Assembly (NCBI GenBank): GCA_030673845.1
Contig: JAUTCQ010000006.1
Location: 1-64,000, forward strand
Source of the DNA: Verrucomicrobiota bacterium JB022
GTDB taxonomy: Bacteria; Verrucomicrobiota; Verrucomicrobiia; Opitutales; Oceanipulchritudinaceae
DNA length: 64,000 nucleotides
Direction: 5' to 3'
Each line of letters opens with the position of its first letter. The first letter of the stretch is position 1. The position numbers and the translations under genes are program-made. The notes beneath the pieces are model-generated. The model saw only the letters and a list, made by a program, of their open reading frames with translations, had not been told where the DNA came from and did no database searches. Shown here one piece after another: positions 1 through 64,000 of this stretch.

Positions 1-64
1 CCCCGGGGGCCAAATCGCGCAGCGCCGCGACGATGGCGGTCATGTCGGTCGAAAGCGGATCCAT
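1..64 (-). CDS. Probable AraC-family regulator, N-terminal fragment
   Basis: The minus strand opens an ATG at 64-62 and stays open to the window edge for 21 codons, beginning MDPLSTDMTAIVAALR. An N-terminus starting MDPLS is common in AraC-type regulators with a Cupin_6 sensor domain, and such regulators are often divergent from a short-chain dehydrogenase, as here (the SDR start lies 130 bp away). Only the first 21 residues are visible, so the family is an inference. It could be another protein that happens to start this way. Confidence 0.4.
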   Translation of the reverse strand, partial: MDPLSTDMTAIVAALRDLAPG

Positions 65-193
65 GGGTCTCGATAGAGGAATGGGCATGAAAAGTCCAGG
101 ATTCGCCGTGTGGGAGGAGTCTCGGAAAGATTATCTGGTGGACATGGTTCAACGGCGCGCCCCTTCGCGGCGCGCGAGACGGATGGATGGTTC

Positions 194-1060
194 ATGTCGG
201 ATACCAAGACCTTTCTTATCACCGGCGCCAATTCGGGCTTCGGCTTCGCGATCGCCAAGGCGGCCGTCGCGGCGGGTCACCGGGTGGTGGGCACCGCGCG
301 CTCGGCCGAGGCGGCCGCCAAGGTGGAGGCGCTCGATCCCGAGCGGGCCTTCGCCCGCGTCCTCGACGTGACGGATTTCGCCGCGATCCCCGGGGTCGTC
401 GGGGAGGTGGAGCACACCCTCGGGCCGGTCCATGTGCTGGTCAACAACGCGGGCTACGGGCAGATCGGCATGTTTGAGGAACAGGAGCCGGAAGCGCCCG
501 AGCGCCAGTTTGCGACCAATGTCTTTGGCCCGATGCACGTGACGCGGGCTGTGCTGCCCTCCATGCGCGAGCGTCGCCGCGGGCTGATCTTCAACATTTC
601 GGCCATGGCGGGCGTACGGGGTGGGGCGGGCTTCTCGCTTTTCAGCGCCAGCAAGTTTGCGCTCGAAGGTTTTACGGAGTCGTTGGTGCAGGAGATCCAG
701 CCGTTCGGGCTCCACGCCACGCTCGTCTGCCCCGGCTACTTCCGCACCGATTTTCTTAGCGAAAGCTCGATCCGCTTTGGTGAGCGCCAGGTGGATGCCT
801 ACGAGGCGCTGGCGCAATACCAGCGCGAATTTGTGGCCGACCGCAACGGCCAGCAGTTGGGCGACCCCGTGAAGCTGGCCCGGATCCTCGTGCACCTCAG
901 TCGCGATGAAAACCCGCCTTTGCGCCTGCCGGTGGGCAGCGATGCGGTGGAGGCGCTGGCGCAAAAGATCCGGCGCCTGCAGGACGAGCTGGAGGAATGG
1001 CGCGAGCTGTCGGTGACGACCGATTACGACGTGCATTGCCCCGCACTCTCCGCCAGTTGA
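194..1060 (+). CDS. Short-chain dehydrogenase/reductase with Phe in place of the catalytic Tyr
   Basis: This is a classical-length SDR (288 aa) that would bind NAD(P)H through a Rossmann fold. TGANSGFG (residues 10-17) is the dinucleotide-binding glycine motif, NNAG follows at about 84-87, the structural Asn is N109 and the catalytic Ser is S136. In the YxxxK position the sequence is F-S-A-S-K (F150, K154), so the tyrosine general acid is replaced by Phe (codon TTC at 641-643). The start at 194 gives the usual few residues before the first beta strand; an upstream ATG at 110 adds an unlikely 28-residue tail. The family otherwise looks like the 'oxidoreductase, SDR' type acting on small carbonyls. 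With Tyr missing, activity may be weak or different. The gene is divergent from the fragment at 1-64. Confidence 0.9.
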   Translation: MSDTKTFLITGANSGFGFAIAKAAVAAGHRVVGTARSAEAAAKVEALDPERAFARVLDVTDFAAIPGVVGEVEHTLGPVHVLVNNAGYGQIGMFEEQEPEAPERQFATNVFGPMHVTRAVLPSMRERRRGLIFNISAMAGVRGGAGFSLFSASKFALEGFTESLVQEIQPFGLHATLVCPGYFRTDFLSESSIRFGERQVDAYEALAQYQREFVADRNGQQLGDPVKLARILVHLSRDENPPLRLPVGSDAVEALAQKIRRLQDELEEWRELSVTTDYDVHCPALSAS

Positions 1061-1121
1061 CGGGCCGAATTGCTTGCGGATTGTATCGGGTGGGGTGCGC
1101 GGCCAAGCTGGGCGGCACCCC

Positions 1122-2030
1122 ATGAAACTCTCCGACCTCCAGATCCGCGACCCCTTTGTGCTGCCGCTGCCGGCGCGGGGCGAATACCTGCTCTACGGCA
1201 CGACCGACCGCAACGCCTGGAGCGGCCCGGGCACGGGCTTTGACGCCTACCGCAGTCGCGACCTGCAGCACTGGGAGGGGCCGATCCCCGCCTTTCGCCC
1301 CCCGGCAGGCTTTTGGGCGACGACGCAGTTCTGGGCGCCGGAGGTCCATGCGTATGGAGGCCGCTACTACATGTTTGCCACCTTCAAGGCGCCGGGGCGT
1401 TCGCGTGGGACGCAGGTGCTGGTGGCCGACGATCCGGCGGGGCCGTTCGAGCCTTTGACCGATGGCCCCGTGACGCCCGACGGCTGGGAATGCCTCGACG
1501 CCACGCTCTGGGTCGAAGACGGCGCGCCGTGGATGGTGTATTGCCACGAGTGGGTGCAGGTGGGCGATGGCCGGATGGTCGCGCAACGCCTCTCGGCGGA
1601 TCTCCGCCATGCCGAGGGCGAGCCGCTGGTCTTGTTCCAAGGCTCCGACGGCCCGTGGGCGCGCCCACTCCCAAACGTCAACCTGGCCGAAGTGCCGGGC
1701 GCGGAAGGTTTGAAGCCGGGCACGCCTCTTTACATTACCGATGGGCCTTTCCTGCACCGCACGGCGTCGGGCGCGCTGCTCATGCTCTGGTCGAGCGTAG
1801 GCGAGCAGGGGTACGCGATGGGCCTCGCGCGTTCACGGACGGGCAAGATCACGGGCCCTTGGGAGCACGATGCGCAACCGCTTTTCGCCGCGCAAGGCGG
1901 CCACGGCATGATCTTCCAGACCTTGGCGGGGCAACTCATGCTGACGCTCCACCAACCGAACAAGACCCCCCACGAACGCGCCCGCTTTTTCGTGCTCCGC
2001 GAAGAGGGGGACGCGCTGGTGCTGGGGTAA
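1122..2030 (+). CDS. Glycoside hydrolase, GH43-like five-bladed propeller
   Basis: A 302-residue protein with GH43 features: RDPFVL near the N-terminus (putative catalytic Asp at about residue 9), FWAPEV, the mid-protein LDATLW block that carries the pKa-modulating Asp, and ITDGPFL before a MLWSS strand. GH43 enzymes remove arabinose or xylose side units from plant polysaccharides. There is no signal peptide, so it probably acts in the cytoplasm on imported oligosaccharides. The start at 1122 (MKLSDLQ) puts the first propeller strand directly at the N-terminus; the frame is open further upstream to 1074 but that segment looks non-coding. It is 61 bp downstream of the SDR and could be co-transcribed. 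Substrate cannot be read from sequence. Confidence 0.85.
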   Translation: MKLSDLQIRDPFVLPLPARGEYLLYGTTDRNAWSGPGTGFDAYRSRDLQHWEGPIPAFRPPAGFWATTQFWAPEVHAYGGRYYMFATFKAPGRSRGTQVLVADDPAGPFEPLTDGPVTPDGWECLDATLWVEDGAPWMVYCHEWVQVGDGRMVAQRLSADLRHAEGEPLVLFQGSDGPWARPLPNVNLAEVPGAEGLKPGTPLYITDGPFLHRTASGALLMLWSSVGEQGYAMGLARSRTGKITGPWEHDAQPLFAAQGGHGMIFQTLAGQLMLTLHQPNKTPHERARFFVLREEGDALVLG

Positions 2031-2038
2031 AACAATTC

Positions 2039-2107
2039 TCTCACAAGAACACGAAGCACACAAATATCTGCTTTTCAGCTCTTTGTGTCTTGGTGAACTT
2101 TGTGAGA
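2039..2107. repeat. Imperfect inverted repeat (gaacacgaagcac family)
   Basis: Arms at 2039-2064 and 2082-2107 (TCTCACAAGAACACGAAG against the complement of TTGGTGAACTTTGTGAGA) enclose 17 nt. It lies between the convergent GH43-like gene and pilB. A relative with the same arm words (GAAGAACACGAAGAGCAC) lies at 57693-57832, and a half copy is seen near 5740. It is probably a dispersed intergenic palindrome that may also end transcription from both sides. Confidence 0.6.
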
Positions 2108-2121
2108 AATACTTGTTCTGC

Positions 2122-3369
2122 TTACTCTAATTTGTGCGCCTGATCCGCCACGATAACATCTGCCTCCACGGCCTCGCGGGCTGCTTCGGCGAGGGGGATC
2201 CAGCCGCTGGCGCGGGCGTGGGTGCGCAGGTCGGCGAGGGAGGCGTCGTGCTGGAGGGCGTCGCGCAGGGCGGCATTGGGCGCGAGCCATTCGAAGATGC
2301 CCACCCGGCCTTGGCCGTCGGCCCGGGGCAGTAGGCGTTGGCCGACGATCCCGCGCACGGTGGCTGCGATGAGATACGGCGGCAGGTCGAGGTCGCGCAG
2401 GCGGACGAGGGCCGCAGGAGCATCGCTGGCGTGGAGCGAGCTGAGCACGAGGTGGCCCGTCAACGCGGCCTGCAGCGAGATACGGGCGGTCTCGCGGTCG
2501 CGGATTTCGCCCACCAGGATCTGGTCGGGATCGTGGCGCAACATGGCCCGCAGGACCTCGGAGAAGCCCAGCCCCAGCTCGGCCTGCACGTTGACCTGGA
2601 TGGCGTCGCTGAGGGCGTATTCGACCGGGTCTTCGACCGTGAGCACCTTGGAGCGGCTGCGGTCGAGCTCTTGCAGCAGGGCGTAAAGGGTAGTCGTTTT
2701 TCCCGAGCCGGTGGGGCCGACCGCGAGGATGAGGCCGTTGGGTTGACGCAGCGTCTGGCGCAGGGCCGCTTGCAAGGGCTCGGGCAGGCCCAGTTGGTGC
2801 AGGCGCAAGCCGGTCTGGCGGGCGTTGAGAATCCGCAGCACCAGACTCTCGCCCCGGTGGGTAGGCAGGCACGAGAGACGAAAGTCGACCGCTTCGCCCG
2901 TGGGCGGAGCCCAGGCAAAGCGCCCGTCCTGGCTGCGGCGTCGCTCGTGGGGATCGAGTGCGGCGCGGAGCTTGAGGTGCGCGACAATCGAGGCGGCAGC
3001 GCCGGCGGGTGGTTGAGGCAAGTCGAGCAGCTTCCCGGTTTGCCGGGCGCGGACCCGCAGCGTTTCGCCCTCGGCCTCCAGATGCAGGTCGCTGGCGTGT
3101 TGGGCCACGAGGCGGGCGAGCACGTTGTCGATCCAGGCGACGGCAGGCTCGGTTTCGGCCGTGGCGTTCAGGGGCTGCGTTGCTTCGGGCGCAAGCAGGG
3201 CTACCGGCTGGCCGAGGAGGAAGCGCAGGGCTTCGAGCGCCGCCGTATCGTTCGGGTCTTGCAGCGCCGCCCGCAACTGGCCGTCGGGCGTGCGCCAGAG
3301 GGCCTGCCAGCGGGGGCGAAAGGGCGAATCGGGCAGGGGGAGGGCCTGCAGGCTAGAGGCTGCCGACAT
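2122..3369 (-). CDS. pilB: Type IV pilus assembly/GspE-family ATPase, short form
   Basis: A cytoplasmic secretion ATPase that would power pilus extension. [12 protein letters not shown] (Walker A), the VEDPVEY Asp box, [14 protein letters not shown] (Walker B) and the LHASDA His box are all present in order, and an N2-like domain (HASDLHLE) precedes them. At 415 residues it is shorter than typical PilB (about 560). The N-terminal MshEN region is largely missing, and the tetracysteine zinc module between the His box and the C-terminus is deleted: [11 protein letters not shown] runs straight into RVGIFEWL. Its 5' end overlaps the 3' end of pilT by 17 bp, so the two are translated together. It could be an ATPase of a pseudopilus or competence system rather than a canonical pilus. 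Confidence 0.88.
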
Positions 3370-4480
3370 CCTTCACCTTGATGCCGGTCGTTTCGAGTTT
3401 GCGGCGCAAGTCGCCGGGGTCTTCGCTCTTTTCGACCGCCTGCTCGGGCGTGATCAGGCCACGGTTGACGAGGCTCGTGAGGTGGGCATCGAGCGTCATC
3501 ATGCCGTAATTGGCGCCGGTCTGGATCTCGGACTGGATGCGGTAGGTCTTGTTTTCGCGGATGAGGGCGGCGATGGAAGTCGTCGTCGTCATGATCTCGA
3601 AGGCGGCGATCCGGCCCCCGCCGATCTTGCGGCAGAGCACCTGCGAAATGACGGCCACGATGGACGACGAAAGCTGCGTGCGGATCTGCTCCTTCATGTT
3701 GGCCGGGAAGGCGTCGACGATGCGGTCTACCGTGCGGGCGGCGCCGGTGGTGTGCAGAGTGGCGAGCACGAGGTGGCCGGTTTCGGCGGCACTCACGGCG
3801 GCCTCGATCGTCTCCAGGTCGCGCATTTCCCCCACGAGGATCACGTCCGGGTCTTGGCGAAGGGCATCGCGAATGGCGTCGGCAAAGCTGGGGGTGTCGT
3901 TCCCTACCTCGCGCTGCGTCACGAGGCAGTTGCGGTGGTTGTGGTAATACTCGATCGGATCTTCGATCGTGATGATATGGCCGTCGCGGTTTTCGTTGAT
4001 CCAGTTGACCATCGAGGCGAGCGTGGTCGACTTGCCGGAGCCGGTGGGGCCGGTGACGAGGATGACCCCCCGGGGGCGCGTCAGCAGCTCCTTGAGCTGG
4101 TCGGGCAGGCCGATTTCGCGCAGGCCGAAGAGGCGGTTGGGGATGGCACGGAAGACCATGCCGTAGTCGCCCTTGTTCTTGAAGACGCTGGCCCGCAGGC
4201 GCGCCTTGTCCATGAAGTTGATCGCAAAGTCGGCCCCGCCCCGGCGCTTGAGGCGCTCCTGTTGGTTGTCGGGCGTCACCGCCATCATCAGCGTCTCGGT
4301 GTCGATAGGGCGGAGGTTGGGCCCCTCGACCGGCACCATGCCGCCGGCGAGGCGGAGGGTGGGCGGAAAACCGACGCGGAGGTGCATGTCGCTGGCGCCC
4401 TGCTCGAACATCAGCTCCAGCAGTTCGTTCATCTCGTAGGGGACTTCGTCGGTTTGCGGGGCAGTCAGGTCAAAGGCCAT
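3353..4480 (-). CDS. pilT: Type IV pilus twitching motility ATPase PilT
   Basis: A PilT/PilU-type retraction ATPase of 375 aa, the normal length. Visible motifs are GASDMHLR in the N-terminal domain, [11 protein letters not shown] (Walker A), [24 protein letters not shown] (Walker B), [15 protein letters not shown] with the His box, and [17 protein letters not shown]. It would depolymerise pili for twitching or DNA uptake. The C-terminus is extended by a helical tail ending IKVKDVGSL. It follows pilC by 152 bp and overlaps the downstream pilB, forming pilC-pilT-pilB on the minus strand. No prepilin, pilMNOPQ or prepilin peptidase gene is visible in the window, so the rest must be elsewhere. 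Confidence 0.95.
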
Positions 4481-4632
4481 GGCGCAGGTGGTTCGCGATC
4501 AGGGACGGGTAGTTATGGCACAGGAATCCGGGATTGCCAAGCCACCAGTTGGCGGGAAGCGGCAGGTGTATAGGCTATTCGACTCGGGCGAGGCAGGGGT
4601 GGAAGGGGGTTGAGATTCCGTTCCCGGCTCTC

Positions 4633-5676
4633 TTACGGGCCTACTTGCTGCAGCAGCTCCAGGATGGGCAGAAAGACGGCTAGCACGAGGGTGCCGACCA
4701 CTGCGGCCAGCGTCACGATCAGGGCAGGCTCCAGCCAGGTCTTGACGCTGTTGAGGCGCGCTTCGAGTTCTTCCTGCAGCAGTTCGGCGGCTTCGGCAAA
4801 GCGGGCGGGCAGGGAGTGGGTCTCTTCGCCCACCTCCAGCAGACTGTGCACGGTCGGGTCGGGCTGTGGGCCTTGCAAGTAGGCCTGGCTCAGCGCTTGG
4901 CCGCCTTCGACCCGGCGCGCAAGCTCTTGCCAGGCGGGTGAGGCGTTGAGGCGCAGGGCCGTCGGCAGGGGTAGGCCGACCGAGAGTGCGGTGGCGGTCG
5001 TTTGCAAGTGGTGGACGAGGGCGTACTGGCGGCGCGTGCGGCCCCACCACGGGACAGCGTCTGCCCACGCTTCGGCCCGTAGCCGCCAAGCTGCCTGTTG
5101 TCGGGCCAGCCGCTGTAGCCCCAGCCAGCCGGCGGAGCCGAGCATGACCAGCACGAGCCCTGCCGGAAGTAATACGTGGGGTAGCTCCATCACCATGCGG
5201 GTCAGCCACGGCAGTGGGCGCCCCTGAAGCTGTGGGATCTGCCGGTAGACTTCGGCAAACTGCGGGGCCACGAAAGTCAGGAGGGTCGTGACGATCCCGA
5301 TGGCGAGCACCCCGACGGTCAGCGGGTAGGCCGAGGCGGAGGCGAGTTGGCGCTGCAGGCGTCGCCGCGAACGCTGCTCGGCGGTGATGCGGCGCAAGGT
5401 GTCGGCGAGCTGCCCAGTCTCCTCACCGGCATGGATGAGGGTATGCAGCGTCGCTTCGCCCAAGCCACGTTGTCGCAAGGCGTCGGCCAAGCGCGTCCCC
5501 CCGGCCACCACGCGCGCCACGGCCTCCCATTCGGTGCGGATTTCCGGCTGGCGCGCCTGTCGGGCGAGCGTCCGCACCGAGCGGTCGAGCGGGATGCGCA
5601 CGGCGAGCAACCGGGCCAGCCGGTCTAGATCTTGCCACAGCACAGGCCCCTGCAATCGAACGCGACGACGGAACAT
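4633..5676 (-). CDS. pilC: Type II secretion/type IV pilus inner-membrane platform protein (PilC/GspF)
   Basis: A 347-residue integral membrane platform protein with two T2SSF domains. The first carries GEETGQLADTLRRI and the second GEETHSLPARFAEAAELL, the repeated GE(x)TG(x)L signature of GspF. Three hydrophobic segments are visible: about residues 145-165, 185-210 and near the C-terminus (IVTLAAVVGTLVLAVFLPIL). It is shorter than PilC (about 405 aa) because the N-terminal region is reduced. I start it at the ATG at 5676-5674 (MFRRRV); an in-frame GTG at 5745 would add 23 residues read from sequence that looks like an intergenic repeat. It leads the pilC-pilT-pilB set and would couple the ATPases to the pilus base. 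Confidence 0.88.
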   Translation of the reverse strand: MFRRRVRLQGPVLWQDLDRLARLLAVRIPLDRSVRTLARQARQPEIRTEWEAVARVVAGGTRLADALRQRGLGEATLHTLIHAGEETGQLADTLRRITAEQRSRRRLQRQLASASAYPLTVGVLAIGIVTTLLTFVAPQFAEVYRQIPQLQGRPLPWLTRMVMELPHVLLPAGLVLVMLGSAGWLGLQRLARQQAAWRLRAEAWADAVPWWGRTRRQYALVHHLQTTATALSVGLPLPTALRLNASPAWQELARRVEGGQALSQAYLQGPQPDPTVHSLLEVGEETHSLPARFAEAAELLQEELEARLNSVKTWLEPALIVTLAAVVGTLVLAVFLPILELLQQVGP

Positions 5677-5889
5677 GCTTTGGGAGGTTGTGCGGCTGGC
5701 AGGGCGTGGGAAAGACGAAAATGGGGATTCGACCGCAGAATTCACAGAACACTCAAATGAAGGGAGTTACCTTGGTCGACTCTTGGGTGGATTTGGGCGG
5801 TCGGTGGTTAAATCTATTGCTGATTCAATTCTGCTTGGCGGATAGCTCCCGGAAGTATAGGATCGAAGCGGATTTAACGTTTCTCTGCT

Positions 5890-6732
5890 ATGGCTTACGA
5901 TAAGGCTCAGGCGCTGCGTGGGTGTAGGCTCGTGCAACTGATGTATGCGGTGGCCCGCGACTGGATTGAGGCGGACCGGCCGGAGGATAACGTGTATGCC
6001 TGGGATCAGGCGGCGTTGGCGGCGGAGGGTTTTACCCGGCATACGTCGCTGGTCTGGGGCCGTTCGTTGGCCTGGCGGCGGAAATTCGGGCCACGGCGGC
6101 CAGGGCAGCCGCATATGTACCAGTGGGTGGAGGAGTGGGCGCCGCTGGTGGTGGCGGGCTCTCCGGCGGGCGACGATACGCTTTATGTGGGCGTGCGCGG
6201 CACCCTGCTGCGGCGCGATTGGGATACAAACATGAACTTCAGCAAGATCCGACGCGTGCTGGGCGGGATCGACCTCGGACAGGTGCACCAAGGATTTTTC
6301 AAGACTTATGAATCCTGCAGCCCGCGCCTGGTCGAGCAGTTGACGCAGTTGCTGGCTCAGGCTCCCGGGATCCGCCGCGTGGTCGTGGTGGGGCATAGCC
6401 TCGGCGGGGCTTTGGCGACACTGCTGGGCGCTTCGCTCGCGATCGACCCTTGGCGGCAGGCGGCGGGCATCGAGGAGGTGACGGTCTACACGCTAGCCTC
6501 GCCTCGTGTGGGCGACCGCAGCTTTGTCGATGCGGTGGCGGCGCTACCGGCGCTCGATTTCTACAACATCCAGAATACACACGACATCGTGCCCAAGCTG
6601 CCGTTTGAAGACTTGGGCTACGAGCACGCAGGGCGGGTGCTGCAGTTTTCCGAGGGGCAGGGCGACTTGCTGGCGTGGCACGATTTGAAGCTCTACCGCG
6701 AGGCCGTGGAGCTGGACCGCGTTACGGTGTAG
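5890..6732 (+). CDS. Class 3 lipase family protein (alpha/beta hydrolase)
   Basis: A 280-residue Lipase_3 protein. VVVVGHSLGGALA contains the nucleophile Ser (S170) in the GxSxG elbow, TLASPRVGD is the block that usually follows in fungal-type class 3 lipases, THDIVPKLP carries the likely catalytic Asp, and WHDLKLYREA the catalytic His near the C-terminus. No signal peptide is seen, so it is probably cytoplasmic or lipid-associated and would hydrolyse acylglycerols or phospholipids. The start is the first ATG in frame. Its 3' end overlaps the convergent hydrolase gene by 11 bp. Confidence 0.87.
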   Translation: MAYDKAQALRGCRLVQLMYAVARDWIEADRPEDNVYAWDQAALAAEGFTRHTSLVWGRSLAWRRKFGPRRPGQPHMYQWVEEWAPLVVAGSPAGDDTLYVGVRGTLLRRDWDTNMNFSKIRRVLGGIDLGQVHQGFFKTYESCSPRLVEQLTQLLAQAPGIRRVVVVGHSLGGALATLLGASLAIDPWRQAAGIEEVTVYTLASPRVGDRSFVDAVAALPALDFYNIQNTHDIVPKLPFEDLGYEHAGRVLQFSEGQGDLLAWHDLKLYREAVELDRVTV

Positions 6733-7303
6733 GCTTGGGCGGCCGGTTGCCCCGTAGCAGGTCGAGCGCGAGCGGCAGGCGGGAAACGCCGTCTTCTGCG
6801 AGGAAGTGGCCGCAGCGGTTGGTCTCCTTGAGCGGGGCGTGCAGGGCTTGGGCCAATGCCTGCGTGCGCTCCAATGGCACATGGGTGTCGTCGCGCGAGG
6901 CGATGACGCGGTAGGCTTGGGCCTGACCGCGCAACTGGCCGAAGTCGAGCGCTGGTTCGAAAAACGGCTGCAGGTTGGGATAGCGGTCGAGGACTTCGTA
7001 AAACCCTGCCACGAGCACCACAGCGCCGACCTTTACTGCGGGCCGGCTCTGCAGGTAGTGCAGCAGCGTCAGGCAGCCGAGACTATGGGCGACAATGCTG
7101 GTCGTGGGGCCGGGTTGGCCGACGGCACGGGCCAGGGCCTGCTGCCAGGGCGCGGGCTGGGGGTTCGTCGGGGCTGGCAGGGCGACGACTTGGGCTTGCA
7201 GGCCGTCGGCAGCCAGGCGGCGGCGTAGCCAGGGGAACCAGTGCGAGCGTGGCGTGGCACCATAGCCGGGCACGATGTAGACGTCGGCCGGGAGAGAGCT
7301 CAT
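6722..7303 (-). CDS. RBBP9/YdeN-family serine hydrolase
   Basis: A 193-residue alpha/beta hydrolase of the RBBP9 (DUF452-like Ser_hydrolase) family. IVPGYGATPRSHWFPWL is the typical N-terminal block, IVAHSLGCLTLLHY holds the nucleophile Ser, the acidic residue is in ASRDDTHVP, and the His is in CGHFLAEDG near the C-terminus. These enzymes are small cytoplasmic hydrolases with mostly unknown substrates. It starts 13 bp after the stop of the MFS transporter on the same strand and is probably in one operon with it. An upstream in-frame Met at 7336 would begin inside the transporter gene, so 7303 is preferred. Confidence 0.87.
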   Translation of the reverse strand: MSSLPADVYIVPGYGATPRSHWFPWLRRRLAADGLQAQVVALPAPTNPQPAPWQQALARAVGQPGPTTSIVAHSLGCLTLLHYLQSRPAVKVGAVVLVAGFYEVLDRYPNLQPFFEPALDFGQLRGQAQAYRVIASRDDTHVPLERTQALAQALHAPLKETNRCGHFLAEDGVSRLPLALDLLRGNRPPKPTP

Positions 7304-7316
7304 GCGGGAGCGTCGC

Positions 7317-8792
7317 CTATTCTGCGGCGTGCGCAAGCTGTGCTTCCCTTTGCTTGCTGCGGATCAGCCGGGCGGAGAAATAGATGCCCAGCACGGGCGC
7401 GAGGGCGAAGAGGCCGCAGAGCCAGGCGGATGCGTTTTGGGCGCTGGGCACGAGCGGCTCGTCGTCGATCCCGCTGAGGTTGACGATCAGGCCCGCGAAC
7501 GCGGAGGCGAAGGCGACCGCCGTCAGCTCTACGGTGGTAACGGAGGTGGCGGTGACGTTCTCCTCGCCCTCGGGCGCATGGCGGATCACAGCCGAGAGCA
7601 GGTGCGGCCAGCACACCCCAATGCCGAGGCCCATCGCAAAGAGCCCGAGCCCGACCGGCCAGCGCGCCCAGACGCCGGTCTCGACCAGCAGCGGGAAAAA
7701 GAGCGTCAACGTGAGCAGCCCCAGCAGTTGGAAGGCGGGTCCACTGAGCACGGCAAGCGTGGCGCGTCGGCCATCCCAGCCGGACGCGGCCATCGAGCCC
7801 CACGACCATCCGGCGGACATTGCCGTGGTCAGGTAGCCGGCCCCGAGCGGTGTCATGCCGTCGAGCACTTGCAGGAAGTAGGGAACATACAGTTCGGGCG
7901 TGATGGAGGCAACCAGCAACGCCATCACGATGTAGCGCTTGCCAAAGGGGCCTTGCGGATCAAGCGCCCCTCGTGGCAACAGTCGAGCCGTGTTGGACTG
8001 CTTTTCGCGCCAGGCGAGCCAAGCGAGCAGCCCGAGCCCCAGCCCGACGCCCATAGCCTCGCCCCAGAGCGTGCCCACAATGCTGGCACCCGACACGGCC
8101 ATGACGGCACCCGTCAGAATGCCCAGCTGCAGGCGCGGGAGCGGAGCCGTACGGGTCAGGCTGGCATCACCCTCCTTGGGCAAGGTGACGGCGGCCAGCA
8201 CGGCAAAGCAGAGGGAGAGGCCCAGCGTGAGCCCAAAGCCGCCGCGCCACACGTGGTAGTGCGCAAAGACGCCGCCGATGGCCGGCCCGATCAAGGTCGC
8301 GATGCCCCACATGGCCGAAACGACCCCCATTGCGCGCGGCCACAGGGCGGGCCGGAACAGCAGGCGGATCATCCCGTAGGCCAGCGCGACCAACCAGCCG
8401 CCCCCGAGCCCCTGGATCAGCCGGCCTGCCAGCATCACGGGCATGGAGGGTGCCACCGTGCAAAGCATCCCACCCAATGCGAAGACCAGGGTCGCCAGCA
8501 CATACGCATTGCGCGGGCGAGCCGCTTGCAGCAGTTGGGCAGCCGTGGCGCTGCCGATGACCGATGCGACGACGAAAAGGGTGGTGTTCCACGCGTAGAG
8601 GTGCAGCCCCCCGATGTCGCGCACCACCGACGGCAGCAGCGTCGCGACAATAAACACGTTGGTGGCGTGCAGGGCCGTACTGCCGGCGAGGACGGCGTTG
8701 CGGACGAAGTTGCGCCCCGCCAACAGCTCGCCCCAGGTCGGGGGAGCCGCGTCGTTCTGGTCACTCGGCTGGGAGGAAACGGACACGCTCAC
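7317..8792 (-). CDS. MFS transporter, 14-TM DHA2-like drug exporter
   Basis: A 491-residue polytopic protein with about 14 hydrophobic segments. After a soluble 20-residue N-terminus it shows the DHA2 (EmrB/QacA) pattern: TALHATNVFIVATLLPSV in TM1, the GRLIQGLGGG motif around TM4, and GPAIGGVFA in TM5 (motif C-like, typical of proton antiporters). The expected function is proton-driven efflux of small toxic compounds at the inner membrane. The downstream RBBP9-like hydrolase follows after 13 bp. Substrate cannot be assigned. A divergent VOC-family gene starts 184 bp upstream, which may share the resistance theme. Confidence 0.88.
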   Translation of the reverse strand: MSVSVSSQPSDQNDAAPPTWGELLAGRNFVRNAVLAGSTALHATNVFIVATLLPSVVRDIGGLHLYAWNTTLFVVASVIGSATAAQLLQAARPRNAYVLATLVFALGGMLCTVAPSMPVMLAGRLIQGLGGGWLVALAYGMIRLLFRPALWPRAMGVVSAMWGIATLIGPAIGGVFAHYHVWRGGFGLTLGLSLCFAVLAAVTLPKEGDASLTRTAPLPRLQLGILTGAVMAVSGASIVGTLWGEAMGVGLGLGLLAWLAWREKQSNTARLLPRGALDPQGPFGKRYIVMALLVASITPELYVPYFLQVLDGMTPLGAGYLTTAMSAGWSWGSMAASGWDGRRATLAVLSGPAFQLLGLLTLTLFFPLLVETGVWARWPVGLGLFAMGLGIGVCWPHLLSAVIRHAPEGEENVTATSVTTVELTAVAFASAFAGLIVNLSGIDDEPLVPSAQNASAWLCGLFALAPVLGIYFSARLIRSKQREAQLAHAAE

Positions 8793-8941
8793 CCCACTCT
8801 TTTACGCACACTGCAGGCTCAGAATAAACGCAAAAAACAAACGCTTTGTAGTCGCGCGGAGGCGAGATGAGGCAAGTTTGTACCAGCGTCCGTCCCTTGC
8901 GGAGCTGATTTTCACCCTACGAAATGTGAACATAGAAACAC

Positions 8942-8976
8942 TTGTCATGCCGGTTTTGTCGGTATAAACCGGAGGC
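8942..8976 (+). promoter_or_regulatory. Promoter-like hexamers and hairpin abutting the VOC gene start
   Basis: TTGTCA (8942-8947) and TATAAA (8963-8968) are spaced by 15 bp. An inverted repeat CCGGTTT/AAACCGG (8950-8956 and 8966-8972) spans the -10, and a Shine-Dalgarno GGAGG (8971-8975) directly precedes the ATG at 8977. If the promoter is real, the leader is only a few nucleotides. The palindrome could be an operator. Confidence 0.35.
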
Positions 8977-9405
8977 ATGGAAGCACGGATCACACTCATC
9001 ACGCTTGGCGTGCGCAACCTGCCGCGGGCGATTCGTTTTTACCGCGACGGGCTGGGCTTTGAGACCGAAGCGGCGGACGATGCGGAGGTCGCATTTTTCC
9101 GTACCAACGGCACCCGTCTGGCGCTCTTCCCGGTCGATCAGCTGGCCAAGGATATTGGGCCCGATGTGCCGGTGCCGTCGCCTGGGTTCTCCGGCATCAC
9201 GCTGGCTCACAACGTGCGCTTCAAGCATCAGGTGGAGGAAGTTTTGGCCGTGGCCGAGCGCGCGGGTGCCAAAATCGTGAAGCCCGCGCAGGACACCTTC
9301 TGGGGCGGCTTCGCCGGCTACTTCACCGACCCTGACGGCTATGTGTGGGAAGTAGCCTGGGGCCCCATGTTCAGCTACTCCGACGCGGGGGAGATGGTGC
9401 TGTAG
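8977..9405 (+). CDS. VOC-family protein (glyoxalase/bleomycin-resistance fold)
   Basis: A single-domain VOC protein of 142 aa. The N-terminal half has the beta-alpha-beta unit LITLGVRNLPRAIRFYRDGLGF and the C-terminal half FWGGFAGYFTDPDGYVWEVAW, which supplies the usual metal-ligand Glu. The first His ligand of glyoxalase I is replaced (TLITLGV), so lactoylglutathione lyase activity is unlikely; members with this pattern act as small-molecule binders or isomerases. A strong GGAGG precedes the ATG. The gene is divergent from the MFS exporter. Confidence 0.88.
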   Translation: MEARITLITLGVRNLPRAIRFYRDGLGFETEAADDAEVAFFRTNGTRLALFPVDQLAKDIGPDVPVPSPGFSGITLAHNVRFKHQVEEVLAVAERAGAKIVKPAQDTFWGGFAGYFTDPDGYVWEVAWGPMFSYSDAGEMVL

Positions 9406-9411
9406 GCTGGA

Positions 9412-9640
9412 TTTTTTAGCCGCAGGTGGACGCAGATTCATGCGGATGAAAAGGCAGAAAACCGGCGGCCTCACGCAAAGGCGCGAAGACGCGAAGCGGT
9501 AGTTTCATAATTATAGTCCCGAACGCGCCTCCTTGGCGGCTTAGCGACTTGGCGTGGGACTCAATCGGCATTTTTTGAGCCGTGACTGATCAACCTCTTT
9601 TCATCCGCGTGAATCTGCGTCCACTTTGCGGCTGGAAAAA
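9412..9640. repeat. 230-bp nested palindromic intergenic element
   Basis: Outer arms 9412-9452 and 9598-9640 are inverted copies of each other (core GTGGACGCAGATTCA, then GCGGATGAAAA), with few mismatches. Inside are second inverted arms around 9469-9497 (CACGCAAAGGCGCGAAGAC) and 9523-9560 (complement of a CACGCCAAGTCGCTAAG word). The element fills the gap between the 3' ends of the convergent VOC and comM genes. The outer word recurs at 43531 and 44204 around the toxin-antitoxin pair. Confidence 0.7.
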
Positions 9641-9648
9641 CCTTCCCG

Positions 9649-11178
9649 TCACCCGTTGCCGCGGTCGAGACTGCGGTATTGGATAGCCTCTAGGAGGTGG
9701 GGTGTTTCTATGCGGTCGGTGCCGGCGAGGTCGGCGATCGTGCGGGCGACCTTGAGGATGCGATCGTAGGCGCGGGCGGAGAGTTGCAGGCGTTCCATGG
9801 CGGAGCGCAGGAGCGTGGCGTCGCGGTCGGTAAGCTGGCAGTGCTGGCGGATGTCGCGCGGGGCCATGCGGGCGTTGACCAGCAGGTGCGGCGTGTCGGC
9901 AAAGCGTTCGCGCTGGCGGGTGCGGGCAGCTTCGACGCGCTCGCGGATGGTGGCCGACGATTCGCCGGGGCGGGCCTGTTGCAGCTCGGCAATGGTCAGG
10001 GCGGGGGCTTCGACGTGAAGGTCGATGCGGTCGAGCAAGGGGCCGCTGAGGCGGCTGCGGTAGCGTTGGACCTGTTGGGCGGTGTTTTTGGTGCGGTCGT
10101 TGCCGTAGCCGTCGGGGCTGGGGTTCATGGCGGCTACGAGCATGAAGGCGGCCGGGAACGTAAGCTTGCCCGCGCTGCGCGAGATGGTGACGTGGCCGTC
10201 TTCGAGCGGCTGGCGCATCACTTCGAGCACGCCGCGTTTGAACTCCGGCAGCTCGTCGAGGAAGAGCACGCCGTGGTGGGCGAGGGAGATTTCGCCGGGC
10301 GCAGGGGTGCTGCCGCCGCCGATCAGCCCCACGTCGCTGATGGTGTGGTGCGGGCTGCGAAAGGGGCGGGTGCGGGGTAGGGTGCCGTTTTCGAGCGTCA
10401 TGCCGGCGGCGCTGTAGATGCGGAGCAGGTCGAGGTATTCCTCGCTGCTCAGGCGGGGCATGATGGTGGCGATGCGCTTGGCGATCATGCTCTTGCCGCT
10501 GCCGGGCGGCCCGATCATCAGGATGTTGTGCCCACCGGCGACGGAGACTTCCACCGCGCGGCGCACGGCGTGCTGGCCTTTGACTTCGCTGAAGCAGACG
10601 CTGGTGGGGTGGGCGGCATCGGCCTCGCTCGCGGCAGGCGGCTGGATCGGCTGCAGGTCGGTCTTGCCGGCGAGGAACGAGCAGGCCTGATCGAGCGAGC
10701 GGACTTCGTAGACCTGCAGATCGCCGCCCACCAGCGCGCCTTCCTGGGCGGTAGTGGGGGGGAGCAGCACGCCCTTTTTGCCGAGCTGACGGGCGAGAGC
10801 GGCGAGGGCGAGCCCACCAACGACGGGCCGGGTTTCGCCGGAGAGGCTGAGCTCGCCCGCGATCAGGTAATCTTCGAGCGGCTCGGTGGGCACTTGGCCG
10901 GTGGCGGCGAGCAGGCCGAGCGCGATGGGCAGGTCGTAGAGCGTGCCCTGTTTGCGCAGGTGGCTGGGCGCGAGGTTGATCGTCGTCTTGGTGCGGGGCG
11001 CCCGGTAGCCGGTGTTCATCAGCGCACTCCAGACGCGGTCCTTGGCCTCCTTGACCGCTCCCGTCGGCAGCCCTACGATCACGGGCTTGGGCTCACCCTG
11101 TTCGCCCGTGTTGCACTCCACTTGGACGGGCACGGCGTCGACGCCCATCAGCGCCCCGGATGTTACGACTGCCAGCAT
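9649..11178 (-). CDS. comM: YifB/ComM-family Mg-chelatase-like AAA+ ATPase
   Basis: A 509-residue ComM homolog. Its N-terminal ChlI-type Lon-protease-like domain ([35 protein letters not shown]) is followed by an AAA+ core with [13 protein letters not shown] (Walker A), [11 protein letters not shown] (Walker B) and [10 protein letters not shown] (sensor), and a C-terminal helical domain. In Vibrio ComM is a hexameric branch-migration helicase used to integrate transforming DNA. The usual cysteine-rich NPCPCG block after the sensor strand reads NPSPDGYG here, so zinc ligands are missing. The pil ATPases in this window make a competence role plausible, but housekeeping recombination is also possible. 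Confidence 0.92.
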
Positions 11179-11232
11179 AGGAGCCGCAGCGTAGCGCGGT
11201 GGGGGATTCCCGCAAGGTTAATGTTCAGGCGT

Positions 11233-11769
11233 TCAGTGCCCGGGCTCCACGGTCCAGCACTCTTCATCGACGGGAGGCTCAAAGCCGATCACGTATTGCT
11301 GCACCAGCTCGTTGGCGATGGGAAGGGCGGCATTGGCGTCGAAGCGTCGGCTGCGCTCGACGAGGCGTTGGTGCAGATCCTGAGGCGATACGCGGAGGTA
11401 AACGATCTGGGGCGTGCCGCCGTGCTGGCGGATGAGGCTGGTGTAGAGGTAGCGCCGGGTGCGTTGCCAAAAGCTGAAGTCGACCACCACATGCCGTTTT
11501 TCCTCCAGGAGGCTGAGCAGGCGCTCCCGCAGGGTTTCTTCGGCCGCGATCTGGTGTGGGCCGTACATTCTGGGCGGGTAATCTGAGCCGTAGCGGCCGA
11601 AGCGGCTCAAGATCTCATCGTCCATCGACAAATGCGTGCAGCCCTCTTTCTCCAGTTGCAGGGCAAAGGCCGTTTTGCCGGAGCCGGGAATGCCACACAT
11701 CAAAAATACCACCGGCTCCGGCCCGGTAAGGGCGGCTTTCGCTTGCGAGAGTGCCTCTGCAGTGGTCAT
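11233..11769 (-). CDS. AAA/zeta-like P-loop kinase
   Basis: A 178-residue P-loop protein of the AAA_33 kinase type. LMCGIPGSGKTAFA (Walker A, about residues 23-36) is followed by LSMDDEIL with the substrate-side Asp pair, and VVVDFSFWQRTRR as the second catalytic strand, then YLRVSPQDLHQRLVERSRRFD with the LID arginines. Homologs phosphorylate small molecules or nucleotides, and some are toxin-like; no antitoxin neighbour is visible. I start it at the ATG at 11769; the frame is open far upstream, but that extension reads through a terminator and the end of the esterase gene. Confidence 0.8.
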   Translation of the reverse strand: MTTAEALSQAKAALTGPEPVVFLMCGIPGSGKTAFALQLEKEGCTHLSMDDEILSRFGRYGSDYPPRMYGPHQIAAEETLRERLLSLLEEKRHVVVDFSFWQRTRRYLYTSLIRQHGGTPQIVYLRVSPQDLHQRLVERSRRFDANAALPIANELVQQYVIGFEPPVDEECWTVEPGH

Positions 11770-11886
11770 GAGAGGAGAGCTTCCGGTAGGACTTGGCAGG
11801 TTGACGGTGAAGGCTGGAGGGGTGTTGGCCTTAACCGATTGACTTCCTGAAGGGTTCGATATCGCCGAATCACTTCTACTCGGCGG

Positions 11887-11922
11887 AAAAGCAAAAAGCT
11901 GAAGCGTGGAAGCTTCAGCTTT
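11887..11922 (-). terminator. Intrinsic terminator of the esterase gene (bidirectional)
   Basis: A perfect 11-bp stem AAAGCTGAAGC/GCTTCAGCTTT (11895-11905, 11912-11922) closes a 6-nt loop. T-rich runs follow it on both strands, including TTTTTTT on the plus side at 11931. It lies 25 nt past the stop of the esterase on the minus strand. Confidence 0.8.
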
Positions 11923-11947
11923 CTTAATAATTTTTTTGCAAACGTAG

Positions 11948-13117
11948 CTATTGTTTTTTGGTAGGGCTTTTTTTGAAAAGCTGCTGAGCAAGGTTTCTCA
12001 GCTCTTCGCGCCACACGCTCCACTCGTGGCCGCCGGGGGTCTCGTGGTAGGCTACGTCGATGTTGTGGGCACGCAGCTCGGCCACCAGCTCCTGATGGCC
12101 TTCCAGACGGGGATCGTCGGTGCCGCAGGCGAGGTAGATGAGGCCGTAGTGTTTGTTGACCTCTTCGGCGCGGTCGTAAAGCCCCGGGATGCGTTCCTCC
12201 ACCTTGAACTCCACGGCGCTGAGCAGGCCGCTGCTGAAGTCGCCCACCCAGCCGAAGCGCTCGGGGTGGCGCAGGCCGATGAGGAACGACTGCCCGCCGC
12301 CCATCGAGAGCCCGGCAATGGCCGTGTGGGCGGGGCCGGTCTTCACGCGGTAGCGCTGCTCGACTTGCAGCATGATGTCGCGAAACAGCTCGCGCTCGAG
12401 CCCTTCGATGCCTTCGGGCATGCTGCCGCCGGCCCATGAGCCGTCGAGCAGGCCATTGGGCATCACGACGATCATGGGCTCGGCCTTACCGGCGGCGATC
12501 AGGTTGTCGAGGATCACGTCGGCACGCCCCTCCTGGGTCCAGTTGCCTTCGTGATCTCCCATGCCGTGGCGGAGGTAGAGCACGGGGTAGCGTTGCTCGC
12601 CCGCCGGATCATAGCCGGGCGGGGTGTAGACGCGGTAGCCGCGCATGCGGTCCAGCTCTGGCGCGTAAAAGTGGTGGATGTGCACCGCGCCTTGCGGTAC
12701 GTTCTGGCGCTGGTCGAAGCGCGGGGGCTTGCCCGGCACGTCGACGAGGCTGGAGTAGACGACGGTGCCTGCCTTGACGGTGGGGTTGGCGCGGTCGAGC
12801 ACCCAGAGGCCGTCGACGATGAAGTTGTAGCCGTAGAGCCCCGGCTCGACGGGGCCGACGGTGACGCTCCAGAGGCCGTCGGTGCTACGCTCCATCGGGT
12901 GCTGCTCGGGCTTCCACTCGCCCCAGGCGAGCACAACTTCGTCTACCTGGGGGGCGCGGAAGAAGAACGTCACCCGCCGGTCGTCGTGGATGAGGGGCGA
13001 GGGCGGGGGCGCCTTGCGGTCGAGCAGCGGCTGGATGGAGTAGGTGTTCTCACTGTGGAGCGCGGCGGGCAGGGCCAGCGCAAACAGCGCCAGCAGGCGG
13101 GGCAACAAGGAGGTCAT
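11948..13117 (-). CDS. Secreted CE1-like esterase with N-terminal E-set/CBM48-like domain
   Basis: A 389-residue exported esterase. Residues 1-22 form a signal peptide (LLPRLLALFALALPAALHS). Residues about 45-130 resemble the immunoglobulin-like E-set domain seen in feruloyl and acetylxylan esterases (VTFFFRAPQVDEVVLAWGEW, GLYGYNFIVDG). The C-terminal esterase D domain has YPVLYLRHGMGDHEGNW, the nucleophile elbow GLSMGGGQ, an Asp in CGTDDPRLEG and the His in TPGGHEWSVW. Such enzymes release acetyl or feruloyl groups from xylan or arabinan side chains. It lies in the same orientation as a chemoreceptor and a GH127 enzyme, which supports a plant-polysaccharide role. It ends in a strong terminator. 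Confidence 0.9.
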   Translation of the reverse strand: MTSLLPRLLALFALALPAALHSENTYSIQPLLDRKAPPPSPLIHDDRRVTFFFRAPQVDEVVLAWGEWKPEQHPMERSTDGLWSVTVGPVEPGLYGYNFIVDGLWVLDRANPTVKAGTVVYSSLVDVPGKPPRFDQRQNVPQGAVHIHHFYAPELDRMRGYRVYTPPGYDPAGEQRYPVLYLRHGMGDHEGNWTQEGRADVILDNLIAAGKAEPMIVVMPNGLLDGSWAGGSMPEGIEGLERELFRDIMLQVEQRYRVKTGPAHTAIAGLSMGGGQSFLIGLRHPERFGWVGDFSSGLLSAVEFKVEERIPGLYDRAEEVNKHYGLIYLACGTDDPRLEGHQELVAELRAHNIDVAYHETPGGHEWSVWREELRNLAQQLFKKSPTKKQ

Positions 13118-13165
13118 GCCGCCAATATAGGCCCGGCGGCTCCGTTTCCCAACTGGCGAGGGCGC

Positions 13166-15202
13166 TCATGCCGCATTTTTTTGCGGTCCGGCGACCGGGG
13201 GCTCGTCGAGTTCGGGCGCGGGCGTTTGCTTTTGGCGGGTCCGCCCCTTGATCAAGGTTTGCAGGTCGTCGATCAGCTCACGGATGGTATTGGTCTGGGC
13301 GTTGAGCTCGGCGGCGGCCGCAGCGGTTTCTTCGGAGGCGGCGGCGTTGTTTTGCGTGACGCCTTCCATGGATTGCACCGCGTGGTTGATCTGGCTGATG
13401 CCGTTGAGCTGTTCACGCCCGGCGGCGGCGATCTCTTCGCTCAGTTCATCCATCTCGCGAATGTGGCCGATGATGTGGCTCAGGCTGTTGCCCACCTGGT
13501 GGGTCAGCGTCATGCCCTGCTCGCTGCTTTTGATGGCTTCGGCGATGCGGGAAGTCGTTTCGGTGGCGGCCTGGGCGCTACGGCGGGCGAGCGAGCGCAC
13601 TTCTTCGGCCACCACGGCAAAACCGGCCCCGGCCTCGCCGGCGCGGGCGGCTTCCACGGCAGCGTTCAGAGCCAGCAGGTTGGTCTGGAAGGCGATTTCG
13701 TCGATCGTCTTGATGATGGCGGAGGTTTCGCGGCTGGTGTGCTGGATGCGCTCCATGGCTGCAGTCATGGCCTGCATCTGCTGGGCTCCCTTGTCGGCCA
13801 CGCTGCGGCTTTCCTGGGTCAGTTTGGTGGCCCGCTGGGCGTTTTCGCTGCTATGGCTGACCATGCTTTCGATCTCGTGCAGCGAGGCGCTCGTTTCTTC
13901 CAACGCGGCGGCCTGCTCGTTGGAGCCAGTGGCGAGCTGGTGGCTGGCTTCGGAGACTCCGTCGGCGGCGTTGGCAGATTCCCCGGCGCTGGCGGAGAGT
14001 TCATCGGAGATACGTTGCAACTGGCGCGTCAGCTGGCGGGCCACGAGGTAGAAGACTAGGGCGGCGATAACGGCCCCACTGGCGATGCCGGCGAGCCGGA
14101 AGAGGGCGGCACGGTCCAGACTGGCCTGGATCTCGGTGGCCACGTGCTGGTATTCGGCTTCGGCCATGGTGATGCCGAGCACCCAATCCCAGGGTGCGTA
14201 ATAGGCGTAAAAGATCCTTTGCGCCTCGGGCTGGCCCCCCGAGTTGGGCAGGTCGCGCAGCTCGGTCGCCAGCTCGCCCTCTTTCAGGGCAAGAGCCTGG
14301 GTCGCCAATTCCTGGCGCTGGGCATCGCTGGCGTAGGCAAGGGGCGAGGCATCGGCTTTCGCTTCCGTCGATTCTGGTGCGCCGACGAGCAGCTTGCCTT
14401 GATTGCCGCCCTGGGCGTTCATCACAAAAATGTGCCCGCTATCGCCGATCCTGGTCTGGGCAAACTGCTCGCGCAGGGACACGGTGGCGACGGCGTCGGG
14501 CGTGCCCACGTAGAGGATGCCGATAACTTCGCCGGCGTCGTCTTTCAGGGGCTCGTAGGCTGTGATGTAGTGCTGGTTCACCACAAAGGCGCGCCCGTAG
14601 AAGGTGTCGCCCGCGAGCACGGCCTGTACGACGGGGCTGGTATGGGGGATGTAGGTGCCGATGGCCCGGGTGCCGTCGAGTTTTGCCACGTTGGTGGCGA
14701 TGCGGAGCATGTCGCCTTGCTCGTTCATGCGCTGGAAGATGGTGGCGGTGTCGCCGGTGCGCATGCGCAGGCGGTCGACGACCGGGACGTCCCGGCCTGC
14801 GGTAAAGGTGCTTTCCTGCCCCAGCCATTCGCCTCCCACCACGACTTGCGGCAGCGTGATCTCGCTCGCTTCTCCGCTGATCTGGTTGACCGCCTGCCAG
14901 GTGACGGGCTGGCTGGCGTCGATCTGCAGTTGCCCTTTGGCGGCCATGATTTCGGCGGCGGCTCCGAGGCTGGTCGCCACCTTCTGCAGCAAGAGCGTGT
15001 CCGCCAGCGCGGTACGTTGGCGCAGGCCTTGGGTGAACAGGTTCAGTTGTTGGCTGACCTGGGCTTCGACGCGGGTCGCCGCCTCGTGTTTCAGGCGCCG
15101 GCCTTCCCATTCGGAAAGCAGGGCGACGGCGATCAGCGGCGCGACGGCGCAAAAGATACCGAGACAGAGGAGCCGTTGACGAAGAGCGAAGGATTTGAAC
15201 AT
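13166..15202 (-). CDS. Methyl-accepting chemotaxis protein with double-Cache sensor
   Basis: A 678-residue transmembrane chemoreceptor. TM1 covers about residues 12-30. The periplasmic region (about 35-360) fits a Cache_3-Cache_2 sensor, with [21 protein letters not shown] and a [18 protein letters not shown] strand. TM2 is about 368-388 ([17 protein letters not shown]). No clear HAMP domain follows; the chain goes straight into the methylation helices. The signalling hairpin [23 protein letters not shown] is intact (shown here only as the usual family landmark around residue 495). No C-terminal NWETF tail for CheR docking is seen. It would send ligand signals to CheA. Its place between esterase and GH127 genes suggests it may sense sugars or organic acids released by them. 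Confidence 0.93.
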
Positions 15203-15369
15203 GAGGAACCTTTTTCGCGAGGGTGGTTCCTTACACGTCGACCCAGTATGAATTGGAATAGGTGATAAACCCTGTTTTTACCGTTGTTTTGCTGGATTCG
15301 AACGTTAGCTGTCGGCTGCCTTGGGAAAAGGCGCTGCAAAAGGGCGGTGGAAATGTAAAAAACGCGGGA

Positions 15370-17769
15370 CTACTCGCGGGCGGCAGGCATGTCGCCGGTG
15401 CGCATGGCACGCAGGCCAAAGAGTGTGCCGGCCATGCCATCGGAGCGGGCCTGGAAGCGCACGCGCACGTGATCCTTGCCGCGGGTCAGCTCGGCGGGCA
15501 CGGCGTATTGCTGCTCGTAGAAGCGGCCTGGCGTCTCCGGCCCCACGGTGGCCTCCTGCAGCAGCTCGTCGTCGAGGTAGATATCGAAGGTGCGGCGCTG
15601 CCACTGGCTGCCCCAGTAGGTGGCCACGAGGGTGATCGGCTCCTGGGGATCGACGGCTACCTGGTAGGAGAAATGGCCGCCCTTGTCCGCCACGCGACCC
15701 TTGCCGCCGGCGACTTCCTCGATGCGGCTGCTCTGTTCCTGCAGCTCGTGCTCGACCTCGGGCTGTTGGTAGCCGCAGTCGATAAAGTCGACCGTGGCTT
15801 GCTCAAATTGCTGCTGGCGGGCGCGGTCGGCGCGGATCTCCTGCTCGCGTTCCTTCCACTGGGCCTGGGTCAGCAGGGGGAAGTAGACGGCATATTGCTC
15901 GTCGTAGATGCGGTAGAGCGGGACGAAGGTCAGGTCTTGCGGCTGCACCACGCCTTTGCTGCGAAACTCGGCAAAGCCCTTGCGGGTGGGCTTGAGGCCC
16001 GCGAGCACCTTCTGGACGCTTGGGGCGACGAAGAGCGGGGCGAAGGCATCCGTCTTGCCGCGCGCCGCGAGGTGGTCGCTGAAGCGTTCGCCGCCGGGGT
16101 TGTCGATGCCGGGCTCTTCGGGCACGATGGCCGCCAGCACGCTGGGGCCGTAGAGCACCGAGACGATCTCGCCCTTGGAGTGGGGCAGCGGCTCGCTGTG
16201 CAGGCTCATCGCCAGGCGCAGCTCGACCACGTCGCCGTCTTTCCATTCGCGCTCCAGCGTGAGGTAGGAAGAGGGCTTGCCGTCGACCTTTACACGCTTG
16301 CCATTGACCTTCACCTCCGGCTTTTCGCACCAATAGGGCTGGCGCAGCTTCAGGGCGAGGCGCACGGGCTGCTCGGCGTCGATGATCAGTCGCGTTGTGT
16401 CGTCGTCGGGGAAGTCGGTCTCCTGGGTCAGCTTCAAGCCCTTCTCCGGCCAGTCCAGACGGCTGCCGAGGAAGAGGTTGACCCACAGGGTGTCGCCATC
16501 AGGGCTGTGAAAGTAGGCCTGCTCGGCGTAGCGGGCGGGGTTTTCGAGGCCGGTACCCACGCAGCACCACCACGAATCGAACTCGCTCGAAAACACCTTC
16601 ACGCCGACGGACTCCATGGTGAGGAAGTAGCCGAACTCGCCCTCTTCATGCCCCGTGTTGGCGAGGATGTGGTTGAGCTGCGAGCGCTCGACAAAATCCA
16701 TCTCCGCCGCGTCGGGCGACCACGCAAAGAGGTGTCCGGTGAGCTTGTGCAGGTTATAGGTGTTGCAGGTCTCGCAGGTGTAGGGCGTCAGCTTGTTTGG
16801 AAACTCCTCCACCGGAAAGAAGTGTTCGCCCTCGCCGTGGCCGCCAATGACGTAAGAGCGGTCGTTGACCACGTGGTCCCAGAAGCTGGTGGCGGCGGTG
16901 TGGAAGCGTTCCTCGCCGGTCAGCTCGTACTCGCGAGCGACGCCGATCACCTTGGGGATCTGGGTGTTGCCGTGCAGGCCGTTGAGCGCGTCGCGGCCCT
17001 CATACATCGGGTCGAGCACGGCGCGGTGGTTGAAGTAGTCGATCGCCATGCGCAGGTAACGCTCGTCGCCGGTATCGACCGAGAGGTCGGCAAGGACTTC
17101 GTTCATGCCGCCGTGCTCGGTGCGGAGGACTTCCTGCACCTGCTCGGGCGTAAGAGGGGAGAAGACGCTGTCGACCCACTCGGCCATGCCTTTTTCGACC
17201 TCCAGGGCCTGTTCGCTGCCGGTGTAGCGGTAGGCGTCGCGCAGGCCGGCGAAGACCTTGTGCATGGTATAAAAAGGCACCCATACCCCGTTGAGGTTGA
17301 AGGGCGAGGCCCGGACCTTACCAGCGCGGATCTCCTCGAAGGCAGACTTGTCGACCGTCATCACGTAGCCGTCGCCGTTGGCCTCCTGCACTGCCGCCAG
17401 CTCTTGCACGATGTAGTCGATCCGCTGCTTCAGCTCCGCATCGCCAGTGGCGGCATACATGAGGCTGAGAGCGGATAGGTAGTGCCCGAGCGAGTGGCCG
17501 GTGATGTCGCGCGCCTCCCAGCCGCCGTAGCGTTCGCCCTTGGCCTCCAGCCCAGCGCGGGTGAGGAAGGCGGAGAGCAGGCGGTCGGGCTCGACCATCT
17601 TCAGGTAGCGCAGGTGGGTGTCTTGCCGCTGCTTGAAGATGCCGTCTTCCAGGCGGATCTGGTCGAGCGGGAAGGGCTCGGCCTGCGGGCGCGGGGCATC
17701 CGCAAAGCTGGTCGAGGCGAGGCACATGGCGGCAAGGGAAAACAAGGAGGGGCGGAGGAGGTGGGGCAT
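15370..17769 (-). CDS. Secreted GH127 beta-L-arabinofuranosidase (DUF1680)
   Basis: A 799-residue GH127 enzyme. A signal peptide (about residues 1-23, ending SFADA) targets it to the periplasm. The (alpha/alpha)6 barrel contains WEARDITGHSLGHYLSA, then E315 in the GEGEHF block (candidate general acid), C332-E333-T334-C335, and W401-C402-C403. By analogy with HypBA1 (Glu322, Glu338, Cys340, Cys417, Cys418), C402 would be the nucleophile and E333, C335, C402 and C403 the zinc cluster. Beta-sandwich domains follow, and the C-terminal 110 residues look like an extra carbohydrate-binding beta domain. It would release beta-L-arabinofuranose from arabino-oligosaccharides of plant wall glycoproteins. 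All catalytic positions appear intact. Confidence 0.95.
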   Translation of the reverse strand: MPHLLRPSLFSLAAMCLASTSFADAPRPQAEPFPLDQIRLEDGIFKQRQDTHLRYLKMVEPDRLLSAFLTRAGLEAKGERYGGWEARDITGHSLGHYLSALSLMYAATGDAELKQRIDYIVQELAAVQEANGDGYVMTVDKSAFEEIRAGKVRASPFNLNGVWVPFYTMHKVFAGLRDAYRYTGSEQALEVEKGMAEWVDSVFSPLTPEQVQEVLRTEHGGMNEVLADLSVDTGDERYLRMAIDYFNHRAVLDPMYEGRDALNGLHGNTQIPKVIGVAREYELTGEERFHTAATSFWDHVVNDRSYVIGGHGEGEHFFPVEEFPNKLTPYTCETCNTYNLHKLTGHLFAWSPDAAEMDFVERSQLNHILANTGHEEGEFGYFLTMESVGVKVFSSEFDSWWCCVGTGLENPARYAEQAYFHSPDGDTLWVNLFLGSRLDWPEKGLKLTQETDFPDDDTTRLIIDAEQPVRLALKLRQPYWCEKPEVKVNGKRVKVDGKPSSYLTLEREWKDGDVVELRLAMSLHSEPLPHSKGEIVSVLYGPSVLAAIVPEEPGIDNPGGERFSDHLAARGKTDAFAPLFVAPSVQKVLAGLKPTRKGFAEFRSKGVVQPQDLTFVPLYRIYDEQYAVYFPLLTQAQWKEREQEIRADRARQQQFEQATVDFIDCGYQQPEVEHELQEQSSRIEEVAGGKGRVADKGGHFSYQVAVDPQEPITLVATYWGSQWQRRTFDIYLDDELLQEATVGPETPGRFYEQQYAVPAELTRGKDHVRVRFQARSDGMAGTLFGLRAMRTGDMPAARE

Positions 17770-17996
17770 GGGTAGGTGCGGGAAGGGTAGGGTCGGGTTG
17801 CGGGCGGGGCAAAGTGCGTCGGGGTCTGATGGTCAGAACTCGCGCCTGTTCTGGCGTGCGCCAAGCAAGGGCGAACTTCGCCAAAAAAAATGCGACGAGG
17901 CTGTCCTGTAGCGCGCACGCCATTCGTCAGGTCAATGTAAGCGGCTGCTCCGGCGCCGCAAAACCAATCGACTATGCCATTAGCCTAGGAAAGACT

Positions 17997-18512
17997 ATGA
18001 CCACCGCCTCTTCTTCGACTGCTATCGCCTCCCGCACCGTCCAGCCCGTGCCGGACTGGATGAACACGCTGACCCCCTTTGTGATGTGCCGCGACGCGGC
18101 TGCCGCGATCGAGTTTTACAAGGAAGCTTTCGGCGGCACCGAGATGTCGCGCCTCCCGAGCCCGGAGGGTTGGCTGCTGCACGCAGTCGTGCGGATCGGC
18201 GATTCGCTGATTATGCTGGCCGACGCCTGCCCGGACCGCGACCTACCCCCGGCCGAGCAGCTGCCGCACTTTGCGCACATGACGGTCCACCTTCAGGTGG
18301 AGAACGTGGACGAGGTCTTCGAGCGCGCGGTGAAGCTCGGCGCCAAGGTCTCGATGCCGGTCAGCGACATGTTTTGGGGCGACCGCTACGGCCGCTTGAT
18401 CGACCCCTTCGGCCACCACTGGGCCATTGCCACCCACATTGCCGATCTCAGCCCCGAAGAGCTGGAGCAAGCCGCCGCCCGGGCCTGCGCCGCCAGCTCG
18501 CCCGAAGCGTGA
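17997..18512 (+). CDS. VOC/PhnB-like protein, copy 1
   Basis: A 171-residue protein of the PhnB-like VOC group. After a Ser/Thr-rich leader the core begins VPDWMNTLTPFVMCRDAAAAIEFY, with AAVEFYKEAFG-type helix, a HLQVENVDEVFERAVKLGAK strand-helix unit, and DMFWGDRYGRLIDPFGHHWAIA, which is the hallmark of this subgroup. Function is usually unknown; it probably binds a small molecule or metal. It shares the VPDWMNT start and the same order of motifs with the next gene, so the two arose by duplication. The start at 17997 is the first ATG with a plausible N-terminus; upstream codons look non-coding. Confidence 0.88.
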   Translation: MTTASSSTAIASRTVQPVPDWMNTLTPFVMCRDAAAAIEFYKEAFGGTEMSRLPSPEGWLLHAVVRIGDSLIMLADACPDRDLPPAEQLPHFAHMTVHLQVENVDEVFERAVKLGAKVSMPVSDMFWGDRYGRLIDPFGHHWAIATHIADLSPEELEQAAARACAASSPEA

Positions 18513-18644
18513 CGCATCCTGAGGGAAAAAAGTAGGCGTTTTTGCCATTTCCTGTCTGACGCGCCGCCCTTGGATCGTCATAAAGGCAGCGGCGATGCAT
18601 CGAGTCGCCGCGCCTCCTTCCAACTCACCTGAACACCTATCGTT

Positions 18645-19154
18645 ATGAGCACCTCTCCCGCACAGACCCCCGTCAAGCCGGTCCCGGACTGGATGAACAC
18701 GATTACGCCGCACCTCACCTGTCGCAACGCGATGGATGCGATTGCGTTTTACGAAAAGGCTTTTGGCGCCAAGACCCTCCACGCGATGCAAATGCCCGAC
18801 GGCGCGCTGATGCATGCGATGCTGCAATTCGGCGATTCCCACATCATGATGAATGAGGAAAACGAGCAGTGGGGCTGCTTCAGTCCGCTTTCGCTCAAGG
18901 GCTCGCCGGTCACGATCCACCTACAGGTCGAAGACGTCGATGCCGCCTTCGCACGGGCGGTCGACGCGGGCTGCAAGGTGACGATGCCGCTGGCCGACAT
19001 GTTCTGGGGCGACCGCTACGGCACGGTGGAAGACCCGTTCGGCCACCGCTGGTCGCTCGCCTCGACCATTGCCGAGCTGACGCCGGAGGAGATGCAGGCG
19101 GCTGCGGCCGAAGCGATGAGCGGGGCTTGCTGCGGCGAAATGGCCAACCAGTAG
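18645..19154 (+). CDS. VOC/PhnB-like protein, copy 2
   Basis: A 169-residue sister of the upstream VOC protein. It has VPDWMNTITPHLTCRNAMDAI, ALMHAMLQFGDSHIMM, TIHLQVEDVDAAFARAVDAGC and DMFWGDRYGTVEDPFGHRW. Compared with copy 1 the ligand-facing residues differ (HLTC against FVMC; HIMMNEENEQWGCFSP against a different loop), so the pair may have split functions. The C-terminus ends MSGACCGEMANQ with a CC pair that copy 1 lacks. A clear terminator follows 25 bp after the stop. Confidence 0.88.
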   Translation: MSTSPAQTPVKPVPDWMNTITPHLTCRNAMDAIAFYEKAFGAKTLHAMQMPDGALMHAMLQFGDSHIMMNEENEQWGCFSPLSLKGSPVTIHLQVEDVDAAFARAVDAGCKVTMPLADMFWGDRYGTVEDPFGHRWSLASTIAELTPEEMQAAAAEAMSGACCGEMANQ

Positions 19155-19178
19155 GGCCAAGCAGATCTTGCTTTACCG

Positions 19179-19216
19179 ACTCCCCGGGCGCGCAGGATGT
19201 GGCGGGGAGTTTTTTT
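19179..19216 (+). terminator. Intrinsic terminator after the second VOC gene
   Basis: ACTCCCCG (19179-19186) pairs with CGGGGAGT (19203-19210) around a 16-nt loop and is followed by seven T residues. Confidence 0.75.
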
Positions 19217-19280
19217 GCGTTCAGGCCAGCGCAGCTTTTCCTTTCGCGTTGGGGCGGGGTGTGTTTAGGTTGGAGGTATC

Positions 19281-20558
19281 ATGCAGCGATCGACCGAGCT
19301 TTTTGAACGTGCGAAGAAGATCATCCCCGGCGGGGTCAACAGCCCCGTGCGTTCCTTCCGGAGCGTGGGCGGCGCGCCGTTCTTTACCGAGCGGGCGGCA
19401 GGGGCGAAGCTCTTCACGGCCGACGGCCAGGAGCTGATCGACTTTGTCTGCACCTGGGGCCCGGCTATCCACGGGCACAATTGCCGCCCGGTGCACGACG
19501 CCGTGGCCGATGCGCTGGACAAGGGCACGAGCTTCGGCACGCCCAACCCCTACGAGGTGGAGCTGGCCGAGCTGGTGGTCGAGTGGGTGCCGTCGGTCGA
19601 GATGGTGCGCATGGTCAACAGCGGCACCGAGGCCACGATGAGCGCGATTCGCCTCGCGCGAGGTTACACGGGTCGCACCAAGATCATCAAGTTCGCCGGT
19701 TGCTACCACGGCCACGTCGACAGCCTGCTGGTCAAGGCTGGCTCGGGTGCGCTTACGCTGGGCAACCCGGACAGCGCGGGCATCCCGGCCGATCTCGCGC
19801 GCCACACCATCGTACTGCCCTACAACGATACGGCGGCGCTCGATGCGGCTTTTGCCGAGCACGGCGACGACATCGCGGGCGTGATCGTGGAGTCCTACCC
19901 CGCCAACTGCGGCCTCATTCTGCCGGTAGAGGGCTACCTCCGACACCTGCGCGCCATTTGCGACCGCTACCGCAGCGTGCTGATCTTTGACGAAGTGATG
20001 ACCGGCTTCCGCCTCGCCAAGGGCGGCGTGCAGGAGCTCGAAGGCATCACGCCCGACCTGACCGCGATGGGCAAGGTGATCGGCGGCGGCCTCCCGGTGG
20101 GTGCGTTTGGCGGCAAGCGCGAGATCATGGAGATGCTGGCGCCGCTCGGCCCGGTTTATCAGGCAGGTACACTCTCCGGCAATCCGCTGGCGATGGCCGC
20201 CGGTATCGCCCAGCTACGCCTGCTGGAGGAGAAAGACCCTTACGCGATGCTCGATGCGATGGGCGGCAGCCTGGCGGATGTATTGCTCGCAGCGGCGAAG
20301 GAAAAGGGCATCCCGCTGCAGGTGCCGCAACGGGGCTCGATGTTTGCGCTCTTCTTTGCCGAGGAGCCCGTGCGCAACTTCGACGAGGCCGTCGCCAGCC
20401 GCACGGACTTGTTCAACAAGGTGTTCCGCTACGCGCTCGACCACGGGGTCTACCTGCCGCCGAGCGCCTACGAAACGTGCTTCCTCTGCACGGCTCACAC
20501 CCCGGAAATCCTCGACAAGGCCGCCGAAGTGCTGACGGCAGCCATCAAGGCGTTGTAG
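19281..20558 (+). CDS. hemL: Glutamate-1-semialdehyde 2,1-aminomutase
   Basis: A full-length (425 aa) PLP enzyme of the aminotransferase III fold that converts glutamate-1-semialdehyde to 5-aminolevulinate, the second step of the C5 tetrapyrrole pathway. Diagnostic blocks are [17 protein letters not shown] at the N-terminus, [50 protein letters not shown] with the PLP ring-stacking Asp, and the Schiff-base lysine in [18 protein letters not shown]. The C-terminal [15 protein letters not shown] block is also typical. Its own terminator is not seen; REP-like palindromes follow immediately. The annotation is secure. Confidence 0.97.
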
Positions 20559-20569
20559 GGGGGAGAGGG

Positions 20570-20680
20570 GTGGCACGCCCTCCGGGGTGCCTTGTGTATT
20601 CGGGGCCATCCGGTGGTAGTCGGTCCGCTGCGCGGCCCTCGACCACCGGCTATCGAGCTGGCAAACCTCCGGCTTGCCAT
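20570..20680 (+). repeat. REP-like three-hairpin element, variant type
   Basis: It has the same architecture as the REP units at 34.7-35.9 kb: a GC-rich hairpin (GCACGCCC...GGGGTGC), a central stem CCGGTGGT/ACCACCGG and a third hairpin GGCAAACC-TCC-GGCTTGCC. The central stem differs in sequence from other copies (CGGGGT/ACCCCG) but still pairs. A near-identical inverted copy is at 35810-35916. It starts 12 bp after the hemL stop. Confidence 0.75.
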
Positions 20681-20799
20681 GCAGCGGAGGATGGCGGACC
20701 GCCAACGCCGCACCTATTGAGCGAAGAATTGACGGCGCTTAACCTACGCAACGGAGTATAGAGATTGGGAGATCACCCCACCACCACCGCCGCGCCGCC

Positions 20800-20910
20800 C
20801 CAAGCCGGAGGCTTGGCAGCTCTTAGCCCGGGGTTGAGGTCCACCGGACCGACACCCCGGGTTTACGGAGCTCAACATGCACCCCGGAGCGGGTGCCACC
20901 ATTGAGTCGG
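20800..20910 (-). repeat. REP-like three-hairpin element, inverted copy
   Basis: Read on the minus strand it gives GCACCC...GGGTGC, then CCCGGGGT/ACCCCGGG with inner stem GGTCC-GGT-GGACC, then CCAAGCC-TCC-GGCTTGG. With the element at 20570 it forms an inverted pair between the convergent hemL and the gene at 20929. The segment 20681-20799 between them includes CTATACTCCGT-type sequence also found beside the RAYT gene. Confidence 0.75.
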
Positions 20911-20928
20911 TGAGAGTCTCCGTCGGGC

Positions 20929-21756
20929 TTAATTCTCGATATTCGAGAGGATGCCGTTGGCGTTGAAGTGGAAGGCGCGCTTGTTGAAGCGGCTGTACCA
21001 ATACATCCATTCGGGCGACTTGAGACTGGGGGTCTGGTGGGCGGGCGGATAGCCGCGGGCGTAGATCACCTGCTCCTTGGTCATGCCGGGGCGGGGGTCG
21101 CCCATCTGGATGGCCTGCTGGATTTCTTCGGGGAATTGGGAAAGGCTGGTCGGGCGGTCGGCGAGCATGAGCTGCGCATACTGGAGCACGGAGCGCTTCG
21201 AATATTTCTCCACGTTTTCGACCTCCACCGTCATGCCCGTTTCTTCGATCAACAGGTCAAAGCTGTCGTCGTCGATTTCGAGTAGTTGGACCTTGGTGTT
21301 GATCGGCACGAGGGCGCCGCGCCAGTAGTTGGTGGTGGGAAACTCGTCGCCTTCGTATTTGAAGGTGAAGCGGGTGTAGTAGGTCTCGCCAATCTTGGGG
21401 GTGATCTGGGGCGGGCCGAGGCGGTCGAGGTCTGCCGTCATACGCTGGGCAGAGCGGGCTTCGGCGGGGCGTGTTCTGGTGGGCGAGGGGATGGCGGCAG
21501 CGGGCCCGGCAGCGTTTTTCTGCTGCATCGCCTCGATCACGTTGGCCGAGACGCCGGCTTCGCGCAGGGCGATCAGTTCGTCGGCCTCGAGTTCAAAGTC
21601 GGCATCGCTTTGGCGGATCGCCGTGAGGATGGTTTCATCACTCAGGCCGGCCTTGCTGAGGGCGATAACCTTGTCGTTGGTCAGCGTTTCGGCCTGGGTG
21701 GCGACGGGAGCCACCGCAAGGCAGCCAATTAGCGTAAGCAAGAGACGGAGCTTCAT
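20929..21756 (-). CDS. Exported protein with BamE/OmlA-like C-terminal segment
   Basis: A 275-residue protein of unknown function. Residues 1-22 form a signal peptide (LLLTLIGCLAVAPVATQA). Next is LTNDKVIALSKAGLSDETILTAI, a short helical motif that recurs in many exported bacterial proteins, and an LREAGVSANVIEAM repeat of similar form. The middle domain (about 105-215) is beta-rich. Near the C-terminus PRPGMTKEQVIYARGYPP resembles the GMTxxQVxxxxGxP signature of BamE/OmlA lipoproteins, but no lipobox Cys is clear. It may be an envelope assembly or binding protein. The start at 21756 places the signal peptide correctly; the frame is open upstream to 21783. Confidence 0.8.
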   Translation of the reverse strand: MKLRLLLTLIGCLAVAPVATQAETLTNDKVIALSKAGLSDETILTAIRQSDADFELEADELIALREAGVSANVIEAMQQKNAAGPAAAIPSPTRTRPAEARSAQRMTADLDRLGPPQITPKIGETYYTRFTFKYEGDEFPTTNYWRGALVPINTKVQLLEIDDDSFDLLIEETGMTVEVENVEKYSKRSVLQYAQLMLADRPTSLSQFPEEIQQAIQMGDPRPGMTKEQVIYARGYPPAHQTPSLKSPEWMYWYSRFNKRAFHFNANGILSNIEN

Positions 21757-21841
21757 AGGCAATAAGGGTTTGCCTGCGAACAAAGCTGCTTTGCGGCCTG
21801 CTGCAACTGGCGGGGCCTACTTCAGGGGGTCGTTTGGGTGT

Positions 21842-22435
21842 TTAACCTCTGTCGCGTTCGAGTAATACCATCATGAGCAGGCTCAGCAGCACCCGGTATT
21901 CTTCCACGATGCCCAGCTCCTGCTTGCGCTGCAGCTCGAAAGAGCTTTCGAAGAAGGCGGGCTTCTTGATCATCTCGAAGAGCACCTGGTCTTCCTGCCC
22001 GGGGAGACGCACCTCGTAGGTGGGGTTGAACATGTAGCCGCTGAACATGCCGACGATGGGGATTTCGCCAAAAATGCCGTCGGCCATCTTCACCCATGGG
22101 TTTTTCTCGCGGATCTCGAAGATCACCTCTCCGTTGTCGCCCATGATCTCGTAGTGCGTGCGCCAGAGGGAGCGCATGCCGTGCCGCTTCATGCTGCCGA
22201 TTGCGTCGCCCGCTTCGTTGCGGAAGGTATAGGTGGCGCTGAAGTCGAGGATGCGGTCGGCCTTGATCGTATAGAGCCGCTTGCTGCGCGAGTCGTCGGT
22301 AAACACCTCGATCTCTTCCTTCATCTTGAAGGCTTTCTGGCGCACGTAGAGCAAAGGCGTGCCGGCGGCATCCGTGATCTGGATCTGCGGCGCAATCGCG
22401 ACGATCTTGAAGGAGAGAGACAGGGGGTATTGCAT
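21842..22435 (-). CDS. LURP-one-related/tubby-like fold protein
   Basis: A 197-residue protein matching the LOR (LURP-one-related, DUF567) pattern. LSFKIVAIAPQIQITDAAG, LLYVRQKAFKMKEEIEVF, KRLYTIKADRILDFSATYTF and EVIFEIREKNPWVKMADGIFG are successive strands of a 12-stranded barrel around a central helix. Bacterial members are intracellular, with no settled function; phospholipid scramblase relatives bind membranes or lipids. A run of hydrophobic residues near the C-terminus (VLLSLLMMVLL) could anchor it. It sits 85 bp upstream of the exported protein gene at 20929-21756 on the same strand. Confidence 0.8.
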   Translation of the reverse strand: MQYPLSLSFKIVAIAPQIQITDAAGTPLLYVRQKAFKMKEEIEVFTDDSRSKRLYTIKADRILDFSATYTFRNEAGDAIGSMKRHGMRSLWRTHYEIMGDNGEVIFEIREKNPWVKMADGIFGEIPIVGMFSGYMFNPTYEVRLPGQEDQVLFEMIKKPAFFESSFELQRKQELGIVEEYRVLLSLLMMVLLERDRG

Positions 22436-22562
22436 GGCGTCGCTCCGAGCCTGACGGATGCGATGCCGCAGGCAAGCCGGAATGGGAGAGGAAGTTGGGA
22501 GGCGCTTGGCGTGAGCGCTCTCCTCTTGCCAGTTCCTGGGCCGTGCCCTAAGACGTGGGGGT

Positions 22563-23753
22563 ATGGCCGAATCGAAACGGCATGATCCTCTGGAAAACGT
22601 GTTGGGCCGGATCGACGACCTCGATCAGGCGAGTCTGGGCATCCTGGTGAAGCGGTTGGCGCGCGAGCGGCGGCTGCTCAACAGCGTGTTCAATACCCTG
22701 CGCGAGGGGCTGCTGGTGATCGATGCCAGTGGGATCATCGAGTATGCCAACGCGAGCGCGTGCCAGATGCTGGGATTTCACCAGCGCGAGGTGGGCAAGC
22801 TGAGCCTCTGGAAGGCCGTGCCCGACCTCACACGCACCTTGCGCTTCGGCCCCGGCGGCCAGTTGCGGGAGGAAAACAACCTCACGCGCGAGTTGCAGCT
22901 CAACTACCCGGAGAAGCGCCTTGTGCGGCTCTACATCGTCAATTTTGAGGACGAGCTGGCAGCGGGCACTGCCGTGGCCCAATACGCGGTGATCCTCAGC
23001 GATGTGACGCAGGAAAAGACGCAGACGCAGCAGGAGATCGAGACCGCGCGCGTGCGCTCGATCATCCAGCTCTCGGCTGGCGTGGCGCACGAGCTGGGCA
23101 ACCCGCTCAATTCGCTCAACATCCACCTGCAGGTGATGAAGCGCCAGCTCGACAAGATGTCGCCCGACCGGGCGGTGGAGAAGCTGCAGCGCAGCCTGCA
23201 CATCTGCCAGGGAGAGGTGGAGCGGCTCGACGGCATCATCGCGCACTTCCTCCATGCGGTGCGCCCGCAGGCCCCGGACTTCTCGGAGTTGAACCTCGTG
23301 CGTGTGCTGGAGGAGAGCCTCGAAGTGATGGGGCCGGAGCTGGAGAGCGCGGGCATCAAGGTGGATGTGGAGCTGGGGGCGAAAGTGCCGTTGATCGACG
23401 GCGACCGCCAGCAGGTGAAGCAGGTGCTCTTCAACCTGCTCAAGAACGCGCGGCAGGCGATGAAGGATGGCGGCACGATCCGCATCTGGGCCAACAGCGA
23501 CGACGACTTCGTCTACCTGCAGGTGCTCGACGAGGGCGAGGGGATTGCGGATGAGGATTTGCCCAAGGTCTTCCAGCCATACTTCAGCACCAAGGCGGAA
23601 GGGCATGGGCTGGGCATGATGATTTGCGAGCGTATCATGCGCGACCACGGCGGCCAGATCGGCATCAACAGCCGGGTCGGGGTCGGGACGGCGGTGACGT
23701 TGCAGTTCCCGCAAAAGCACCGCCGCGTGCGCATGCTCGAAATGGGGAGCTGA
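22563..23753 (+). CDS. PAS-domain sensor histidine kinase, NtrB-like, cytoplasmic
   Basis: A 396-residue soluble histidine kinase. A helical lead is followed by a PAS domain (about 38-150; LREGLLVIDASGIIEYAN, CQMLGF). The dimerisation/phosphoacceptor motif is AHELGNPLNSL with His176. The ATPase domain has N-box NLLKNARQAM, DEGEGIADEDLPKVFQPYFST (G1/F) and GLGMMICERIM (G2). No transmembrane segment is visible, so it must read an internal signal. The HELGNPL form of the H-box is typical of kinases that partner with sigma-54 activators. The NtrC-like regulator at 29115 is the obvious candidate partner, although an AraC-TonB locus lies between them. Confidence 0.9.
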   Translation: MAESKRHDPLENVLGRIDDLDQASLGILVKRLARERRLLNSVFNTLREGLLVIDASGIIEYANASACQMLGFHQREVGKLSLWKAVPDLTRTLRFGPGGQLREENNLTRELQLNYPEKRLVRLYIVNFEDELAAGTAVAQYAVILSDVTQEKTQTQQEIETARVRSIIQLSAGVAHELGNPLNSLNIHLQVMKRQLDKMSPDRAVEKLQRSLHICQGEVERLDGIIAHFLHAVRPQAPDFSELNLVRVLEESLEVMGPELESAGIKVDVELGAKVPLIDGDRQQVKQVLFNLLKNARQAMKDGGTIRIWANSDDDFVYLQVLDEGEGIADEDLPKVFQPYFSTKAEGHGLGMMICERIMRDHGGQIGINSRVGVGTAVTLQFPQKHRRVRMLEMGS

Positions 23754-23762
23754 GCGTGCGCC

Positions 23763-24689
23763 TTATTTCACCGTGCGGGTGATGTTGCGCTTCCAGTGCA
23801 GAGGGGAAGAGCCGTAGACCTTCTTGAACTGGGTCGAGAGGTGAAAGGCGGAGCTGAAGCCTACCTCGCCCGCAATCTGGTCGAGCGTCAGATCGCTGGA
23901 GAGCAGGAGGCGGCACACGCGAGAGAGGCGCACGTGCAGCACGTATTGCCAGGGAGAGTAGCCGGTCAGCTTTTTGAACTCGCGGCGCATGTGGCTGTAG
24001 GCGAGGCCTAGCTGCTGGGCAAGCTCGGGCATGTTGAGGTCTTCGGCGTGGCGGTCGGTCAGGATCTGCTCGGCCTGCTCGATGGCGTCGGCCACACGGC
24101 TGCTGGCTTGGGTGCTGGGGCGGTCGGCCCAGGCTGCAAGGGCTTGCATGGCGAGGGCGGAGAGCTCGGGCGTGGAGCGCTGGAGGCTGCGGGTACGCTG
24201 GTGGATGGCGTCGAGCACCTGACCGAGGCGACCGGCCAGCACGCGGTGGCGCACGACGCGGTCGTGCGAGAGGCTGCCGGTTTGCAGGAGGTGGTTGACG
24301 AGGGGGCCGCGGATTTCGATCCAGCTTTCGTTCCAGCCGGTGTGCGGGTTGGGGCGGTAGCGGTGCCACACTTGCGGCAGCAGGAGGAAGGCGGAGCCGG
24401 CCGTCAGCTCGAAGGTGCCGTAGTGGCGGATCTCCAACTCGCCGGTGCCGCCGGTGACGAGCACGATCTGCAGCCCATCGAGGATGCGACCGCGTTCCCA
24501 GCTGAAGTGGTGCCCCTGCGGGTGAGGGGTCGGCGGGTAGGCTTGGCCGGGGGCGGTGTGGGCGCAACCGGCGGCGCTCAAGACGATGCCCCACTCGAAT
24601 AAGGGGGCGGGCGTCGAGAGGTAGGAATCGTAGTTGACGGGGTGGGGAGGCAAGGGAACGGGGGGTGAAGAGCGTCCCGAAATTTTCAC
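23763..24689 (-). CDS. AraC-family transcriptional regulator (cupin sensor)
   Basis: A 308-residue AraC regulator. The N-terminal cupin half has GRILDGLQIVLVTGGTGEL and LTAGSAFLLLPQVWHRYRP, a sugar-sensing arrangement. The C-terminal double helix-turn-helix has MPELAQQLGLAYSHMRREFK and LDQIAGEVGFSSAFHLSTQFKK. It should regulate uptake or use of a carbohydrate; the divergent TonB receptor is the likely target. The start is taken as a GTG at 24689 because no later Met fits the domain. That codon lies inside a 16-bp palindrome, which suggests autoregulation. It ends 10 bp from the histidine kinase stop on the opposite strand. Confidence 0.9.
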   Translation of the reverse strand: MKISGRSSPPVPLPPHPVNYDSYLSTPAPLFEWGIVLSAAGCAHTAPGQAYPPTPHPQGHHFSWERGRILDGLQIVLVTGGTGELEIRHYGTFELTAGSAFLLLPQVWHRYRPNPHTGWNESWIEIRGPLVNHLLQTGSLSHDRVVRHRVLAGRLGQVLDAIHQRTRSLQRSTPELSALAMQALAAWADRPSTQASSRVADAIEQAEQILTDRHAEDLNMPELAQQLGLAYSHMRREFKKLTGYSPWQYVLHVRLSRVCRLLLSSDLTLDQIAGEVGFSSAFHLSTQFKKVYGSSPLHWKRNITRTVK

Positions 24690-24698
24690 CTGTGAAAA
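24683..24698. promoter_or_regulatory. Perfect palindrome over the AraC start
   Basis: TTTTCAC-CT-GTGAAAA is a 7-bp perfect inverted repeat with a 2-bp centre and covers the GTG start of the AraC gene. On the minus strand a TTGACA hexamer lies just upstream. It is a candidate operator, by the AraC product itself or by another dimeric repressor. Confidence 0.4.
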
Positions 24699-25373
24699 GT
24701 CATTTTGTCAATTCCATGACGCCGCAGGTGGTAAAGCGATAGGTCAAGACCCCTAACATAGGCATGGAAGTGCCCTCTGCAGCGGGCCAGCTCAAAAGAA
24801 TCTGGGTTGGAAGAAAGTAGAAGTCAGGCGGTTATGTGCGTTTGCCTCTTATGGGGTTCAGGGAGCATAAACCTGGATCAGGCGAGGTGCAGTGTAGTTT
24901 TCCGTCTCCTGAAATAAGGTGAAATCCGTGGCGCGAGGTCATTTTATGTATGTCTTTGGTCAAACTGCAAATTCACAACTCGCCAGACATGCAGTAAGAT
25001 GTGGCCTGTTGTAACTCCTTCCGTGGTGGCACACCCCCCTTGGCCGCCATGTTTTCACCTTCGTCCTGGGCGAATCGCTGGCCGGCAAATACGTGCCTGC
25101 ATCGCCTTCTTCATATCCCCCCCATGCTTTCATCACCCCTCCTCCATGGCTGGAGCGTTCCAGCCTTGAGCGCTAGCTAGCGCCTGTATGCTCCCTGCGC
25201 GGGGCTCAGACGTAGCGAAAAATCCGCGACACATCGCCACCTGACAGGCCGCAGCCTGTACGCCCGATGCTGCCTTGCGGCGTGATTTCTCCGATCCTGC
25301 AACGGCTCGGAGCGTCCACCGGCTACGCCCTTTGCCCCGCTTTTCTCATGTGCAAACCTGTTTCCACTACCCT
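24699..25373. other. Non-coding region between AraC and TonB receptor genes
   Basis: About 675 bp without a convincing gene. It must hold the promoters of both divergent genes. I see a GCGCTAGCTAGCGC palindrome near 25174 and an A/T-rich part at 24905-25015. No tRNA fold or recognised riboswitch core was found. The TonB frame is open from 25275, but its first 33 codons look non-coding. Confidence 0.5.
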
Positions 25374-28034
25374 ATGCGTCCATTATCCACTCCTTTGACT
25401 GATCCTGCATCTTCCCGCCGTGCCTGGCTGCGCTTTGCCCGCGCCAGCACCCTTTCCCTCGCCCTGCTGGGCGCCTTGCCGCTGAGCGCGCAGGATGCCG
25501 TTTCCACCGCTGGCACCCCGCCCGAAGACGAGATCTTCGAGCTCGAAGCCTTCGAGATTTCGGGTCTGCGCCAGTCGCTTTATTCGGCCCAGTACCGCAA
25601 GCGCGAGTCGATTGAATTTGTCGACGCCATCGTGGCAGACGACATCGGCAAGCTGCCCGACACCAACGTGACCGAAGCCCTCCAGCGGGTCACCGGCATC
25701 CAGATTACCCGCGACCGGGGCGAGGGCTCCAGCGTGACGATTCGCGGCCTTTCGCAGGTGCAGACGACGATGAACGGTCGTGAGGCCTTTACCGCCGGTG
25801 GCGGACGCGGTCTTGACTTCCAGGACATGCCGTCGGAGCTCGTATCGGCAATCGAGGTGTTCAAGACGCCGTCGGCCAACATGATCGAAGGCGGCCTGGG
25901 CGGCACCGTCAACATCATCACCCACAAGCCGTTCGACTTTGAAGACTTCACCGCCTCGGCCACGGTCAAGGGCCACTACGGCGAGATGATCGACGAGATT
26001 TCGCCGCAAGTCACCGGCCTCGTCAGCGACCGCTGGAAGGTGGGCAAGGGCGAGATGGGCGCGCTGATCAACTACTCGTATCAGGAGCGCGAATACCGGA
26101 GCGATTTGATGGACCCGGGCAACCCGACCCCGCGCACGGACTTGATCGACGGCGAAACTGTTTACATCTCCAACGGTGTTTTTGAGCCAGTGACGGGGGG
26201 CAAGCGCACGCGCAAGGGCCTCCATGCCGCCTTGCAGTGGCGCCCCAACGACGAGCTGGAGTTTTACGGCGAATACAGCTTTACTGATTTTACCACGCAG
26301 GAGCAGACGCACGGCCTCTCGATGGCCCTGTCCGATCAGCCGGTCGCGGGCTCGGTGGAGCTATTCCCCGGCACACAGGATGTGCGCCGCGCTTCGTTTG
26401 AGAATACGGGCTTCACGGTCCTCAGCTTCCTGCGCCCGACAAAGAGCGAGTCGTCGCAATTCGCAGTGGGCGGCTCCTGGCGGCACGACCGCTGGACGAT
26501 CAAGGGCGACCTCAGCTACACCGAGGCCGTCAGCCAGTTGATCTTCAACGGTGTCTTCCTCAATGGGCAGGTCGACCAATACACAATGGATGTGGGCGGA
26601 GACGTTGCTTCCACGATGGTTACAGGCACCGACCTGCTCGACCCGAGCATTTATCAAGTCAGGACGCTCAGCTATACGCAGCAGAACCACCGGGGCGACC
26701 AGATCGCCGGTTCTCTGGATGCCACTTATGAAATTGGCAGCGGTTTTTGGGATAGTGTTGAGTTTGGTGCGCGTTATGCCGCCCGCCGAGCCGACAATCG
26801 CGATGGCACGCTGTCGCGTAACCAAGATATCGCATTGCCGGGCGCGGACAACACCAGCCTGCTCCGCGAACACCCTTGGGGCGATTTCTTCCCGGACGAC
26901 CGGGACATCCCGATGCTGCGCAACTACGTGGTGGCCGACCTCTCCAAAGTGCAGGGCGGCTACCGCAACTGGGACCAGTTTGGCGTGTCCAACGCCGCAC
27001 CCAACCTTCGCCCGCTCTCGGTCTGGGAAATGCAGGAAGACACCACCGCCGGGTATGCGATGCTCAACTACCGCAAAGACAGCGGCTTGAAGTTCGACGG
27101 CAACATCGGCGCCCGGGTGGTCGGCACCAGCCATAAGGTTTCCGGCTTCCGCCCGATCCCGGAAACGGGAGAGAGTGTGCCACTCGACCGAAGCACGGAC
27201 TACGTGGACTTCTTGCCGAGCCTCAACGCCCGCCTTCATCTGGCCGACGACCTGTTCCTGCGCATGGCTGCCTCCAAAACGATTACGCGGCCCCGCTTCA
27301 GCCAGCTCTCGCCTTCGTTGACGCTCCTTCGTAACACTACTAACCCGGCCCAGAATCAGGGTTCGGCGGGCAATCCGGAGCTGGACCCCATGCGCTCCGA
27401 CAGCTTGGATATCTCACTCGAAAAGTATTTCAGCGGCACGACTTCCGTCTACCTCGCAGGCTTTTACAAGGAGGTGGAAGGCTTCCCGACCTCGGTCGTC
27501 GCTACGGAAACACACGAGGGCGAGCAGTATCAGATCAGCCGTCCGCAGAACATGGGCAAGGCCACGATCAAGGGCATCGAGGTCGGTTACCAGCAATTCT
27601 TCGACTTCCTGCCGGGCTGGCTGAGCGGCTTTGGTATCCAGGCCAACTACACCTATGTAGACAGCGAGAGCGACAGCAGCGTCACGGGCCTGACGACGCC
27701 GCTCGATTCCCTCTCCGAGCACAGCTACAATATCGTGGGCATGTATGAGAACGATAAGTTCTCCGCCCGTATCGCCTACAACTGGCGCGACTCGTTCTTC
27801 AGCGGCACGCAGAACATCGTTGGCCTCGAAAGGCCGGTGCCGATCTACTGGGAGTCTTACGGCTGGCTCGACGCTTCCGTCAGCTACGACGTGACGGAAA
27901 ATGCCACGCTCTCCCTCCAGGGCACCAATCTGCTCAATACGATGCGTGAGGCCTACTTTGGCCAGGAGACTCGCCGCCACCAGTACACGATCGACGACGT
28001 GCAGGTGATCATGGCGTTGACCATTCGGATCTAG
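25374..28034 (+). CDS. TonB-dependent outer-membrane receptor (TIGR01782-like)
   Basis: An 886-residue TonB-dependent transporter. A signal peptide ends near LGALPLSAQ. EDEIFELEAFEISG is a TonB-box-like region, followed by the plug (DDIGKLPDTNVTEALQRV, TIRGL, LGGTVNIIT) and a long 22-strand beta barrel with typical alternating aromatic strands. The plug sequence matches the large Caulobacter/Xanthomonas subfamily linked to oligosaccharide uptake. The C-terminal residue is Ile rather than the usual Phe (ALTIRI). No SusD-like partner is present, as is usual outside Bacteroidetes. The AraC regulator upstream and the strong terminator downstream make it an independent unit. The substrate is unknown. 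Confidence 0.95.
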   Translation: MRPLSTPLTDPASSRRAWLRFARASTLSLALLGALPLSAQDAVSTAGTPPEDEIFELEAFEISGLRQSLYSAQYRKRESIEFVDAIVADDIGKLPDTNVTEALQRVTGIQITRDRGEGSSVTIRGLSQVQTTMNGREAFTAGGGRGLDFQDMPSELVSAIEVFKTPSANMIEGGLGGTVNIITHKPFDFEDFTASATVKGHYGEMIDEISPQVTGLVSDRWKVGKGEMGALINYSYQEREYRSDLMDPGNPTPRTDLIDGETVYISNGVFEPVTGGKRTRKGLHAALQWRPNDELEFYGEYSFTDFTTQEQTHGLSMALSDQPVAGSVELFPGTQDVRRASFENTGFTVLSFLRPTKSESSQFAVGGSWRHDRWTIKGDLSYTEAVSQLIFNGVFLNGQVDQYTMDVGGDVASTMVTGTDLLDPSIYQVRTLSYTQQNHRGDQIAGSLDATYEIGSGFWDSVEFGARYAARRADNRDGTLSRNQDIALPGADNTSLLREHPWGDFFPDDRDIPMLRNYVVADLSKVQGGYRNWDQFGVSNAAPNLRPLSVWEMQEDTTAGYAMLNYRKDSGLKFDGNIGARVVGTSHKVSGFRPIPETGESVPLDRSTDYVDFLPSLNARLHLADDLFLRMAASKTITRPRFSQLSPSLTLLRNTTNPAQNQGSAGNPELDPMRSDSLDISLEKYFSGTTSVYLAGFYKEVEGFPTSVVATETHEGEQYQISRPQNMGKATIKGIEVGYQQFFDFLPGWLSGFGIQANYTYVDSESDSSVTGLTTPLDSLSEHSYNIVGMYENDKFSARIAYNWRDSFFSGTQNIVGLERPVPIYWESYGWLDASVSYDVTENATLSLQGTNLLNTMREAYFGQETRRHQYTIDDVQVIMALTIRI

Positions 28035-28042
28035 ATCTTGCG

Positions 28043-28082
28043 CGGGCCTCGCCGAGTCATATCCGGCGGGGCCCGTTTTTTT
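28043..28082 (+). terminator. Intrinsic terminator of the TonB receptor gene
   Basis: A 12-bp stem CGGGCCTCGCCG/CGGCGGGGCCCG with one G-T pair encloses a 9-nt loop and is followed by seven T residues. Confidence 0.88.
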
Positions 28083-28199
28083 GTGCTTGGGGTATCTCCC
28101 CAGACAGCAGGCCGAAACAGGTCAAGAGCGCTTCCCCCGATGCCCTAACGAGGGTTTGGCGCTTGCGAAGGGGGAGCTTTGGGCGATGGTACGGGGCTT

Positions 28200-29051
28200 A
28201 TGAAGACATTGTGCGCTCTCTCTACCCTCTTTTTAGCCCTTGCCGCTCCCAGCCTGCAGGCCCAGCTGCTCCTCAAGGAATTGCCGACTTCCGAGGCTCA
28301 GGCGTCGCCGGAATGGCACTTTTACAAAGTCTGGGGCGAGCATGTATGGATCGGCTCCGCGCCGTGGATCTACACCTCCAGCCTTGGCTGGATCTATAAC
28401 ACGGGTGGCCAGGATACGCCGCATAATGGGACCACCGCTCCCACCTACTGGTCCTACATCTCCACCGAGGGGGTATGGGTCAATCACTCGCTGGCTTCGG
28501 GCGTGTGGGAGTATACGGATGCCTTTGGTTCCTACCAGTGGGTAAAGCACGAGTGGCTGAAGCTGGCGCTGGCCCGGGAAGCGGTGCCGGTGGCGGAGCT
28601 GCCCGCCTGGGTGGCCAGCGACGACCATGTGCTGGTGTGGGTGGAAGATGCCACCCCGACGCGAATCGAAACCCAGCCGTACACGATGGTCGAGGGCGAG
28701 GTGACGCCGCTGGATGCCACGATGGGCAGCGTGCAGTTTGTCGTGCCACTGGTGCCGGCTGGGACCGACCCTTCGCAGGCCACGAATTATCGGATCATCA
28801 CGCACTTTGTGGACCGCGCGGGTATGCCAGACTCGCTCTTGCTGAACCACCACGTGACGCTGAACACGGCCTACAGCCGCTTTGGGGCCGACCATAGCTA
28901 CCGCTTTATCGACGGGGTCGACAGCTGCTTTGGCCTGCTCGACGGCTACGTGCTGCACGACAGCGAGTCGGGTGCCTACATGATCGAAGATGTGGGCGTC
29001 TCCTGCCCGGGTGAAGGCGGCGGCAGCGGGTTCCCGCCCGGCGTGCGCTAA
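28200..29051 (+). CDS. Secreted Trp/Tyr-rich protein of unknown function
   Basis: A 283-residue exported protein with a signal peptide (MKTLCALSTLFLALAAPSLQA). Residues about 35-125 are unusually rich in Trp, Tyr and His, with repeated W-x(n)-WIY and GWIY words (HVWIGSAPWIYTSSLGWIY, YWSYIS, GVWEYTDAFGSYQWVK). Aromatic modules of this sort recur in secreted verrucomicrobial proteins; I cannot name a family. The C-terminal half (HVLVWVEDATPTRIET, NYRIITHFVDRAGM) looks beta-rich. It follows the TonB receptor and its terminator. It could bind glycans via its aromatics, which is inference. Confidence 0.7.
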   Translation: MKTLCALSTLFLALAAPSLQAQLLLKELPTSEAQASPEWHFYKVWGEHVWIGSAPWIYTSSLGWIYNTGGQDTPHNGTTAPTYWSYISTEGVWVNHSLASGVWEYTDAFGSYQWVKHEWLKLALAREAVPVAELPAWVASDDHVLVWVEDATPTRIETQPYTMVEGEVTPLDATMGSVQFVVPLVPAGTDPSQATNYRIITHFVDRAGMPDSLLLNHHVTLNTAYSRFGADHSYRFIDGVDSCFGLLDGYVLHDSESGAYMIEDVGVSCPGEGGGSGFPPGVR

Positions 29052-29114
29052 ATCGCACCCGTTAGCAATTTCGCCGCTTGCCGGTGTGTCAAAACGTCTC
29101 TACTGTAGCGGATC

Positions 29115-30518
29115 ATGGCAGCGACCGTTCTGATTGTGGATGACGAGAAGCACACCCGCGAGGGGCTGATGCTGGCGCTGGAGGACGACTACGACGTCTA
29201 TCTGGCGGCCGACGCCGACGAGGCCTTCCGGCTGCTCGACAGCGAGGACTTCGACGTGGTGCTGACGGATCTGCGCATGGCCGGCAAGAACGGCATGAAG
29301 GTGATCGACCACGCGATCAAGCGCCCGAAGCAGCCCATTGTGATCATGATGACGGCCTACGGCAACGTGGAGACGGCCGTTGAGGCGATGAAGCGCGGTG
29401 CGTTCGACTTCCTGCCCAAGCCGGTCAACCTCGAAAAGCTGGAGATCATTATCCGCCGCGCGCTGCAGAGCCGGCAGACGGAGCAGCGCGTGCAGCAGCT
29501 GGAAGAGCGGCTCGACCGCAAATACAGCTTTGGCAACATCGTCGGCCATTCGCATGCGCTGCAGGCCGTGCTGGAGAAGGTCAAGCTGGTCGCGCCCACC
29601 CGGACCTCCGTGCTGATCGAGGGCGAGACGGGCACCGGCAAGGAGCTGATCGCCCAGGCCATTCACCAGAACAGCGACCGCGCACGTCGTCCCTTTGTGC
29701 CGGTGCACTGCGCCGCCCTCGCGGCCAACCTGTTGGAGAGCGAGCTGTTCGGGCACGAGCGCGGGGCTTTTACGGGTGCGACGGAGCGCCGCATCGGGCG
29801 CTTTGAGGCAGCCGACGGCGGCACGCTCTTCCTCGACGAAATCGGCGAGATCGACACCAGCACGCAGGTCAAGCTGTTGCGTTTTCTGGAGACGCGCACC
29901 TTCGAGCGCCTGGGCAGCAACAAGCCGATCAAGGTGGACGTGCGCCTCGTAGCCGCGACCAACCGCGACCTCGAAAAGATGGCGCGCCACGGCGAGTTCC
30001 GCGACGATCTTCTCTTCCGCCTCAATGTGGTGACGCTCCACCTGCCCGCGCTGCGCGAGCGCAAGGACGACATCCCCGTGCTGCTGCGGACCTTCGTTGA
30101 CCAGTTTGCGCAGGAAAACGGGCTGGAGGCGCCGAGCTTTGACGCGCGCGCGATGCAGCGGCTGGTCGACTACCCGTGGCCGGGCAACATCCGCGAGCTG
30201 CGCAACTTCGCCGAAAACATCGTGGTGCTGAAGCGTGGCGACGAGCTGACCGAATACGACCTCGACGCCAAGTTCCTCAACCCTGAGGCGGCGGCCCAGC
30301 GGTCGACCAACGGCCAGAAGTCAGACAACGGCGACGATGCCGAGCCGCGGGGGCGCGCGTTTGACGTGGAGGCGAATGAAAAGCGCCTGCTACGCAATGC
30401 CCTCGTGCAGGCGCGGGGCAACCGCACGCGCGCGGCCGAGCTGCTGGGCATGAGCCGGCGCACCCTGCACCGTAAGCTGCACCAGTGGCCGGAACTCGAC
30501 CCGCGCGGGCAAGCCTGA
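29115..30518 (+). CDS. NtrC-family sigma-54 response regulator
   Basis: A 467-residue three-domain regulator. The receiver (1-120) has phosphoacceptor D52 with acidic pair D9-D10 and K104-type Lys in DFLPKPVNLEK. The AAA+ domain has EGETGTGKELIAQ (Walker A), ERGAFTGA (the GAFTGA loop that contacts sigma-54) and GTLFLDEIGEI (Walker B). The C-terminal Fis-type helix-turn-helix (NRTRAAELLGMSRRTLHRKL) binds enhancers. It should activate sigma-54 promoters after phosphorylation, probably by the NtrB-like kinase at 22563. The membrane protein gene starts 10 bp after its stop. Confidence 0.95.
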   Translation: MAATVLIVDDEKHTREGLMLALEDDYDVYLAADADEAFRLLDSEDFDVVLTDLRMAGKNGMKVIDHAIKRPKQPIVIMMTAYGNVETAVEAMKRGAFDFLPKPVNLEKLEIIIRRALQSRQTEQRVQQLEERLDRKYSFGNIVGHSHALQAVLEKVKLVAPTRTSVLIEGETGTGKELIAQAIHQNSDRARRPFVPVHCAALAANLLESELFGHERGAFTGATERRIGRFEAADGGTLFLDEIGEIDTSTQVKLLRFLETRTFERLGSNKPIKVDVRLVAATNRDLEKMARHGEFRDDLLFRLNVVTLHLPALRERKDDIPVLLRTFVDQFAQENGLEAPSFDARAMQRLVDYPWPGNIRELRNFAENIVVLKRGDELTEYDLDAKFLNPEAAAQRSTNGQKSDNGDDAEPRGRAFDVEANEKRLLRNALVQARGNRTRAAELLGMSRRTLHRKLHQWPELDPRGQA

Positions 30519-30528
30519 GCGCACCTCT

Positions 30529-32244
30529 ATGTCGCGCGCAGCCGAATGGCGTTTTTGGTGGATGCAAGGGCGCGGGCGGCAGCTCGGGCTCGGCTTGGCC
30601 TTCGTGCTGGCCATCCTGCTCGGTAGCCTCTTCCTCGCCTGGCAGCGTGAGCGTGGGCCCAGTGAGTGGACGATCGAGCAGGCGGTGGCGGGCGTGCAAC
30701 TGGCGGAGGGAGACGGCTGGTCGACGTCGGTCAATTACCCGCAGACCATCGCCGTGCTGGAAGCGCGGGATCGGCTCGATTTTTTTGCCCCGCAGCCTGA
30801 GCTGCACCACCCGCCGCTCTATGGGGCGCTGATCGGGGGCTGTCTCGGCCTCTTGGGAGACGAGGGGAGGCAGGCGCTCCTGACGACCGATGCGCGCAAC
30901 CCCACGGCAGCCTTCGGTGGCGACCGCCTGCTCCTGGGGCTCAACGTGCTCGGCCTGTGGCTGACGGCGGCGGCGACGTTTGCCCTCGGTTGCTGGCTCT
31001 GGCGCCCCACGGTGGGTGTGCTGGCGACGGCGGCGGTGATACTGAGCACACCCTTGTGGGAACATGTGGTGGCGGTCGATGGCACCAGTTGGCTGATGCT
31101 GCTAAGCACCTTGCTGCTGGCCGCGCTGGCCTGGCTCGACCGCGGGCCCAAGCTGGCGTGGCAGATCGTGGCGGCGGTGGGGGCAGGTGCCTTCCTCGGC
31201 TTGTTGGGCTTGGGCGACTACGCCCTGCTCGTCTGGCTGCCGCTGGCGCTCGTCTGGATCGTCTGGCGTGGGCAGGGTGTGGGGCGCTGGGCGCTGCCGC
31301 TGGTGACGCTTGTCGCGGCGCTGGCGGTGCTGGGGCCGTGGTGGCTGCGCAACCTCGACTTGACCGGTCACCCGCTGGGGCTGGCAGGGCAAAACGTGGC
31401 GCTCAAGGCAGGCGACCCCACGGCAGACCCCTTGGCGATACGGGCGACGTTTGAAGCCACCGGGCTGGAGCTGAGCTTCCGCAAGCTGCTGCACAAGGGC
31501 CTTGCGGGCTGGCGCGAGATGCTGGGAAGCGGTCTGGGCGGCGCGGGCCTGTTTGGGCTGTTGGCGCTGCTTTCCGCCGTCTACCCCTTCCAACGGGCGG
31601 AGGTCGACCGCTGGCGCTGGCTGTTGCTGGCGCTGCTCGCCGCCGCCGTGCTGGTGCCACCGTTTTTGGTCAGCGGGCTCAGTCCGCGCAGCCCCGTGCT
31701 GTATCTGCTGCCGGGGCTCGCGCTGGCGGGGGTGGCGTTTTTCAGCGTGGTGCTCAAGAACACCCGTAGCGGTCGCCCGGCGTGGCAAATCGGCGGAGTG
31801 GCTGCCCTCCTCGTGCTGCACAGCCTGCCGCTGCTCCACTTCGCGCTTGAGCCGCGTCGTCTGCCCTTCCAATACCCGCCCTACTTCCCGGCCAGCCTGC
31901 AACAGCTTGCCACCGTCGATGCCCAGTTCGGCACGCGCTCCGGCTCCGTGGCCGATCTCCCGGCGGGCTGGAGCTGGTATGCGGGCGGCGACTTCCGCGT
32001 GTGGCAGCAACCGGCCGACTTCGCCCAGTGGAACCGCCTCACGGACTACGCGCCCGTGCACCTGCAGTATTTCAGCCCGCAACTGGTGGACGAGCAGTTT
32101 GGTGCGGCCCTCATCCCGCCACCTGAACCCGGATGGGAAGTCGTCTACGCCGGTCTCGCAACCGGTCGCCCGCCTGCCGATTACCCCCTCCAGCGCGTGC
32201 AGGCACTCCCTGGTGGCGGCCTCATCGCGCTGCCGGATCGGTAA
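30529..32244 (+). CDS. Polytopic membrane protein, ArnT/GT39-like glycosyltransferase fold
   Basis: A 571-residue membrane protein with 10-12 hydrophobic segments in residues 20-440 and a soluble C-terminal domain of about 130 residues. After TM1 there is a loop with acidic residues and HHPPLYGALIGG, similar in position to the catalytic loop of dolichyl-phosphate-mannose and ArnT-type glycosyltransferases (PMT_2). The link is weak: the DD or ED motif is not obvious. If correct it would move a sugar from a polyprenyl-phosphate donor to a periplasmic acceptor. It begins 10 bp after the NtrC stop and is probably co-transcribed. Confidence 0.7.
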   Translation: MSRAAEWRFWWMQGRGRQLGLGLAFVLAILLGSLFLAWQRERGPSEWTIEQAVAGVQLAEGDGWSTSVNYPQTIAVLEARDRLDFFAPQPELHHPPLYGALIGGCLGLLGDEGRQALLTTDARNPTAAFGGDRLLLGLNVLGLWLTAAATFALGCWLWRPTVGVLATAAVILSTPLWEHVVAVDGTSWLMLLSTLLLAALAWLDRGPKLAWQIVAAVGAGAFLGLLGLGDYALLVWLPLALVWIVWRGQGVGRWALPLVTLVAALAVLGPWWLRNLDLTGHPLGLAGQNVALKAGDPTADPLAIRATFEATGLELSFRKLLHKGLAGWREMLGSGLGGAGLFGLLALLSAVYPFQRAEVDRWRWLLLALLAAAVLVPPFLVSGLSPRSPVLYLLPGLALAGVAFFSVVLKNTRSGRPAWQIGGVAALLVLHSLPLLHFALEPRRLPFQYPPYFPASLQQLATVDAQFGTRSGSVADLPAGWSWYAGGDFRVWQQPADFAQWNRLTDYAPVHLQYFSPQLVDEQFGAALIPPPEPGWEVVYAGLATGRPPADYPLQRVQALPGGGLIALPDR

Positions 32245-32417
32245 CGTGAGTAGAGAGGTTGAGATGCCACATGTCTTTCTTTATTACTCAGCGTGTGAAA
32301 TAGGTCACTCTACTGCCCTTAAAAGCCGCAGCTATACCGCGATTCATCCACCCAGGCGGGAGAACTATTTCGAGCGCGGAGTAGTAATTCCTTATTGTTA
32401 GAGGCGATTGCTCATTT

Positions 32418-33305
32418 TCAATTTGGCTTTGTTTTTAGTATTTCCCTTGCTCCTTTTGATTTATGAAGATCCAGCTTTTTTATCCAGGCTTTAAGATTTC
32501 GGAGTATTTCCTTATGCTCCATTTGGTTCGATATTTTTCGAAATTGTTCTTGTGTAGTTCTGTGCCTTTTTGTTCCGAAATCATTGAGGAAAGCAACCAA
32601 TAGAAGATGCATCGCTACGAGACGATCCCAGCGAAGTCTGTCTTCATTTCGCCTCAGATCGTCAAAGAAATGACATATAGGCAGAATTCTTTCTTCAGGA
32701 TTTTCAATTAAATCATCTAATTTATCCATGCTTATAAATTGAGAATTGCTACTGCAGTAGTCGCAATACCTCCTAAGGTTATCCGAGAAAAAATGGTCAG
32801 TCTCGTTGTTGCTGTCATAATCCAAATCTTCAAATAACTTTACATCTGTCATTACCCATTTGAATGCTGCCATATAATTGAGAAATATATGGTCACTTGG
32901 TGATGCAATTCTAACATCAAGTAGTATTGCTTTTTTTTCTGTCATCCTAATATGACTGTAGAAATTCAAAAATCGATATACCAACGTCCTGAAGTAGTAG
33001 TTGTCTTTAGCTTTGTAATTACCATCAACGCAAAGCCATTTCTTTGTTTGATTCTCATAGAGATTGAATAAGCGATGGTTTAGGTCGGTTGCTGCTAACA
33101 CTATTCTGCCATAAAACTCTCCTTGCAGATTTCGAAGCGCTCTTTTCTGCTCGTATTCATAGTCGATTTCGGCTTTGTGCCTGACGTTCGATCGGCTGAT
33201 TGTCCAGCTTATTAATGCGGATATGGTTAGTGATATAAGCGCAGGAAGCAAGATATTCGTACGTGCATCTGAGAGTGATTGAAGGAACAAAAATAGAGTG
33301 TTCAT
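32418..33305 (-). CDS. Low-GC orphan membrane-anchored protein
   Basis: A 295-residue protein I do not recognise. Residues about 18-36 (ILLPALISLTISALISWTI) form one transmembrane helix, followed by a charged coil (RHKAEIDYEYEQKRAL) and a helical cytoplasmic body rich in Asn, Asp, Tyr and Phe. A C-x2-C pair (YCDYC) lies near the middle. The gene and its flanks (about 32270-33390) are clearly AT-rich, with codons such as ATA, TTA and AGA that neighbours avoid. This points to recent transfer. Single-TM proteins with helical bodies on low-GC islands are sometimes defence effectors, but nothing in the sequence shows that here. The reading frame is intact. Confidence 0.75.
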   Translation of the reverse strand: MNTLFLFLQSLSDARTNILLPALISLTISALISWTISRSNVRHKAEIDYEYEQKRALRNLQGEFYGRIVLAATDLNHRLFNLYENQTKKWLCVDGNYKAKDNYYFRTLVYRFLNFYSHIRMTEKKAILLDVRIASPSDHIFLNYMAAFKWVMTDVKLFEDLDYDSNNETDHFFSDNLRRYCDYCSSNSQFISMDKLDDLIENPEERILPICHFFDDLRRNEDRLRWDRLVAMHLLLVAFLNDFGTKRHRTTQEQFRKISNQMEHKEILRNLKAWIKKLDLHKSKGAREILKTKPN

Positions 33306-33509
33306 TTTTTTGTCGGATTGCTGGTGTTTACGAGATATGTTTAAAAATAAAAACTAGATATTGTGGCATAGGTTTTTCAAGCTATTTTGACGCGTCCATC
33401 TGCGGCTAAAAATCTCTTCCCCGAATCTCGCCCGTTCCCTAACGCACACCTGTCGCATTATCGGTTTGACCTGCTGGCGCTTGTGGGTGTCTATGGCAGC
33501 TCTCTGGCC

Positions 33510-34709
33510 ATGAAACGTCTGCTCGCTCCTGTTGCTTTCGCTCTCCTGGGCTGCTCGGCCTGGGCGGTCTATGCTCCGGTGCCGGAAGCCGATCGGGGCG
33601 AGCCGTTGATCATCGAAGCGAAAGTTGGCAGCCGTTACGACAGTAACATCTTCGGCTCCCACCGCTTTGAGCAGGACAGCATGGTGGCGCTCTTCGCCCC
33701 GCGCGTGAAAGGGCAGGCGAGTCTTGGGGATCAGACCTTTTTGCAGGCCAACTACGGGCTGGAGGCGTCGCACTACTTCGACCGCCCGGGCGACGACACA
33801 CTGCTGAACCACCAGTTGGGCGTCGTGCTCGACTACACGCCCGACGCGCGCACCTTTATCCGGGCTTCCGAGGCCGTGCGCTACATCAACGACCCGAAGA
33901 CGATCATCCCGCTCGGCCTCGATGTCGACCAGAGCTACTGGAGCCACCAGAGCGATGTGCACGCGCAGTGGGGCCTGCTGCCGACGATTGCCCTGGGCGC
34001 GCGCGGTGGGCTCTACGGCATTCGCTACGATGAGAATCGCCTCGCCCGCGAGCTGGACCGCGACGACGTCTCGGCCGGCGGCGAGGTGCGCTGGAGTGTG
34101 TTGCCGGAGGTGGATCTGGTCGGCGAAGCGAATTTCTCCAACGTGGCCTACGACCAGCAGGACGCCTTGCGCGGCAGCGACACGTGGGACTTTCAGGGCG
34201 GGATCGACTACCTGCCGGGGCCGCGCTTGCGGATGGGCCTGCGCGCGGGGGTGGAGACACGGGAGCGCAACGACGGCGTCGAGACCGATGCCTTTACCGG
34301 CAGTATCAGCCTCGGCTACCGCTATTTGCCCCAGTCGCAGGTGTCGCTGATGGTGTCCCGCGAGTTGCGCGAGACGACGGTGCCCGACATTTTCCCGCAG
34401 TCGAAGGTGACGATGGTCTACCTGACCAACGAGCACGACCTGACGGGTCACGATACGCTTTTCCTCACCACGATGCTGCTCTACGAGCACGCCGACCTGG
34501 AGGTGAGCCCGCGCTTTGCGGCCTTTGAGGACGATATTTCCGACGACACCGTGCGTGGCGGCCTTGGTCTGAGTTGGCGCTATCGCGACAACTGGCGCGC
34601 CGACCTCCAATACGACCTCGACCTCGTGACCAGCGACACGGAGGTGCGCGAACAGGAGCGCCACCGCGTCAGCGTCTCCCTCAGCTACAGCTTCGCACCC
34701 TTGCGGTAG
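33510..34709 (+). CDS. Outer-membrane beta-barrel protein (BBP2_2-like)
   Basis: A 399-residue exported barrel. The signal peptide is MKRLLAPVAFALLGCSAWA. The mature start (KVGSRYDSNIFGS) and alternating aromatic strands through to the end (VSVSLSYSFAPLR) match the putative beta-barrel porin 2 family, often encoded with exopolysaccharide export genes. About 16 strands can be guessed from periodicity. No polysaccharide genes are adjacent here. The start at 33510 is fixed by the signal peptide; the frame is open from 33387 but that section is AT-rich and non-coding. Confidence 0.78.
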   Translation: MKRLLAPVAFALLGCSAWAVYAPVPEADRGEPLIIEAKVGSRYDSNIFGSHRFEQDSMVALFAPRVKGQASLGDQTFLQANYGLEASHYFDRPGDDTLLNHQLGVVLDYTPDARTFIRASEAVRYINDPKTIIPLGLDVDQSYWSHQSDVHAQWGLLPTIALGARGGLYGIRYDENRLARELDRDDVSAGGEVRWSVLPEVDLVGEANFSNVAYDQQDALRGSDTWDFQGGIDYLPGPRLRMGLRAGVETRERNDGVETDAFTGSISLGYRYLPQSQVSLMVSRELRETTVPDIFPQSKVTMVYLTNEHDLTGHDTLFLTTMLLYEHADLEVSPRFAAFEDDISDDTVRGGLGLSWRYRDNWRADLQYDLDLVTSDTEVREQERHRVSVSLSYSFAPLR

Positions 34710-34744
34710 GGTGGGCGACAGCTTGTGCGGATGACGCCCGCCAG

Positions 34745-34850
34745 TGGCACCCCTCCGGGGTGCGGTTGTGTTGCGTGAGTTTCCCCGGGGTATCGGCCCT
34801 TGCGGTCCTCGACCCCGCGCTAAGAGCTGCCAAGCCTCCGGCTTGGGGAG
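34745..34850 (+). repeat. REP-like three-hairpin element upstream of the RAYT gene
   Basis: Hairpin 1 is GCACCCC-TCC-GGGGTGC, hairpin 2 is GGGGT...ACCCC around a GC-rich inner stem, and hairpin 3 is CCAAGCC-TCC-GGCTTGG. It lies 35 bp after the barrel gene stop. The tail sequence GATTGCCCTACCTC and CTCCGCTG to its right recurs after the copy at 35616. Confidence 0.85.
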
Positions 34851-34984
34851 GCGCGGCGGTGGTGTTGGAAGGCGCGGCGTGGTGTAAGAGGGGGGCGTTG
34901 GTGGTGATTGCCCTACCTCTATACTCCGCTGGATGGCTTGTTTTGTTTGCGTAGGTATGAACCCTCAGCCATACCGACTTCGGC

Positions 34985-35425
34985 ATGTCGTCGACATTTT
35001 CCTGCCTGCACCATCATATCGTATTCAGCACCAAAAATCGGGAGCCCTGGCTAAGGGAGGAAGTCCAGGAGCGCCTGTTTCACTATCTAGGCGGGACTGT
35101 GAATGGTTTAGGTGGTCAATCCGTTGTGGTCGGAGGCTTCTACGATCATGTGCACCTGTTGGTGCGGATGCGGCCGGTGGATGCCCCGGCGGCTTTTGTG
35201 CGTGAGTTGAAGAAGGCAAGCTCGCTTTGGATGAAGCCGCACGAGCCCGCCTTTAGCTGGCAGGAGGGGTATGCGATCTTTTCCACCAGCGTTTCGCATC
35301 TGGACGTGGTGGAGCTGTATATCCGCAGCCAGCATGAGCATCACCGGGTGCGGTCATTTGCGGAAGAGTTGGAAGCGCTATTGCAGCGGCATGGGATCGT
35401 GTATGATCCAGCGTATTTGGTGTAG
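34985..35425 (+). CDS. REP-associated tyrosine transposase (IS200-like Y1 HUH family)
   Basis: A 146-residue Y1 transposase. The HUH motif is DHVHLLVRM with H55 and H57. The candidate catalytic tyrosine is Y112 in VELYIRSQHEHHR. The N-terminus CLHHHIVFSTKNREPWL and WQEGYAIFSTS are typical of the solitary TnpA_REP group seen in many environmental bacteria. No tnpB or IS ends are present; instead four three-hairpin REP-like units surround it (34745, 35442, 35616, 35810). This is the layout of a domesticated RAYT that acts on REP DNA as single strands. The frame and motifs are complete, so the enzyme is probably active. Confidence 0.92.
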   Translation: MSSTFSCLHHHIVFSTKNREPWLREEVQERLFHYLGGTVNGLGGQSVVVGGFYDHVHLLVRMRPVDAPAAFVRELKKASSLWMKPHEPAFSWQEGYAIFSTSVSHLDVVELYIRSQHEHHRVRSFAEELEALLQRHGIVYDPAYLV

Positions 35426-35441
35426 CATCGCCCGTGGCTCG

Positions 35442-35542
35442 TGGCACCCCTCCGGGGTGCGGTTGTGTTGGGTGCGTTTCCCGGGGTATCGGCCCTTGCG
35501 GTCCTCAACCCCGCGCTAAGGGCTGCCAAGCCTCCGGCTTGG
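35442..35542 (+). repeat. REP-like three-hairpin element, first downstream copy
   Basis: Near-identical to the unit at 34745: GCACCCC-TCC-GGGGTGC, central CGGGGT...AACCCCG, and CCAAGCC-TCC-GGCTTGG. It starts 16 bp after the RAYT stop. Confidence 0.88.
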
Positions 35543-35615
35543 TGTGGGGCGACAGTGGTGTTTGAAGGCTCAGTTGTTGTACGAGGGTCGCGTTGGAGGT
35601 GATTGCCCGTGCTCG

Positions 35616-35716
35616 TGGCACCCCTCCAGGGTGCGGTTGTGTTGGGTGCGTCTCCCGGGGTATCGGTCCTTGCGGTCCTCAACCCCGCGCTAAGGGCTGC
35701 CAAGCCTCCGGCTTGG
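35616..35716 (+). repeat. REP-like three-hairpin element, second downstream copy
   Basis: A direct tandem copy of 35442-35542 with a spacing of 174 bp from start to start; the linkers are also similar (GGCGACAGTGGTGTTTGAAG in both). Hairpin 1 has a single mismatch (CCAGGGTGC). Confidence 0.88.
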
Positions 35717-35809
35717 TGTGGGGCGACAGTGGTGTTTGAAGGCTCGGTTGTGGTGTAAGAGGGGGGGCGTTGGCGGTGATTGCCCTACCTCGATCCTCCG
35801 CTGTATGAG

Positions 35810-35916
35810 CAAGCCGGAGGTTTGCCAGCTCGATAGCCGGTGGTCGAGGGCCGCGCAGCGGGCCGACTACCACCGGAGCGCCGTGATTACCTAAGGCACC
35901 CCGGAGGGTGTGCCAC
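35810..35916 (-). repeat. REP-like element, inverted variant copy
   Basis: On the minus strand it matches the variant unit at 20570-20680 almost base for base, including the CCGGTGGT/ACCACCGG central stem and GGCAAACC-TCC-GGCTT third hairpin. It closes the repeat array before the inositol-phosphatase gene. The whole 35426-35947 gap is this array. Confidence 0.85.
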
Positions 35917-35947
35917 AGTGGGGGAAGGGATACTCAGCGAGACGCGT

Positions 35948-36769
35948 TCACTCCTCAGTCGCCTTTAGCGCGTCCAGCCCGATGTTTTGCGCCACCCAGT
36001 CGCAAAAGGCGGCGCTGCCGCCGACGTAGGGGACGAGGGGGGAGCGGACGTGGAAGTGCTTGAGCGGGAAGGCGGGGCCTTGCAGGTAGTGGATCTGCCC
36101 GCCGACGGCGGCGACGAGGGCGGAGGCGGCGGCGATGTCCCACACCTTGACCTTGAAGTCGATACAGCCGTCCATCAGGCCGAGGGCCGTGTAGGCGAGG
36201 TTGAGCGCGCCGCTGCCCATCACGCGGGCGCGGTAGCGGGTCAACAGCGGGCGCATGGCGTCGTAAAAGCGGTCGGGGATGGGGAAGTGCAGGCCCACCA
36301 CGCCGTCCTTGCGCTCGAAGGCGTGCGGGGGTGGGGTGAAGCGTTTGCCGTTGCGCCACAGGCCGTGGCCGGGCCCGCCTTCGAGGATCCAGTCCTGGCT
36401 GAAGTCGTAGAGGATGCCGTAGACGGGTACGCCGTCTTTCAGCAGGGCGAGCGAAATGGCGCAAAAGGGGATGCCGAGCGCGTAGTTGTTGGTGCCGTCG
36501 ATGGGATCGAGCACCCAGGCGTAGCGCGCATGGAGGGTCGAGACTTCGTCGAGCGGGTTGCTCTCCTCGGAGCAGTAATCGTCTTCGGGGAAGGAGTTGC
36601 GCAGCTCGGTAAAGACGCGCTCGGAGATGGCAAAGTCGGCAAAGGTGACGCGTGTTTCGTCTTCCTTCCACTCGCTGGGCACTTGCCCAAACTGCTTGCG
36701 GAAGAAATCCACCTGCTGCTGCACGGCCACGCGCCCGGCGTTGACCCGATGTCGTAGTACCTTGTCCAT
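35948..36769 (-). CDS. Inositol monophosphatase family protein
   Basis: A 273-residue member of the Mg-dependent, Li-sensitive phosphatase family. ESNPLDE (with the first metal-binding Glu), DPIDGTNNYALGIPF (metal site Asp pair and nucleophile-activating Thr) and VWDIAAASALVAAVGG (third metal Asp) are all present in order. Substrates in the family include inositol-1-phosphate, fructose-1,6-bisphosphate and PAP; this sequence does not decide among them. Cytoplasmic. It begins 6 bp after the stop of the coiled-coil protein gene on the same strand, so the two are co-transcribed. Confidence 0.92.
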   Translation of the reverse strand: MDKVLRHRVNAGRVAVQQQVDFFRKQFGQVPSEWKEDETRVTFADFAISERVFTELRNSFPEDDYCSEESNPLDEVSTLHARYAWVLDPIDGTNNYALGIPFCAISLALLKDGVPVYGILYDFSQDWILEGGPGHGLWRNGKRFTPPPHAFERKDGVVGLHFPIPDRFYDAMRPLLTRYRARVMGSGALNLAYTALGLMDGCIDFKVKVWDIAAASALVAAVGGQIHYLQGPAFPLKHFHVRSPLVPYVGGSAAFCDWVAQNIGLDALKATEE

Positions 36770-36775
36770 GTCTTC

Positions 36776-37999
36776 CTAACGTCGTCGACTGCCGATGCGG
36801 ATGCGGCGGTCGATGGTGTTGTCTTCTGCTTCCTTTTCCTCCACGCGGGGGGGAGGGGTGTAAACGACTTGCGGGGGTGTGGCGCGGGTAGGAGTAACGA
36901 CAGGGGTGGTTTCGCGCACTTGGGAAAAATCGCGTTGGGTGGCGCGCGGGGCGTCAGCCAGCTCGCGCAGGCGCTTCAGCTCAGCCGTCTGGCGGTCGAG
37001 GGTGGCCTGCAGCTCGGTCAGCGCCTGGCGGGCCTGATGGCGTTCGCTTTCGACGCGCGCAAGGCTTTCGGCGAGGGTCACGTTGCGCCCGGTGGCTTCT
37101 TCGCGGGCCAGTTGTTCGACGCCCAGCTCGGCTTCCAGCTTGGCCAGCTTGTCGAGCATCTCCTGCGGTGCGGTCGCCTTTTGTTCGCGCAGGCGGTTGA
37201 CCTCGGCCTGCAGGGCGGAGCGTTCCTGGATCAGCACGTCCACCGTCTGGTTGAGGCCCTGGATGCGTTTCTGAGCGGCCTCCAGCTCTTGCGTGCGCTC
37301 GGCGAGGCGGGCTTCCGTCTGCTGCAGGATGTCGCCGAGCTGGCGCAGGCTGTTTTGCAGACTGGCGATCTCCTGATCGGCGCTGACGGTGGGGAAGTCA
37401 GGCGAGGCGAAGCGCAAATCGCCCTCCACCGTTACAAAGTCGTCCGCCTCCTGGCTCCAGAACACGAGCTGGAACGAGCCTTCTTCGACCGTTGGGGTAG
37501 CGCGGATGTATTCTTGGCCTGCGACGAGTTCACCTGCCGGGTCTTCGAGCCAGAGGTAGAGCCAAGCGGCCTGATAACCACTACCGAGGGCTTCGCCCTT
37601 GAGCGGCAAGAGCAACTCGAGCACGTCGGTCTCGCCGGCGGGGCGGTCGACGATCTCCAGCTCGGCGGGGACATCGGTGCGCTGCGTCATCCAGTAGGTG
37701 GCGACGCGGAAGCGGTCGAGCGCCACTTCCCCGAGGTCGGCCACCTTGGCGTAGCGGGTGCCGCCGCGTTTGGCTGCCATCGTGCCGTCTGCCTTTTTGC
37801 GCAACATGAGCGAGCCCGAGAGCACGAGGCCTTCCGCCGCCTCCGGCTGCACCGCAGCATCGGATTGCGTGACGACGCCCTCGAACACGAGCGGATAGCC
37901 CGGCGCTTCGAGGTCGATCGGTTGCGCGGCGAGGCTCGGCAGGCCCACAAGGGCGCCTGTCGTCACCGTAATCTGCCAAAGTCTGGCCACCGACTGCAT
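36776..37999 (-). CDS. Exported coiled-coil protein of unknown function
   Basis: A 407-residue protein. A signal peptide is likely (LWQITVTTGALVGLPSLAA). Residues about 25-205 form a beta-rich domain with YLVFEG/WLYLWLED-type strands. Residues about 210-355 are a long coiled coil (SLQNSLRQLGDILQQTEARL, LAERTQELEAAQKRIQGLN). The C-terminus is Pro/Thr-rich and then very basic (RRIRIGSRRR). It could be an envelope scaffold. The start at 37999 is preferred; the frame remains open to 38479 but that part is antisense to the DUF2236 gene. Only 21 bp separate the two divergent starts. Confidence 0.75.
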   Translation of the reverse strand: MQSVARLWQITVTTGALVGLPSLAAQPIDLEAPGYPLVFEGVVTQSDAAVQPEAAEGLVLSGSLMLRKKADGTMAAKRGGTRYAKVADLGEVALDRFRVATYWMTQRTDVPAELEIVDRPAGETDVLELLLPLKGEALGSGYQAAWLYLWLEDPAGELVAGQEYIRATPTVEEGSFQLVFWSQEADDFVTVEGDLRFASPDFPTVSADQEIASLQNSLRQLGDILQQTEARLAERTQELEAAQKRIQGLNQTVDVLIQERSALQAEVNRLREQKATAPQEMLDKLAKLEAELGVEQLAREEATGRNVTLAESLARVESERHQARQALTELQATLDRQTAELKRLRELADAPRATQRDFSQVRETTPVVTPTRATPPQVVYTPPPRVEEKEAEDNTIDRRIRIGSRRR

Positions 38000-38020
38000 G
38001 CTTGCTAGTATTGTACCGGG

Positions 38021-38911
38021 ATGAGCGCTGTCCACCGCAATATGGAAACCCCCGCCGACGGGGCAGAGTTGCCAGACTGGGTTTTTGGGCCCGGCTCCGC
38101 CATGTGGGAGGTGGGGCGCGAGCTGGCGCTGCTGGTGGGCGGGCCGGCGGCGGCGACCCTCCAGACGGCGCACCCGGGCATCGCCCTCGGGGTGGCGCGG
38201 CACTCCCGCTTTCGCGAAAACGCCTTCCACCGCCTGCGTCATACGCTCACGGCCACCTGGACAGTCGGCTTTGGGACGAAGGCGGAGGCGGCGCGCGTGC
38301 GGGAAGAGATGGCGGCGATCCATCGGCGCATTACTGGGCCGGAGGGGGCGCGTCGCCCGCAGGTGCAAGACCCGCGCGAGGGGCAGCCGGACTTTCCGCT
38401 GGGGCAAGACCACGAGCTGCAGTTCTGGGTGCTCGCAACGTTGATCCAAGGCAGTATCGAGGGTTACGAGCGGGTCCACGGCTCCACGACGCCGGAGCTA
38501 CGCGAGCGGTATTATCGCGAGATGCAGACCTTCGGCACCTACTTCGGGCTGCCGGAGCGGTACGGCCCGCCGGATTGGGAGGCCTTTCAGGTTTATTACC
38601 AGCGCATGATCCACGAGCCGTGGATGGCCAGCTTGCCAGAGTGCTCGGAAATCGCCGAAGCGGTGGCCTTGCCGCCCAAGCCGTGGTGGGCCTGGCTGGC
38701 GATGCGGCCCAACCGCTTCCTGCTGGCTGAATTCCTGCCGCGCCCGCTCGATGCCAAGCTGGGCTTCTCGTCCACTCGCTGGACGCGTTTCCAGCGCCGC
38801 GTGCTCGACTGGCTGCTGCCGCGCATGGTGCCGCTGCTACCCGCCCCCTTGCGCTACCCGCCGCATTACCTGAAGGCACGCAAACGCGCGAAACGGGCGG
38901 GGCAGATGTAG
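38021..38911 (+). CDS. Oxygenase MpaB-family (DUF2236) protein
   Basis: A 296-residue DUF2236 member, the family of latex-clearing oxygenase and fungal MpaB. The diagnostic words are QTAHPGIALGVARHSRF, the LQFWVLATLIQGSIEGY helix, and YYREMQTFGTYFGLPE. These helical proteins bind haem b through a conserved His; several cleave polyisoprenoids or oxidise side chains, but the substrate here is unknown. No signal peptide. An alternative Met lies 7 codons downstream (METPADG, 38042); using it would leave more room for the divergent promoter. Confidence 0.85.
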   Translation: MSAVHRNMETPADGAELPDWVFGPGSAMWEVGRELALLVGGPAAATLQTAHPGIALGVARHSRFRENAFHRLRHTLTATWTVGFGTKAEAARVREEMAAIHRRITGPEGARRPQVQDPREGQPDFPLGQDHELQFWVLATLIQGSIEGYERVHGSTTPELRERYYREMQTFGTYFGLPERYGPPDWEAFQVYYQRMIHEPWMASLPECSEIAEAVALPPKPWWAWLAMRPNRFLLAEFLPRPLDAKLGFSSTRWTRFQRRVLDWLLPRMVPLLPAPLRYPPHYLKARKRAKRAGQM

Positions 38912-38916
38912 AGCGC

Positions 38917-39564
38917 CTAAAACAATTCGGCCTGCTGGGCTTGGGTGGTGATCCAGCGCTCCGGTTCGAGCAGGCAGGGGAGCAGGTCGGGGTGGTCGCC
39001 GAGGTCTTCGAGGGCAGCGCAAAGCACCAGAGCGGAGGCAAGCGCATCGTAGAGCGCGCAGTGCGGGCGGCTGCGGTCGGGCGGGCAATGGGCCGCCACG
39101 AGCGCTTCGAGTTGGGCGTCGAGCCCGTGCGCGGTCACGACTTCGCAGACGCCGTGGCTGGCGAGTTGGGGCCAGCAGGCGCGGGCCAGTCGCAAGGTGC
39201 AGAGCCACGGAGCCCAATCGGGTTGTTCGCCGGCGCTGCCCCAGTGCGGCACAAAGGGCGGGAAGGCCCAGTGGTGCTTCAGGAGTCGGTGCTCGACCCA
39301 GCAGTTATGGGCGGCAAACACCCCCGTGCGTCGCCAGTCGACGAAGCGCTGGTAGTCGTCGGCAAAGGGCGCTTGGCCGCTCAATTGGGGGGCGCGCAGG
39401 CCGTGGACCATCGAGTCTGCCGCCGGGATGTCGGCCAGCGGTGCGCAGAGGCGGGTGGCGGAGGAGACGACTTGCCCATCCTGCACGGTGGCCACGCCGT
39501 ATTCGATCACCCCGTAGCGGGGGTGTCCTTCGAAGTCGATCACGTGGATGGGCGGGAGGCTCAT
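38917..39564 (-). CDS. DEDD-family 3'-5' exonuclease
   Basis: A 215-residue DnaQ-like exonuclease. ExoI motif is VIDFEGH (Asp and Glu), ExoII is AAHNCWVEHRLL where a Glu replaces the usual Asp spacing, and ExoIII is RPHCALYDALASA (His and Asp of DEDDh). The FEGHPRYGVIEYGVA start is typical of a proofreading-like subfamily found as stand-alone genes. It would degrade single-stranded DNA or RNA ends. The end meets the DUF2236 gene tail to tail 5 bp apart. The start at 39562-39564 (MSLPP) is chosen because the upstream frame overlaps the terminator and the PEP-CTERM gene end. Confidence 0.82.
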   Translation of the reverse strand: MSLPPIHVIDFEGHPRYGVIEYGVATVQDGQVVSSATRLCAPLADIPAADSMVHGLRAPQLSGQAPFADDYQRFVDWRRTGVFAAHNCWVEHRLLKHHWAFPPFVPHWGSAGEQPDWAPWLCTLRLARACWPQLASHGVCEVVTAHGLDAQLEALVAAHCPPDRSRPHCALYDALASALVLCAALEDLGDHPDLLPCLLEPERWITTQAQQAELF

Positions 39565-39623
39565 GAACTCAACGCGCACCTTAGGGCAAGGGCGTGTCGG
39601 GTGGCAAGGTTGGCGGTAAGCAC

Positions 39624-39650
39624 AAAAAAGCCGCCCGTTTCCCGGCGGCT
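39624..39650 (-). terminator. Terminator of first PEP-CTERM gene
   Basis: On the minus strand AGCCGCC...GGCGGCT forms a 7-bp stem followed by six T. An almost identical terminator ends the sister gene at 40466-40491. Confidence 0.85.
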
Positions 39651-39676
39651 GAAAGGTGGGCCGATCTGGCTGCGCT

Positions 39677-40285
39677 CTAGCGGGAGCGGCGGCGGAGGGC
39701 GACGAAGCCCAGCACGCCCAGCCCCGCAATGGCCGCATAGGTCGAGGGCTCGGGGACGACTGGCGAGTAAAGCGTGGCGGCGTTCGAGATCACACTCCCA
39801 TCACCACCAGATATCAGATATACCTCGTAGCTACCGTCGGTGAAAGTCTCGGAGATTACGCCGTCGTTTGAGATCGTGCCTCCGGCAAAGCGAATCGTGT
39901 CGCCTTCCGTGAAGGTGCCGCTGTAAGTCATCCCGAACCAAATGAGCCCCCCTTCATTCAGAAGGCTGAAATCGTTGTTTGTATAAAAGCCGCCACTGGC
40001 GCCCAGGAATGAAACCCCTGCTTTGTCACTACTCCAGGCGGAAGCATCGCCCGCGACAGATGAAGTATCTGCTTGGAAGCTGGGCATTTGCCCCACGGCT
40101 ATGCCAATGCCGATGAACAGATCATTCATGATGCTGGTGTCGGGTAAAACCCACTCGATCGCAGGCAGCGTGATGTTCAAGGGGCTGCCGTTGCCGCCGG
40201 TAAACTCGACGTTGATGGCCGCATGAGTGGCTGATGCGGCTGAAGCCCCGAGGGCGCTCAAGAGGAAAAATCGGTGTAGAGACAT
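39677..40285 (-). CDS. PEP-CTERM sorting domain protein, paralog A
   Basis: A 202-residue secreted protein with a signal peptide (FFLLSALGASAASATHA), a beta-rich body of about 155 residues (VEFTGGNGSPLNITLPAIEW, ASGGFYTNNDFSLLNEGGLIWFG) and a C-terminal PEP-CTERM anchor: VPEPS, a hydrophobic helix and RRRSR. Such tails are cut and re-anchored by exosortase for display or release with exopolysaccharide. The exosortase itself is not in this window. Paralog B at 40518 has the same domain order, so this is a tandem duplication. Confidence 0.92.
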   Translation of the reverse strand: MSLHRFFLLSALGASAASATHAAINVEFTGGNGSPLNITLPAIEWVLPDTSIMNDLFIGIGIAVGQMPSFQADTSSVAGDASAWSSDKAGVSFLGASGGFYTNNDFSLLNEGGLIWFGMTYSGTFTEGDTIRFAGGTISNDGVISETFTDGSYEVYLISGGDGSVISNAATLYSPVVPEPSTYAAIAGLGVLGFVALRRRSR

Positions 40286-40465
40286 ATTCAGAAGGCAGAT
40301 GTAGGTTGATGTGCTGCTGCGCGCGGCTTGAGGGCATCCACGACGCGGCGTTAGAAAATATCAGTCGATCATGGCGGTGATGGCAATAGCGATGACAACT
40401 GCCGTTATGAATTTATTGCGGCGTGTTTGCACGACGGAGCCTCAGGGTCGATCGCGCCAATGCAC

Positions 40466-40491
40466 AAAAAAGCCGCCCGTTCCCGGCGGCT
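40466..40491 (-). terminator. Terminator of second PEP-CTERM gene
   Basis: Minus-strand stem AGCCGCC/GGCGGCT followed by a run of T. The copy is nearly identical to 39624-39650, including the flanking GTGCA and CTGCGCTC words. Confidence 0.85.
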
Positions 40492-40517
40492 GAAAAGTGG
40501 GTCGATCTGGCTGCGCT

Positions 40518-41132
40518 CTAGCGGGAGCGGCGGCGGAGGGCGACGAAGCCCAGCACGCCCAGACCCGCAACGGCTGCGTAGGTCGAAGGCTCGGGGACGA
40601 CGGGGGAGGTTGGCGCGGCCGTTCCCGAAACCACTGCTCCAGAAAGCCCGGAGATCAGGTATACCTCGTAGTTTCCGTCGGCAAAGGATTGGGCGACGCT
40701 GGAGGTGTTTGAGATCGTGCCCCCAGCGAAGTTGACGGTGTCGCCGTCAGCAAACGAGCCGGTAAAGCTCATGCCAAACCAGATAATGCCCCCGGCGTTC
40801 AGGGGATCGAAGTTGTTGTTCACATAGAAGTTAGCGTCAACAGGGGAGAAAGAGATCTCCTCATTGTTGCTGCTCCAATCAGCGCTATCGCCACCAGTCG
40901 AGGCGTCCGCACGTGCCATGCTTGGCGTTTGCCCCATCTGAATGCCGATACCAAAAACAGAAGAATATGCATTCATCCCGCTGGCATCCGGGAGTTCCCA
41001 CTCAATAGCGGGAAGCGTAATGCTGAGAGGGCTGCCGTTGCCGCCGGAGAATGCGACGTAAACGGCGGCATGCGCGGTGGGCAGAGCGGTGATGGCGGCT
41101 GCGGCAGCCAGAATGAGTTGCGCGTGAGACAT
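40518..41132 (-). CDS. PEP-CTERM sorting domain protein, paralog B
   Basis: A 204-residue sister of the neighbour at 39677. The signal peptide is LILAAAAAITALPTAHA. The body keeps YVAFSGGNGSPLSITLPAIEW, NFYVNNNFDPLNAGGIIWFGM and NYEVYLISG. The C-terminus is again VPEPSTYAAVAG...RRRSR. The coding tail and terminator are far more alike than the bodies at DNA level. I start at 41132, where the signal peptide begins; the frame is open to 41270. Both genes have separate terminators and so separate control is likely. Confidence 0.92.
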   Translation of the reverse strand: MSHAQLILAAAAAITALPTAHAAVYVAFSGGNGSPLSITLPAIEWELPDASGMNAYSSVFGIGIQMGQTPSMARADASTGGDSADWSSNNEEISFSPVDANFYVNNNFDPLNAGGIIWFGMSFTGSFADGDTVNFAGGTISNTSSVAQSFADGNYEVYLISGLSGAVVSGTAAPTSPVVPEPSTYAAVAGLGVLGFVALRRRSR

Positions 41133-41259
41133 GAGTCGAGAGGCCTTGGAAAAGGTTGATTGAGATCGAGTCGAGTGAAGAGCCCTGTCGGCTCTCCGTG
41201 ATAACGGCATAGGCTCTTGACCGGAGTGCAACACCATAAGCCGCCTGCGACTGACTATC

Positions 41260-41688
41260 TTACAGCGCATTTGCCCGGAAGACCTTCAGCAGGTCATCGC
41301 GGGCAGCGGTTTGCGGCTGTTGCTGGAGCCAGAGGGCGATCTTGCGCTCCTTGGGGGCGGCGAGGACTTCGGCGAGGCGCTGGGCGCGGTAGGTGCGCGT
41401 CACTTCGTCGGCCAGCATCAGGTCGCGCAGGAGCGTCTCGACTTGTTCGGGCATGAGGTCGTCGCGCGCGATGGACTTGAGGGCCGCGAAGTCGGGAGCC
41501 TCACCGGTCGATTCCTGCAACCAGAGGCCCACTTCGCGCTCTTCCCAAGAGAAGTCGGGGTCGTCGATCGAGACGCCGGTGGGGGCCTGGTGCATCCCGA
41601 GCGAGGCGAGGAAGCCGAGGAAAAAGGCGCAGCCGACGGATGCCAGCCAGGCCACGAGATACATGAAGACGGTGAGGTAGTGGCGCAT
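41260..41688 (-). CDS. Small membrane-anchored protein of unknown function
   Basis: A 142-residue protein with one N-terminal membrane helix (YLVAWLASVGCAFFLGFLASLG) and a charged helical cytoplasmic or periplasmic body rich in Leu, Ala, Arg and Glu. LWLQESTGEAPDFAAL and LWLQQQPQTAARDDLL look like two related helical units. It lies 12 bp after the DUF5069 stop on the same strand, so it is probably co-expressed. No family recognised. Confidence 0.72.
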   Translation of the reverse strand: MRHYLTVFMYLVAWLASVGCAFFLGFLASLGMHQAPTGVSIDDPDFSWEEREVGLWLQESTGEAPDFAALKSIARDDLMPEQVETLLRDLMLADEVTRTYRAQRLAEVLAAPKERKIALWLQQQPQTAARDDLLKVFRANAL

Positions 41689-41700
41689 CGGAGCGGCGGC

Positions 41701-42267
<567 letters not shown>

Positions 42268-42387
42268 GCCGGGCAGTCTGGCGATGCGCGGGCGCGAGTA
42301 AAGGCTGGAAGGCAGGGAGATCGGTGAGCGCGGCCACACTCCAGCATTGCCAGCGGCCTCACGTGGCGTCTTGATCCTGCGATTGTC

Positions 42388-43497
42388 GTGGTGACCTTTC
42401 TCGCATCCAACGCCCGCCGCATCGTGATCAAGATCGGCACGAACACGCTGACCCAAGGGGGCCGCGTGATGAATCAGGACTGGCTGCAGCGCCTGTGCCT
42501 CCAGGTGGCCGAGCTTCGCCAGCGCGGGCTGGAGATCGTCATCGTGAGCAGCGGGGCCATCGGCCTCGGCATGGGGCGGTTGGGGCTCAAGCGCCGCCCG
42601 CGCAGCCTCAAGCAGCTCCAGGCCTGCGCCGCCATCGGCCAAAGCATCCTGATGGAGCACTGGTCGCGCGCCTTCGCCGAGCATGGCGTCACCTGCGCCC
42701 AGGTGCTGCTGACGCACGAAGACGTGAAGCACCGCGAGCGCCATGTGGCCGTGCGCGAGACGCTGGAGCAGCTACTGCGCTACGGCGTGGTGCCGGTGAT
42801 CAACGAAAACGACACCGTAAGCACCCGAGAGATCAAGTTTGGCGACAACGACCTGCTGAGCGCACTGACCGCCAGCCTCACGAGCGCCGACCTGCTGGTG
42901 ATCCTGACGACCGCCCCCGGCCTGCTCGACCTCAAGGGCACGGGCGAGCTGGTGCCGGTGGTCGAGACGATTACGCCTGAGATCGAGGCCATGGCCGGCG
43001 GCAGCGTTACCGAAACGAGCGTCGGCGGCATGATCAGCAAGATCCAGGCGGCCAAGGTGGCGACGGGTAGCGGCTGCGGCGTCTACATCGGCGACGGCAC
43101 CGACCCGGTGATCCTCATGCACCTCGCGACGGGCCGCGCGGTGGGCACGTTCTTCCTGCCCAACAGCCTGGAGCTGGATTCCCGCCAGCGCTGGATGGCC
43201 TTTTTCCAACGCCCCCGCGGCCACGTGACTATCGACGAGGGCGCGATCCGGGCCTTGCGCGAACAGGGCGTGAGCTTGCTCGCCAAGGGCGTGACCACGG
43301 TCGAGGGCGCCTTCCTCGAAGGCGAAGTCATCGACATCTGCAACCCCGAAGGCCGCGCGATTGCCCGGGGGGTCAGCAACTACTCCGCCCACGAGCTGAT
43401 GGCCGTCCTCGGCCAGAAGATCGAAGCCATCGAGCCGCTCTACCCCGACAAGCACCGCTACGAAGTCGTCCATCGTGACCACCTGGTGCTGCTGTAG
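42388..43497 (+). CDS. proB: Glutamate 5-kinase with PUA domain
   Basis: A 369-residue enzyme that phosphorylates L-glutamate in the first step of proline synthesis. The amino-acid kinase domain has VIKIGTNTLTQGG, IVSSGAIGLGM, QACAAIGQSILM, PVINENDTVS, FGDNDLLSA and the SVGGMISKIQAAKVAT loop. The C-terminal PUA domain (GHVTIDEGAIRALREQGVSLLAKGV) follows, as in most bacterial ProB. Two GTG codons at 42388 and 42391 are possible starts; no ATG is suitable. The partner proA is not in this window. Confidence 0.96.
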   Translation: MVTFLASNARRIVIKIGTNTLTQGGRVMNQDWLQRLCLQVAELRQRGLEIVIVSSGAIGLGMGRLGLKRRPRSLKQLQACAAIGQSILMEHWSRAFAEHGVTCAQVLLTHEDVKHRERHVAVRETLEQLLRYGVVPVINENDTVSTREIKFGDNDLLSALTASLTSADLLVILTTAPGLLDLKGTGELVPVVETITPEIEAMAGGSVTETSVGGMISKIQAAKVATGSGCGVYIGDGTDPVILMHLATGRAVGTFFLPNSLELDSRQRWMAFFQRPRGHVTIDEGAIRALREQGVSLLAKGVTTVEGAFLEGEVIDICNPEGRAIARGVSNYSAHELMAVLGQKIEAIEPLYPDKHRYEVVHRDHLVLL

Positions 43498-43530
43498 GGC
43501 GGATGGCGCTCGGAGGAGTGTAGGAAATTG

Positions 43531-43564
43531 ATTGAGCCGCAGATGGACGCAGATTTGCGCAGAT
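43531..43564 (+). repeat. Left 34-bp inverted repeat of the toxin-antitoxin cassette
   Basis: ATTGAGCCGCAGATGGACGC begins this arm. It matches the reverse complement of 44204-44237 at 33 of 34 positions. The word belongs to the dispersed family also seen at 9412 and 9598. Confidence 0.85.
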
Positions 43565-43605
43565 GCGGGGGCGCAGGTTGACTTGACCAAGTCGGGCCTC
43601 TGACT

Positions 43606-43866
43606 ATGCTCGTAGATTATATGCCGATGACAAAAGAGCAGGTTTTAGCCGAAGTGCTGCAATGGTCTGATTCCGACCGTGAAGAGCTTCTGGTTGCACT
43701 CGATGAGAGCCTGCATGGCGAGAGTTCCGACGAGATCAGCGACGCTTGGAAAGCGGAAATCGTCCGACGGGTGGAGGATATCGAGGCTGGCCGAGCCACG
43801 CTGTATCCGGCTGATCAAGTCTTTGATGAACTTAGAGCCGAGCTTCGCAATGCGCGTAACGATTGA
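43606..43866 (+). CDS. Antitoxin, addiction-module component family
   Basis: An 86-residue (or 79-residue) acidic protein of the addiction-module antitoxin family (TIGR02574-like). MTKEQVLAEVLQWSDSDREELLVALDESL is the typical start of such proteins (residues 8 onward), followed by DEISDAWKAEIVRRVEDIEAG. It should bind and neutralise the overlapping ParE/RelE-like toxin and repress the operon. The family start suggests the ATG at 43627; ATGs at 43606 and 43621 are also in frame. The pair is enclosed by 34-bp inverted repeats. Confidence 0.85.
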   Translation: MLVDYMPMTKEQVLAEVLQWSDSDREELLVALDESLHGESSDEISDAWKAEIVRRVEDIEAGRATLYPADQVFDELRAELRNARND

Positions 43867-44140
43867 TGCACGTGCGCGTGCCGAGCTGCAGGAAGCGGCA
43901 AGATATTATGATGGATGTGAGGCCGGTCTCGGCGATCGTTTTGCGGCCGCCGCTCAACTGCAGCTGAGGAAGATCGAGTTGAGCCCGTTTCAGTACCGCA
44001 GTTGTGCAGCAGGATGTCGCATCAGCCGCATCCAAGCCTTCCCCTATAGCATTATCTATCAGCTGAGTAATGATCGGATTCTGGTGGTTGCTTTCCTGCA
44101 CCACTCTCGGCGTCCCGGTTATTGGACATCACGCCTTTAG
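43850..44140 (+). CDS. ParE/RelE-family toxin
   Basis: A 96-residue toxin of the ParE/RelE superfamily. The fold words are IDARARAELQEAARYYDGCEAGLGDRF (long N-terminal helices), ISRIQAFPYSIIYQLSNDRILVVAFLHHSRRPGYW (C-terminal sheet). The HHSRRPGYW tail is the usual end of plasmid-stabilisation toxins and includes the basic residues needed for target contact. It would inhibit gyrase or cleave mRNA; the sequence does not settle which. It overlaps the antitoxin gene by 17 nt, which ensures coupled translation. The frame is intact. Confidence 0.88.
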   Translation: MRVTIDARARAELQEAARYYDGCEAGLGDRFAAAAQLQLRKIELSPFQYRSCAAGCRISRIQAFPYSIIYQLSNDRILVVAFLHHSRRPGYWTSRL

Positions 44141-44203
44141 CATCCGCGTAAATTTGCGTTTCATCCGCGGCTAAAAAACACCGCTCCGCCACTCCGCCCA
44201 CCT

Positions 44204-44237
44204 ATCTGCGCAGATCTGCGTCCATCTGCGGCTCAAT
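44204..44237 (-). repeat. Right 34-bp inverted repeat of the toxin-antitoxin cassette
   Basis: The reverse complement of this arm differs from 43531-43564 at one position. A second, shorter relative is at about 44141-44176, between the toxin stop and this arm. Confidence 0.85.
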
Positions 44238-44260
44238 TACCCGCCTTTTCTGCCTATCCC

Positions 44261-44983
44261 CTACAGTCCCCAGACGTCTTTGAACGCCTGTGCTTGGCGG
44301 CGGGAAATCTCGACTTCGGTGCCGCCTTGCAGGGTGACTTTGAGGTTGCCGCTGAACCAGGGCTCGATGCCGTGGATCCACTCGATGTTGATGAGCTGGG
44401 CGCGGTTGGCGCGGAAGAATTTTTGCGGGTCGAGGCGCTTTTCCATCGCAGTGAGCGAGCGGTAGAGCAGGGGGGCCTCTTCGTCGAAGTGCACGCGGGT
44501 GTAGTTGCCTTCGCTTTCGAGCAGGCGGATGCGTTTGACTTCGACCAGCCAGCAGCGTTCGCCTTCGCGGATGAAGACGCGGTCTTCGGGGGCGAAGGAC
44601 GCCGGGGCGGTCAGTTGACCGGGGGAGGGGTGATGGCCGTCCTGCACGCGCTCGAGGGCGGTGGCGAGGCGGTCGGGGTCGATGGGCTTGAGCAGGTAGT
44701 CGAGCGCATTGACCTCGAAGGCCTTGAGCGCGTACTCGTCGAAGGCGGTGGTGAAGATGACGCGCGGCACGGGCGGCTCCAGTGATTGGAGGAGGTCGAA
44801 GCCCGTTTCCTCCGGCATCTGGATGTCGAGGAAGAGCAGTTCGGGGTTCAGCTCGGCGATGCGCTCGCGGGCTTCGGCGGCGTGGCTGGCTTCGCCCACG
44901 ATCTCCACTTGCGGGTGGGCCTGCAGGAGGCGGCGCAGTTGGTTACGCGCGAGGCGTTCGTCGTCAACGATGAGAGCTTTCAT
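44261..44983 (-). CDS. LytTR-family response regulator
   Basis: A 240-residue regulator with an N-terminal receiver (phosphoacceptor D53 in LLFLDIQMPEETGFD, TTAFDEYALKAFEVNALDYLLKPI) and a C-terminal LytTR DNA-binding domain (VFIREGERCWLVEVKRI, GNYTRVHF, FFRANRAQLINIEWI). LytTR members bind direct repeats and control adhesion, virulence or metabolism genes. Its start overlaps the end of the histidine kinase by 20 bp; the two form a tightly coupled two-component pair. Targets are unknown. Confidence 0.94.
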   Translation of the reverse strand: MKALIVDDERLARNQLRRLLQAHPQVEIVGEASHAAEARERIAELNPELLFLDIQMPEETGFDLLQSLEPPVPRVIFTTAFDEYALKAFEVNALDYLLKPIDPDRLATALERVQDGHHPSPGQLTAPASFAPEDRVFIREGERCWLVEVKRIRLLESEGNYTRVHFDEEAPLLYRSLTAMEKRLDPQKFFRANRAQLINIEWIHGIEPWFSGNLKVTLQGGTEVEISRRQAQAFKDVWGL

Positions 44984-46085
44984 GCAAAACGGGGGTTGGG
45001 CGGAGCGAGTGCGCGGTGTGGAACGGCAGGTGTGCCTTGGCCACTACGGTGCCTTCGGGGCCGTTGTCGAGGCTCAGCTGCGCGGCTTCGCCAAAGAGCA
45101 GCTTGAGGCGTTCGCGGGTGTTGGTGAGGCCGGTGCCGGTCGAGATGCCGTGGTCGACGAGTTCGCCGGGGTTGCTGACGCAGATGATGAGCGTGGCGCC
45201 TTCGGCCCGGGCAGCCACCTGCAGCTCGCCCCCCGCAGCCTTGCGCGAGATGCCGTACTTGATGGCGTTTTCGACGAGGTGCTGGACGATGAAGGGCGGG
45301 ATCATGCCGGCGAGGGCCCGATGCTCGATGTCGTAACGGATCTGCAGGCGGTCTTCGAAGCGGATCTTTTCCAGCGCGAGGTAGCCTTCCACCACCTGCA
45401 GCTCCTGGCTCAACGGCACCAGCTCGGCCCGGGAGGTGCGCAGGTTGTAGCGCAGCATTTGCGCGAGGTGGAGCACGGCCTGGTTGGCCCGCGTGGGGTC
45501 TTCGGCGATGAGGCTACTGAGGCTGTTGAGGCAGTTGAAGAGAAAATGCGGGTTGATCTGTGAGCGCAGGGCCCGCAGCTCCGCTTCCTTGGCGGATGAC
45601 TGGAGGCGCAGGCGCTCGGTCTCCAGCTGGTGGTTGCGCTGCGTGACTTTGTAGCCGAGATAAATGCCGCACCAGCCTACATACAGGATCACGAGGTTGA
45701 GCCAGATGATGAGGACGAGAAAGGTGAAGACGGCGATGATCGGCGTCTGCGGCGAGGCCTGGATGTCTTCGGGCGTGATGATGAAGAGCAGCAGCGCTTC
45801 CAGCACCGAAAAGGTGAGGCTGACCCCGAGCATCGTGGGAATGATGCGAAAGAGGGCGGGGCGGGGGCGCAGCGTCAGCCACTTGCGCCGCTTCATGATG
45901 CTGCGCAGGTAGTGGGTGCCAAAGAGGCAGGCCGAAGTCAGCAGAGTGCTCTGCGTGATGATGTCGAGGACGCCTTCCTCGTCCTCCACCAGGCTGAAAA
46001 TGGTGAGGATGATCCCTAGCGTCCCCCAGCCGCCAATCTGGCAGATCCAATACAGGTGTTTCCTGATCCAGGGGTGAACCGTCAC
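44964..46085 (-). CDS. LytS/YehU-type sensor histidine kinase
   Basis: A 373-residue kinase of the His_kinase (PF06580) family. The N-terminal half has four or five membrane helices (about residues 12-160). The phosphoacceptor motif is RSQINPHFLFNCLNSLSSL, followed by LSQELQVVEGYLALEKIRF and IPPFIVQHLVENAIKYGI (N-box), then GTGLTNTRERLKLLFG (G-box). It partners with the LytTR regulator that overlaps its 3' end. No extracytoplasmic sensor domain is visible, so sensing is likely by the membrane part. The divergent M42 peptidase gene begins 172 bp away. Confidence 0.94.
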   Translation of the reverse strand: MTVHPWIRKHLYWICQIGGWGTLGIILTIFSLVEDEEGVLDIITQSTLLTSACLFGTHYLRSIMKRRKWLTLRPRPALFRIIPTMLGVSLTFSVLEALLLFIITPEDIQASPQTPIIAVFTFLVLIIWLNLVILYVGWCGIYLGYKVTQRNHQLETERLRLQSSAKEAELRALRSQINPHFLFNCLNSLSSLIAEDPTRANQAVLHLAQMLRYNLRTSRAELVPLSQELQVVEGYLALEKIRFEDRLQIRYDIEHRALAGMIPPFIVQHLVENAIKYGISRKAAGGELQVAARAEGATLIICVSNPGELVDHGISTGTGLTNTRERLKLLFGEAAQLSLDNGPEGTVVAKAHLPFHTAHSLRPTPVLHESSHR

Positions 46086-46257
46086 TTCCCCAACATGTTA
46101 CGAGGCGTGAGCAATGGGAAGCAAAACCGATGGGACCAGCGGATGGGGCACCGGATAGACGGCCAAACGTGCAGGGGCAGGCGGCTGGCGGGCGCTGGGC
46201 GATTTTCCGGGCTACTTTTGCTTGGCTTATCTGCCCCTAACGTGGTTCCTTTAACTC

Positions 46258-47508
46258 ATGCCCGCGTACCTTCCCCTCGATTACCTGCAAGACATCCTGC
46301 TCGAGCTGCTCGCGATCCATAGCCCCTCCGGCTATACGGACCCGGTGGTCCGCCGCGTGTGCGAAGAGCTGGGCAAGCTGGGCGTGCGCTACGAGCTGAC
46401 CCGCCGGGGCGCGATCCGGGCGACCTTGCCGGGCGAAGTCTACAGCCCCGACCGTGCGGTGGTCGTGCACCTCGACACGCTGGGCGCGCAGGTGCGCGAG
46501 CTGAAGGACAACGGGCGCCTGGGCCTGACGCCGGTCGGCACCTGGTCGGCCCGCTGGGCCGAGGGCGCGCGCGGCAGCATTTTTACGGACACGAAGCTCT
46601 TTCGCGGCAGCATCCTCCCGCTCAAGGCCAGCGGGCACGTTTACAACGACGGCGTCGACAAGCAGGAGGTGAGCTGGGACAACCTGGAGATGCGCGTCGA
46701 TGCGCCCGTCTACAGCAAGAAAGACCTGGTCGACGCCGGCTTCAATGTGGGCGACTTTGTGGGAATCGACAGCCAGGCCGAGCTCCTGCCCAACGGCTAC
46801 ATCAATGCTCGCCACCTCGACGATAAGGCGGGCGTCGCCACCGTGCTGGCCGTGATCAAGCACCTCAAGGAGAGCAAGACCAAGCTGCCGGTCGACTGCC
46901 ATATCCTCTTCACCCTCAGCGAAGAAGTGGGCATCGGGGCCTCCGCCGGCCTGCACGGCGATGTGGCCGAGATGGTGACGGTCGACAACGGCACGATGGC
47001 GCCGATCCAGAACACGATCGAGCGTGGAGTGACGGTGGTGATGGCCGACAGCTCGGGCCCGTTCGACTACCACCTCACGCACTTCCTCATCCACTTGTGC
47101 CAGGACCATGGGATCGAGCACGCGCGCGACATCTTCCGCTACTACCGTTGCGACAGCGCCTCGGCCATCGAGAGCGGCAACGACATCCGCACGGCGCTGA
47201 TCGCCTTCGGGCTCGACGCCTCGCACGGCTACGAGCGCACGCACCTCGACTCGCTCAACGCGGTGGGGCAGCTCCTCGTCGCCTACCTCACAAGTCATCC
47301 CATCTTCAAGCGCAGCAAGCGCGCGCACATCTCGCTGCAGGACTTCCCCTCGACGCGCAAGGTGCCGGTCGCCACCCGGGCGGTCGAAGAGCCTGAAAAC
47401 GTCGCCCAGCAGCCGATGGACGAGACCAAGCCGAGCCGTGGCGAACGCCCGACCACACCTCCACCCGCCGCCACCCCAAAGAAGACGGCCAAGAAAAAGG
47501 GATCGTAG
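46258..47508 (+). CDS. M42-family metallopeptidase, NAGGN osmoprotectant type
   Basis: A 416-residue di-metal aminopeptidase family member. Metal ligand motifs are VVHLDTLGA (H71 and D73), NARHLDDKAGVAT (bridging Asp), SEEVGIGAS (catalytic and ligand Glu), MVTVDNGTM (Asp) and GYERTHLDS (His). The body ELTRRGAIRATLPG...GTWSARWAEGARG, then SILPLKASGHVYN and WDNLEMRVDAP, closely follows the TIGR03106 group that is encoded with genes for N-acetylglutaminylglutamine amide, an osmoprotectant dipeptide. None of the partner genes is present here. The C-terminal 60 residues are Pro/Lys-rich and disordered (PPPAATPKKTAKKKGS). Confidence 0.88.
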   Translation: MPAYLPLDYLQDILLELLAIHSPSGYTDPVVRRVCEELGKLGVRYELTRRGAIRATLPGEVYSPDRAVVVHLDTLGAQVRELKDNGRLGLTPVGTWSARWAEGARGSIFTDTKLFRGSILPLKASGHVYNDGVDKQEVSWDNLEMRVDAPVYSKKDLVDAGFNVGDFVGIDSQAELLPNGYINARHLDDKAGVATVLAVIKHLKESKTKLPVDCHILFTLSEEVGIGASAGLHGDVAEMVTVDNGTMAPIQNTIERGVTVVMADSSGPFDYHLTHFLIHLCQDHGIEHARDIFRYYRCDSASAIESGNDIRTALIAFGLDASHGYERTHLDSLNAVGQLLVAYLTSHPIFKRSKRAHISLQDFPSTRKVPVATRAVEEPENVAQQPMDETKPSRGERPTTPPPAATPKKTAKKKGS

Positions 47509-47556
47509 AGGGGCAAGGGTAGGGCTTGATCAGCGCCTTTCCTTGCGCCTCTCGAC

Positions 47557-48015
47557 TTACTCGACGCTGATATAGAGTTCCACCGTGTCGTCGGGGAGGT
47601 ACTGCTCGAAATCGGTGGCGAAGCGACGGGTGTGGGGGCAGTCGCCTTGCTCGAAGTAGCGCCAGGCGGCATCCCAGCAGCCGTAGGAGGCGGTCTCTTT
47701 TTCGCCTTTGCAGGAGAAGACGAGGTAGCGGCCGGGCTGGAGCTGGACTTGGGTTTCGGTGTCGTAGGCGGGCACGTTGTCCATGCCGGCGACGACGGTG
47801 TAGGCACCTTCCCAGCCGTTTTCAAACTCGTGGTATACGCCGTAAATACGCTCCCCGCCTCGGGCGATCTGCGAAGGAAAGTCGTCACATAAATAACGGC
47901 TCCAAAGTTCGCGGATGGGAGAGACAGGCAAGCGGCTGTGGTCGTGATGAGACGTGCGCACGGCGCGACCAACGACCGTGAGACTTTGAGACAGCGAAAC
48001 GATGACAGGTTCCAT
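47557..48015 (-). CDS. GyrI-like small-molecule-binding protein
   Basis: A 152-residue stand-alone GyrI-like/SHS2-type effector-binding domain (Cass2-like). VIVSLSQSLTVVGRAVRT is the first strand, YGVYHEFENGWEGAYTVVAGM a typical binding strand-loop, and LQPGRYLVFSCKGE and TDFEQYLPDDTVELYISV the closing strands. Such domains bind amphipathic cations in multidrug sensors; here there is no DNA-binding domain. It may act as a ligand sink or enzyme-like sensor. Monocistronic as far as can be seen. Confidence 0.82.
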   Translation of the reverse strand: MEPVIVSLSQSLTVVGRAVRTSHHDHSRLPVSPIRELWSRYLCDDFPSQIARGGERIYGVYHEFENGWEGAYTVVAGMDNVPAYDTETQVQLQPGRYLVFSCKGEKETASYGCWDAAWRYFEQGDCPHTRRFATDFEQYLPDDTVELYISVE

Positions 48016-48332
48016 TTTTACGTGGCACCTCTACTGGTTCATTTTGCCAGGGGCAACGGTTAACTTCTTTGAGCGAACGTTAGGTGTAGGGCCGCTCCCA
48101 CGAGGGCGGGAGCGGCCGGAGGTCAAGCGAGGCAGGCGCGGGAAAGTTGCGGCAGCTGCCTGGCGTGAGCAACGACTGAGTCAACAGGCCGCTCATGGGC
48201 GGCGGTGAAGGGTGATGATAGCGTGCGGCGGGGCAAATGCAAGGCTCGACTGGCTGGCGCGCCGGGCGACATTGGCGGGCGCGTGGAAGATCGGCATTGC
48301 CGAGGGCGGCGGAATCTGCTGCTTTTACGCGC
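48016..48332. other. Non-coding gap with a GC-rich hairpin upstream of purM
   Basis: About 315 bp between divergent genes. A perfect 10-bp stem GGCCGCTCCC/GGGAGCGGCC at 48090-48117 encloses 8 nt and has no T-run, so it is not a standard terminator. The rest holds the two promoters; no purine riboswitch or PurR-like palindrome was recognised. Confidence 0.5.
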
Positions 48333-49424
48333 ATGTCCGAACAACCTTCCAAAGCCTACGCCCGCGCCGGGGTGGATATCGCCCTGGCAGATCGTCTGCT
48401 CGACCGTGTCAAGCCGGCCCTGAAGCGGGCCACCCGCCCGGAGGCGCTGGGCGCGATCGGCGGCTTTGGCGGCCTGTTCGACATTTCGAGCCTCAGCCAG
48501 CGCTGCAAGCACCCCGTGCTCGTGAGCAGTACCGACAGCGTGGGCACCAAGGTGAAGGTAGCTTCGCTGGCCAAGCGCTATGGCAACCTGGGCCACGACA
48601 TCGTGAACCACTGCGCCAACGACGTGGCGGTGTGTGGCGCGGAGCCCCTCTTCTTCCTCGACTACTACGCCACTTCCAAGCTGGAAGAGCGCGCCTATGT
48701 CGAACTGCTCGAAGGCCTCGCCGATGCTTGCGTGGCGGGTAACATCGCCCTCGTGGGCGGTGAAACGGCCGAGCTGCCGGGCGTCTACGAAGAGAACGAG
48801 TTCGACCTCGTGGGCGCGGTCGTCGGCGTCGTCGACAAGCCGAAGATCCTGACGGGCGACCCGATCCGCCCGGGCGACCAGCTGATCGGACTTTCCTCCA
48901 ACGGCCTGCATACCAACGGTTTTTCGCTGGCCCGCAAGATTTGCTTCCAGGAGCAGAACTGGCAGCCGCACACCCCCCTGCCGGGTGCCGACCACTTGAC
49001 GGTGGGCGAGGCCTTGTTGGCCCCGCACCGCAATTACGCGCCCTTCCTCCAGTCGGCGCTGGCGCTGTTCAACAAGAACGAGCGCGCCGATGTGCGCGAG
49101 GGCAACGCGCTCTTTGGCGCCGCCCACATCACCGGCGGCGGCTTTACCGGCAACATCCCCCGCGTGCTGCCGAGCAATGTCGATGTGACGGTGTGGACCG
49201 ACAGCTGGGAAACGCTGCCGATCTTCAACGCCCTCACCCGCTTCGGCGAAGTCAGCTACGAAGAGCTGCACGAGGTCTTCAACATGGGCATCGGTATGGT
49301 GCTCGTGGTGGCCCCGGAAGCGCTCGAGCAGATCAAGGCCTGCGCGGTGGAAGCTGGCCACCATGCCTTCCACATCGGCGAAGTGACCGCCGGCGAGGGC
49401 AATGTGAAGCTGCAGCGCGGGTAA
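48333..49424 (+). CDS. purM: Phosphoribosylformylglycinamidine cyclo-ligase
   Basis: A 363-residue PurM that closes the imidazole ring to make AIR in purine synthesis, using ATP. Typical blocks are AYARAGVDI at the N-terminus, IGGFGGLFDIS, VSSTDSVGTKVKVAS, DIVNHCANDVAVCGAEPLFFLDYYAT, NIALVGGETAELPGVY, GLSSNGLHTNGFSLARK and the C-terminal MGIGMVLVV. The start at 48333 (MSEQPSK) is the family start; the frame is open upstream to 48237 but that part is not conserved. A strong terminator follows at 49453. No other pur gene is adjacent. Confidence 0.97.
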   Translation: MSEQPSKAYARAGVDIALADRLLDRVKPALKRATRPEALGAIGGFGGLFDISSLSQRCKHPVLVSSTDSVGTKVKVASLAKRYGNLGHDIVNHCANDVAVCGAEPLFFLDYYATSKLEERAYVELLEGLADACVAGNIALVGGETAELPGVYEENEFDLVGAVVGVVDKPKILTGDPIRPGDQLIGLSSNGLHTNGFSLARKICFQEQNWQPHTPLPGADHLTVGEALLAPHRNYAPFLQSALALFNKNERADVREGNALFGAAHITGGGFTGNIPRVLPSNVDVTVWTDSWETLPIFNALTRFGEVSYEELHEVFNMGIGMVLVVAPEALEQIKACAVEAGHHAFHIGEVTAGEGNVKLQRG

Positions 49425-49452
49425 GCGCTTGGATGCTTCAGAAAAGGTTTCC

Positions 49453-49484
49453 AAGGCTGAGGATGTGCTTTCCTCAGCCTTTTT
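49453..49484 (+). terminator. Intrinsic terminator of purM
   Basis: AAGGCTGAGGA/TCCTCAGCCTT is an 11-bp perfect stem with a 7-nt loop (49464-49470) followed by TTTT and a T-rich stretch. Confidence 0.88.
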
Positions 49485-49493
49485 GTTTGTTCC

Positions 49494-49691
49494 TTATCCG
49501 CGCCGACGGCGAAGGGCGGCAACCCCAAGTGCGCACAGTGCGGCAAACAAGGTGAAGGTAGTTGGCTCGGGCACGTTTGCGACGACTGCGGTGCCCTTTA
49601 GCTGCACAATGGGGAAGAAGGTGCCCGTGCGGTCGCTGCTCTCGGCGGTTTTAAGAGATTTATATAAAACGTTATCAAATCCTCGGCTCAA
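49494..49691 (-). pseudogene. PEP-CTERM tail remnant
   Basis: A 65-codon frame that ends in a clean PEP-CTERM anchor (VPEPTTFTLFAALCALGVAALRRRRG) but has no signal peptide, and only about 35 residues upstream. It begins with a TTG codon and is in the same frame as the chemoreceptor gene that ends at 49707, separated by that gene's TAA. The likely explanation is the 3' end of a deleted PEP-CTERM gene. A short translated product cannot be ruled out. Confidence 0.6.
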
Positions 49692-49706
49692 GAAGTCAGG
49701 AGGCGC

Positions 49707-51344
49707 TTAGTTCCCGCGCTCCAGCTCCAGATGGACGGCGCTTTGGGGCACGAGGAGGCGGGCGACCCGGGGAGAGTGGCCGTTGAGCTGATTGGGGTCT
49801 TTGGCGAAGGTCATCCGGTGGCTGCGGCCATTGAGGCCGTGCGAGCGGGCAGGCTGATGCATGGCAGGGGCTTCGACGGTAGCGGCCATGGTTTTCTCCT
49901 GACGGCTGCCGCTCATGATCAGCAGATCGTCGACGAGGCGCTTGAGCGCCTTGGACTGCTGGTGCAGCTCTTCGGAGGCGGCGGCGGTCTCTTCGGCCAT
50001 CGAGGCGTTGGTCTGCACCACCTGGTCGATCAGGCTCACGCCTTGGTTGATCTGCTCGATGCCGGTTTTCTGCTCGTGGGTGGCCGCGTCGATGTCCTTG
50101 ATGCAGGCGTTGACGCGGTGAGTGGCGGCGACGATGGTTTCGAGACTGCTCCCCAGGCGGTTGCTGATCAACGCTCCGTGCTCGGCCTTTTCGCGGGAGC
50201 CCTGGAGCTGCGTGGTGGTGAGGCGGGCGGCTTCGGCGCTGCGGCGGGCGAGGGTGCGCACCTCATCGGCCACGATGGCAAAGCCGGCCCCGGCTTCCCC
50301 GGCCCGGGCGGCTTCCACGGCGGCGTTGAGCGCGAGGATGTTGGTCTGGAAAGCGATTTCGTCGATCGACTTAGTGATCTGGCCGACGTTGAGTGCGGCT
50401 TCTCGGATCTCCTGCATCGCGGCGAGCATCTCCTGCACGGTCTGGGCGCCGGCGGTGGCGGCTTCTTCCGTTGCTTTGGCGATAGGGAGGGCTTCGCGGG
50501 TGGTCTCGGCGTTGCGCGCGGTGTTGGCGGAGATTTCTTCGAGGCAGGCGCTCGATTCTTCGAGAGACGAGGCCTGCTCCGTGGCGCCATTGGCGAGGGC
50601 GCTGGTGGCCCCGGCAATCTGGTGGGTGGCGGCGGCGATCTGGTCGGCCCCTTGGTCGATGGATTGGGCGAGGCGTGCGAGCAGGTTGCTCGTCTGGCGC
50701 ACGATGGTGATGAGGCCCGCAAAGCCGATCGCAATGCCCAGGCCGATCCCGAGCGAAGCCCACCATTCGGAGTGGAGGGCAATGCGGTCGAAACTAGCGT
50801 TCAAGGCCGCAAGTAAGGTGTCTTCGTGAGCGCGGAGCTCCGCGATGGCCTCACGCATCTGGCGGACGCGGCCATGGCTCTTGGCGCGGTCGAGGTCTTC
50901 CACCAGCGCGGCGAAAGTGAGGGTGCCGGCGGTGACGGCCTGGCGGTGCGCGATCTCGGGCTGCAGGTCTTGCGCGATCCATTCGCGGGCGAGCCCATGG
51001 ATGCGGTCCAGCTCGGCCTGTTGCTCCGGCTCGGCTGCGAACAGCGCCTTCGCTTCGTCGATCAGCAAAGGGATGCGCTCCAGCCCGGCCTGGTAGGGCT
51101 CCAGATAGCTGGCATCGTCGGTCAGCAAGTAGCCGCGTACGCTGGTCTGCATGTCGGCCAGGCACTGCTGCAGCTCGTCGATGCACTCGACCGTCTGGCG
51201 TGCGTGGTCGACGGCATGCTCGGTCTCCAGCAGCGTCGCGATGTTGTGGTAGAGCAGCGCGGCACAAAGGGCGATCAACGCAAAGCAGAGCGTCGCGGCG
51301 GTGAACACTTTAGCGCGCAAAGACCGGAGCTGGAGAAATTTCAT
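49707..51344 (-). CDS. Methyl-accepting chemotaxis protein with CHASE3-like sensor
   Basis: A 545-residue chemoreceptor. TM1 is about residues 12-32 (TAATLCFALIALCAALLYH), the periplasmic CHASE3-like helical domain about 35-180 (VDHARQTVECIDELQQCLADMQTSVRGYLLT), and TM2 about 188-206. The signalling domain has [20 protein letters not shown] around the usual hairpin, as in the receptor at 13166. The C-terminus has a long disordered tail (MHQPARSHGLNGRSHR) without a CheR-binding pentapeptide. No HAMP domain is clear. Ligand unknown; CHASE3 domains often sense small molecules or osmotic state. Confidence 0.93.
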   Translation of the reverse strand: MKFLQLRSLRAKVFTAATLCFALIALCAALLYHNIATLLETEHAVDHARQTVECIDELQQCLADMQTSVRGYLLTDDASYLEPYQAGLERIPLLIDEAKALFAAEPEQQAELDRIHGLAREWIAQDLQPEIAHRQAVTAGTLTFAALVEDLDRAKSHGRVRQMREAIAELRAHEDTLLAALNASFDRIALHSEWWASLGIGLGIAIGFAGLITIVRQTSNLLARLAQSIDQGADQIAAATHQIAGATSALANGATEQASSLEESSACLEEISANTARNAETTREALPIAKATEEAATAGAQTVQEMLAAMQEIREAALNVGQITKSIDEIAFQTNILALNAAVEAARAGEAGAGFAIVADEVRTLARRSAEAARLTTTQLQGSREKAEHGALISNRLGSSLETIVAATHRVNACIKDIDAATHEQKTGIEQINQGVSLIDQVVQTNASMAEETAAASEELHQQSKALKRLVDDLLIMSGSRQEKTMAATVEAPAMHQPARSHGLNGRSHRMTFAKDPNQLNGHSPRVARLLVPQSAVHLELERGN

Positions 51345-51468
51345 GGCGGATACAGGCAGGAGTGGGACCAAGGGTAACCACTCATGCATATCGCCCGGTC
51401 TTTGGATCGCTTAACTTCTATTCGCGATAAGATTAGCTGGCTAATTCGTAAAAAACGCAGGGCAAGCC

Positions 51469-52104
51469 CTAGCGGGCTGGTAGCAAGCCACTGCTCTGCA
51501 AGCCATTAAAGACAAACTGGACCGCCATGGCCGCGAGGATCAGGCCCATCAGGCGGCGGCTGACCCTAAGCATGAGGGGGTTGAGCCAGCGCGCCCCATA
51601 CGCCGAGAAGCGCAGCACGATAAACGTCACAAACATGACTGCCACGATCGAGCCGTAGAGGATGACCATGTGGACCCAGGTGTCGGCCTGGCTCTGGAGC
51701 AGCACGCTGGTGGAGATGGCGCCCGGGCCGGCCAGCAGAGGCACCGCGAGCGGCGTTACCGCAATATCTTGCCGGCGGGCCGCTTCCGCACTCTCTTCGG
51801 GCGTGATCTGGCGGCGCGATTCCTCCGCCTTGAGCATGTCGAGCGCGATGAGGAAGAGCAGGACGCCCCCGGCCACCTGAAAGGCCGGGATCGTGATGCC
51901 CATGGCGCGGAAGATCAGCTCGCCCAGCATCGCGAAGGCCAGCAGCACGCAGGAGGCGACGATGCAGGCGACGCGCGCCATGTCGATCCGCTCGCTGGGG
52001 GAGTTGTCGGGCGTAATGGCCAGGAAGAGGGGCACCGCCGAAAGCGGCCCGCTGATCACGAACAGCGAGACGGGTGCGAGTAACAAAAACTCTACCGGTG
52101 ACAT
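51469..52104 (-). CDS. MarC-family integral membrane protein
   Basis: A 211-residue protein with six transmembrane helices in the MarC (UPF0056) pattern: LFVISGPLSAVPLFLAITP, ACIVASCVLLAFAMLGELIF, FQVAGGVLLFLIALDML, VTPLAVPLLAGPGAIST and LMGLILAAMAVQFVFNGL. Members were once linked to multiple antibiotic resistance but their function is unknown. It is divergent from the HNH gene with 143 bp between starts. Confidence 0.93.
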   Translation of the reverse strand: MSPVEFLLLAPVSLFVISGPLSAVPLFLAITPDNSPSERIDMARVACIVASCVLLAFAMLGELIFRAMGITIPAFQVAGGVLLFLIALDMLKAEESRRQITPEESAEAARRQDIAVTPLAVPLLAGPGAISTSVLLQSQADTWVHMVILYGSIVAVMFVTFIVLRFSAYGARWLNPLMLRVSRRLMGLILAAMAVQFVFNGLQSSGLLPAR

Positions 52105-52205
52105 CGCCTCCCACTATAGCGGAGGTTTCGGGTTTCGCCAGCCCCCATTGCCTGACGTTGGTGTGACATCTGGGTTAAATAGGCTTGACAGTTGCTGTTG
52201 AAGGA

Positions 52206-52239
52206 TTGACAGGCGCCCCCTTTTCTCGATTATAATCGA
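52206..52239 (+). promoter_or_regulatory. Promoter with consensus hexamers and operator palindrome
   Basis: TTGACA (52206-52211) and TATAAT (52231-52236) are both perfect, spaced 19 bp. A 14-bp perfect palindrome TCGATTATAATCGA (52226-52239) covers the -10. A second TTGACA lies at about 52187. The ATG at 52248 is only about 12 nt past the -10, so the transcript would be almost leaderless. Confidence 0.6.
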
Positions 52240-52247
52240 ATCCCTAG

Positions 52248-52904
52248 ATGATTTTCGCACCGTCCTCCTCCACCGAAGACACTCAGGTCAACGACGAGAG
52301 GCCATCTTTTCGCCGGGTGCTGGTGCTCAACCGCAATTGGCAGGCGGTGAACATCATTGGCGTGCGGCGGGCCTTTACGCTGCTTTGGCAGGATCACGCG
52401 CGCGTGATCAATACGTTCGACGGCCAGTTCTTGCCGCTCTCCACTGTCGATTGGCTGGAATTCTCCGAAGCCGCCGCCAGCCGCAACCTGAAGGGCGCGG
52501 AGTGGGTCCGCACCATCCGCCGCAGCATCCTGATGCCCAAGGTGCTGCTGCTGAACGATTTTGACCGGCTGCCCATCACCGAGGTCAAGTTCAACCGCCA
52601 GAGCGTTTTTGAGCGCGACAACTTCACCTGCCAGTACACCGGGCAGACGTTTCGCGCCAAAGACCTGACGCTCGACCACGTGATCCCGCGCGAGCGGGGT
52701 GGGCGCACCTCCTGGGAAAACATCGTCACCTGCTCCCGGGAGATCAATGCGCGCAAGGCCAACCGGCTGCCCCACGAGGCGGGGCTGCGGCTGATCCGTA
52801 AGCCGAGCCGCCCCAAGTGGCGTCCTTTCGCGGCCATCGTCGCTGGTTCGGACATCGATGCCAGCTGGGCCCAATTCCTTCATGTTGAAAAAAGCGCGTC
52901 TTAA
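52248..52904 (+). CDS. HNH endonuclease family protein
   Basis: A 218-residue HNH protein. FERDNFTCQYTG, LTLDHVIPRERGG (D143-H144) and SWENIVTCSREINARKANR give the beta-beta-alpha metal site, with N168 as the central Asn. In the usual CxxC zinc pairs the second Cys is replaced (C128 then T131; C162 then E165), a form common in this stand-alone family. An N-terminal domain of about 110 residues (VLVLNRNWQAVNIIGVRRAF) precedes it, also typical. These proteins are found in many environmental bacteria; role in repair or restriction is unproven. Its promoter carries a palindrome over the -10. Confidence 0.9.
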   Translation: MIFAPSSSTEDTQVNDERPSFRRVLVLNRNWQAVNIIGVRRAFTLLWQDHARVINTFDGQFLPLSTVDWLEFSEAAASRNLKGAEWVRTIRRSILMPKVLLLNDFDRLPITEVKFNRQSVFERDNFTCQYTGQTFRAKDLTLDHVIPRERGGRTSWENIVTCSREINARKANRLPHEAGLRLIRKPSRPKWRPFAAIVAGSDIDASWAQFLHVEKSAS

Positions 52905-53043
52905 ATACCTCAAGTTCCTGCAGGAAGAGCGCCCCCGCAATCGCCGGCTGCGCTCTCACCCGCTGATTGCTCAGCCCGTGCCCGCTCCCGGCACCTCCCG
53001 GGCAGTCCTGCAGAAAGCGCCTTGGACCGAAATGGTCGCGTAA
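52882..53043 (+). CDS. Small basic protein, possible
   Basis: A 53-codon frame beginning MLKKARLKYLKFLQEERPRN that overlaps the HNH gene end by 23 nt. It is basic and Pro-rich and has no recognised family. Overlap with the upstream stop would allow translational coupling, but codon statistics in GC-rich DNA often give such frames by chance. Treat as a candidate only. Confidence 0.3.
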   Translation: MLKKARLKYLKFLQEERPRNRRLRSHPLIAQPVPAPGTSRAVLQKAPWTEMVA

Positions 53044-53182
53044 CCGCCCGCCCGGCGACACGCGACCTTTTTTGTTTTCAGGCATCTTGCGCGACCCGAT
53101 CCGCCGCCGCGGACCAGGGTGGGGGAGAGATTCCTCCAAAAAGAGAGGCGGCTGGTGTTGATTCAGAAGGGTCCTGCCGCCG

Positions 53183-53290
53183 TGGCACACCCTCCGGTGT
53201 GCAGTTTAGTTGCGTGAGATTCCCGGGGTATCGGGCCTTGCGGCCCTCGACCCCGGGCTAAGTGATGGCATCCTTCCGGCACCAGCAAGC
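53183..53290 (+). repeat. REP-like three-hairpin element, solitary copy
   Basis: Hairpin 1 is GCACACC...GGTGTGC, where other copies have GCACCCC...GGGGTGC: the changed base pairs covary. The central stem is CCCGGGGT/ACCCCGGG with inner GGGCC-TTGC-GGCCC. The third hairpin is degenerate. The rest of the 53044-53603 gap (to the MFS start) holds no other gene that I can support. Confidence 0.75.
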
Positions 53291-53603
53291 CGGGGCTGTC
53301 GCTGGCGTAGCGCAAGATTGAAGCTTGTAGGGATCTGCCTGCGGGAAGCTCGACCTCCAGATATTTGCGGCTTTGATCGCTGGCGTTGGGAATGTTTCGG
53401 CCCTGAAAGCCGAAAACCCCCTGTAGACTTCCGAGGGGCCGGTAGCACGACTCATCGTCTTGCGTTGGGTTCTCTTACTTTCGGAAGGGGGCAAGTCAAG
53501 GCGCGGAACAAGTGGTGCCCGCCAGCCACGAAACGTTTGCGCAAGGCGGCGCAGGTGGCTTTACTTGCGAGGAACTCCAGCCGATAACAGGACGCTTCAT
53601 CTC

Positions 53604-55001
53604 ATGCGTGCTTCCGCTTCCCGCCGCCGACCATCTGCCCCGCTGGGCAGCCTGCGCGCCAACCTGACCAACTGCATCATCGAGGGCACCTTTGCGACCC
53701 CGTGGGTCTTCCTCGCGCTGCCGGGTAACTTCCTGCTCTCGATGCTGCTGGTCGACCGCTTTGGGTTGGACAAGGCGACGTATGGCTGGATCGCCTCGCT
53801 GCCCTTTTGGGCCAACTTCCTGCAGGTGTTCATCGTGCCGTTTCTCGCGCGCTACCTCACGGGGCGCGACCTGGCGGTCAACATGGCGTGGTTCAACGTG
53901 GGGCTGTGGTTGACCTTCGTCGGCTTCCTGCCCTATGTGCCGACGGAAGACCCTGGGGCGGTGCGCGAGCTGATGCTGTTCTTCTTTACCGGCATCTGTA
54001 TCACGGCCTCGCTGGTCACGGTCGGCTGGACGGCTTGGACGCGTGACTGGGTGCCCACACCCCTGCAGAGTCGTTACTTTGGCGTGCGCAACCGCTGGAT
54101 CAACGCCGCCACGGTCGCCTACCTCGTGCTGGTGGCGGCTCTGGCCTACGATGCGGAGGGCTCTTCCATCCGGCACTTCCAGTGGCTGATCGGGATCGGG
54201 GTGGTGGCGCGCCTGGGCTCGGCCCTGTGGAACAACACCATCCGCACCCCCGGGAAGGATGGGGAGCTGAGCCGTGCGCACTTCTGGCAAAACCTGCGCT
54301 TGCTCAAGGGTGAGAAGGCGTTCTGGCGCTTCGTGATCTTTGCCGCCTGGGTGGGCTTCTGGATCAGCTTCATCAGCCCCTTTGTGCCCCTCTATGTCTA
54401 TCGGCACCTCGACGGCACGGTCTTCCTCATGGCCACGCTCACGATCCTTTCGACCCTGATGGGCGCGATTGCGATGCCGCATGTCGGTCGACTGGTGGAG
54501 CGGCATGGCGCGCGGCCCGTGATCATGCTGTCGCTCGTGGCGTGGAAGGGCATGGACTATACGTGGCTGTTTCTCAACCCTGGCAACCGTTGGATCCTTT
54601 ACCCGCTCTGGTGTTGGGGCGGCACGGTCTCGGTCGGCTACCTGCTCGGGATCTTCCTGCTGCTGATGAAGCTGGTGCCCCGGCATGCCAAGAGCGCGGC
54701 CATCAGCATTCACCTGGCGATCACTTCGCTGGGCACGGCCATGGGCCCGGTGGCGGCCGGGTGGTTCCTCAGTCAGGGCCAGAATTGGGGTCTGGACGAG
54801 GCGACGCTGTTCCGCATCGGCTTCGCGCTTTCATTCACGTTTACCATCGCGTCCATCCTCATCCTGCGCCCGGTGCAAGAGCCCAACGTGAAGGGCGAGG
54901 CCTCCATGCTCGGTACCATGCGCAGCCTCCGCCAGTTGATGCTTTACACCGGCATGGGCGCGTTTCTAAACACCAACCTGTCGCGGCGGCACGGGCGGTA
55001 A
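53604..55001 (+). CDS. MFS transporter
   Basis: A 465-residue membrane protein with about 12 hydrophobic segments. The N-terminus (TNCIIEGTFATPWVFLALPGN) and ATYGWIASLPFWANFLQVFIV resemble a group of MFS proteins common in Verrucomicrobia with undefined substrates. GRLVERHGARPVIMLSLV is a motif-A-like loop between TM8 and TM9. After TM12 the chain ends with a charged tail and LSRRHGR. It is probably a sugar or metabolite carrier; no substrate evidence is visible. The start at 53604 (MRASAS) is the first Met near TM1; the open frame to 53460 looks non-coding. Confidence 0.85.
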   Translation: MRASASRRRPSAPLGSLRANLTNCIIEGTFATPWVFLALPGNFLLSMLLVDRFGLDKATYGWIASLPFWANFLQVFIVPFLARYLTGRDLAVNMAWFNVGLWLTFVGFLPYVPTEDPGAVRELMLFFFTGICITASLVTVGWTAWTRDWVPTPLQSRYFGVRNRWINAATVAYLVLVAALAYDAEGSSIRHFQWLIGIGVVARLGSALWNNTIRTPGKDGELSRAHFWQNLRLLKGEKAFWRFVIFAAWVGFWISFISPFVPLYVYRHLDGTVFLMATLTILSTLMGAIAMPHVGRLVERHGARPVIMLSLVAWKGMDYTWLFLNPGNRWILYPLWCWGGTVSVGYLLGIFLLLMKLVPRHAKSAAISIHLAITSLGTAMGPVAAGWFLSQGQNWGLDEATLFRIGFALSFTFTIASILILRPVQEPNVKGEASMLGTMRSLRQLMLYTGMGAFLNTNLSRRHGR

Positions 55002-55023
55002 GGGTGTTGGGGGTTAATGGCTT

Positions 55024-56082
55024 ATGTTTACGCCCTCTAATGGGCTGGGTCCGGGTGGCCTGGCGGGATTGTTCCGTCAGGCTACCCGATCTATTTCCTT
55101 GTTTAGGTGCGCTATTGCTCTCATATTATTTCTTAACAATACCCGCCAGGCCTCTCAACGATGCCCAAATTGGCGGGTTACTCTTTTAGCCTCAAGAATA
55201 TGGTGGCAAAGCGCTTTTAAGCGCTACGATGAGCAGATTGCCATTCTCAGGGCGCGCGGGCTGCAAGTGGGAGATGTCGCGTTTGCGAAGCATATTTTGA
55301 CCCACTATAGTTACTATCGGTTGTCGGCCTATCGTTTTCCGTTTCAGGATACCAAAGATCAATTCAGGCACGGCACAACTTTTGAGGAGCTGTGGGCACT
55401 GTATGTTTTTGATCGAAAGCTACGAGCTTTGGTGGGGGAGGCCTGCAAGCATCTGGAAGTTTCGGTTCGCGCCACATGGGCCTACATCATGGGAGAATCA
55501 CACGGCCCTGACGCTTATGAGCAAGGGGCCTGTTTTCGCCACCAAAGGCGTTATCAAGCGAATCTCGATTCCTTGGACCGCTTACTAGGCCAAAGTCAGG
55601 AGCCCTTCGTCTCTCACTATCGAAACCAGCATGGCATGAATCGCCCGCCAATCTGGTGTGTGACTGAGGTCATGAGTTTTGGCTTGTTGAGCCGCTTCTA
55701 TGCAAATACAGCAGCAGATCGGGACAAGAAAGCTGTAGCGCGAATTTATGGGTTATCGATCAATGGCTTTGAATCCCTGCTGGAGCATACCGTTTACTTG
55801 CGGAACCTATCGGCGCACCACGCACGTCTCTGGAATCGCCAGTTTACGGTGACGGTGTCGCTTCCGCAAAAGCAGCCGAATGCTGTGGTCAAGAGCCTGA
55901 ACCCGCAAGAGCCCAGGCGCCTCTATAATTCCTTGGTTTTGCTTGGGCATGTGGTGCAGGTGGTCGCCCCTGAGTCCGATTGGTTGGAGAGGGTGCGCGC
56001 CCATGTTCTGTCATTGCCGGTGAAAATGCAGGCGGATATGGGGTTCCCGCGCGATTGGGAATCCAGGCCGGTTTGGCTCTGA
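55024..56082 (+). CDS. Abi_2-family abortive infection protein, 5' end uncertain
   Basis: From about 55219 the frame encodes a complete AbiD/AbiF-type Abi_2 core of 288 residues: RYDEQIAILRARGLQ, YYRLSAYRFPFQ, LWALYVFDRKLRALV, WCVTEVMSFGLLSRFY and a YLRNLSAHHARLWNR segment with the RNxxxH HEPN motif. The family causes abortive infection, probably through RNA cleavage. Codons upstream of 55219 in this frame are not like the family. An ATG at 55161 in another frame reads MPKLAGYSFSLKNMVAKRF and would join the core if one T were removed from TTTT at 55215-55218, so a 1-nt indel is suspected. GC content is lower than neighbours. Confidence 0.75.
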   Translation: MFTPSNGLGPGGLAGLFRQATRSISLFRCAIALILFLNNTRQASQRCPNWRVTLLASRIWWQSAFKRYDEQIAILRARGLQVGDVAFAKHILTHYSYYRLSAYRFPFQDTKDQFRHGTTFEELWALYVFDRKLRALVGEACKHLEVSVRATWAYIMGESHGPDAYEQGACFRHQRRYQANLDSLDRLLGQSQEPFVSHYRNQHGMNRPPIWCVTEVMSFGLLSRFYANTAADRDKKAVARIYGLSINGFESLLEHTVYLRNLSAHHARLWNRQFTVTVSLPQKQPNAVVKSLNPQEPRRLYNSLVLLGHVVQVVAPESDWLERVRAHVLSLPVKMQADMGFPRDWESRPVWL

Positions 56083-56197
56083 TTTTCTTGAATCGCTGCT
56101 AACGTAAACCTGCACCTTCGTTTTGCCTTACTTTTGGGGCGCTATCCGGTGAGAGGCGTCACAAATCCGTCACTTCAGATGGTGCGAAGTGTGTAAG

Positions 56198-56295
56198 TTA
56201 TTCACAATTGTGGGGAAAACGTTGCTGGAAGGTGTGGGAAAATTTGTAAGTCGTTGATAATTGGCAAAAGTCGTTGTGAATAACTCGGTGGATAA
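56198..56295. promoter_or_regulatory. Cluster of DnaA-box-like sites upstream of nrdB
   Basis: TTATTCACA at 56198-56206 and its reverse complement TGTGAATAA at 56275-56283 are perfect DnaA boxes (TTATNCACA). GGTGGATAA at 56287-56295 (TTATCCACC) differs by one base. The gap 56083-56591 otherwise has no gene. In E. coli, DnaA regulates nrdAB through sites like these. Confidence 0.5.
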
Positions 56296-56465
56296 CTTGG
56301 AATATCTCCTTCTTGCGCCTAGATTCCTAAGGTTCATTGTATGCCGCCGGAGGTGGAGCAGGCTGGTGGTTTCCGGCAAAATGTCACCTTCTGGCGCAAG
56401 CTGAAAATCAGGGGCAAAAATTGAGCCGGTTCGGTGTTGACTGCCCCCCCTTCGATTCCTACGGT

Positions 56466-56513
56466 GCACAACATCTGGTGCCCGAAGGGCTGAATTGACA
56501 CAATATGTAGGGC
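56466..56513. promoter_or_regulatory. Pair of NrdR-box-like sites upstream of nrdB
   Basis: GCACAACATCTGGTGC (56466-56481) and ACACAATATGTAGGGC (56498-56513) fit the ACACwAtATaTwGtGT pattern of NrdR boxes. Their centres are 32 bp apart, about three helical turns, the usual spacing for cooperative NrdR binding. The second overlaps a TTGACA hexamer at 56495-56500, consistent with repression of a promoter. Confidence 0.55.
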
Positions 56514-56591
56514 TTCGGGCCCTATTTTCGTCATTCTTTTCCTTGACGCGCCTAAGCCCTTTATCCTGCGAATTTTAGCTGCCATCGCTCC

Positions 56592-57683
<1,092 letters not shown>

Positions 57684-57692
57684 AATCCGGGT

Positions 57693-57863
57693 ATTACAGA
57701 AGAACACGAAGAGCACAAAGTAGATCCATTTGAACAGAAGTTAGGAGAGGAAGAGAGTTTTGCGGATTTGTTTGAACCGCAGGCCGAACTCTACCCTCTC
57801 CTCTTCGTGTCCTTAGTGCTCTTCTGTTAAATTACTCCTCTCACTCCCCTAACTTCTGTTCCA
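57693..57863. repeat. Interleaved inverted repeats between nrdB and nrdA
   Basis: Arm 57693-57720 (GAAGAACACGAAGAGCAC) matches the complement of 57803-57832. A second pair, GAACAGAAGTTAGG at 57732-57745, matches the complement of 57848-57861. The order is L1-L2-R1-R2, so the arms interlock instead of nesting. The arm words are shared with the repeat at 2039. Confidence 0.6.
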
Positions 57864-57885
57864 ATCACTTTTAAGGCTACGTCCC

Positions 57886-60800
57886 ATGATTTCGACCCAC
57901 TTTGACGAAGATCTCGCGCTGAAGCGCTTCATTACTGCCCCCGCCGACACCAAGCCGCGCTTTGACTGGCGTGGCACCGTGCGGCAGGATTCGCTGTTCT
58001 CGCCCGAACTCGTGCCGGCCACCATCAAGGTGCGCCGCGACGACGAGGTGCTCGACTTCGACCTCGCCGAGGTGGCCGACAAGATCGGCCTGGCACTGAC
58101 GAACCTGCTCCTCAGCCGCGATACCGACGAAGACCTGATCTTCACCCCGAAGAATCAGGAGTTCGTGGGTGCGGTCTCTCGTTCGGTGGGTGACCGCCTG
58201 GCCAAGCTGGTCAACGAAGGCAAGCCGCTGACCCTGAGCCCGCGCGAGATCGACCTGCTGGTCGAAAAGATCCTGCTCGATCACAATGCGCCCGACGTGG
58301 CCAAGAGCCTCCTGCTCCTGCGCAATGCGGGCGAGGAAGAGCTGGAAGCGCCCTTGAGCGTGCGCGTGATCCGCCGCAACAACCGCGAAGTGCCGTGGGA
58401 CTCGAACAAGATCGAGATCGCGGTGCGCAAGGCCTTCCTCACGATGGGCCTCGACAGCGAGCCGGCCGTGGTCGTCTCCCGCACGGTGACGGAGCGCGTG
58501 CGCAACCTCAACGTGGGCCGCGTCCACATCGAGGAAATCCAGGACATGGTGCAGGAAGAGTTGATGCGTCAGGGCCACTTCAAGGTCGCCGAAGGCTACA
58601 TCCTCTACCGCGCCCACCGCCGCCACATCCGCGAACAGCAGGAGGTGGAAGTGCCGCGCGACGACGACCGCCAGGCCAGCATGATCCTCGTGACGATGGA
58701 GGATGGCCGCAACGAGTTCTGGGACGGCCTCGATCTGAAGCTGCGTATCGAATACGCCACCATCGGCCTCGCGCTCAACCTGAGCAACGACGCGATCGAG
58801 CAGGAGCTGCGCCGCTCCGTCTACAGCGAGATGAAGTATGTGGACCTCAAGCGCACGATCATCCTCAACGCCAAGTCGTTGATCGAGCGAGACGCAGACT
58901 TCACCAAGTTCGCCGGTCGCATCCTGCTGACCTACATTTACGAAGAGGTGCTGGATTGGGACATCGCCCGCGATGGCATCGGCAAGCTCAAGGACGCCCA
59001 CCGCCGTGGCTTCAAGCGTTACCTGCGCCGTGGCGTGCAGCTCGAGCGTCTCAACCCGAAGGTGGTCGAAGCCTACGACCTCGATCAGTTGGCCGACGCG
59101 CTCGACCCGAATGCCGACATGGACTTCGATTACCTCGGCATCCAGACGCTGTACGACCGCTACCTCATCGTCGACAAGAGCGCGAGCCCGCACCGTCGCC
59201 TCGAAACGCCGCAGTATTTCTGGATGCGCGTCTCCATGGGCCTCTTCTTCCGCGAGGAGAAGGCGACCCGCGAGGGCCGCGCGATGGACCTCTACAACCT
59301 CTACAAGAGCCGTCGCTTCTGCTCCAGCACGCCCACGCTGTTCAACAGCGGCACGATGCACAGCCAGCTTTCGTCGTGCTACCTCTACAAGGTCGACGAC
59401 TCCATCGAGAGCATCATGGTGCGCGGCATTGCCGAAAACGCCTTCCTCTCCAAGTGGGCGGGCGGCCTCGGTGGCTCGTGGACGAGCGTGCGCGGCACGG
59501 GCAGCTACATCAAGGGCACCAATGGCGAGAGCCAGGGCGTGATCCCCTTCCTCAAGCTGCACAACGACCAGCTCGTGGCCGTCAACCAGGGCGGCAAGCG
59601 CAAGGGCAGTGGCTGCGCCTACCTCGAAACGTGGCACAACGACGTCTACGACTTTCTGGAGCTGCGCCGCAATACGGGTGACGACCGTCGCCGCACGCAC
59701 GACATGAACACGGCCAACTGGATCCCCGACCTGTTCATGAAGCGCCTCGCGCTGCGCTCCGAGCCCGGGGCCAAGAAGCATTGGACGCTCTTCCGCGCCA
59801 ACGAAGTCTCCGACCTGCACGACCTCTACGGCAAGGCCTTCGAGGAGCGTTACGAGCAATACGAGCAAGCGGCCGAAGAGGGCAAGATCTGGAGCCGCCA
59901 AGTGCCCGTGGTCGACCTCTGGAAGCAGATGCTCAAGATGCTCTTCGAGACCGGTCACCCGTGGATCACCTTCAAGGACCCGTGCAACGTCCGCAGCCCG
60001 CAGGATCACACGGGCGTCATCCACAGCTCCAACCTGTGCACGGAGATCACGCTCAACACGAGCAAGGACGAAACGGCCGTCTGTAACCTCGGCTCGGTGG
60101 TGCTCGAAAACCACATCAAGGCCGATGGCAGCCTCGATCTCGAAAAGCTGCGCGAGACGATCCGCATCGCGGTGCGTGCGCTGGACAATGTGATCGACAT
60201 CAACTTCTACCCGACGGACGCCGCCCGCACCGCCAACAGCCGCCACCGCCCGATCGGCCTCGGCGTGATGGGCCTGCAAAACGCGTTGTTCGTCAAGGGC
60301 ATGTCGTTCGCCAGCCAGGAAGCCGTCGAATTCAACGACGAGTTCATGGAAGCGATCGCCTACTTCGCCTACGAGGCCTCCAGCGACCTCGCGGCCGAGC
60401 GCGGCACCTACGAGACCTACCAGGGCAGCAAGTGGAGCCGTGGCCTGCTCCCGCCGGACACGCTCGACCTGCTCGAGCAGGAGCGTGGTATGCCGCTCGA
60501 CGTGGCCCGCGGCGGCAAGCTGGACTGGGACGCCCTGCGCACCCGGATCGGCCAGCAAGGCATGCGCAACTCCAACGTGCTCGCCATCGCCCCGACCGCT
60601 ACGATCAGCAACATCATGGGCAGCAGCCCGTGCATCGAGCCCACCTACAAGAACATCTTCGTCAAGAGCAACCTCTCGGGCGACTTTGTGGTGCTCAACG
60701 CCTTCCTCGTGCGCGACTTGAAGGAGCGCGGCCTGTGGACCGACGAGATCCGCGACGCCCTGAAGTACTTCGACGGCGAACTGAGCAAGGTCGACGGCAT

Positions 60801-61158
60801 CCCGCAAGACCTGCGCGAGCGTTACCTGACGGCCTTCGACGTGCCCTACGAGTGGGTGATCAAGGCCGGTGCGCGTCGCCAGAAGTGGATCGACCAAAGC
60901 CAGTCGCTGAACCTCTGGCTGGCTGAGCCCGACATGAAGACGCTCAGCCACATGTACCGTGCCGCCTGGGAGCAAGGTCTCAAGACCACCTACTACCTCC
61001 GCACGCTCGGCGCCTCCAATATCGAAAAGGCGACCGTGACGATGAAGCAGAGCAAGACCCCCGCCGCCGCCCCGCGCAAGACCTTCACCGAAGAGGAGAA
61101 GCTCGTCTGCTCCATCGAGGCCATGCGCAATGGCGAAGAGTGCGAAGCCTGCCAATAA
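57886..61158 (+). CDS. nrdA: Ribonucleotide reductase alpha subunit with tandem ATP-cones
   Basis: A 1090-residue class Ia/Ic catalytic subunit that reduces ribonucleoside diphosphates. Two ATP-cone allosteric domains are visible, about residues 45-148 (ATIKVRRDDEVLDF) and 157-250 (LSVRVIRRNNREVPW), which explains its extra length over 760-aa NrdA. The catalytic barrel has SSCYLYKVDDS (redox Cys), SSNLCTEI (thiyl-radical Cys), APTATISNIMGSSPCIEPTY and the ELRRNTGDDRRRTHD block. The C-terminal CEACQ supplies the redox-active Cys pair (C1086 and C1089). Tandem cones with a class Ic NrdB match the chlamydial arrangement. It forms an operon with nrdB and ends in a strong terminator. Confidence 0.97.
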   Translation: MISTHFDEDLALKRFITAPADTKPRFDWRGTVRQDSLFSPELVPATIKVRRDDEVLDFDLAEVADKIGLALTNLLLSRDTDEDLIFTPKNQEFVGAVSRSVGDRLAKLVNEGKPLTLSPREIDLLVEKILLDHNAPDVAKSLLLLRNAGEEELEAPLSVRVIRRNNREVPWDSNKIEIAVRKAFLTMGLDSEPAVVVSRTVTERVRNLNVGRVHIEEIQDMVQEELMRQGHFKVAEGYILYRAHRRHIREQQEVEVPRDDDRQASMILVTMEDGRNEFWDGLDLKLRIEYATIGLALNLSNDAIEQELRRSVYSEMKYVDLKRTIILNAKSLIERDADFTKFAGRILLTYIYEEVLDWDIARDGIGKLKDAHRRGFKRYLRRGVQLERLNPKVVEAYDLDQLADALDPNADMDFDYLGIQTLYDRYLIVDKSASPHRRLETPQYFWMRVSMGLFFREEKATREGRAMDLYNLYKSRRFCSSTPTLFNSGTMHSQLSSCYLYKVDDSIESIMVRGIAENAFLSKWAGGLGGSWTSVRGTGSYIKGTNGESQGVIPFLKLHNDQLVAVNQGGKRKGSGCAYLETWHNDVYDFLELRRNTGDDRRRTHDMNTANWIPDLFMKRLALRSEPGAKKHWTLFRANEVSDLHDLYGKAFEERYEQYEQAAEEGKIWSRQVPVVDLWKQMLKMLFETGHPWITFKDPCNVRSPQDHTGVIHSSNLCTEITLNTSKDETAVCNLGSVVLENHIKADGSLDLEKLRETIRIAVRALDNVIDINFYPTDAARTANSRHRPIGLGVMGLQNALFVKGMSFASQEAVEFNDEFMEAIAYFAYEASSDLAAERGTYETYQGSKWSRGLLPPDTLDLLEQERGMPLDVARGGKLDWDALRTRIGQQGMRNSNVLAIAPTATISNIMGSSPCIEPTYKNIFVKSNLSGDFVVLNAFLVRDLKERGLWTDEIRDALKYFDGELSKVDGIPQDLRERYLTAFDVPYEWVIKAGARRQKWIDQSQSLNLWLAEPDMKTLSHMYRAAWEQGLKTTYYLRTLGASNIEKATVTMKQSKTPAAAPRKTFTEEEKLVCSIEAMRNGEECEACQ

Positions 61159-61190
61159 GGTAGCTTCTGCTCGATTCGTTCACCTTTGCA

Positions 61191-61221
61191 CGCTCCCGGT
61201 TCTCCGCCGGGAGCGTTTTTT
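61191..61221 (+). terminator. Intrinsic terminator of nrdA
   Basis: CGCTCCCGG/CCGGGAGCG is a 9-bp perfect stem with a 7-nt loop, followed by six T residues. Confidence 0.9.
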
Positions 61222-61243
61222 ATGTTTGGAAGGGCGTCTGCCG

Positions 61244-62473
61244 TTACGCCTGCAGGCTGGCGGTGAGGGCGGCGTCGAATTTCTGCGGGGTGGGCCAGGC
61301 GGAGACGAGGGCGAGCGTCGCGCAGGTGGCCATGAGGCCGAAGAGCGGCAACACGCCATATTCGCCGCTGACCCAGGCCGAGGCCGTGCTGAGCGCGCCG
61401 GAGATCAGGAACTGCAGCGTCCCCAGGATCGAGGCGGCGACCCCGGCATTACGCGGGAAGAATTCGAGGAAGCAGGCTTGGACGTTGGGCCCGATCGCGC
61501 CCACGATGCCCACCGAGATCATCAGAAACGGTACCACGGTGGTCAGCTCCGGGCGCAGGCTGTAGGCCAGGCAGAGGCCGATCAGCGTCACGCTCTGGAT
61601 CAGCACGCCCGTGCGCAGGACCTTTACGGGGCGGACTTTGCCGATCAGGCTGCGGCTGACGAGCATTGAGCAGATCATGGTGGCGATGTTGGCCGCAAAG
61701 AGGATCGAGAACAGGCGCTTGCTCGCGGCAAAGTGCTCCTGATACAGCATCGAGGCATTGGTCACAAAGATCAGCACCACGCTGTAGCACATCGACATCA
61801 CGCCCACGAAGTGCAGCGCCAGCGGGTTTTTCAACACCATTGAAAACGACTCCACCAGCGTGAGCTTGCCCATGGTAGGGATGTGGTGCGTAGCGGGCTT
61901 GAGGCCGCGCATCAGCGCCAGGGATACGACGATGGCGTAGAGGGTGAGGAAGATGAAGACGCCATGCCAGTCGGCAAATTCGAGGATCAACGTGCCCAGG
62001 CTGGGGGCTGCCGCCGGCGCGCACATGGTGATGAGCCCTACCATGCCGAAGAGCTTGGCGGCCGCGTTGCCCGATACCCGGTCGCGTATGATCGCGGGCA
62101 CCGAGACGATGGCGAAGCCGCCGCCCAGCGCCTGGAAGAAGCGCAGGATGTAGACGCCCTGCAGCGTCGTTTGCGTGGCGATGCCGATGCAGCTGAGGAT
62201 GAAAATGAAGAGCCCGGCCAGCAGGATGTGCTTGCGGCGAAAGCGATCGGAAAGGTACCCGCCGATGAGCTGGCCTACGGCGATGCCCCACATGTAGACG
62301 CCCACCGTTGCCGACACCTTGGAGATCGGCTCGTCGAAATACGCTGCCATGTCGGGAAAGGCGGGCAGATACGCGTCGATGGACAACGAGGTGAGGGCGG
62401 TGACGGAGGCAAGCAGGGCGGTGAACCGCAGCGAGGTGGCCGGCGATGAAGAATGGCGGGCGTCGGTAGACAT
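61244..62473 (-). CDS. Bcr/CflA-family multidrug efflux MFS transporter
   Basis: A 409-residue exporter with 12 membrane helices. ALTSLSIDAYLPAFPDMAAYF is the typical TM1 with the conserved Asp, QLIGGYLSDRFRRKHILLAG is motif A, FFQALGGGFAIVSVPAIIRD is TM4, and PAAAPSLGTLI is the motif C region of TM5. It belongs to the Bcr/CflA group (bicyclomycin, chloramphenicol, L-cysteine or arginine-type substrates). The divergent MarR regulator with an operator-like palindrome between them indicates inducible expression. Confidence 0.92.
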   Translation of the reverse strand: MSTDARHSSSPATSLRFTALLASVTALTSLSIDAYLPAFPDMAAYFDEPISKVSATVGVYMWGIAVGQLIGGYLSDRFRRKHILLAGLFIFILSCIGIATQTTLQGVYILRFFQALGGGFAIVSVPAIIRDRVSGNAAAKLFGMVGLITMCAPAAAPSLGTLILEFADWHGVFIFLTLYAIVVSLALMRGLKPATHHIPTMGKLTLVESFSMVLKNPLALHFVGVMSMCYSVVLIFVTNASMLYQEHFAASKRLFSILFAANIATMICSMLVSRSLIGKVRPVKVLRTGVLIQSVTLIGLCLAYSLRPELTTVVPFLMISVGIVGAIGPNVQACFLEFFPRNAGVAASILGTLQFLISGALSTASAWVSGEYGVLPLFGLMATCATLALVSAWPTPQKFDAALTASLQA

Positions 62474-62497
62474 GTAATTTCCGAAAGGAATTAAATG

Positions 62498-62512
62498 GTT
62501 GTATGATGCAAC
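62498..62512. promoter_or_regulatory. MarR-type operator palindrome
   Basis: GTTGTAT-G-ATGCAAC is a 7-1-7 inverted repeat with one mismatch per arm pair. It is 25 nt upstream of the transporter start on one side and 66 nt before the regulator start on the other, as expected for a MarR-bound shared promoter. Confidence 0.55.
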
Positions 62513-62577
62513 TTTTCGGCTATTCTAATGCTGACGTCAACCGCAAGATATTTTTTCCTCACTCCCACCCTCGCCTC

Positions 62578-63009
62578 ATGTCTGTCGATCCGCATCTCCC
62601 TCTCGCCCTTGGTCAAGTAGTCCGTGGTTTTCGTGCCGAGTGGGGCGCGCGCATGCAGGCCCTCGGGTATAGTTTTTCGCTGGTGCACTACCACGCGCTG
62701 CTGTTGATCGAAGAGCAACCGGGGCTGCACCTGCAGGGGATTGCCGAGCATTGCGCGCTGGACAAGGCCAACATCACGCGCATGGCAAAAGAGCTCGTCG
62801 CGCAACACCTGGTGCGGCGCGAGCCCGACCCGAATGATCGTCGCTGTGCGCGTCTGGAGTTGACAGATGAGGGTAGGCACCAATTGGCAGAATTGAAGGC
62901 GGTCAAGGAGTCGCTGAATGAGCAGATGTACGGCCACCTCTCGCCCGAGGAGCAGCGCCTGTTGAGCGACTTGCTGAACAAGGCGCTCCGGCGCCCTACC
63001 GAGGGGTAG
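62578..63009 (+). CDS. MarR-family transcriptional regulator
   Basis: A 143-residue winged-helix dimeric regulator. GYSFSLVHYHALLLIEEQPG leads to the HTH LQGIAEHCALDKANITRMAKEL and the wing VRREPDPNDRRCARLELTDEG, which carries the family signature DxRxxxxxLT. The terminal helices give the dimer. It probably represses the divergent Bcr/CflA exporter and is released by a ligand that the pump removes. The start at 62578 is chosen; codons back to 62503 cross the operator palindrome and are unlikely to be translated. Confidence 0.92.
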   Translation: MSVDPHLPLALGQVVRGFRAEWGARMQALGYSFSLVHYHALLLIEEQPGLHLQGIAEHCALDKANITRMAKELVAQHLVRREPDPNDRRCARLELTDEGRHQLAELKAVKESLNEQMYGHLSPEEQRLLSDLLNKALRRPTEG

Positions 63010-63200
63010 GGCTTGGCAACCAAGCTACTAGCGGTATGGTAACCTGTTTTAACCGCCGTCCAAGAACGTAAGGGATTTTGCGGTCCTTCAAAAGCTGTTG
63101 TCTTCAGTCATTAGCTCGTATGTACTGGATGCGTCAGGATTCTAATGGGCTTCTGCTGGTCCAGTAGTTTTTTCTCTAAGCTTCGTCTGAACAATAAATC

Positions 63201-63833
63201 ATGAAATTGTCTCTCCTTTTTCCTCTGGTGGCAGGCGCCATGGCCTTGGGCGCTCTCACCAATTCGATCTCGGCCATGGTGAATGTCACCACGCCCGCGA
63301 TCCCGATTTCCATCTCCGGCAGCGGTAGCTATGCACTTGACCTCAATGGCGACTCGATCACCGAGGTGACGATGTCCTTCTACGACTCTCTCGACTTGAT
63401 GCGCATCGCGAGTTCAAACGGCACGCGGTGGGTGCAAGACCCTGCTGGAATGTCGAACTTCCCAGCTCAGTTGGGCGACGAGAGGTTCATCGACAGTAAC
63501 GACACCTTTGTTACCGCCCCCGGTTGGAATTTTGGACCCCGATTGACGGAAGGAGCTGGTTGGATTGACCCCGTAACGGGTGAAGGCGGTGGCGGCATTG
63601 GGTTTATCGGTTTCGAATTCACGATTGGCACCGATACCCACTACGGTTGGGCCCAATTCGATTTCCCAGGAGGTGAGGCGGGTTATAGCATCTTGGCTTA
63701 CGCCTACGAGACGACCCCCAACACGGGTCTTTATACGAGTGCCCCGGTGGTCCCCGAGCCTGCCGCGACGGCAGCCTTCGCCGGCCTTGGGATCGCGGGC
63801 TTCGTCCTCCTGCGCCGTCGCAAGCAAAGCTAG
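63201..63833 (+). CDS. PEP-CTERM sorting domain protein
   Basis: A 210-residue exported protein: signal peptide (LLFPLVAGAMALGALTNSISA), a beta-rich body with LDLNGDSITEVTMSFYD, FIGFEFTIGTDTHYGWAQFDF, and the C-terminal anchor VPEPAATAAFAGLG...LLRRRKQS. The body differs from the pair at 39677 and 40518. The HYGWAQFDF strand block is common in PEP-CTERM proteins of this type, sometimes called PEP-CTERM putative surface proteins. Function unknown; exosortase-dependent surface display is the usual fate. A terminator follows. Confidence 0.92.
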   Translation: MKLSLLFPLVAGAMALGALTNSISAMVNVTTPAIPISISGSGSYALDLNGDSITEVTMSFYDSLDLMRIASSNGTRWVQDPAGMSNFPAQLGDERFIDSNDTFVTAPGWNFGPRLTEGAGWIDPVTGEGGGGIGFIGFEFTIGTDTHYGWAQFDFPGGEAGYSILAYAYETTPNTGLYTSAPVVPEPAATAAFAGLGIAGFVLLRRRKQS

Positions 63834-63866
63834 CGCAGCGCCAGAAGCACCTACGATTTTTCTTTC

Positions 63867-63895
63867 ACCGGCACGGCATACGTGCCGGTTTTTTT
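63867..63895 (+). terminator. Intrinsic terminator of the last PEP-CTERM gene
   Basis: ACCGGCACG/CGTGCCGGT is a perfect 9-bp stem with a 5-nt loop, followed by a run of seven T. Confidence 0.88.
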
Positions 63896-63909
63896 GTGCC
63901 TTGCGCTCC

Positions 63910-64000
63910 TTACTTGCGCGCATCCGCCGCGCGTTTGCCGGTTTCCTTTTCCAGAGCGTCGTTGACTTCAGCGCCGAGCAGGGCGACGAAAGCGCTGAGG
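63910..64000 (-). CDS. Probable YihY/BrkB membrane protein, C-terminal fragment
   Basis: The minus strand holds 29 codons and a stop at 63912-63910: ...LSAFVALLGAEVNDALEKE...ADARK. The hydrophobic run followed by LGAEVN and a charged tail matches the last helix of YihY/virulence factor BrkB proteins, where LGAExN is conserved. The rest of the gene lies outside the window. Confidence 0.55.
   Translation of the reverse strand, partial: LSAFVALLGAEVNDALEKETGKRAADARK

Follow-up and report, generated by a model that had tools for sequence, protein, structure and literature searches.

The locus described here poses a double question: what kind of enzyme is encoded by its short Y1 transposase gene, and how are the structured repeats that lie around that gene related to it? 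The window is the whole 64,000-nucleotide stretch analysed, at the start of a contig of Verrucomicrobiota bacterium JB022. From its letters alone, a sequence-only reading had proposed a complete Y1 HUH transposase with the residues H55, H57 and Y112, identified as a RAYT and embedded among one upstream and three downstream three-hairpin repeats that would be its REP targets. We arrive at another identity for the enzyme and a modified one for the repeats: it is likely, with a probability of roughly 0.7, that the gene (tnpA) encodes an IS200-like single-stranded DNA (ssDNA) transposase of TnpA-Y1 subclass 1.2, present in a few copies per genome, and that the three-hairpin units are its putative cognate recognition elements. 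What we observed is that units accompany the gene in a canonical placement and with a conserved structure, that in three genomes they match in a genome-specific way, that gene and unit co-occur across genomes, and that in one relative the elements have discrete ends.

The tnpA product matches the Y1_Tnp family PF01797 with 72.9 bits (cut-off 23; 3.3e-20) and scores 61.7 bits with the NCBIfam IS200/IS605 model NF033573, above its curated cut-off of 55. Its motifs are DHVH at residues 54-57, WQ at 92-93 and Y112...Q116..HH119-120, and H55, H57, W92, Q93, Y112, Q116, H119 and H120 are invariant in all 16 aligned proteins, which bears out the description of a complete Y1 HUH enzyme. An AlphaFold2 model built from 16 homologues (mean pLDDT 89.4) finds as its best solved match in Foldseek the ISDra2 TnpA (2xma, E 7.6e-9), with IS608 and other IS200/IS605 TnpA enzymes also recovered and the E. 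coli RAYT 4er8 at rank 30 (E 1.5e-4). As modelled, the protein has the HUH/Y1 fold of IS200/IS605 TnpA.

The class-2 TnpA_REP proteins (RAYTs) carry a Y---NP motif, according to the sections of Quentin et al. (2018; PMC6006769) available to us. The window protein reads YIRSQHEHH, and a glutamine stands at that place in 16/16 aligned proteins, so that there is no Y---NP. The signature given in the same source for subclass 1.2 is DH[IV]H, WQ, YIKNQKEHH, with a length of 148 aa; that subclass is described there as near IS200 but not IS-like, low in copy number and found mostly in Cyanobacteria and Bacteroidetes, and Table 1 of the source lists it without a REP. The window TnpA carries the printed signature of subclass 1.2 (Y---Q--HH, IS200 relative), an assignment made by comparing its sequence with that Table 1 rather than by the published clustering or HMM. 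Among 39 proteins placed in a tree, those resembling subclass 1.2 fall with IS200 and nine class-2 proteins stand apart with support 100/100, class 2 being represented by its long type only (NH[YF]H, >300 aa, same bacterial class), with the E. coli-like and cyanobacterial subclasses left out; in that tree, the subclass-1.2-like rows are not one clade against IS200 (2 changes). A strict RAYT (class 2) identity, as first proposed, is ruled out by the glutamine in place of the NP motif, the IS200 grouping in the tree and the fold matches to ISDra2 and IS608. The earlier statement that no tnpB is present agrees with our finding that none adjoins the gene. Its neighbours code for a porin-like protein of the beta-barrel type and for an inositol monophosphatase, and a further ORF close by matches nothing in Pfam.

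The repeats have an elaborate and constant architecture. Aligned over about 108 nt, 29 copies from the same genome share the order hairpin A (TGGCACCCCTCCGGGGTGC), a variable spacer, hairpin B, CTA and hairpin C (TGGCAAGCCTCYGGCTTGC), hairpin B being a longer stem broken by an internal loop. Two covariance models were used: R1, built from own-genome unit copies, and R2, built from 37 units of 22 loci, taken from tnpA flanks within the class with a single solo half added. Among those 37 units, one side of the internal loop of B is GTC or ATC in 32, the opposite side is TCA or TCG in 33, and the four nucleotides before hairpin B, on the complementary strand, are GTAG in 18, TTAG in 14, ATAG in three, CTAG in one and another tetranucleotide in one. 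In the R2 alignment 93.4% of cells are paired, double changes number 115 where shuffles give 41.9 +- 4.2, and sliding the stem partners drops pairing to at most 47.9%. Since pairing is kept through double changes, the architecture is conserved while the stem sequences vary.

In the window, the middle hairpin pattern has four matches against 0.00 expected in shuffles, the first has three against 0.23, and the third has ten against 0.49, palindromic matches of the last being counted on both strands; these shuffle counts, together with the compensatory stem changes, rule out chance repeats. A known Rfam RNA is likewise ruled out, as the sole window match at gathering score is an abiF RNA and not the units. 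That RNA (RF03085, 55.8 bits) lies at window positions 55142-55178, where it overlaps the 5' part of an Abi_2-domain ORF taken at its longest frame (55024-56082; PF07751, 1.1e-51, domain from residue 90). By sequence, RNA and ORF together are probably a defence gene of the AbiF type and its RNA, and the unit at 53180-53288 is some 2 kb away.

Table 1. The tnpA gene and the three-hairpin units of the window
Feature	Coordinates	Strand	Detected by	Remarks
Unit 1	34742..34850	+	R1; R2 1.4e-18	Hairpins A 34746-34763, B 34785-34817, C 34830-34846
tnpA, HUH/Y1 single-strand DNA transposase, 146 aa	34985..35425	+	ORF, PF01797, NF033573, alignment, AF2, Foldseek	
Unit 2	35439..35546	+	R1; R2 2.9e-18	Begins 14 nt past the last stop-codon base, canonical downstream place
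Unit 3	35613..35720	+	R1; R2 2.5e-17	Direct copy, 97% identical to unit 2 over 144 nt
Unit 4, inverted	35805..35918	-	R1; R2 2.1e-13	Beside the inositol monophosphatase gene
Left half of inverted unit pair without tnpA	20568..20681	+	R1, R2	
Right half of the 20568 pair	20796..20901	-	R1, R2	
Single unit	53180..53288	+	R1, R2	

The arrangement around tnpA is as it had been read from the sequence: R1 and R2 place one unit upstream, two downstream in direct orientation and one downstream and inverted (Table 1). In the congeneric genome G132, a unit but no tnpA stands next to the same inositol monophosphatase gene, at the position that corresponds to unit 4, and because of this tnpA-less counterpart unit 4 may predate the gene. 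Genome-wide, the covariance-model count that the sequence-only reading had called for gives, with R1, 77 matches at E <= 0.01 and 62 at E <= 5e-10 (best 150 candidates scored), some of the 77 overlapping on opposite strands. What stands of the proposed REP targets is that these are dispersed and likely cognate repeats; the units are not canonical REPs of 20-40 nt. On either side of the second own-genome tnpA of subclass 1.2 (locus L002, G000:C3:223244-223678) lie R2 matches that are weaker and differ in their stems (L002 1395-1496 - and 1952-2055 +), and two cognate unit sets may, judging from these stems, coexist in this genome.

Whether the placement of units is a property of the gene rather than of this locus was read from a held-out set: the best 80 of 521 loci with tnpA relatives in named genomes were scanned independently, and three that share a training unit or gene were dropped, leaving 77. 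As canonical we define a minus-strand unit ending at most 250 nt before the gene or a plus-strand unit starting at most 250 nt after it, and we count R2 rows at E <= 1e-3, with one row (L085, E 0.00095) left out. A unit occupies the canonical place in 57 of the 77 loci (before the gene in 51, after it in 47, on both sides in 41), with median unit-gene distances of 18 nt before and 23 nt after, and unit density within 1 kb of tnpA is 51 times that farther out; at the other 20 loci there is no canonical R2 unit. Unit-bearing tnpA loci are labelled Verrucomicrobiota, Planctomycetota, Acidobacteriota, Sumerlaeota, Bacteroidota, Chloroflexota and Proteobacteria, the labels coming mostly from metagenome bins in which binning errors are possible. 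The restriction of the repeat to Verrucomicrobiota, implied by its first description, therefore has to be given up, since units flank the gene on contigs, mostly from metagenome bins, of Planctomycetota, Acidobacteriota, Bacteroidota and others. On a plasmid of Persicobacter (Bacteroidota) the gene has canonically placed units on both sides (E 1.4e-7 and 4.4e-7), and in Bernardetia, also of the Bacteroidota, R2 finds no unit. The plasmid collection yielded two Bacteroidota records and one haloarchaeon, and the sample held no cyanobacterial subclass-1.2 gene.

Control loci define which enzymes the units accompany. Within the same class, units flank 11 of 19 motif-confirmed subclass-1.2 loci (R2, E <= 1e-3), the remaining eight being without an R2 unit; in the control set L192-L213, the loci L192 and L213 were not confirmed as subclass 1.2, and L213 has a unit (1/2). 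At loci that are class 2 by motif, units were found at 0 of 25 (R2, E <= 0.1), nine of these loci coming from genomes with units elsewhere (four of the first 20, plus five added from unit-bearing genomes). That any TnpA-Y1 gene attracts units is ruled out by this difference between 0/25 class-2 and 11/19 subclass-1.2 loci. The IS200-type loci also have none (0 of 8, six confirmed by motif), a weak control because all eight come from one family without detected units. At L264 (G110:C13:135200-139400), in a genome that has units, a Y1 frame truncated to 112 aa, with a partial domain and unclassifiable by motif, sits between units at 1821-1921 - and 2328-2429 + in the canonical layout; going by its sequence, it is probably a tnpA in decay that has kept the units at its borders.

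Gene and unit also go together across genomes. Our sample comprised 384 genomes of one class of Verrucomicrobiota, searched for the gene at E <= 1e-10 and the unit at E <= 1e-4 with the 10 best candidates scored per genome. The gene is present in 129 and the unit in 119, with 93 genomes having both, 36 the gene only, 26 the unit only and 229 neither (odds ratio 22.8, Fisher p 4e-35), figures to be read with the fact that R2 was trained on tnpA flanks of the same class, so that the finding of units in its tnpA genomes is in part built into the model. Kinship is handled in the Fisher tests only by a repeat at genus level, at which 60 of 171 genera have both, 20 the gene only, 12 the unit only and 79 neither (odds ratio 19.8, p 6e-17). 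Genomes with the gene have between one and ten tnpA matches, mostly one to six, among the best 10 candidates scored in each. Units persist in 26 of the 255 genomes without the gene, numbering 1 to 17 in the 20 of these that were counted more deeply, and a profile search of the 26 found broken gene remnants in G096 and G220 and a weak match in G232.

Copy number follows the same trend. In samples of 20 random unit-bearing genomes per group, with the best 96 candidates scored per genome, the median is 12 unit matches with the gene (at least 96 in the richest) against two without it (up to 17; p 7e-4). The sequence-only reading had proposed to compare copy number with gene presence and had named equal abundance in relatives without the gene as the pattern that would speak against it; units are instead much commoner in genomes with the gene. 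The single-contig genome G041, of the same class, holds 17 units and no subclass-1.2 gene by profile search, possibly an orphan population after gene loss. Unit numbers differ within a genus, as R2 gives at least 149 matches in G132 and 79 in the congeneric genome studied here. Thirty-four of the former lie in one stretch of about 17 kb around a tnpA (G132:C27:1-17500), a cluster that looks like local amplification.

The sampled units away from the gene match its flanks in sequence. All 37 hand-picked solo units, drawn from three genomes (10 from the genome studied here, 13 from G132 and 14 from G161, the second own-genome tnpA being left out as a reference), are most similar to the tnpA-flanking units of their own genome. 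Of the 62 strong own-genome matches, 48 form 24 plus-minus inverted pairs; in 21 of these pairs the halves are exactly 3 nt apart, giving composites mostly of 221-225 bp, several of which, by eye, share further sequence on both outer sides. The composites of G161 have the geometry of the gene flanks without the gene (C'B'A', 13-14 nt, ABC); the A ends point inward there, whereas in our genome (G000) the C ends do. At their termini the G161 composites carry, in inverted orientation, the motif GAATGTCGATTCAG with C[CT]TA after it, and nine of 12 elements are 263-266 bp long from end to end. Among 30 motif matches, of which two plainly belong to another repeat, identity between pairs of copies is 0.81-1.0 within the terminal motif, drops across the nine bases that follow and lies at 0.23-0.34 from the tenth base outward. 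The motif is absent, with up to three substitutions allowed, from the one G161 tnpA locus read out of three. Three composites (L241, L246, L252) abut one and the same other repeat (TGGGCTGTCAC...GTAAAGACACA), a pattern that suggests they were inserted, in nested fashion, into a second repeat family. Sharp ends, near-constant length and the abutted repeat are the marks of a discrete dispersed element in G161.

Comparison of six own-genome sites with G132, over aligned blocks 68-87% identical, gave no clean empty site. Synteny between the two genomes breaks at three of the six (the window tnpA locus at 34742-35918, C17:251726 and C17:265560), the G132 contig ends in a unit at the C6:144036 site, nothing aligned in G132 at C6:156664, and at the window 20568 site the unit is present in both genomes. 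When the flanks of 28 own-genome loci were compared with those of 32 G132 loci, four of the 28 found a match. Some units hold the same position in two species and hence not all are recent.

How such a system might work can be sketched by analogy. The parts of PMC8266576 on which we draw describe how the Y1 enzymes of IS608 and ISDra2, as well as TnpA_REP, bind ssDNA hairpins and how a tetranucleotide 5' of the hairpin helps choose the cut. We infer that TnpA likewise binds and cleaves its units, is guided by the NTAG and mobilises the elements. A TnpA dimer would bind the folded hairpins of two inverted units exposed in single-stranded (lagging) DNA, and Y112 would cut near the hairpins, with the NTAG at the base of hairpin B, on the complementary strand, as a plausible guide. 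Unit pairs, or the stretch between or around them, might then be moved or copied in trans, as has been proposed for REPINs with RAYTs and for PATEs with IS605-type TnpA. Inverted pairing is seen both around the gene, commonly as C'B'A'-tnpA-ABC, and, gene-less, at other sites. The low copy number of the gene and the divergence of its two own-genome copies suggest a mostly resident enzyme serving many small elements.

Other accounts of the same observations have to be weighed against this one. In the strongest of them, to which we give a minor but appreciable chance, the system is an ordinary IS200/IS605-type insertion sequence with complex ends, in which C'B'A'-tnpA-ABC is the autonomous element, the solo pairs are internal-deletion (PATE-like) derivatives, and the gene is selfish rather than domesticated. 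The inverted units on both sides of the gene at 41 of the 77 held-out loci would be such ends, the sharp-ended gene-less pairs of the same geometry dispersed in G161 would be such derivatives, and a protein that groups with IS200 and exceeds the IS200 cut-off of NF033573 would be at home in such an element. Yet the genome studied here has just two tnpA copies, 55% identical to each other, the range elsewhere is the low one given above among the best 10 candidates scored, and the terminal motif of the G161 elements is missing from the one G161 tnpA locus read.

The units could instead be an older, independent repeat family beside which tnpA inserts or between which it was trapped, an account that we hold to be improbable. 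It would account for the tnpA-less counterpart of unit 4 in G132 and the units of the 26 genomes, among 255, without the gene; it sits poorly with the regular spacing to the start and the end of the gene, the genome-specific matching of 37/37 units in three genomes, the lack of units at class-2 loci and the strong co-occurrence at genus level. Least credible is that the three hairpins form a structured RNA, a leader or terminator of the gene, and not a DNA target: conserved stems with compensatory change and a short distance to the gene are what an RNA would show, but the units stand on both sides of the gene in opposite orientation, occur as dispersed pairs without tnpA, and match no Rfam family at gathering score in the window.

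A broader proposal, for which we see even odds, is that this is a widespread ssDNA transposition system bridging IS200/IS605 and RAYT/REP, in which a subclass-1.2 TnpA with three-hairpin ends and lineage-specific stems moves paired-unit elements of ~220-310 bp in trans in Verrucomicrobiota, Planctomycetota, Acidobacteriota, Bacteroidota and others. If true, an orphan enzyme subclass would gain a substrate, and REP-like systems would have arisen independently of the class-2 RAYTs. If the units are substrates, REP-like systems would have originated a second time, within the IS200 branch of the enzymes, and some of the intergenic hairpins of PVC genomes would have a source. The modular unit, with its compensatory stem changes, offers a way to study the co-diversification of a transposase and its DNA targets. 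Our literature search, which covered titles and the beginnings of abstracts, few subscription papers and no preprints, found no three-hairpin unit and no repeat partner of subclass 1.2.

Set beside known systems, the locus shares features with several. Like the RAYT/REP/BIME/REPIN systems (REPtrons), it combines a low-copy Y1 enzyme flanked by its own dispersed palindromes with inverted pairs and genome-specific matching. The NTAG next to hairpin B in the complementary strand, which is GTAG in 18 of 37 units, may be compared with the 5' GT[AG]G tag of REPs. Unlike a RAYT, the protein belongs to class 1 and is without Y---NP, and unlike the REP, a single hairpin of 20-40 nt, the unit has three hairpins in about 108 nt; the unit-richest genomes in our counts hold from tens to about 150 matches, as lower bounds. 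It differs from common IS200/IS605 elements in having no tnpB at the window locus, tnpB being common but not obligatory in them, and no near-identical copies in its own genome. With subclass 1.2 as characterised in the available parts of PMC6006769, it has in common DH[IV]H, WQ, Y---Q--HH, a length of about 148 aa (146 here) and low copy number; the subclass appears there without a REP and mostly in Cyanobacteria and Bacteroidetes, whereas here it has three-hairpin units and occurs in 129 of 384 verrucomicrobial genomes and in other phyla. The GTAG repeats of Opitutus terrae, REPs reported from a verrucomicrobial genome and compared here by their description in the portions of De Nocera et al. 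(2013; PMC3733652) available to us, are single tagged stem-loops, some with GTGG/GTAG feet and some forming dimers with 1-2 bp spacing, and may overlap with hairpin B. A parallel for the gene-less elements lies in the PATEs and IS605-type transposons of Haloquadratum as presented in the sections of PMC3119063 at hand: PATEs too lack a transposase and have palindromes near their ends that correspond to the palindromes flanking an IS200/IS605-type gene, and no target duplication is evident by eye. The present elements differ from them by three hairpins per end in fixed order and by their inverted-pair architecture, and the PATEs are described as lacking terminal inverted repeats, whereas the G161 elements have the same motif inverted at both ends; nevertheless, with their discrete ends and a length too short to code for a transposase, the G161 elements are PATE-like.
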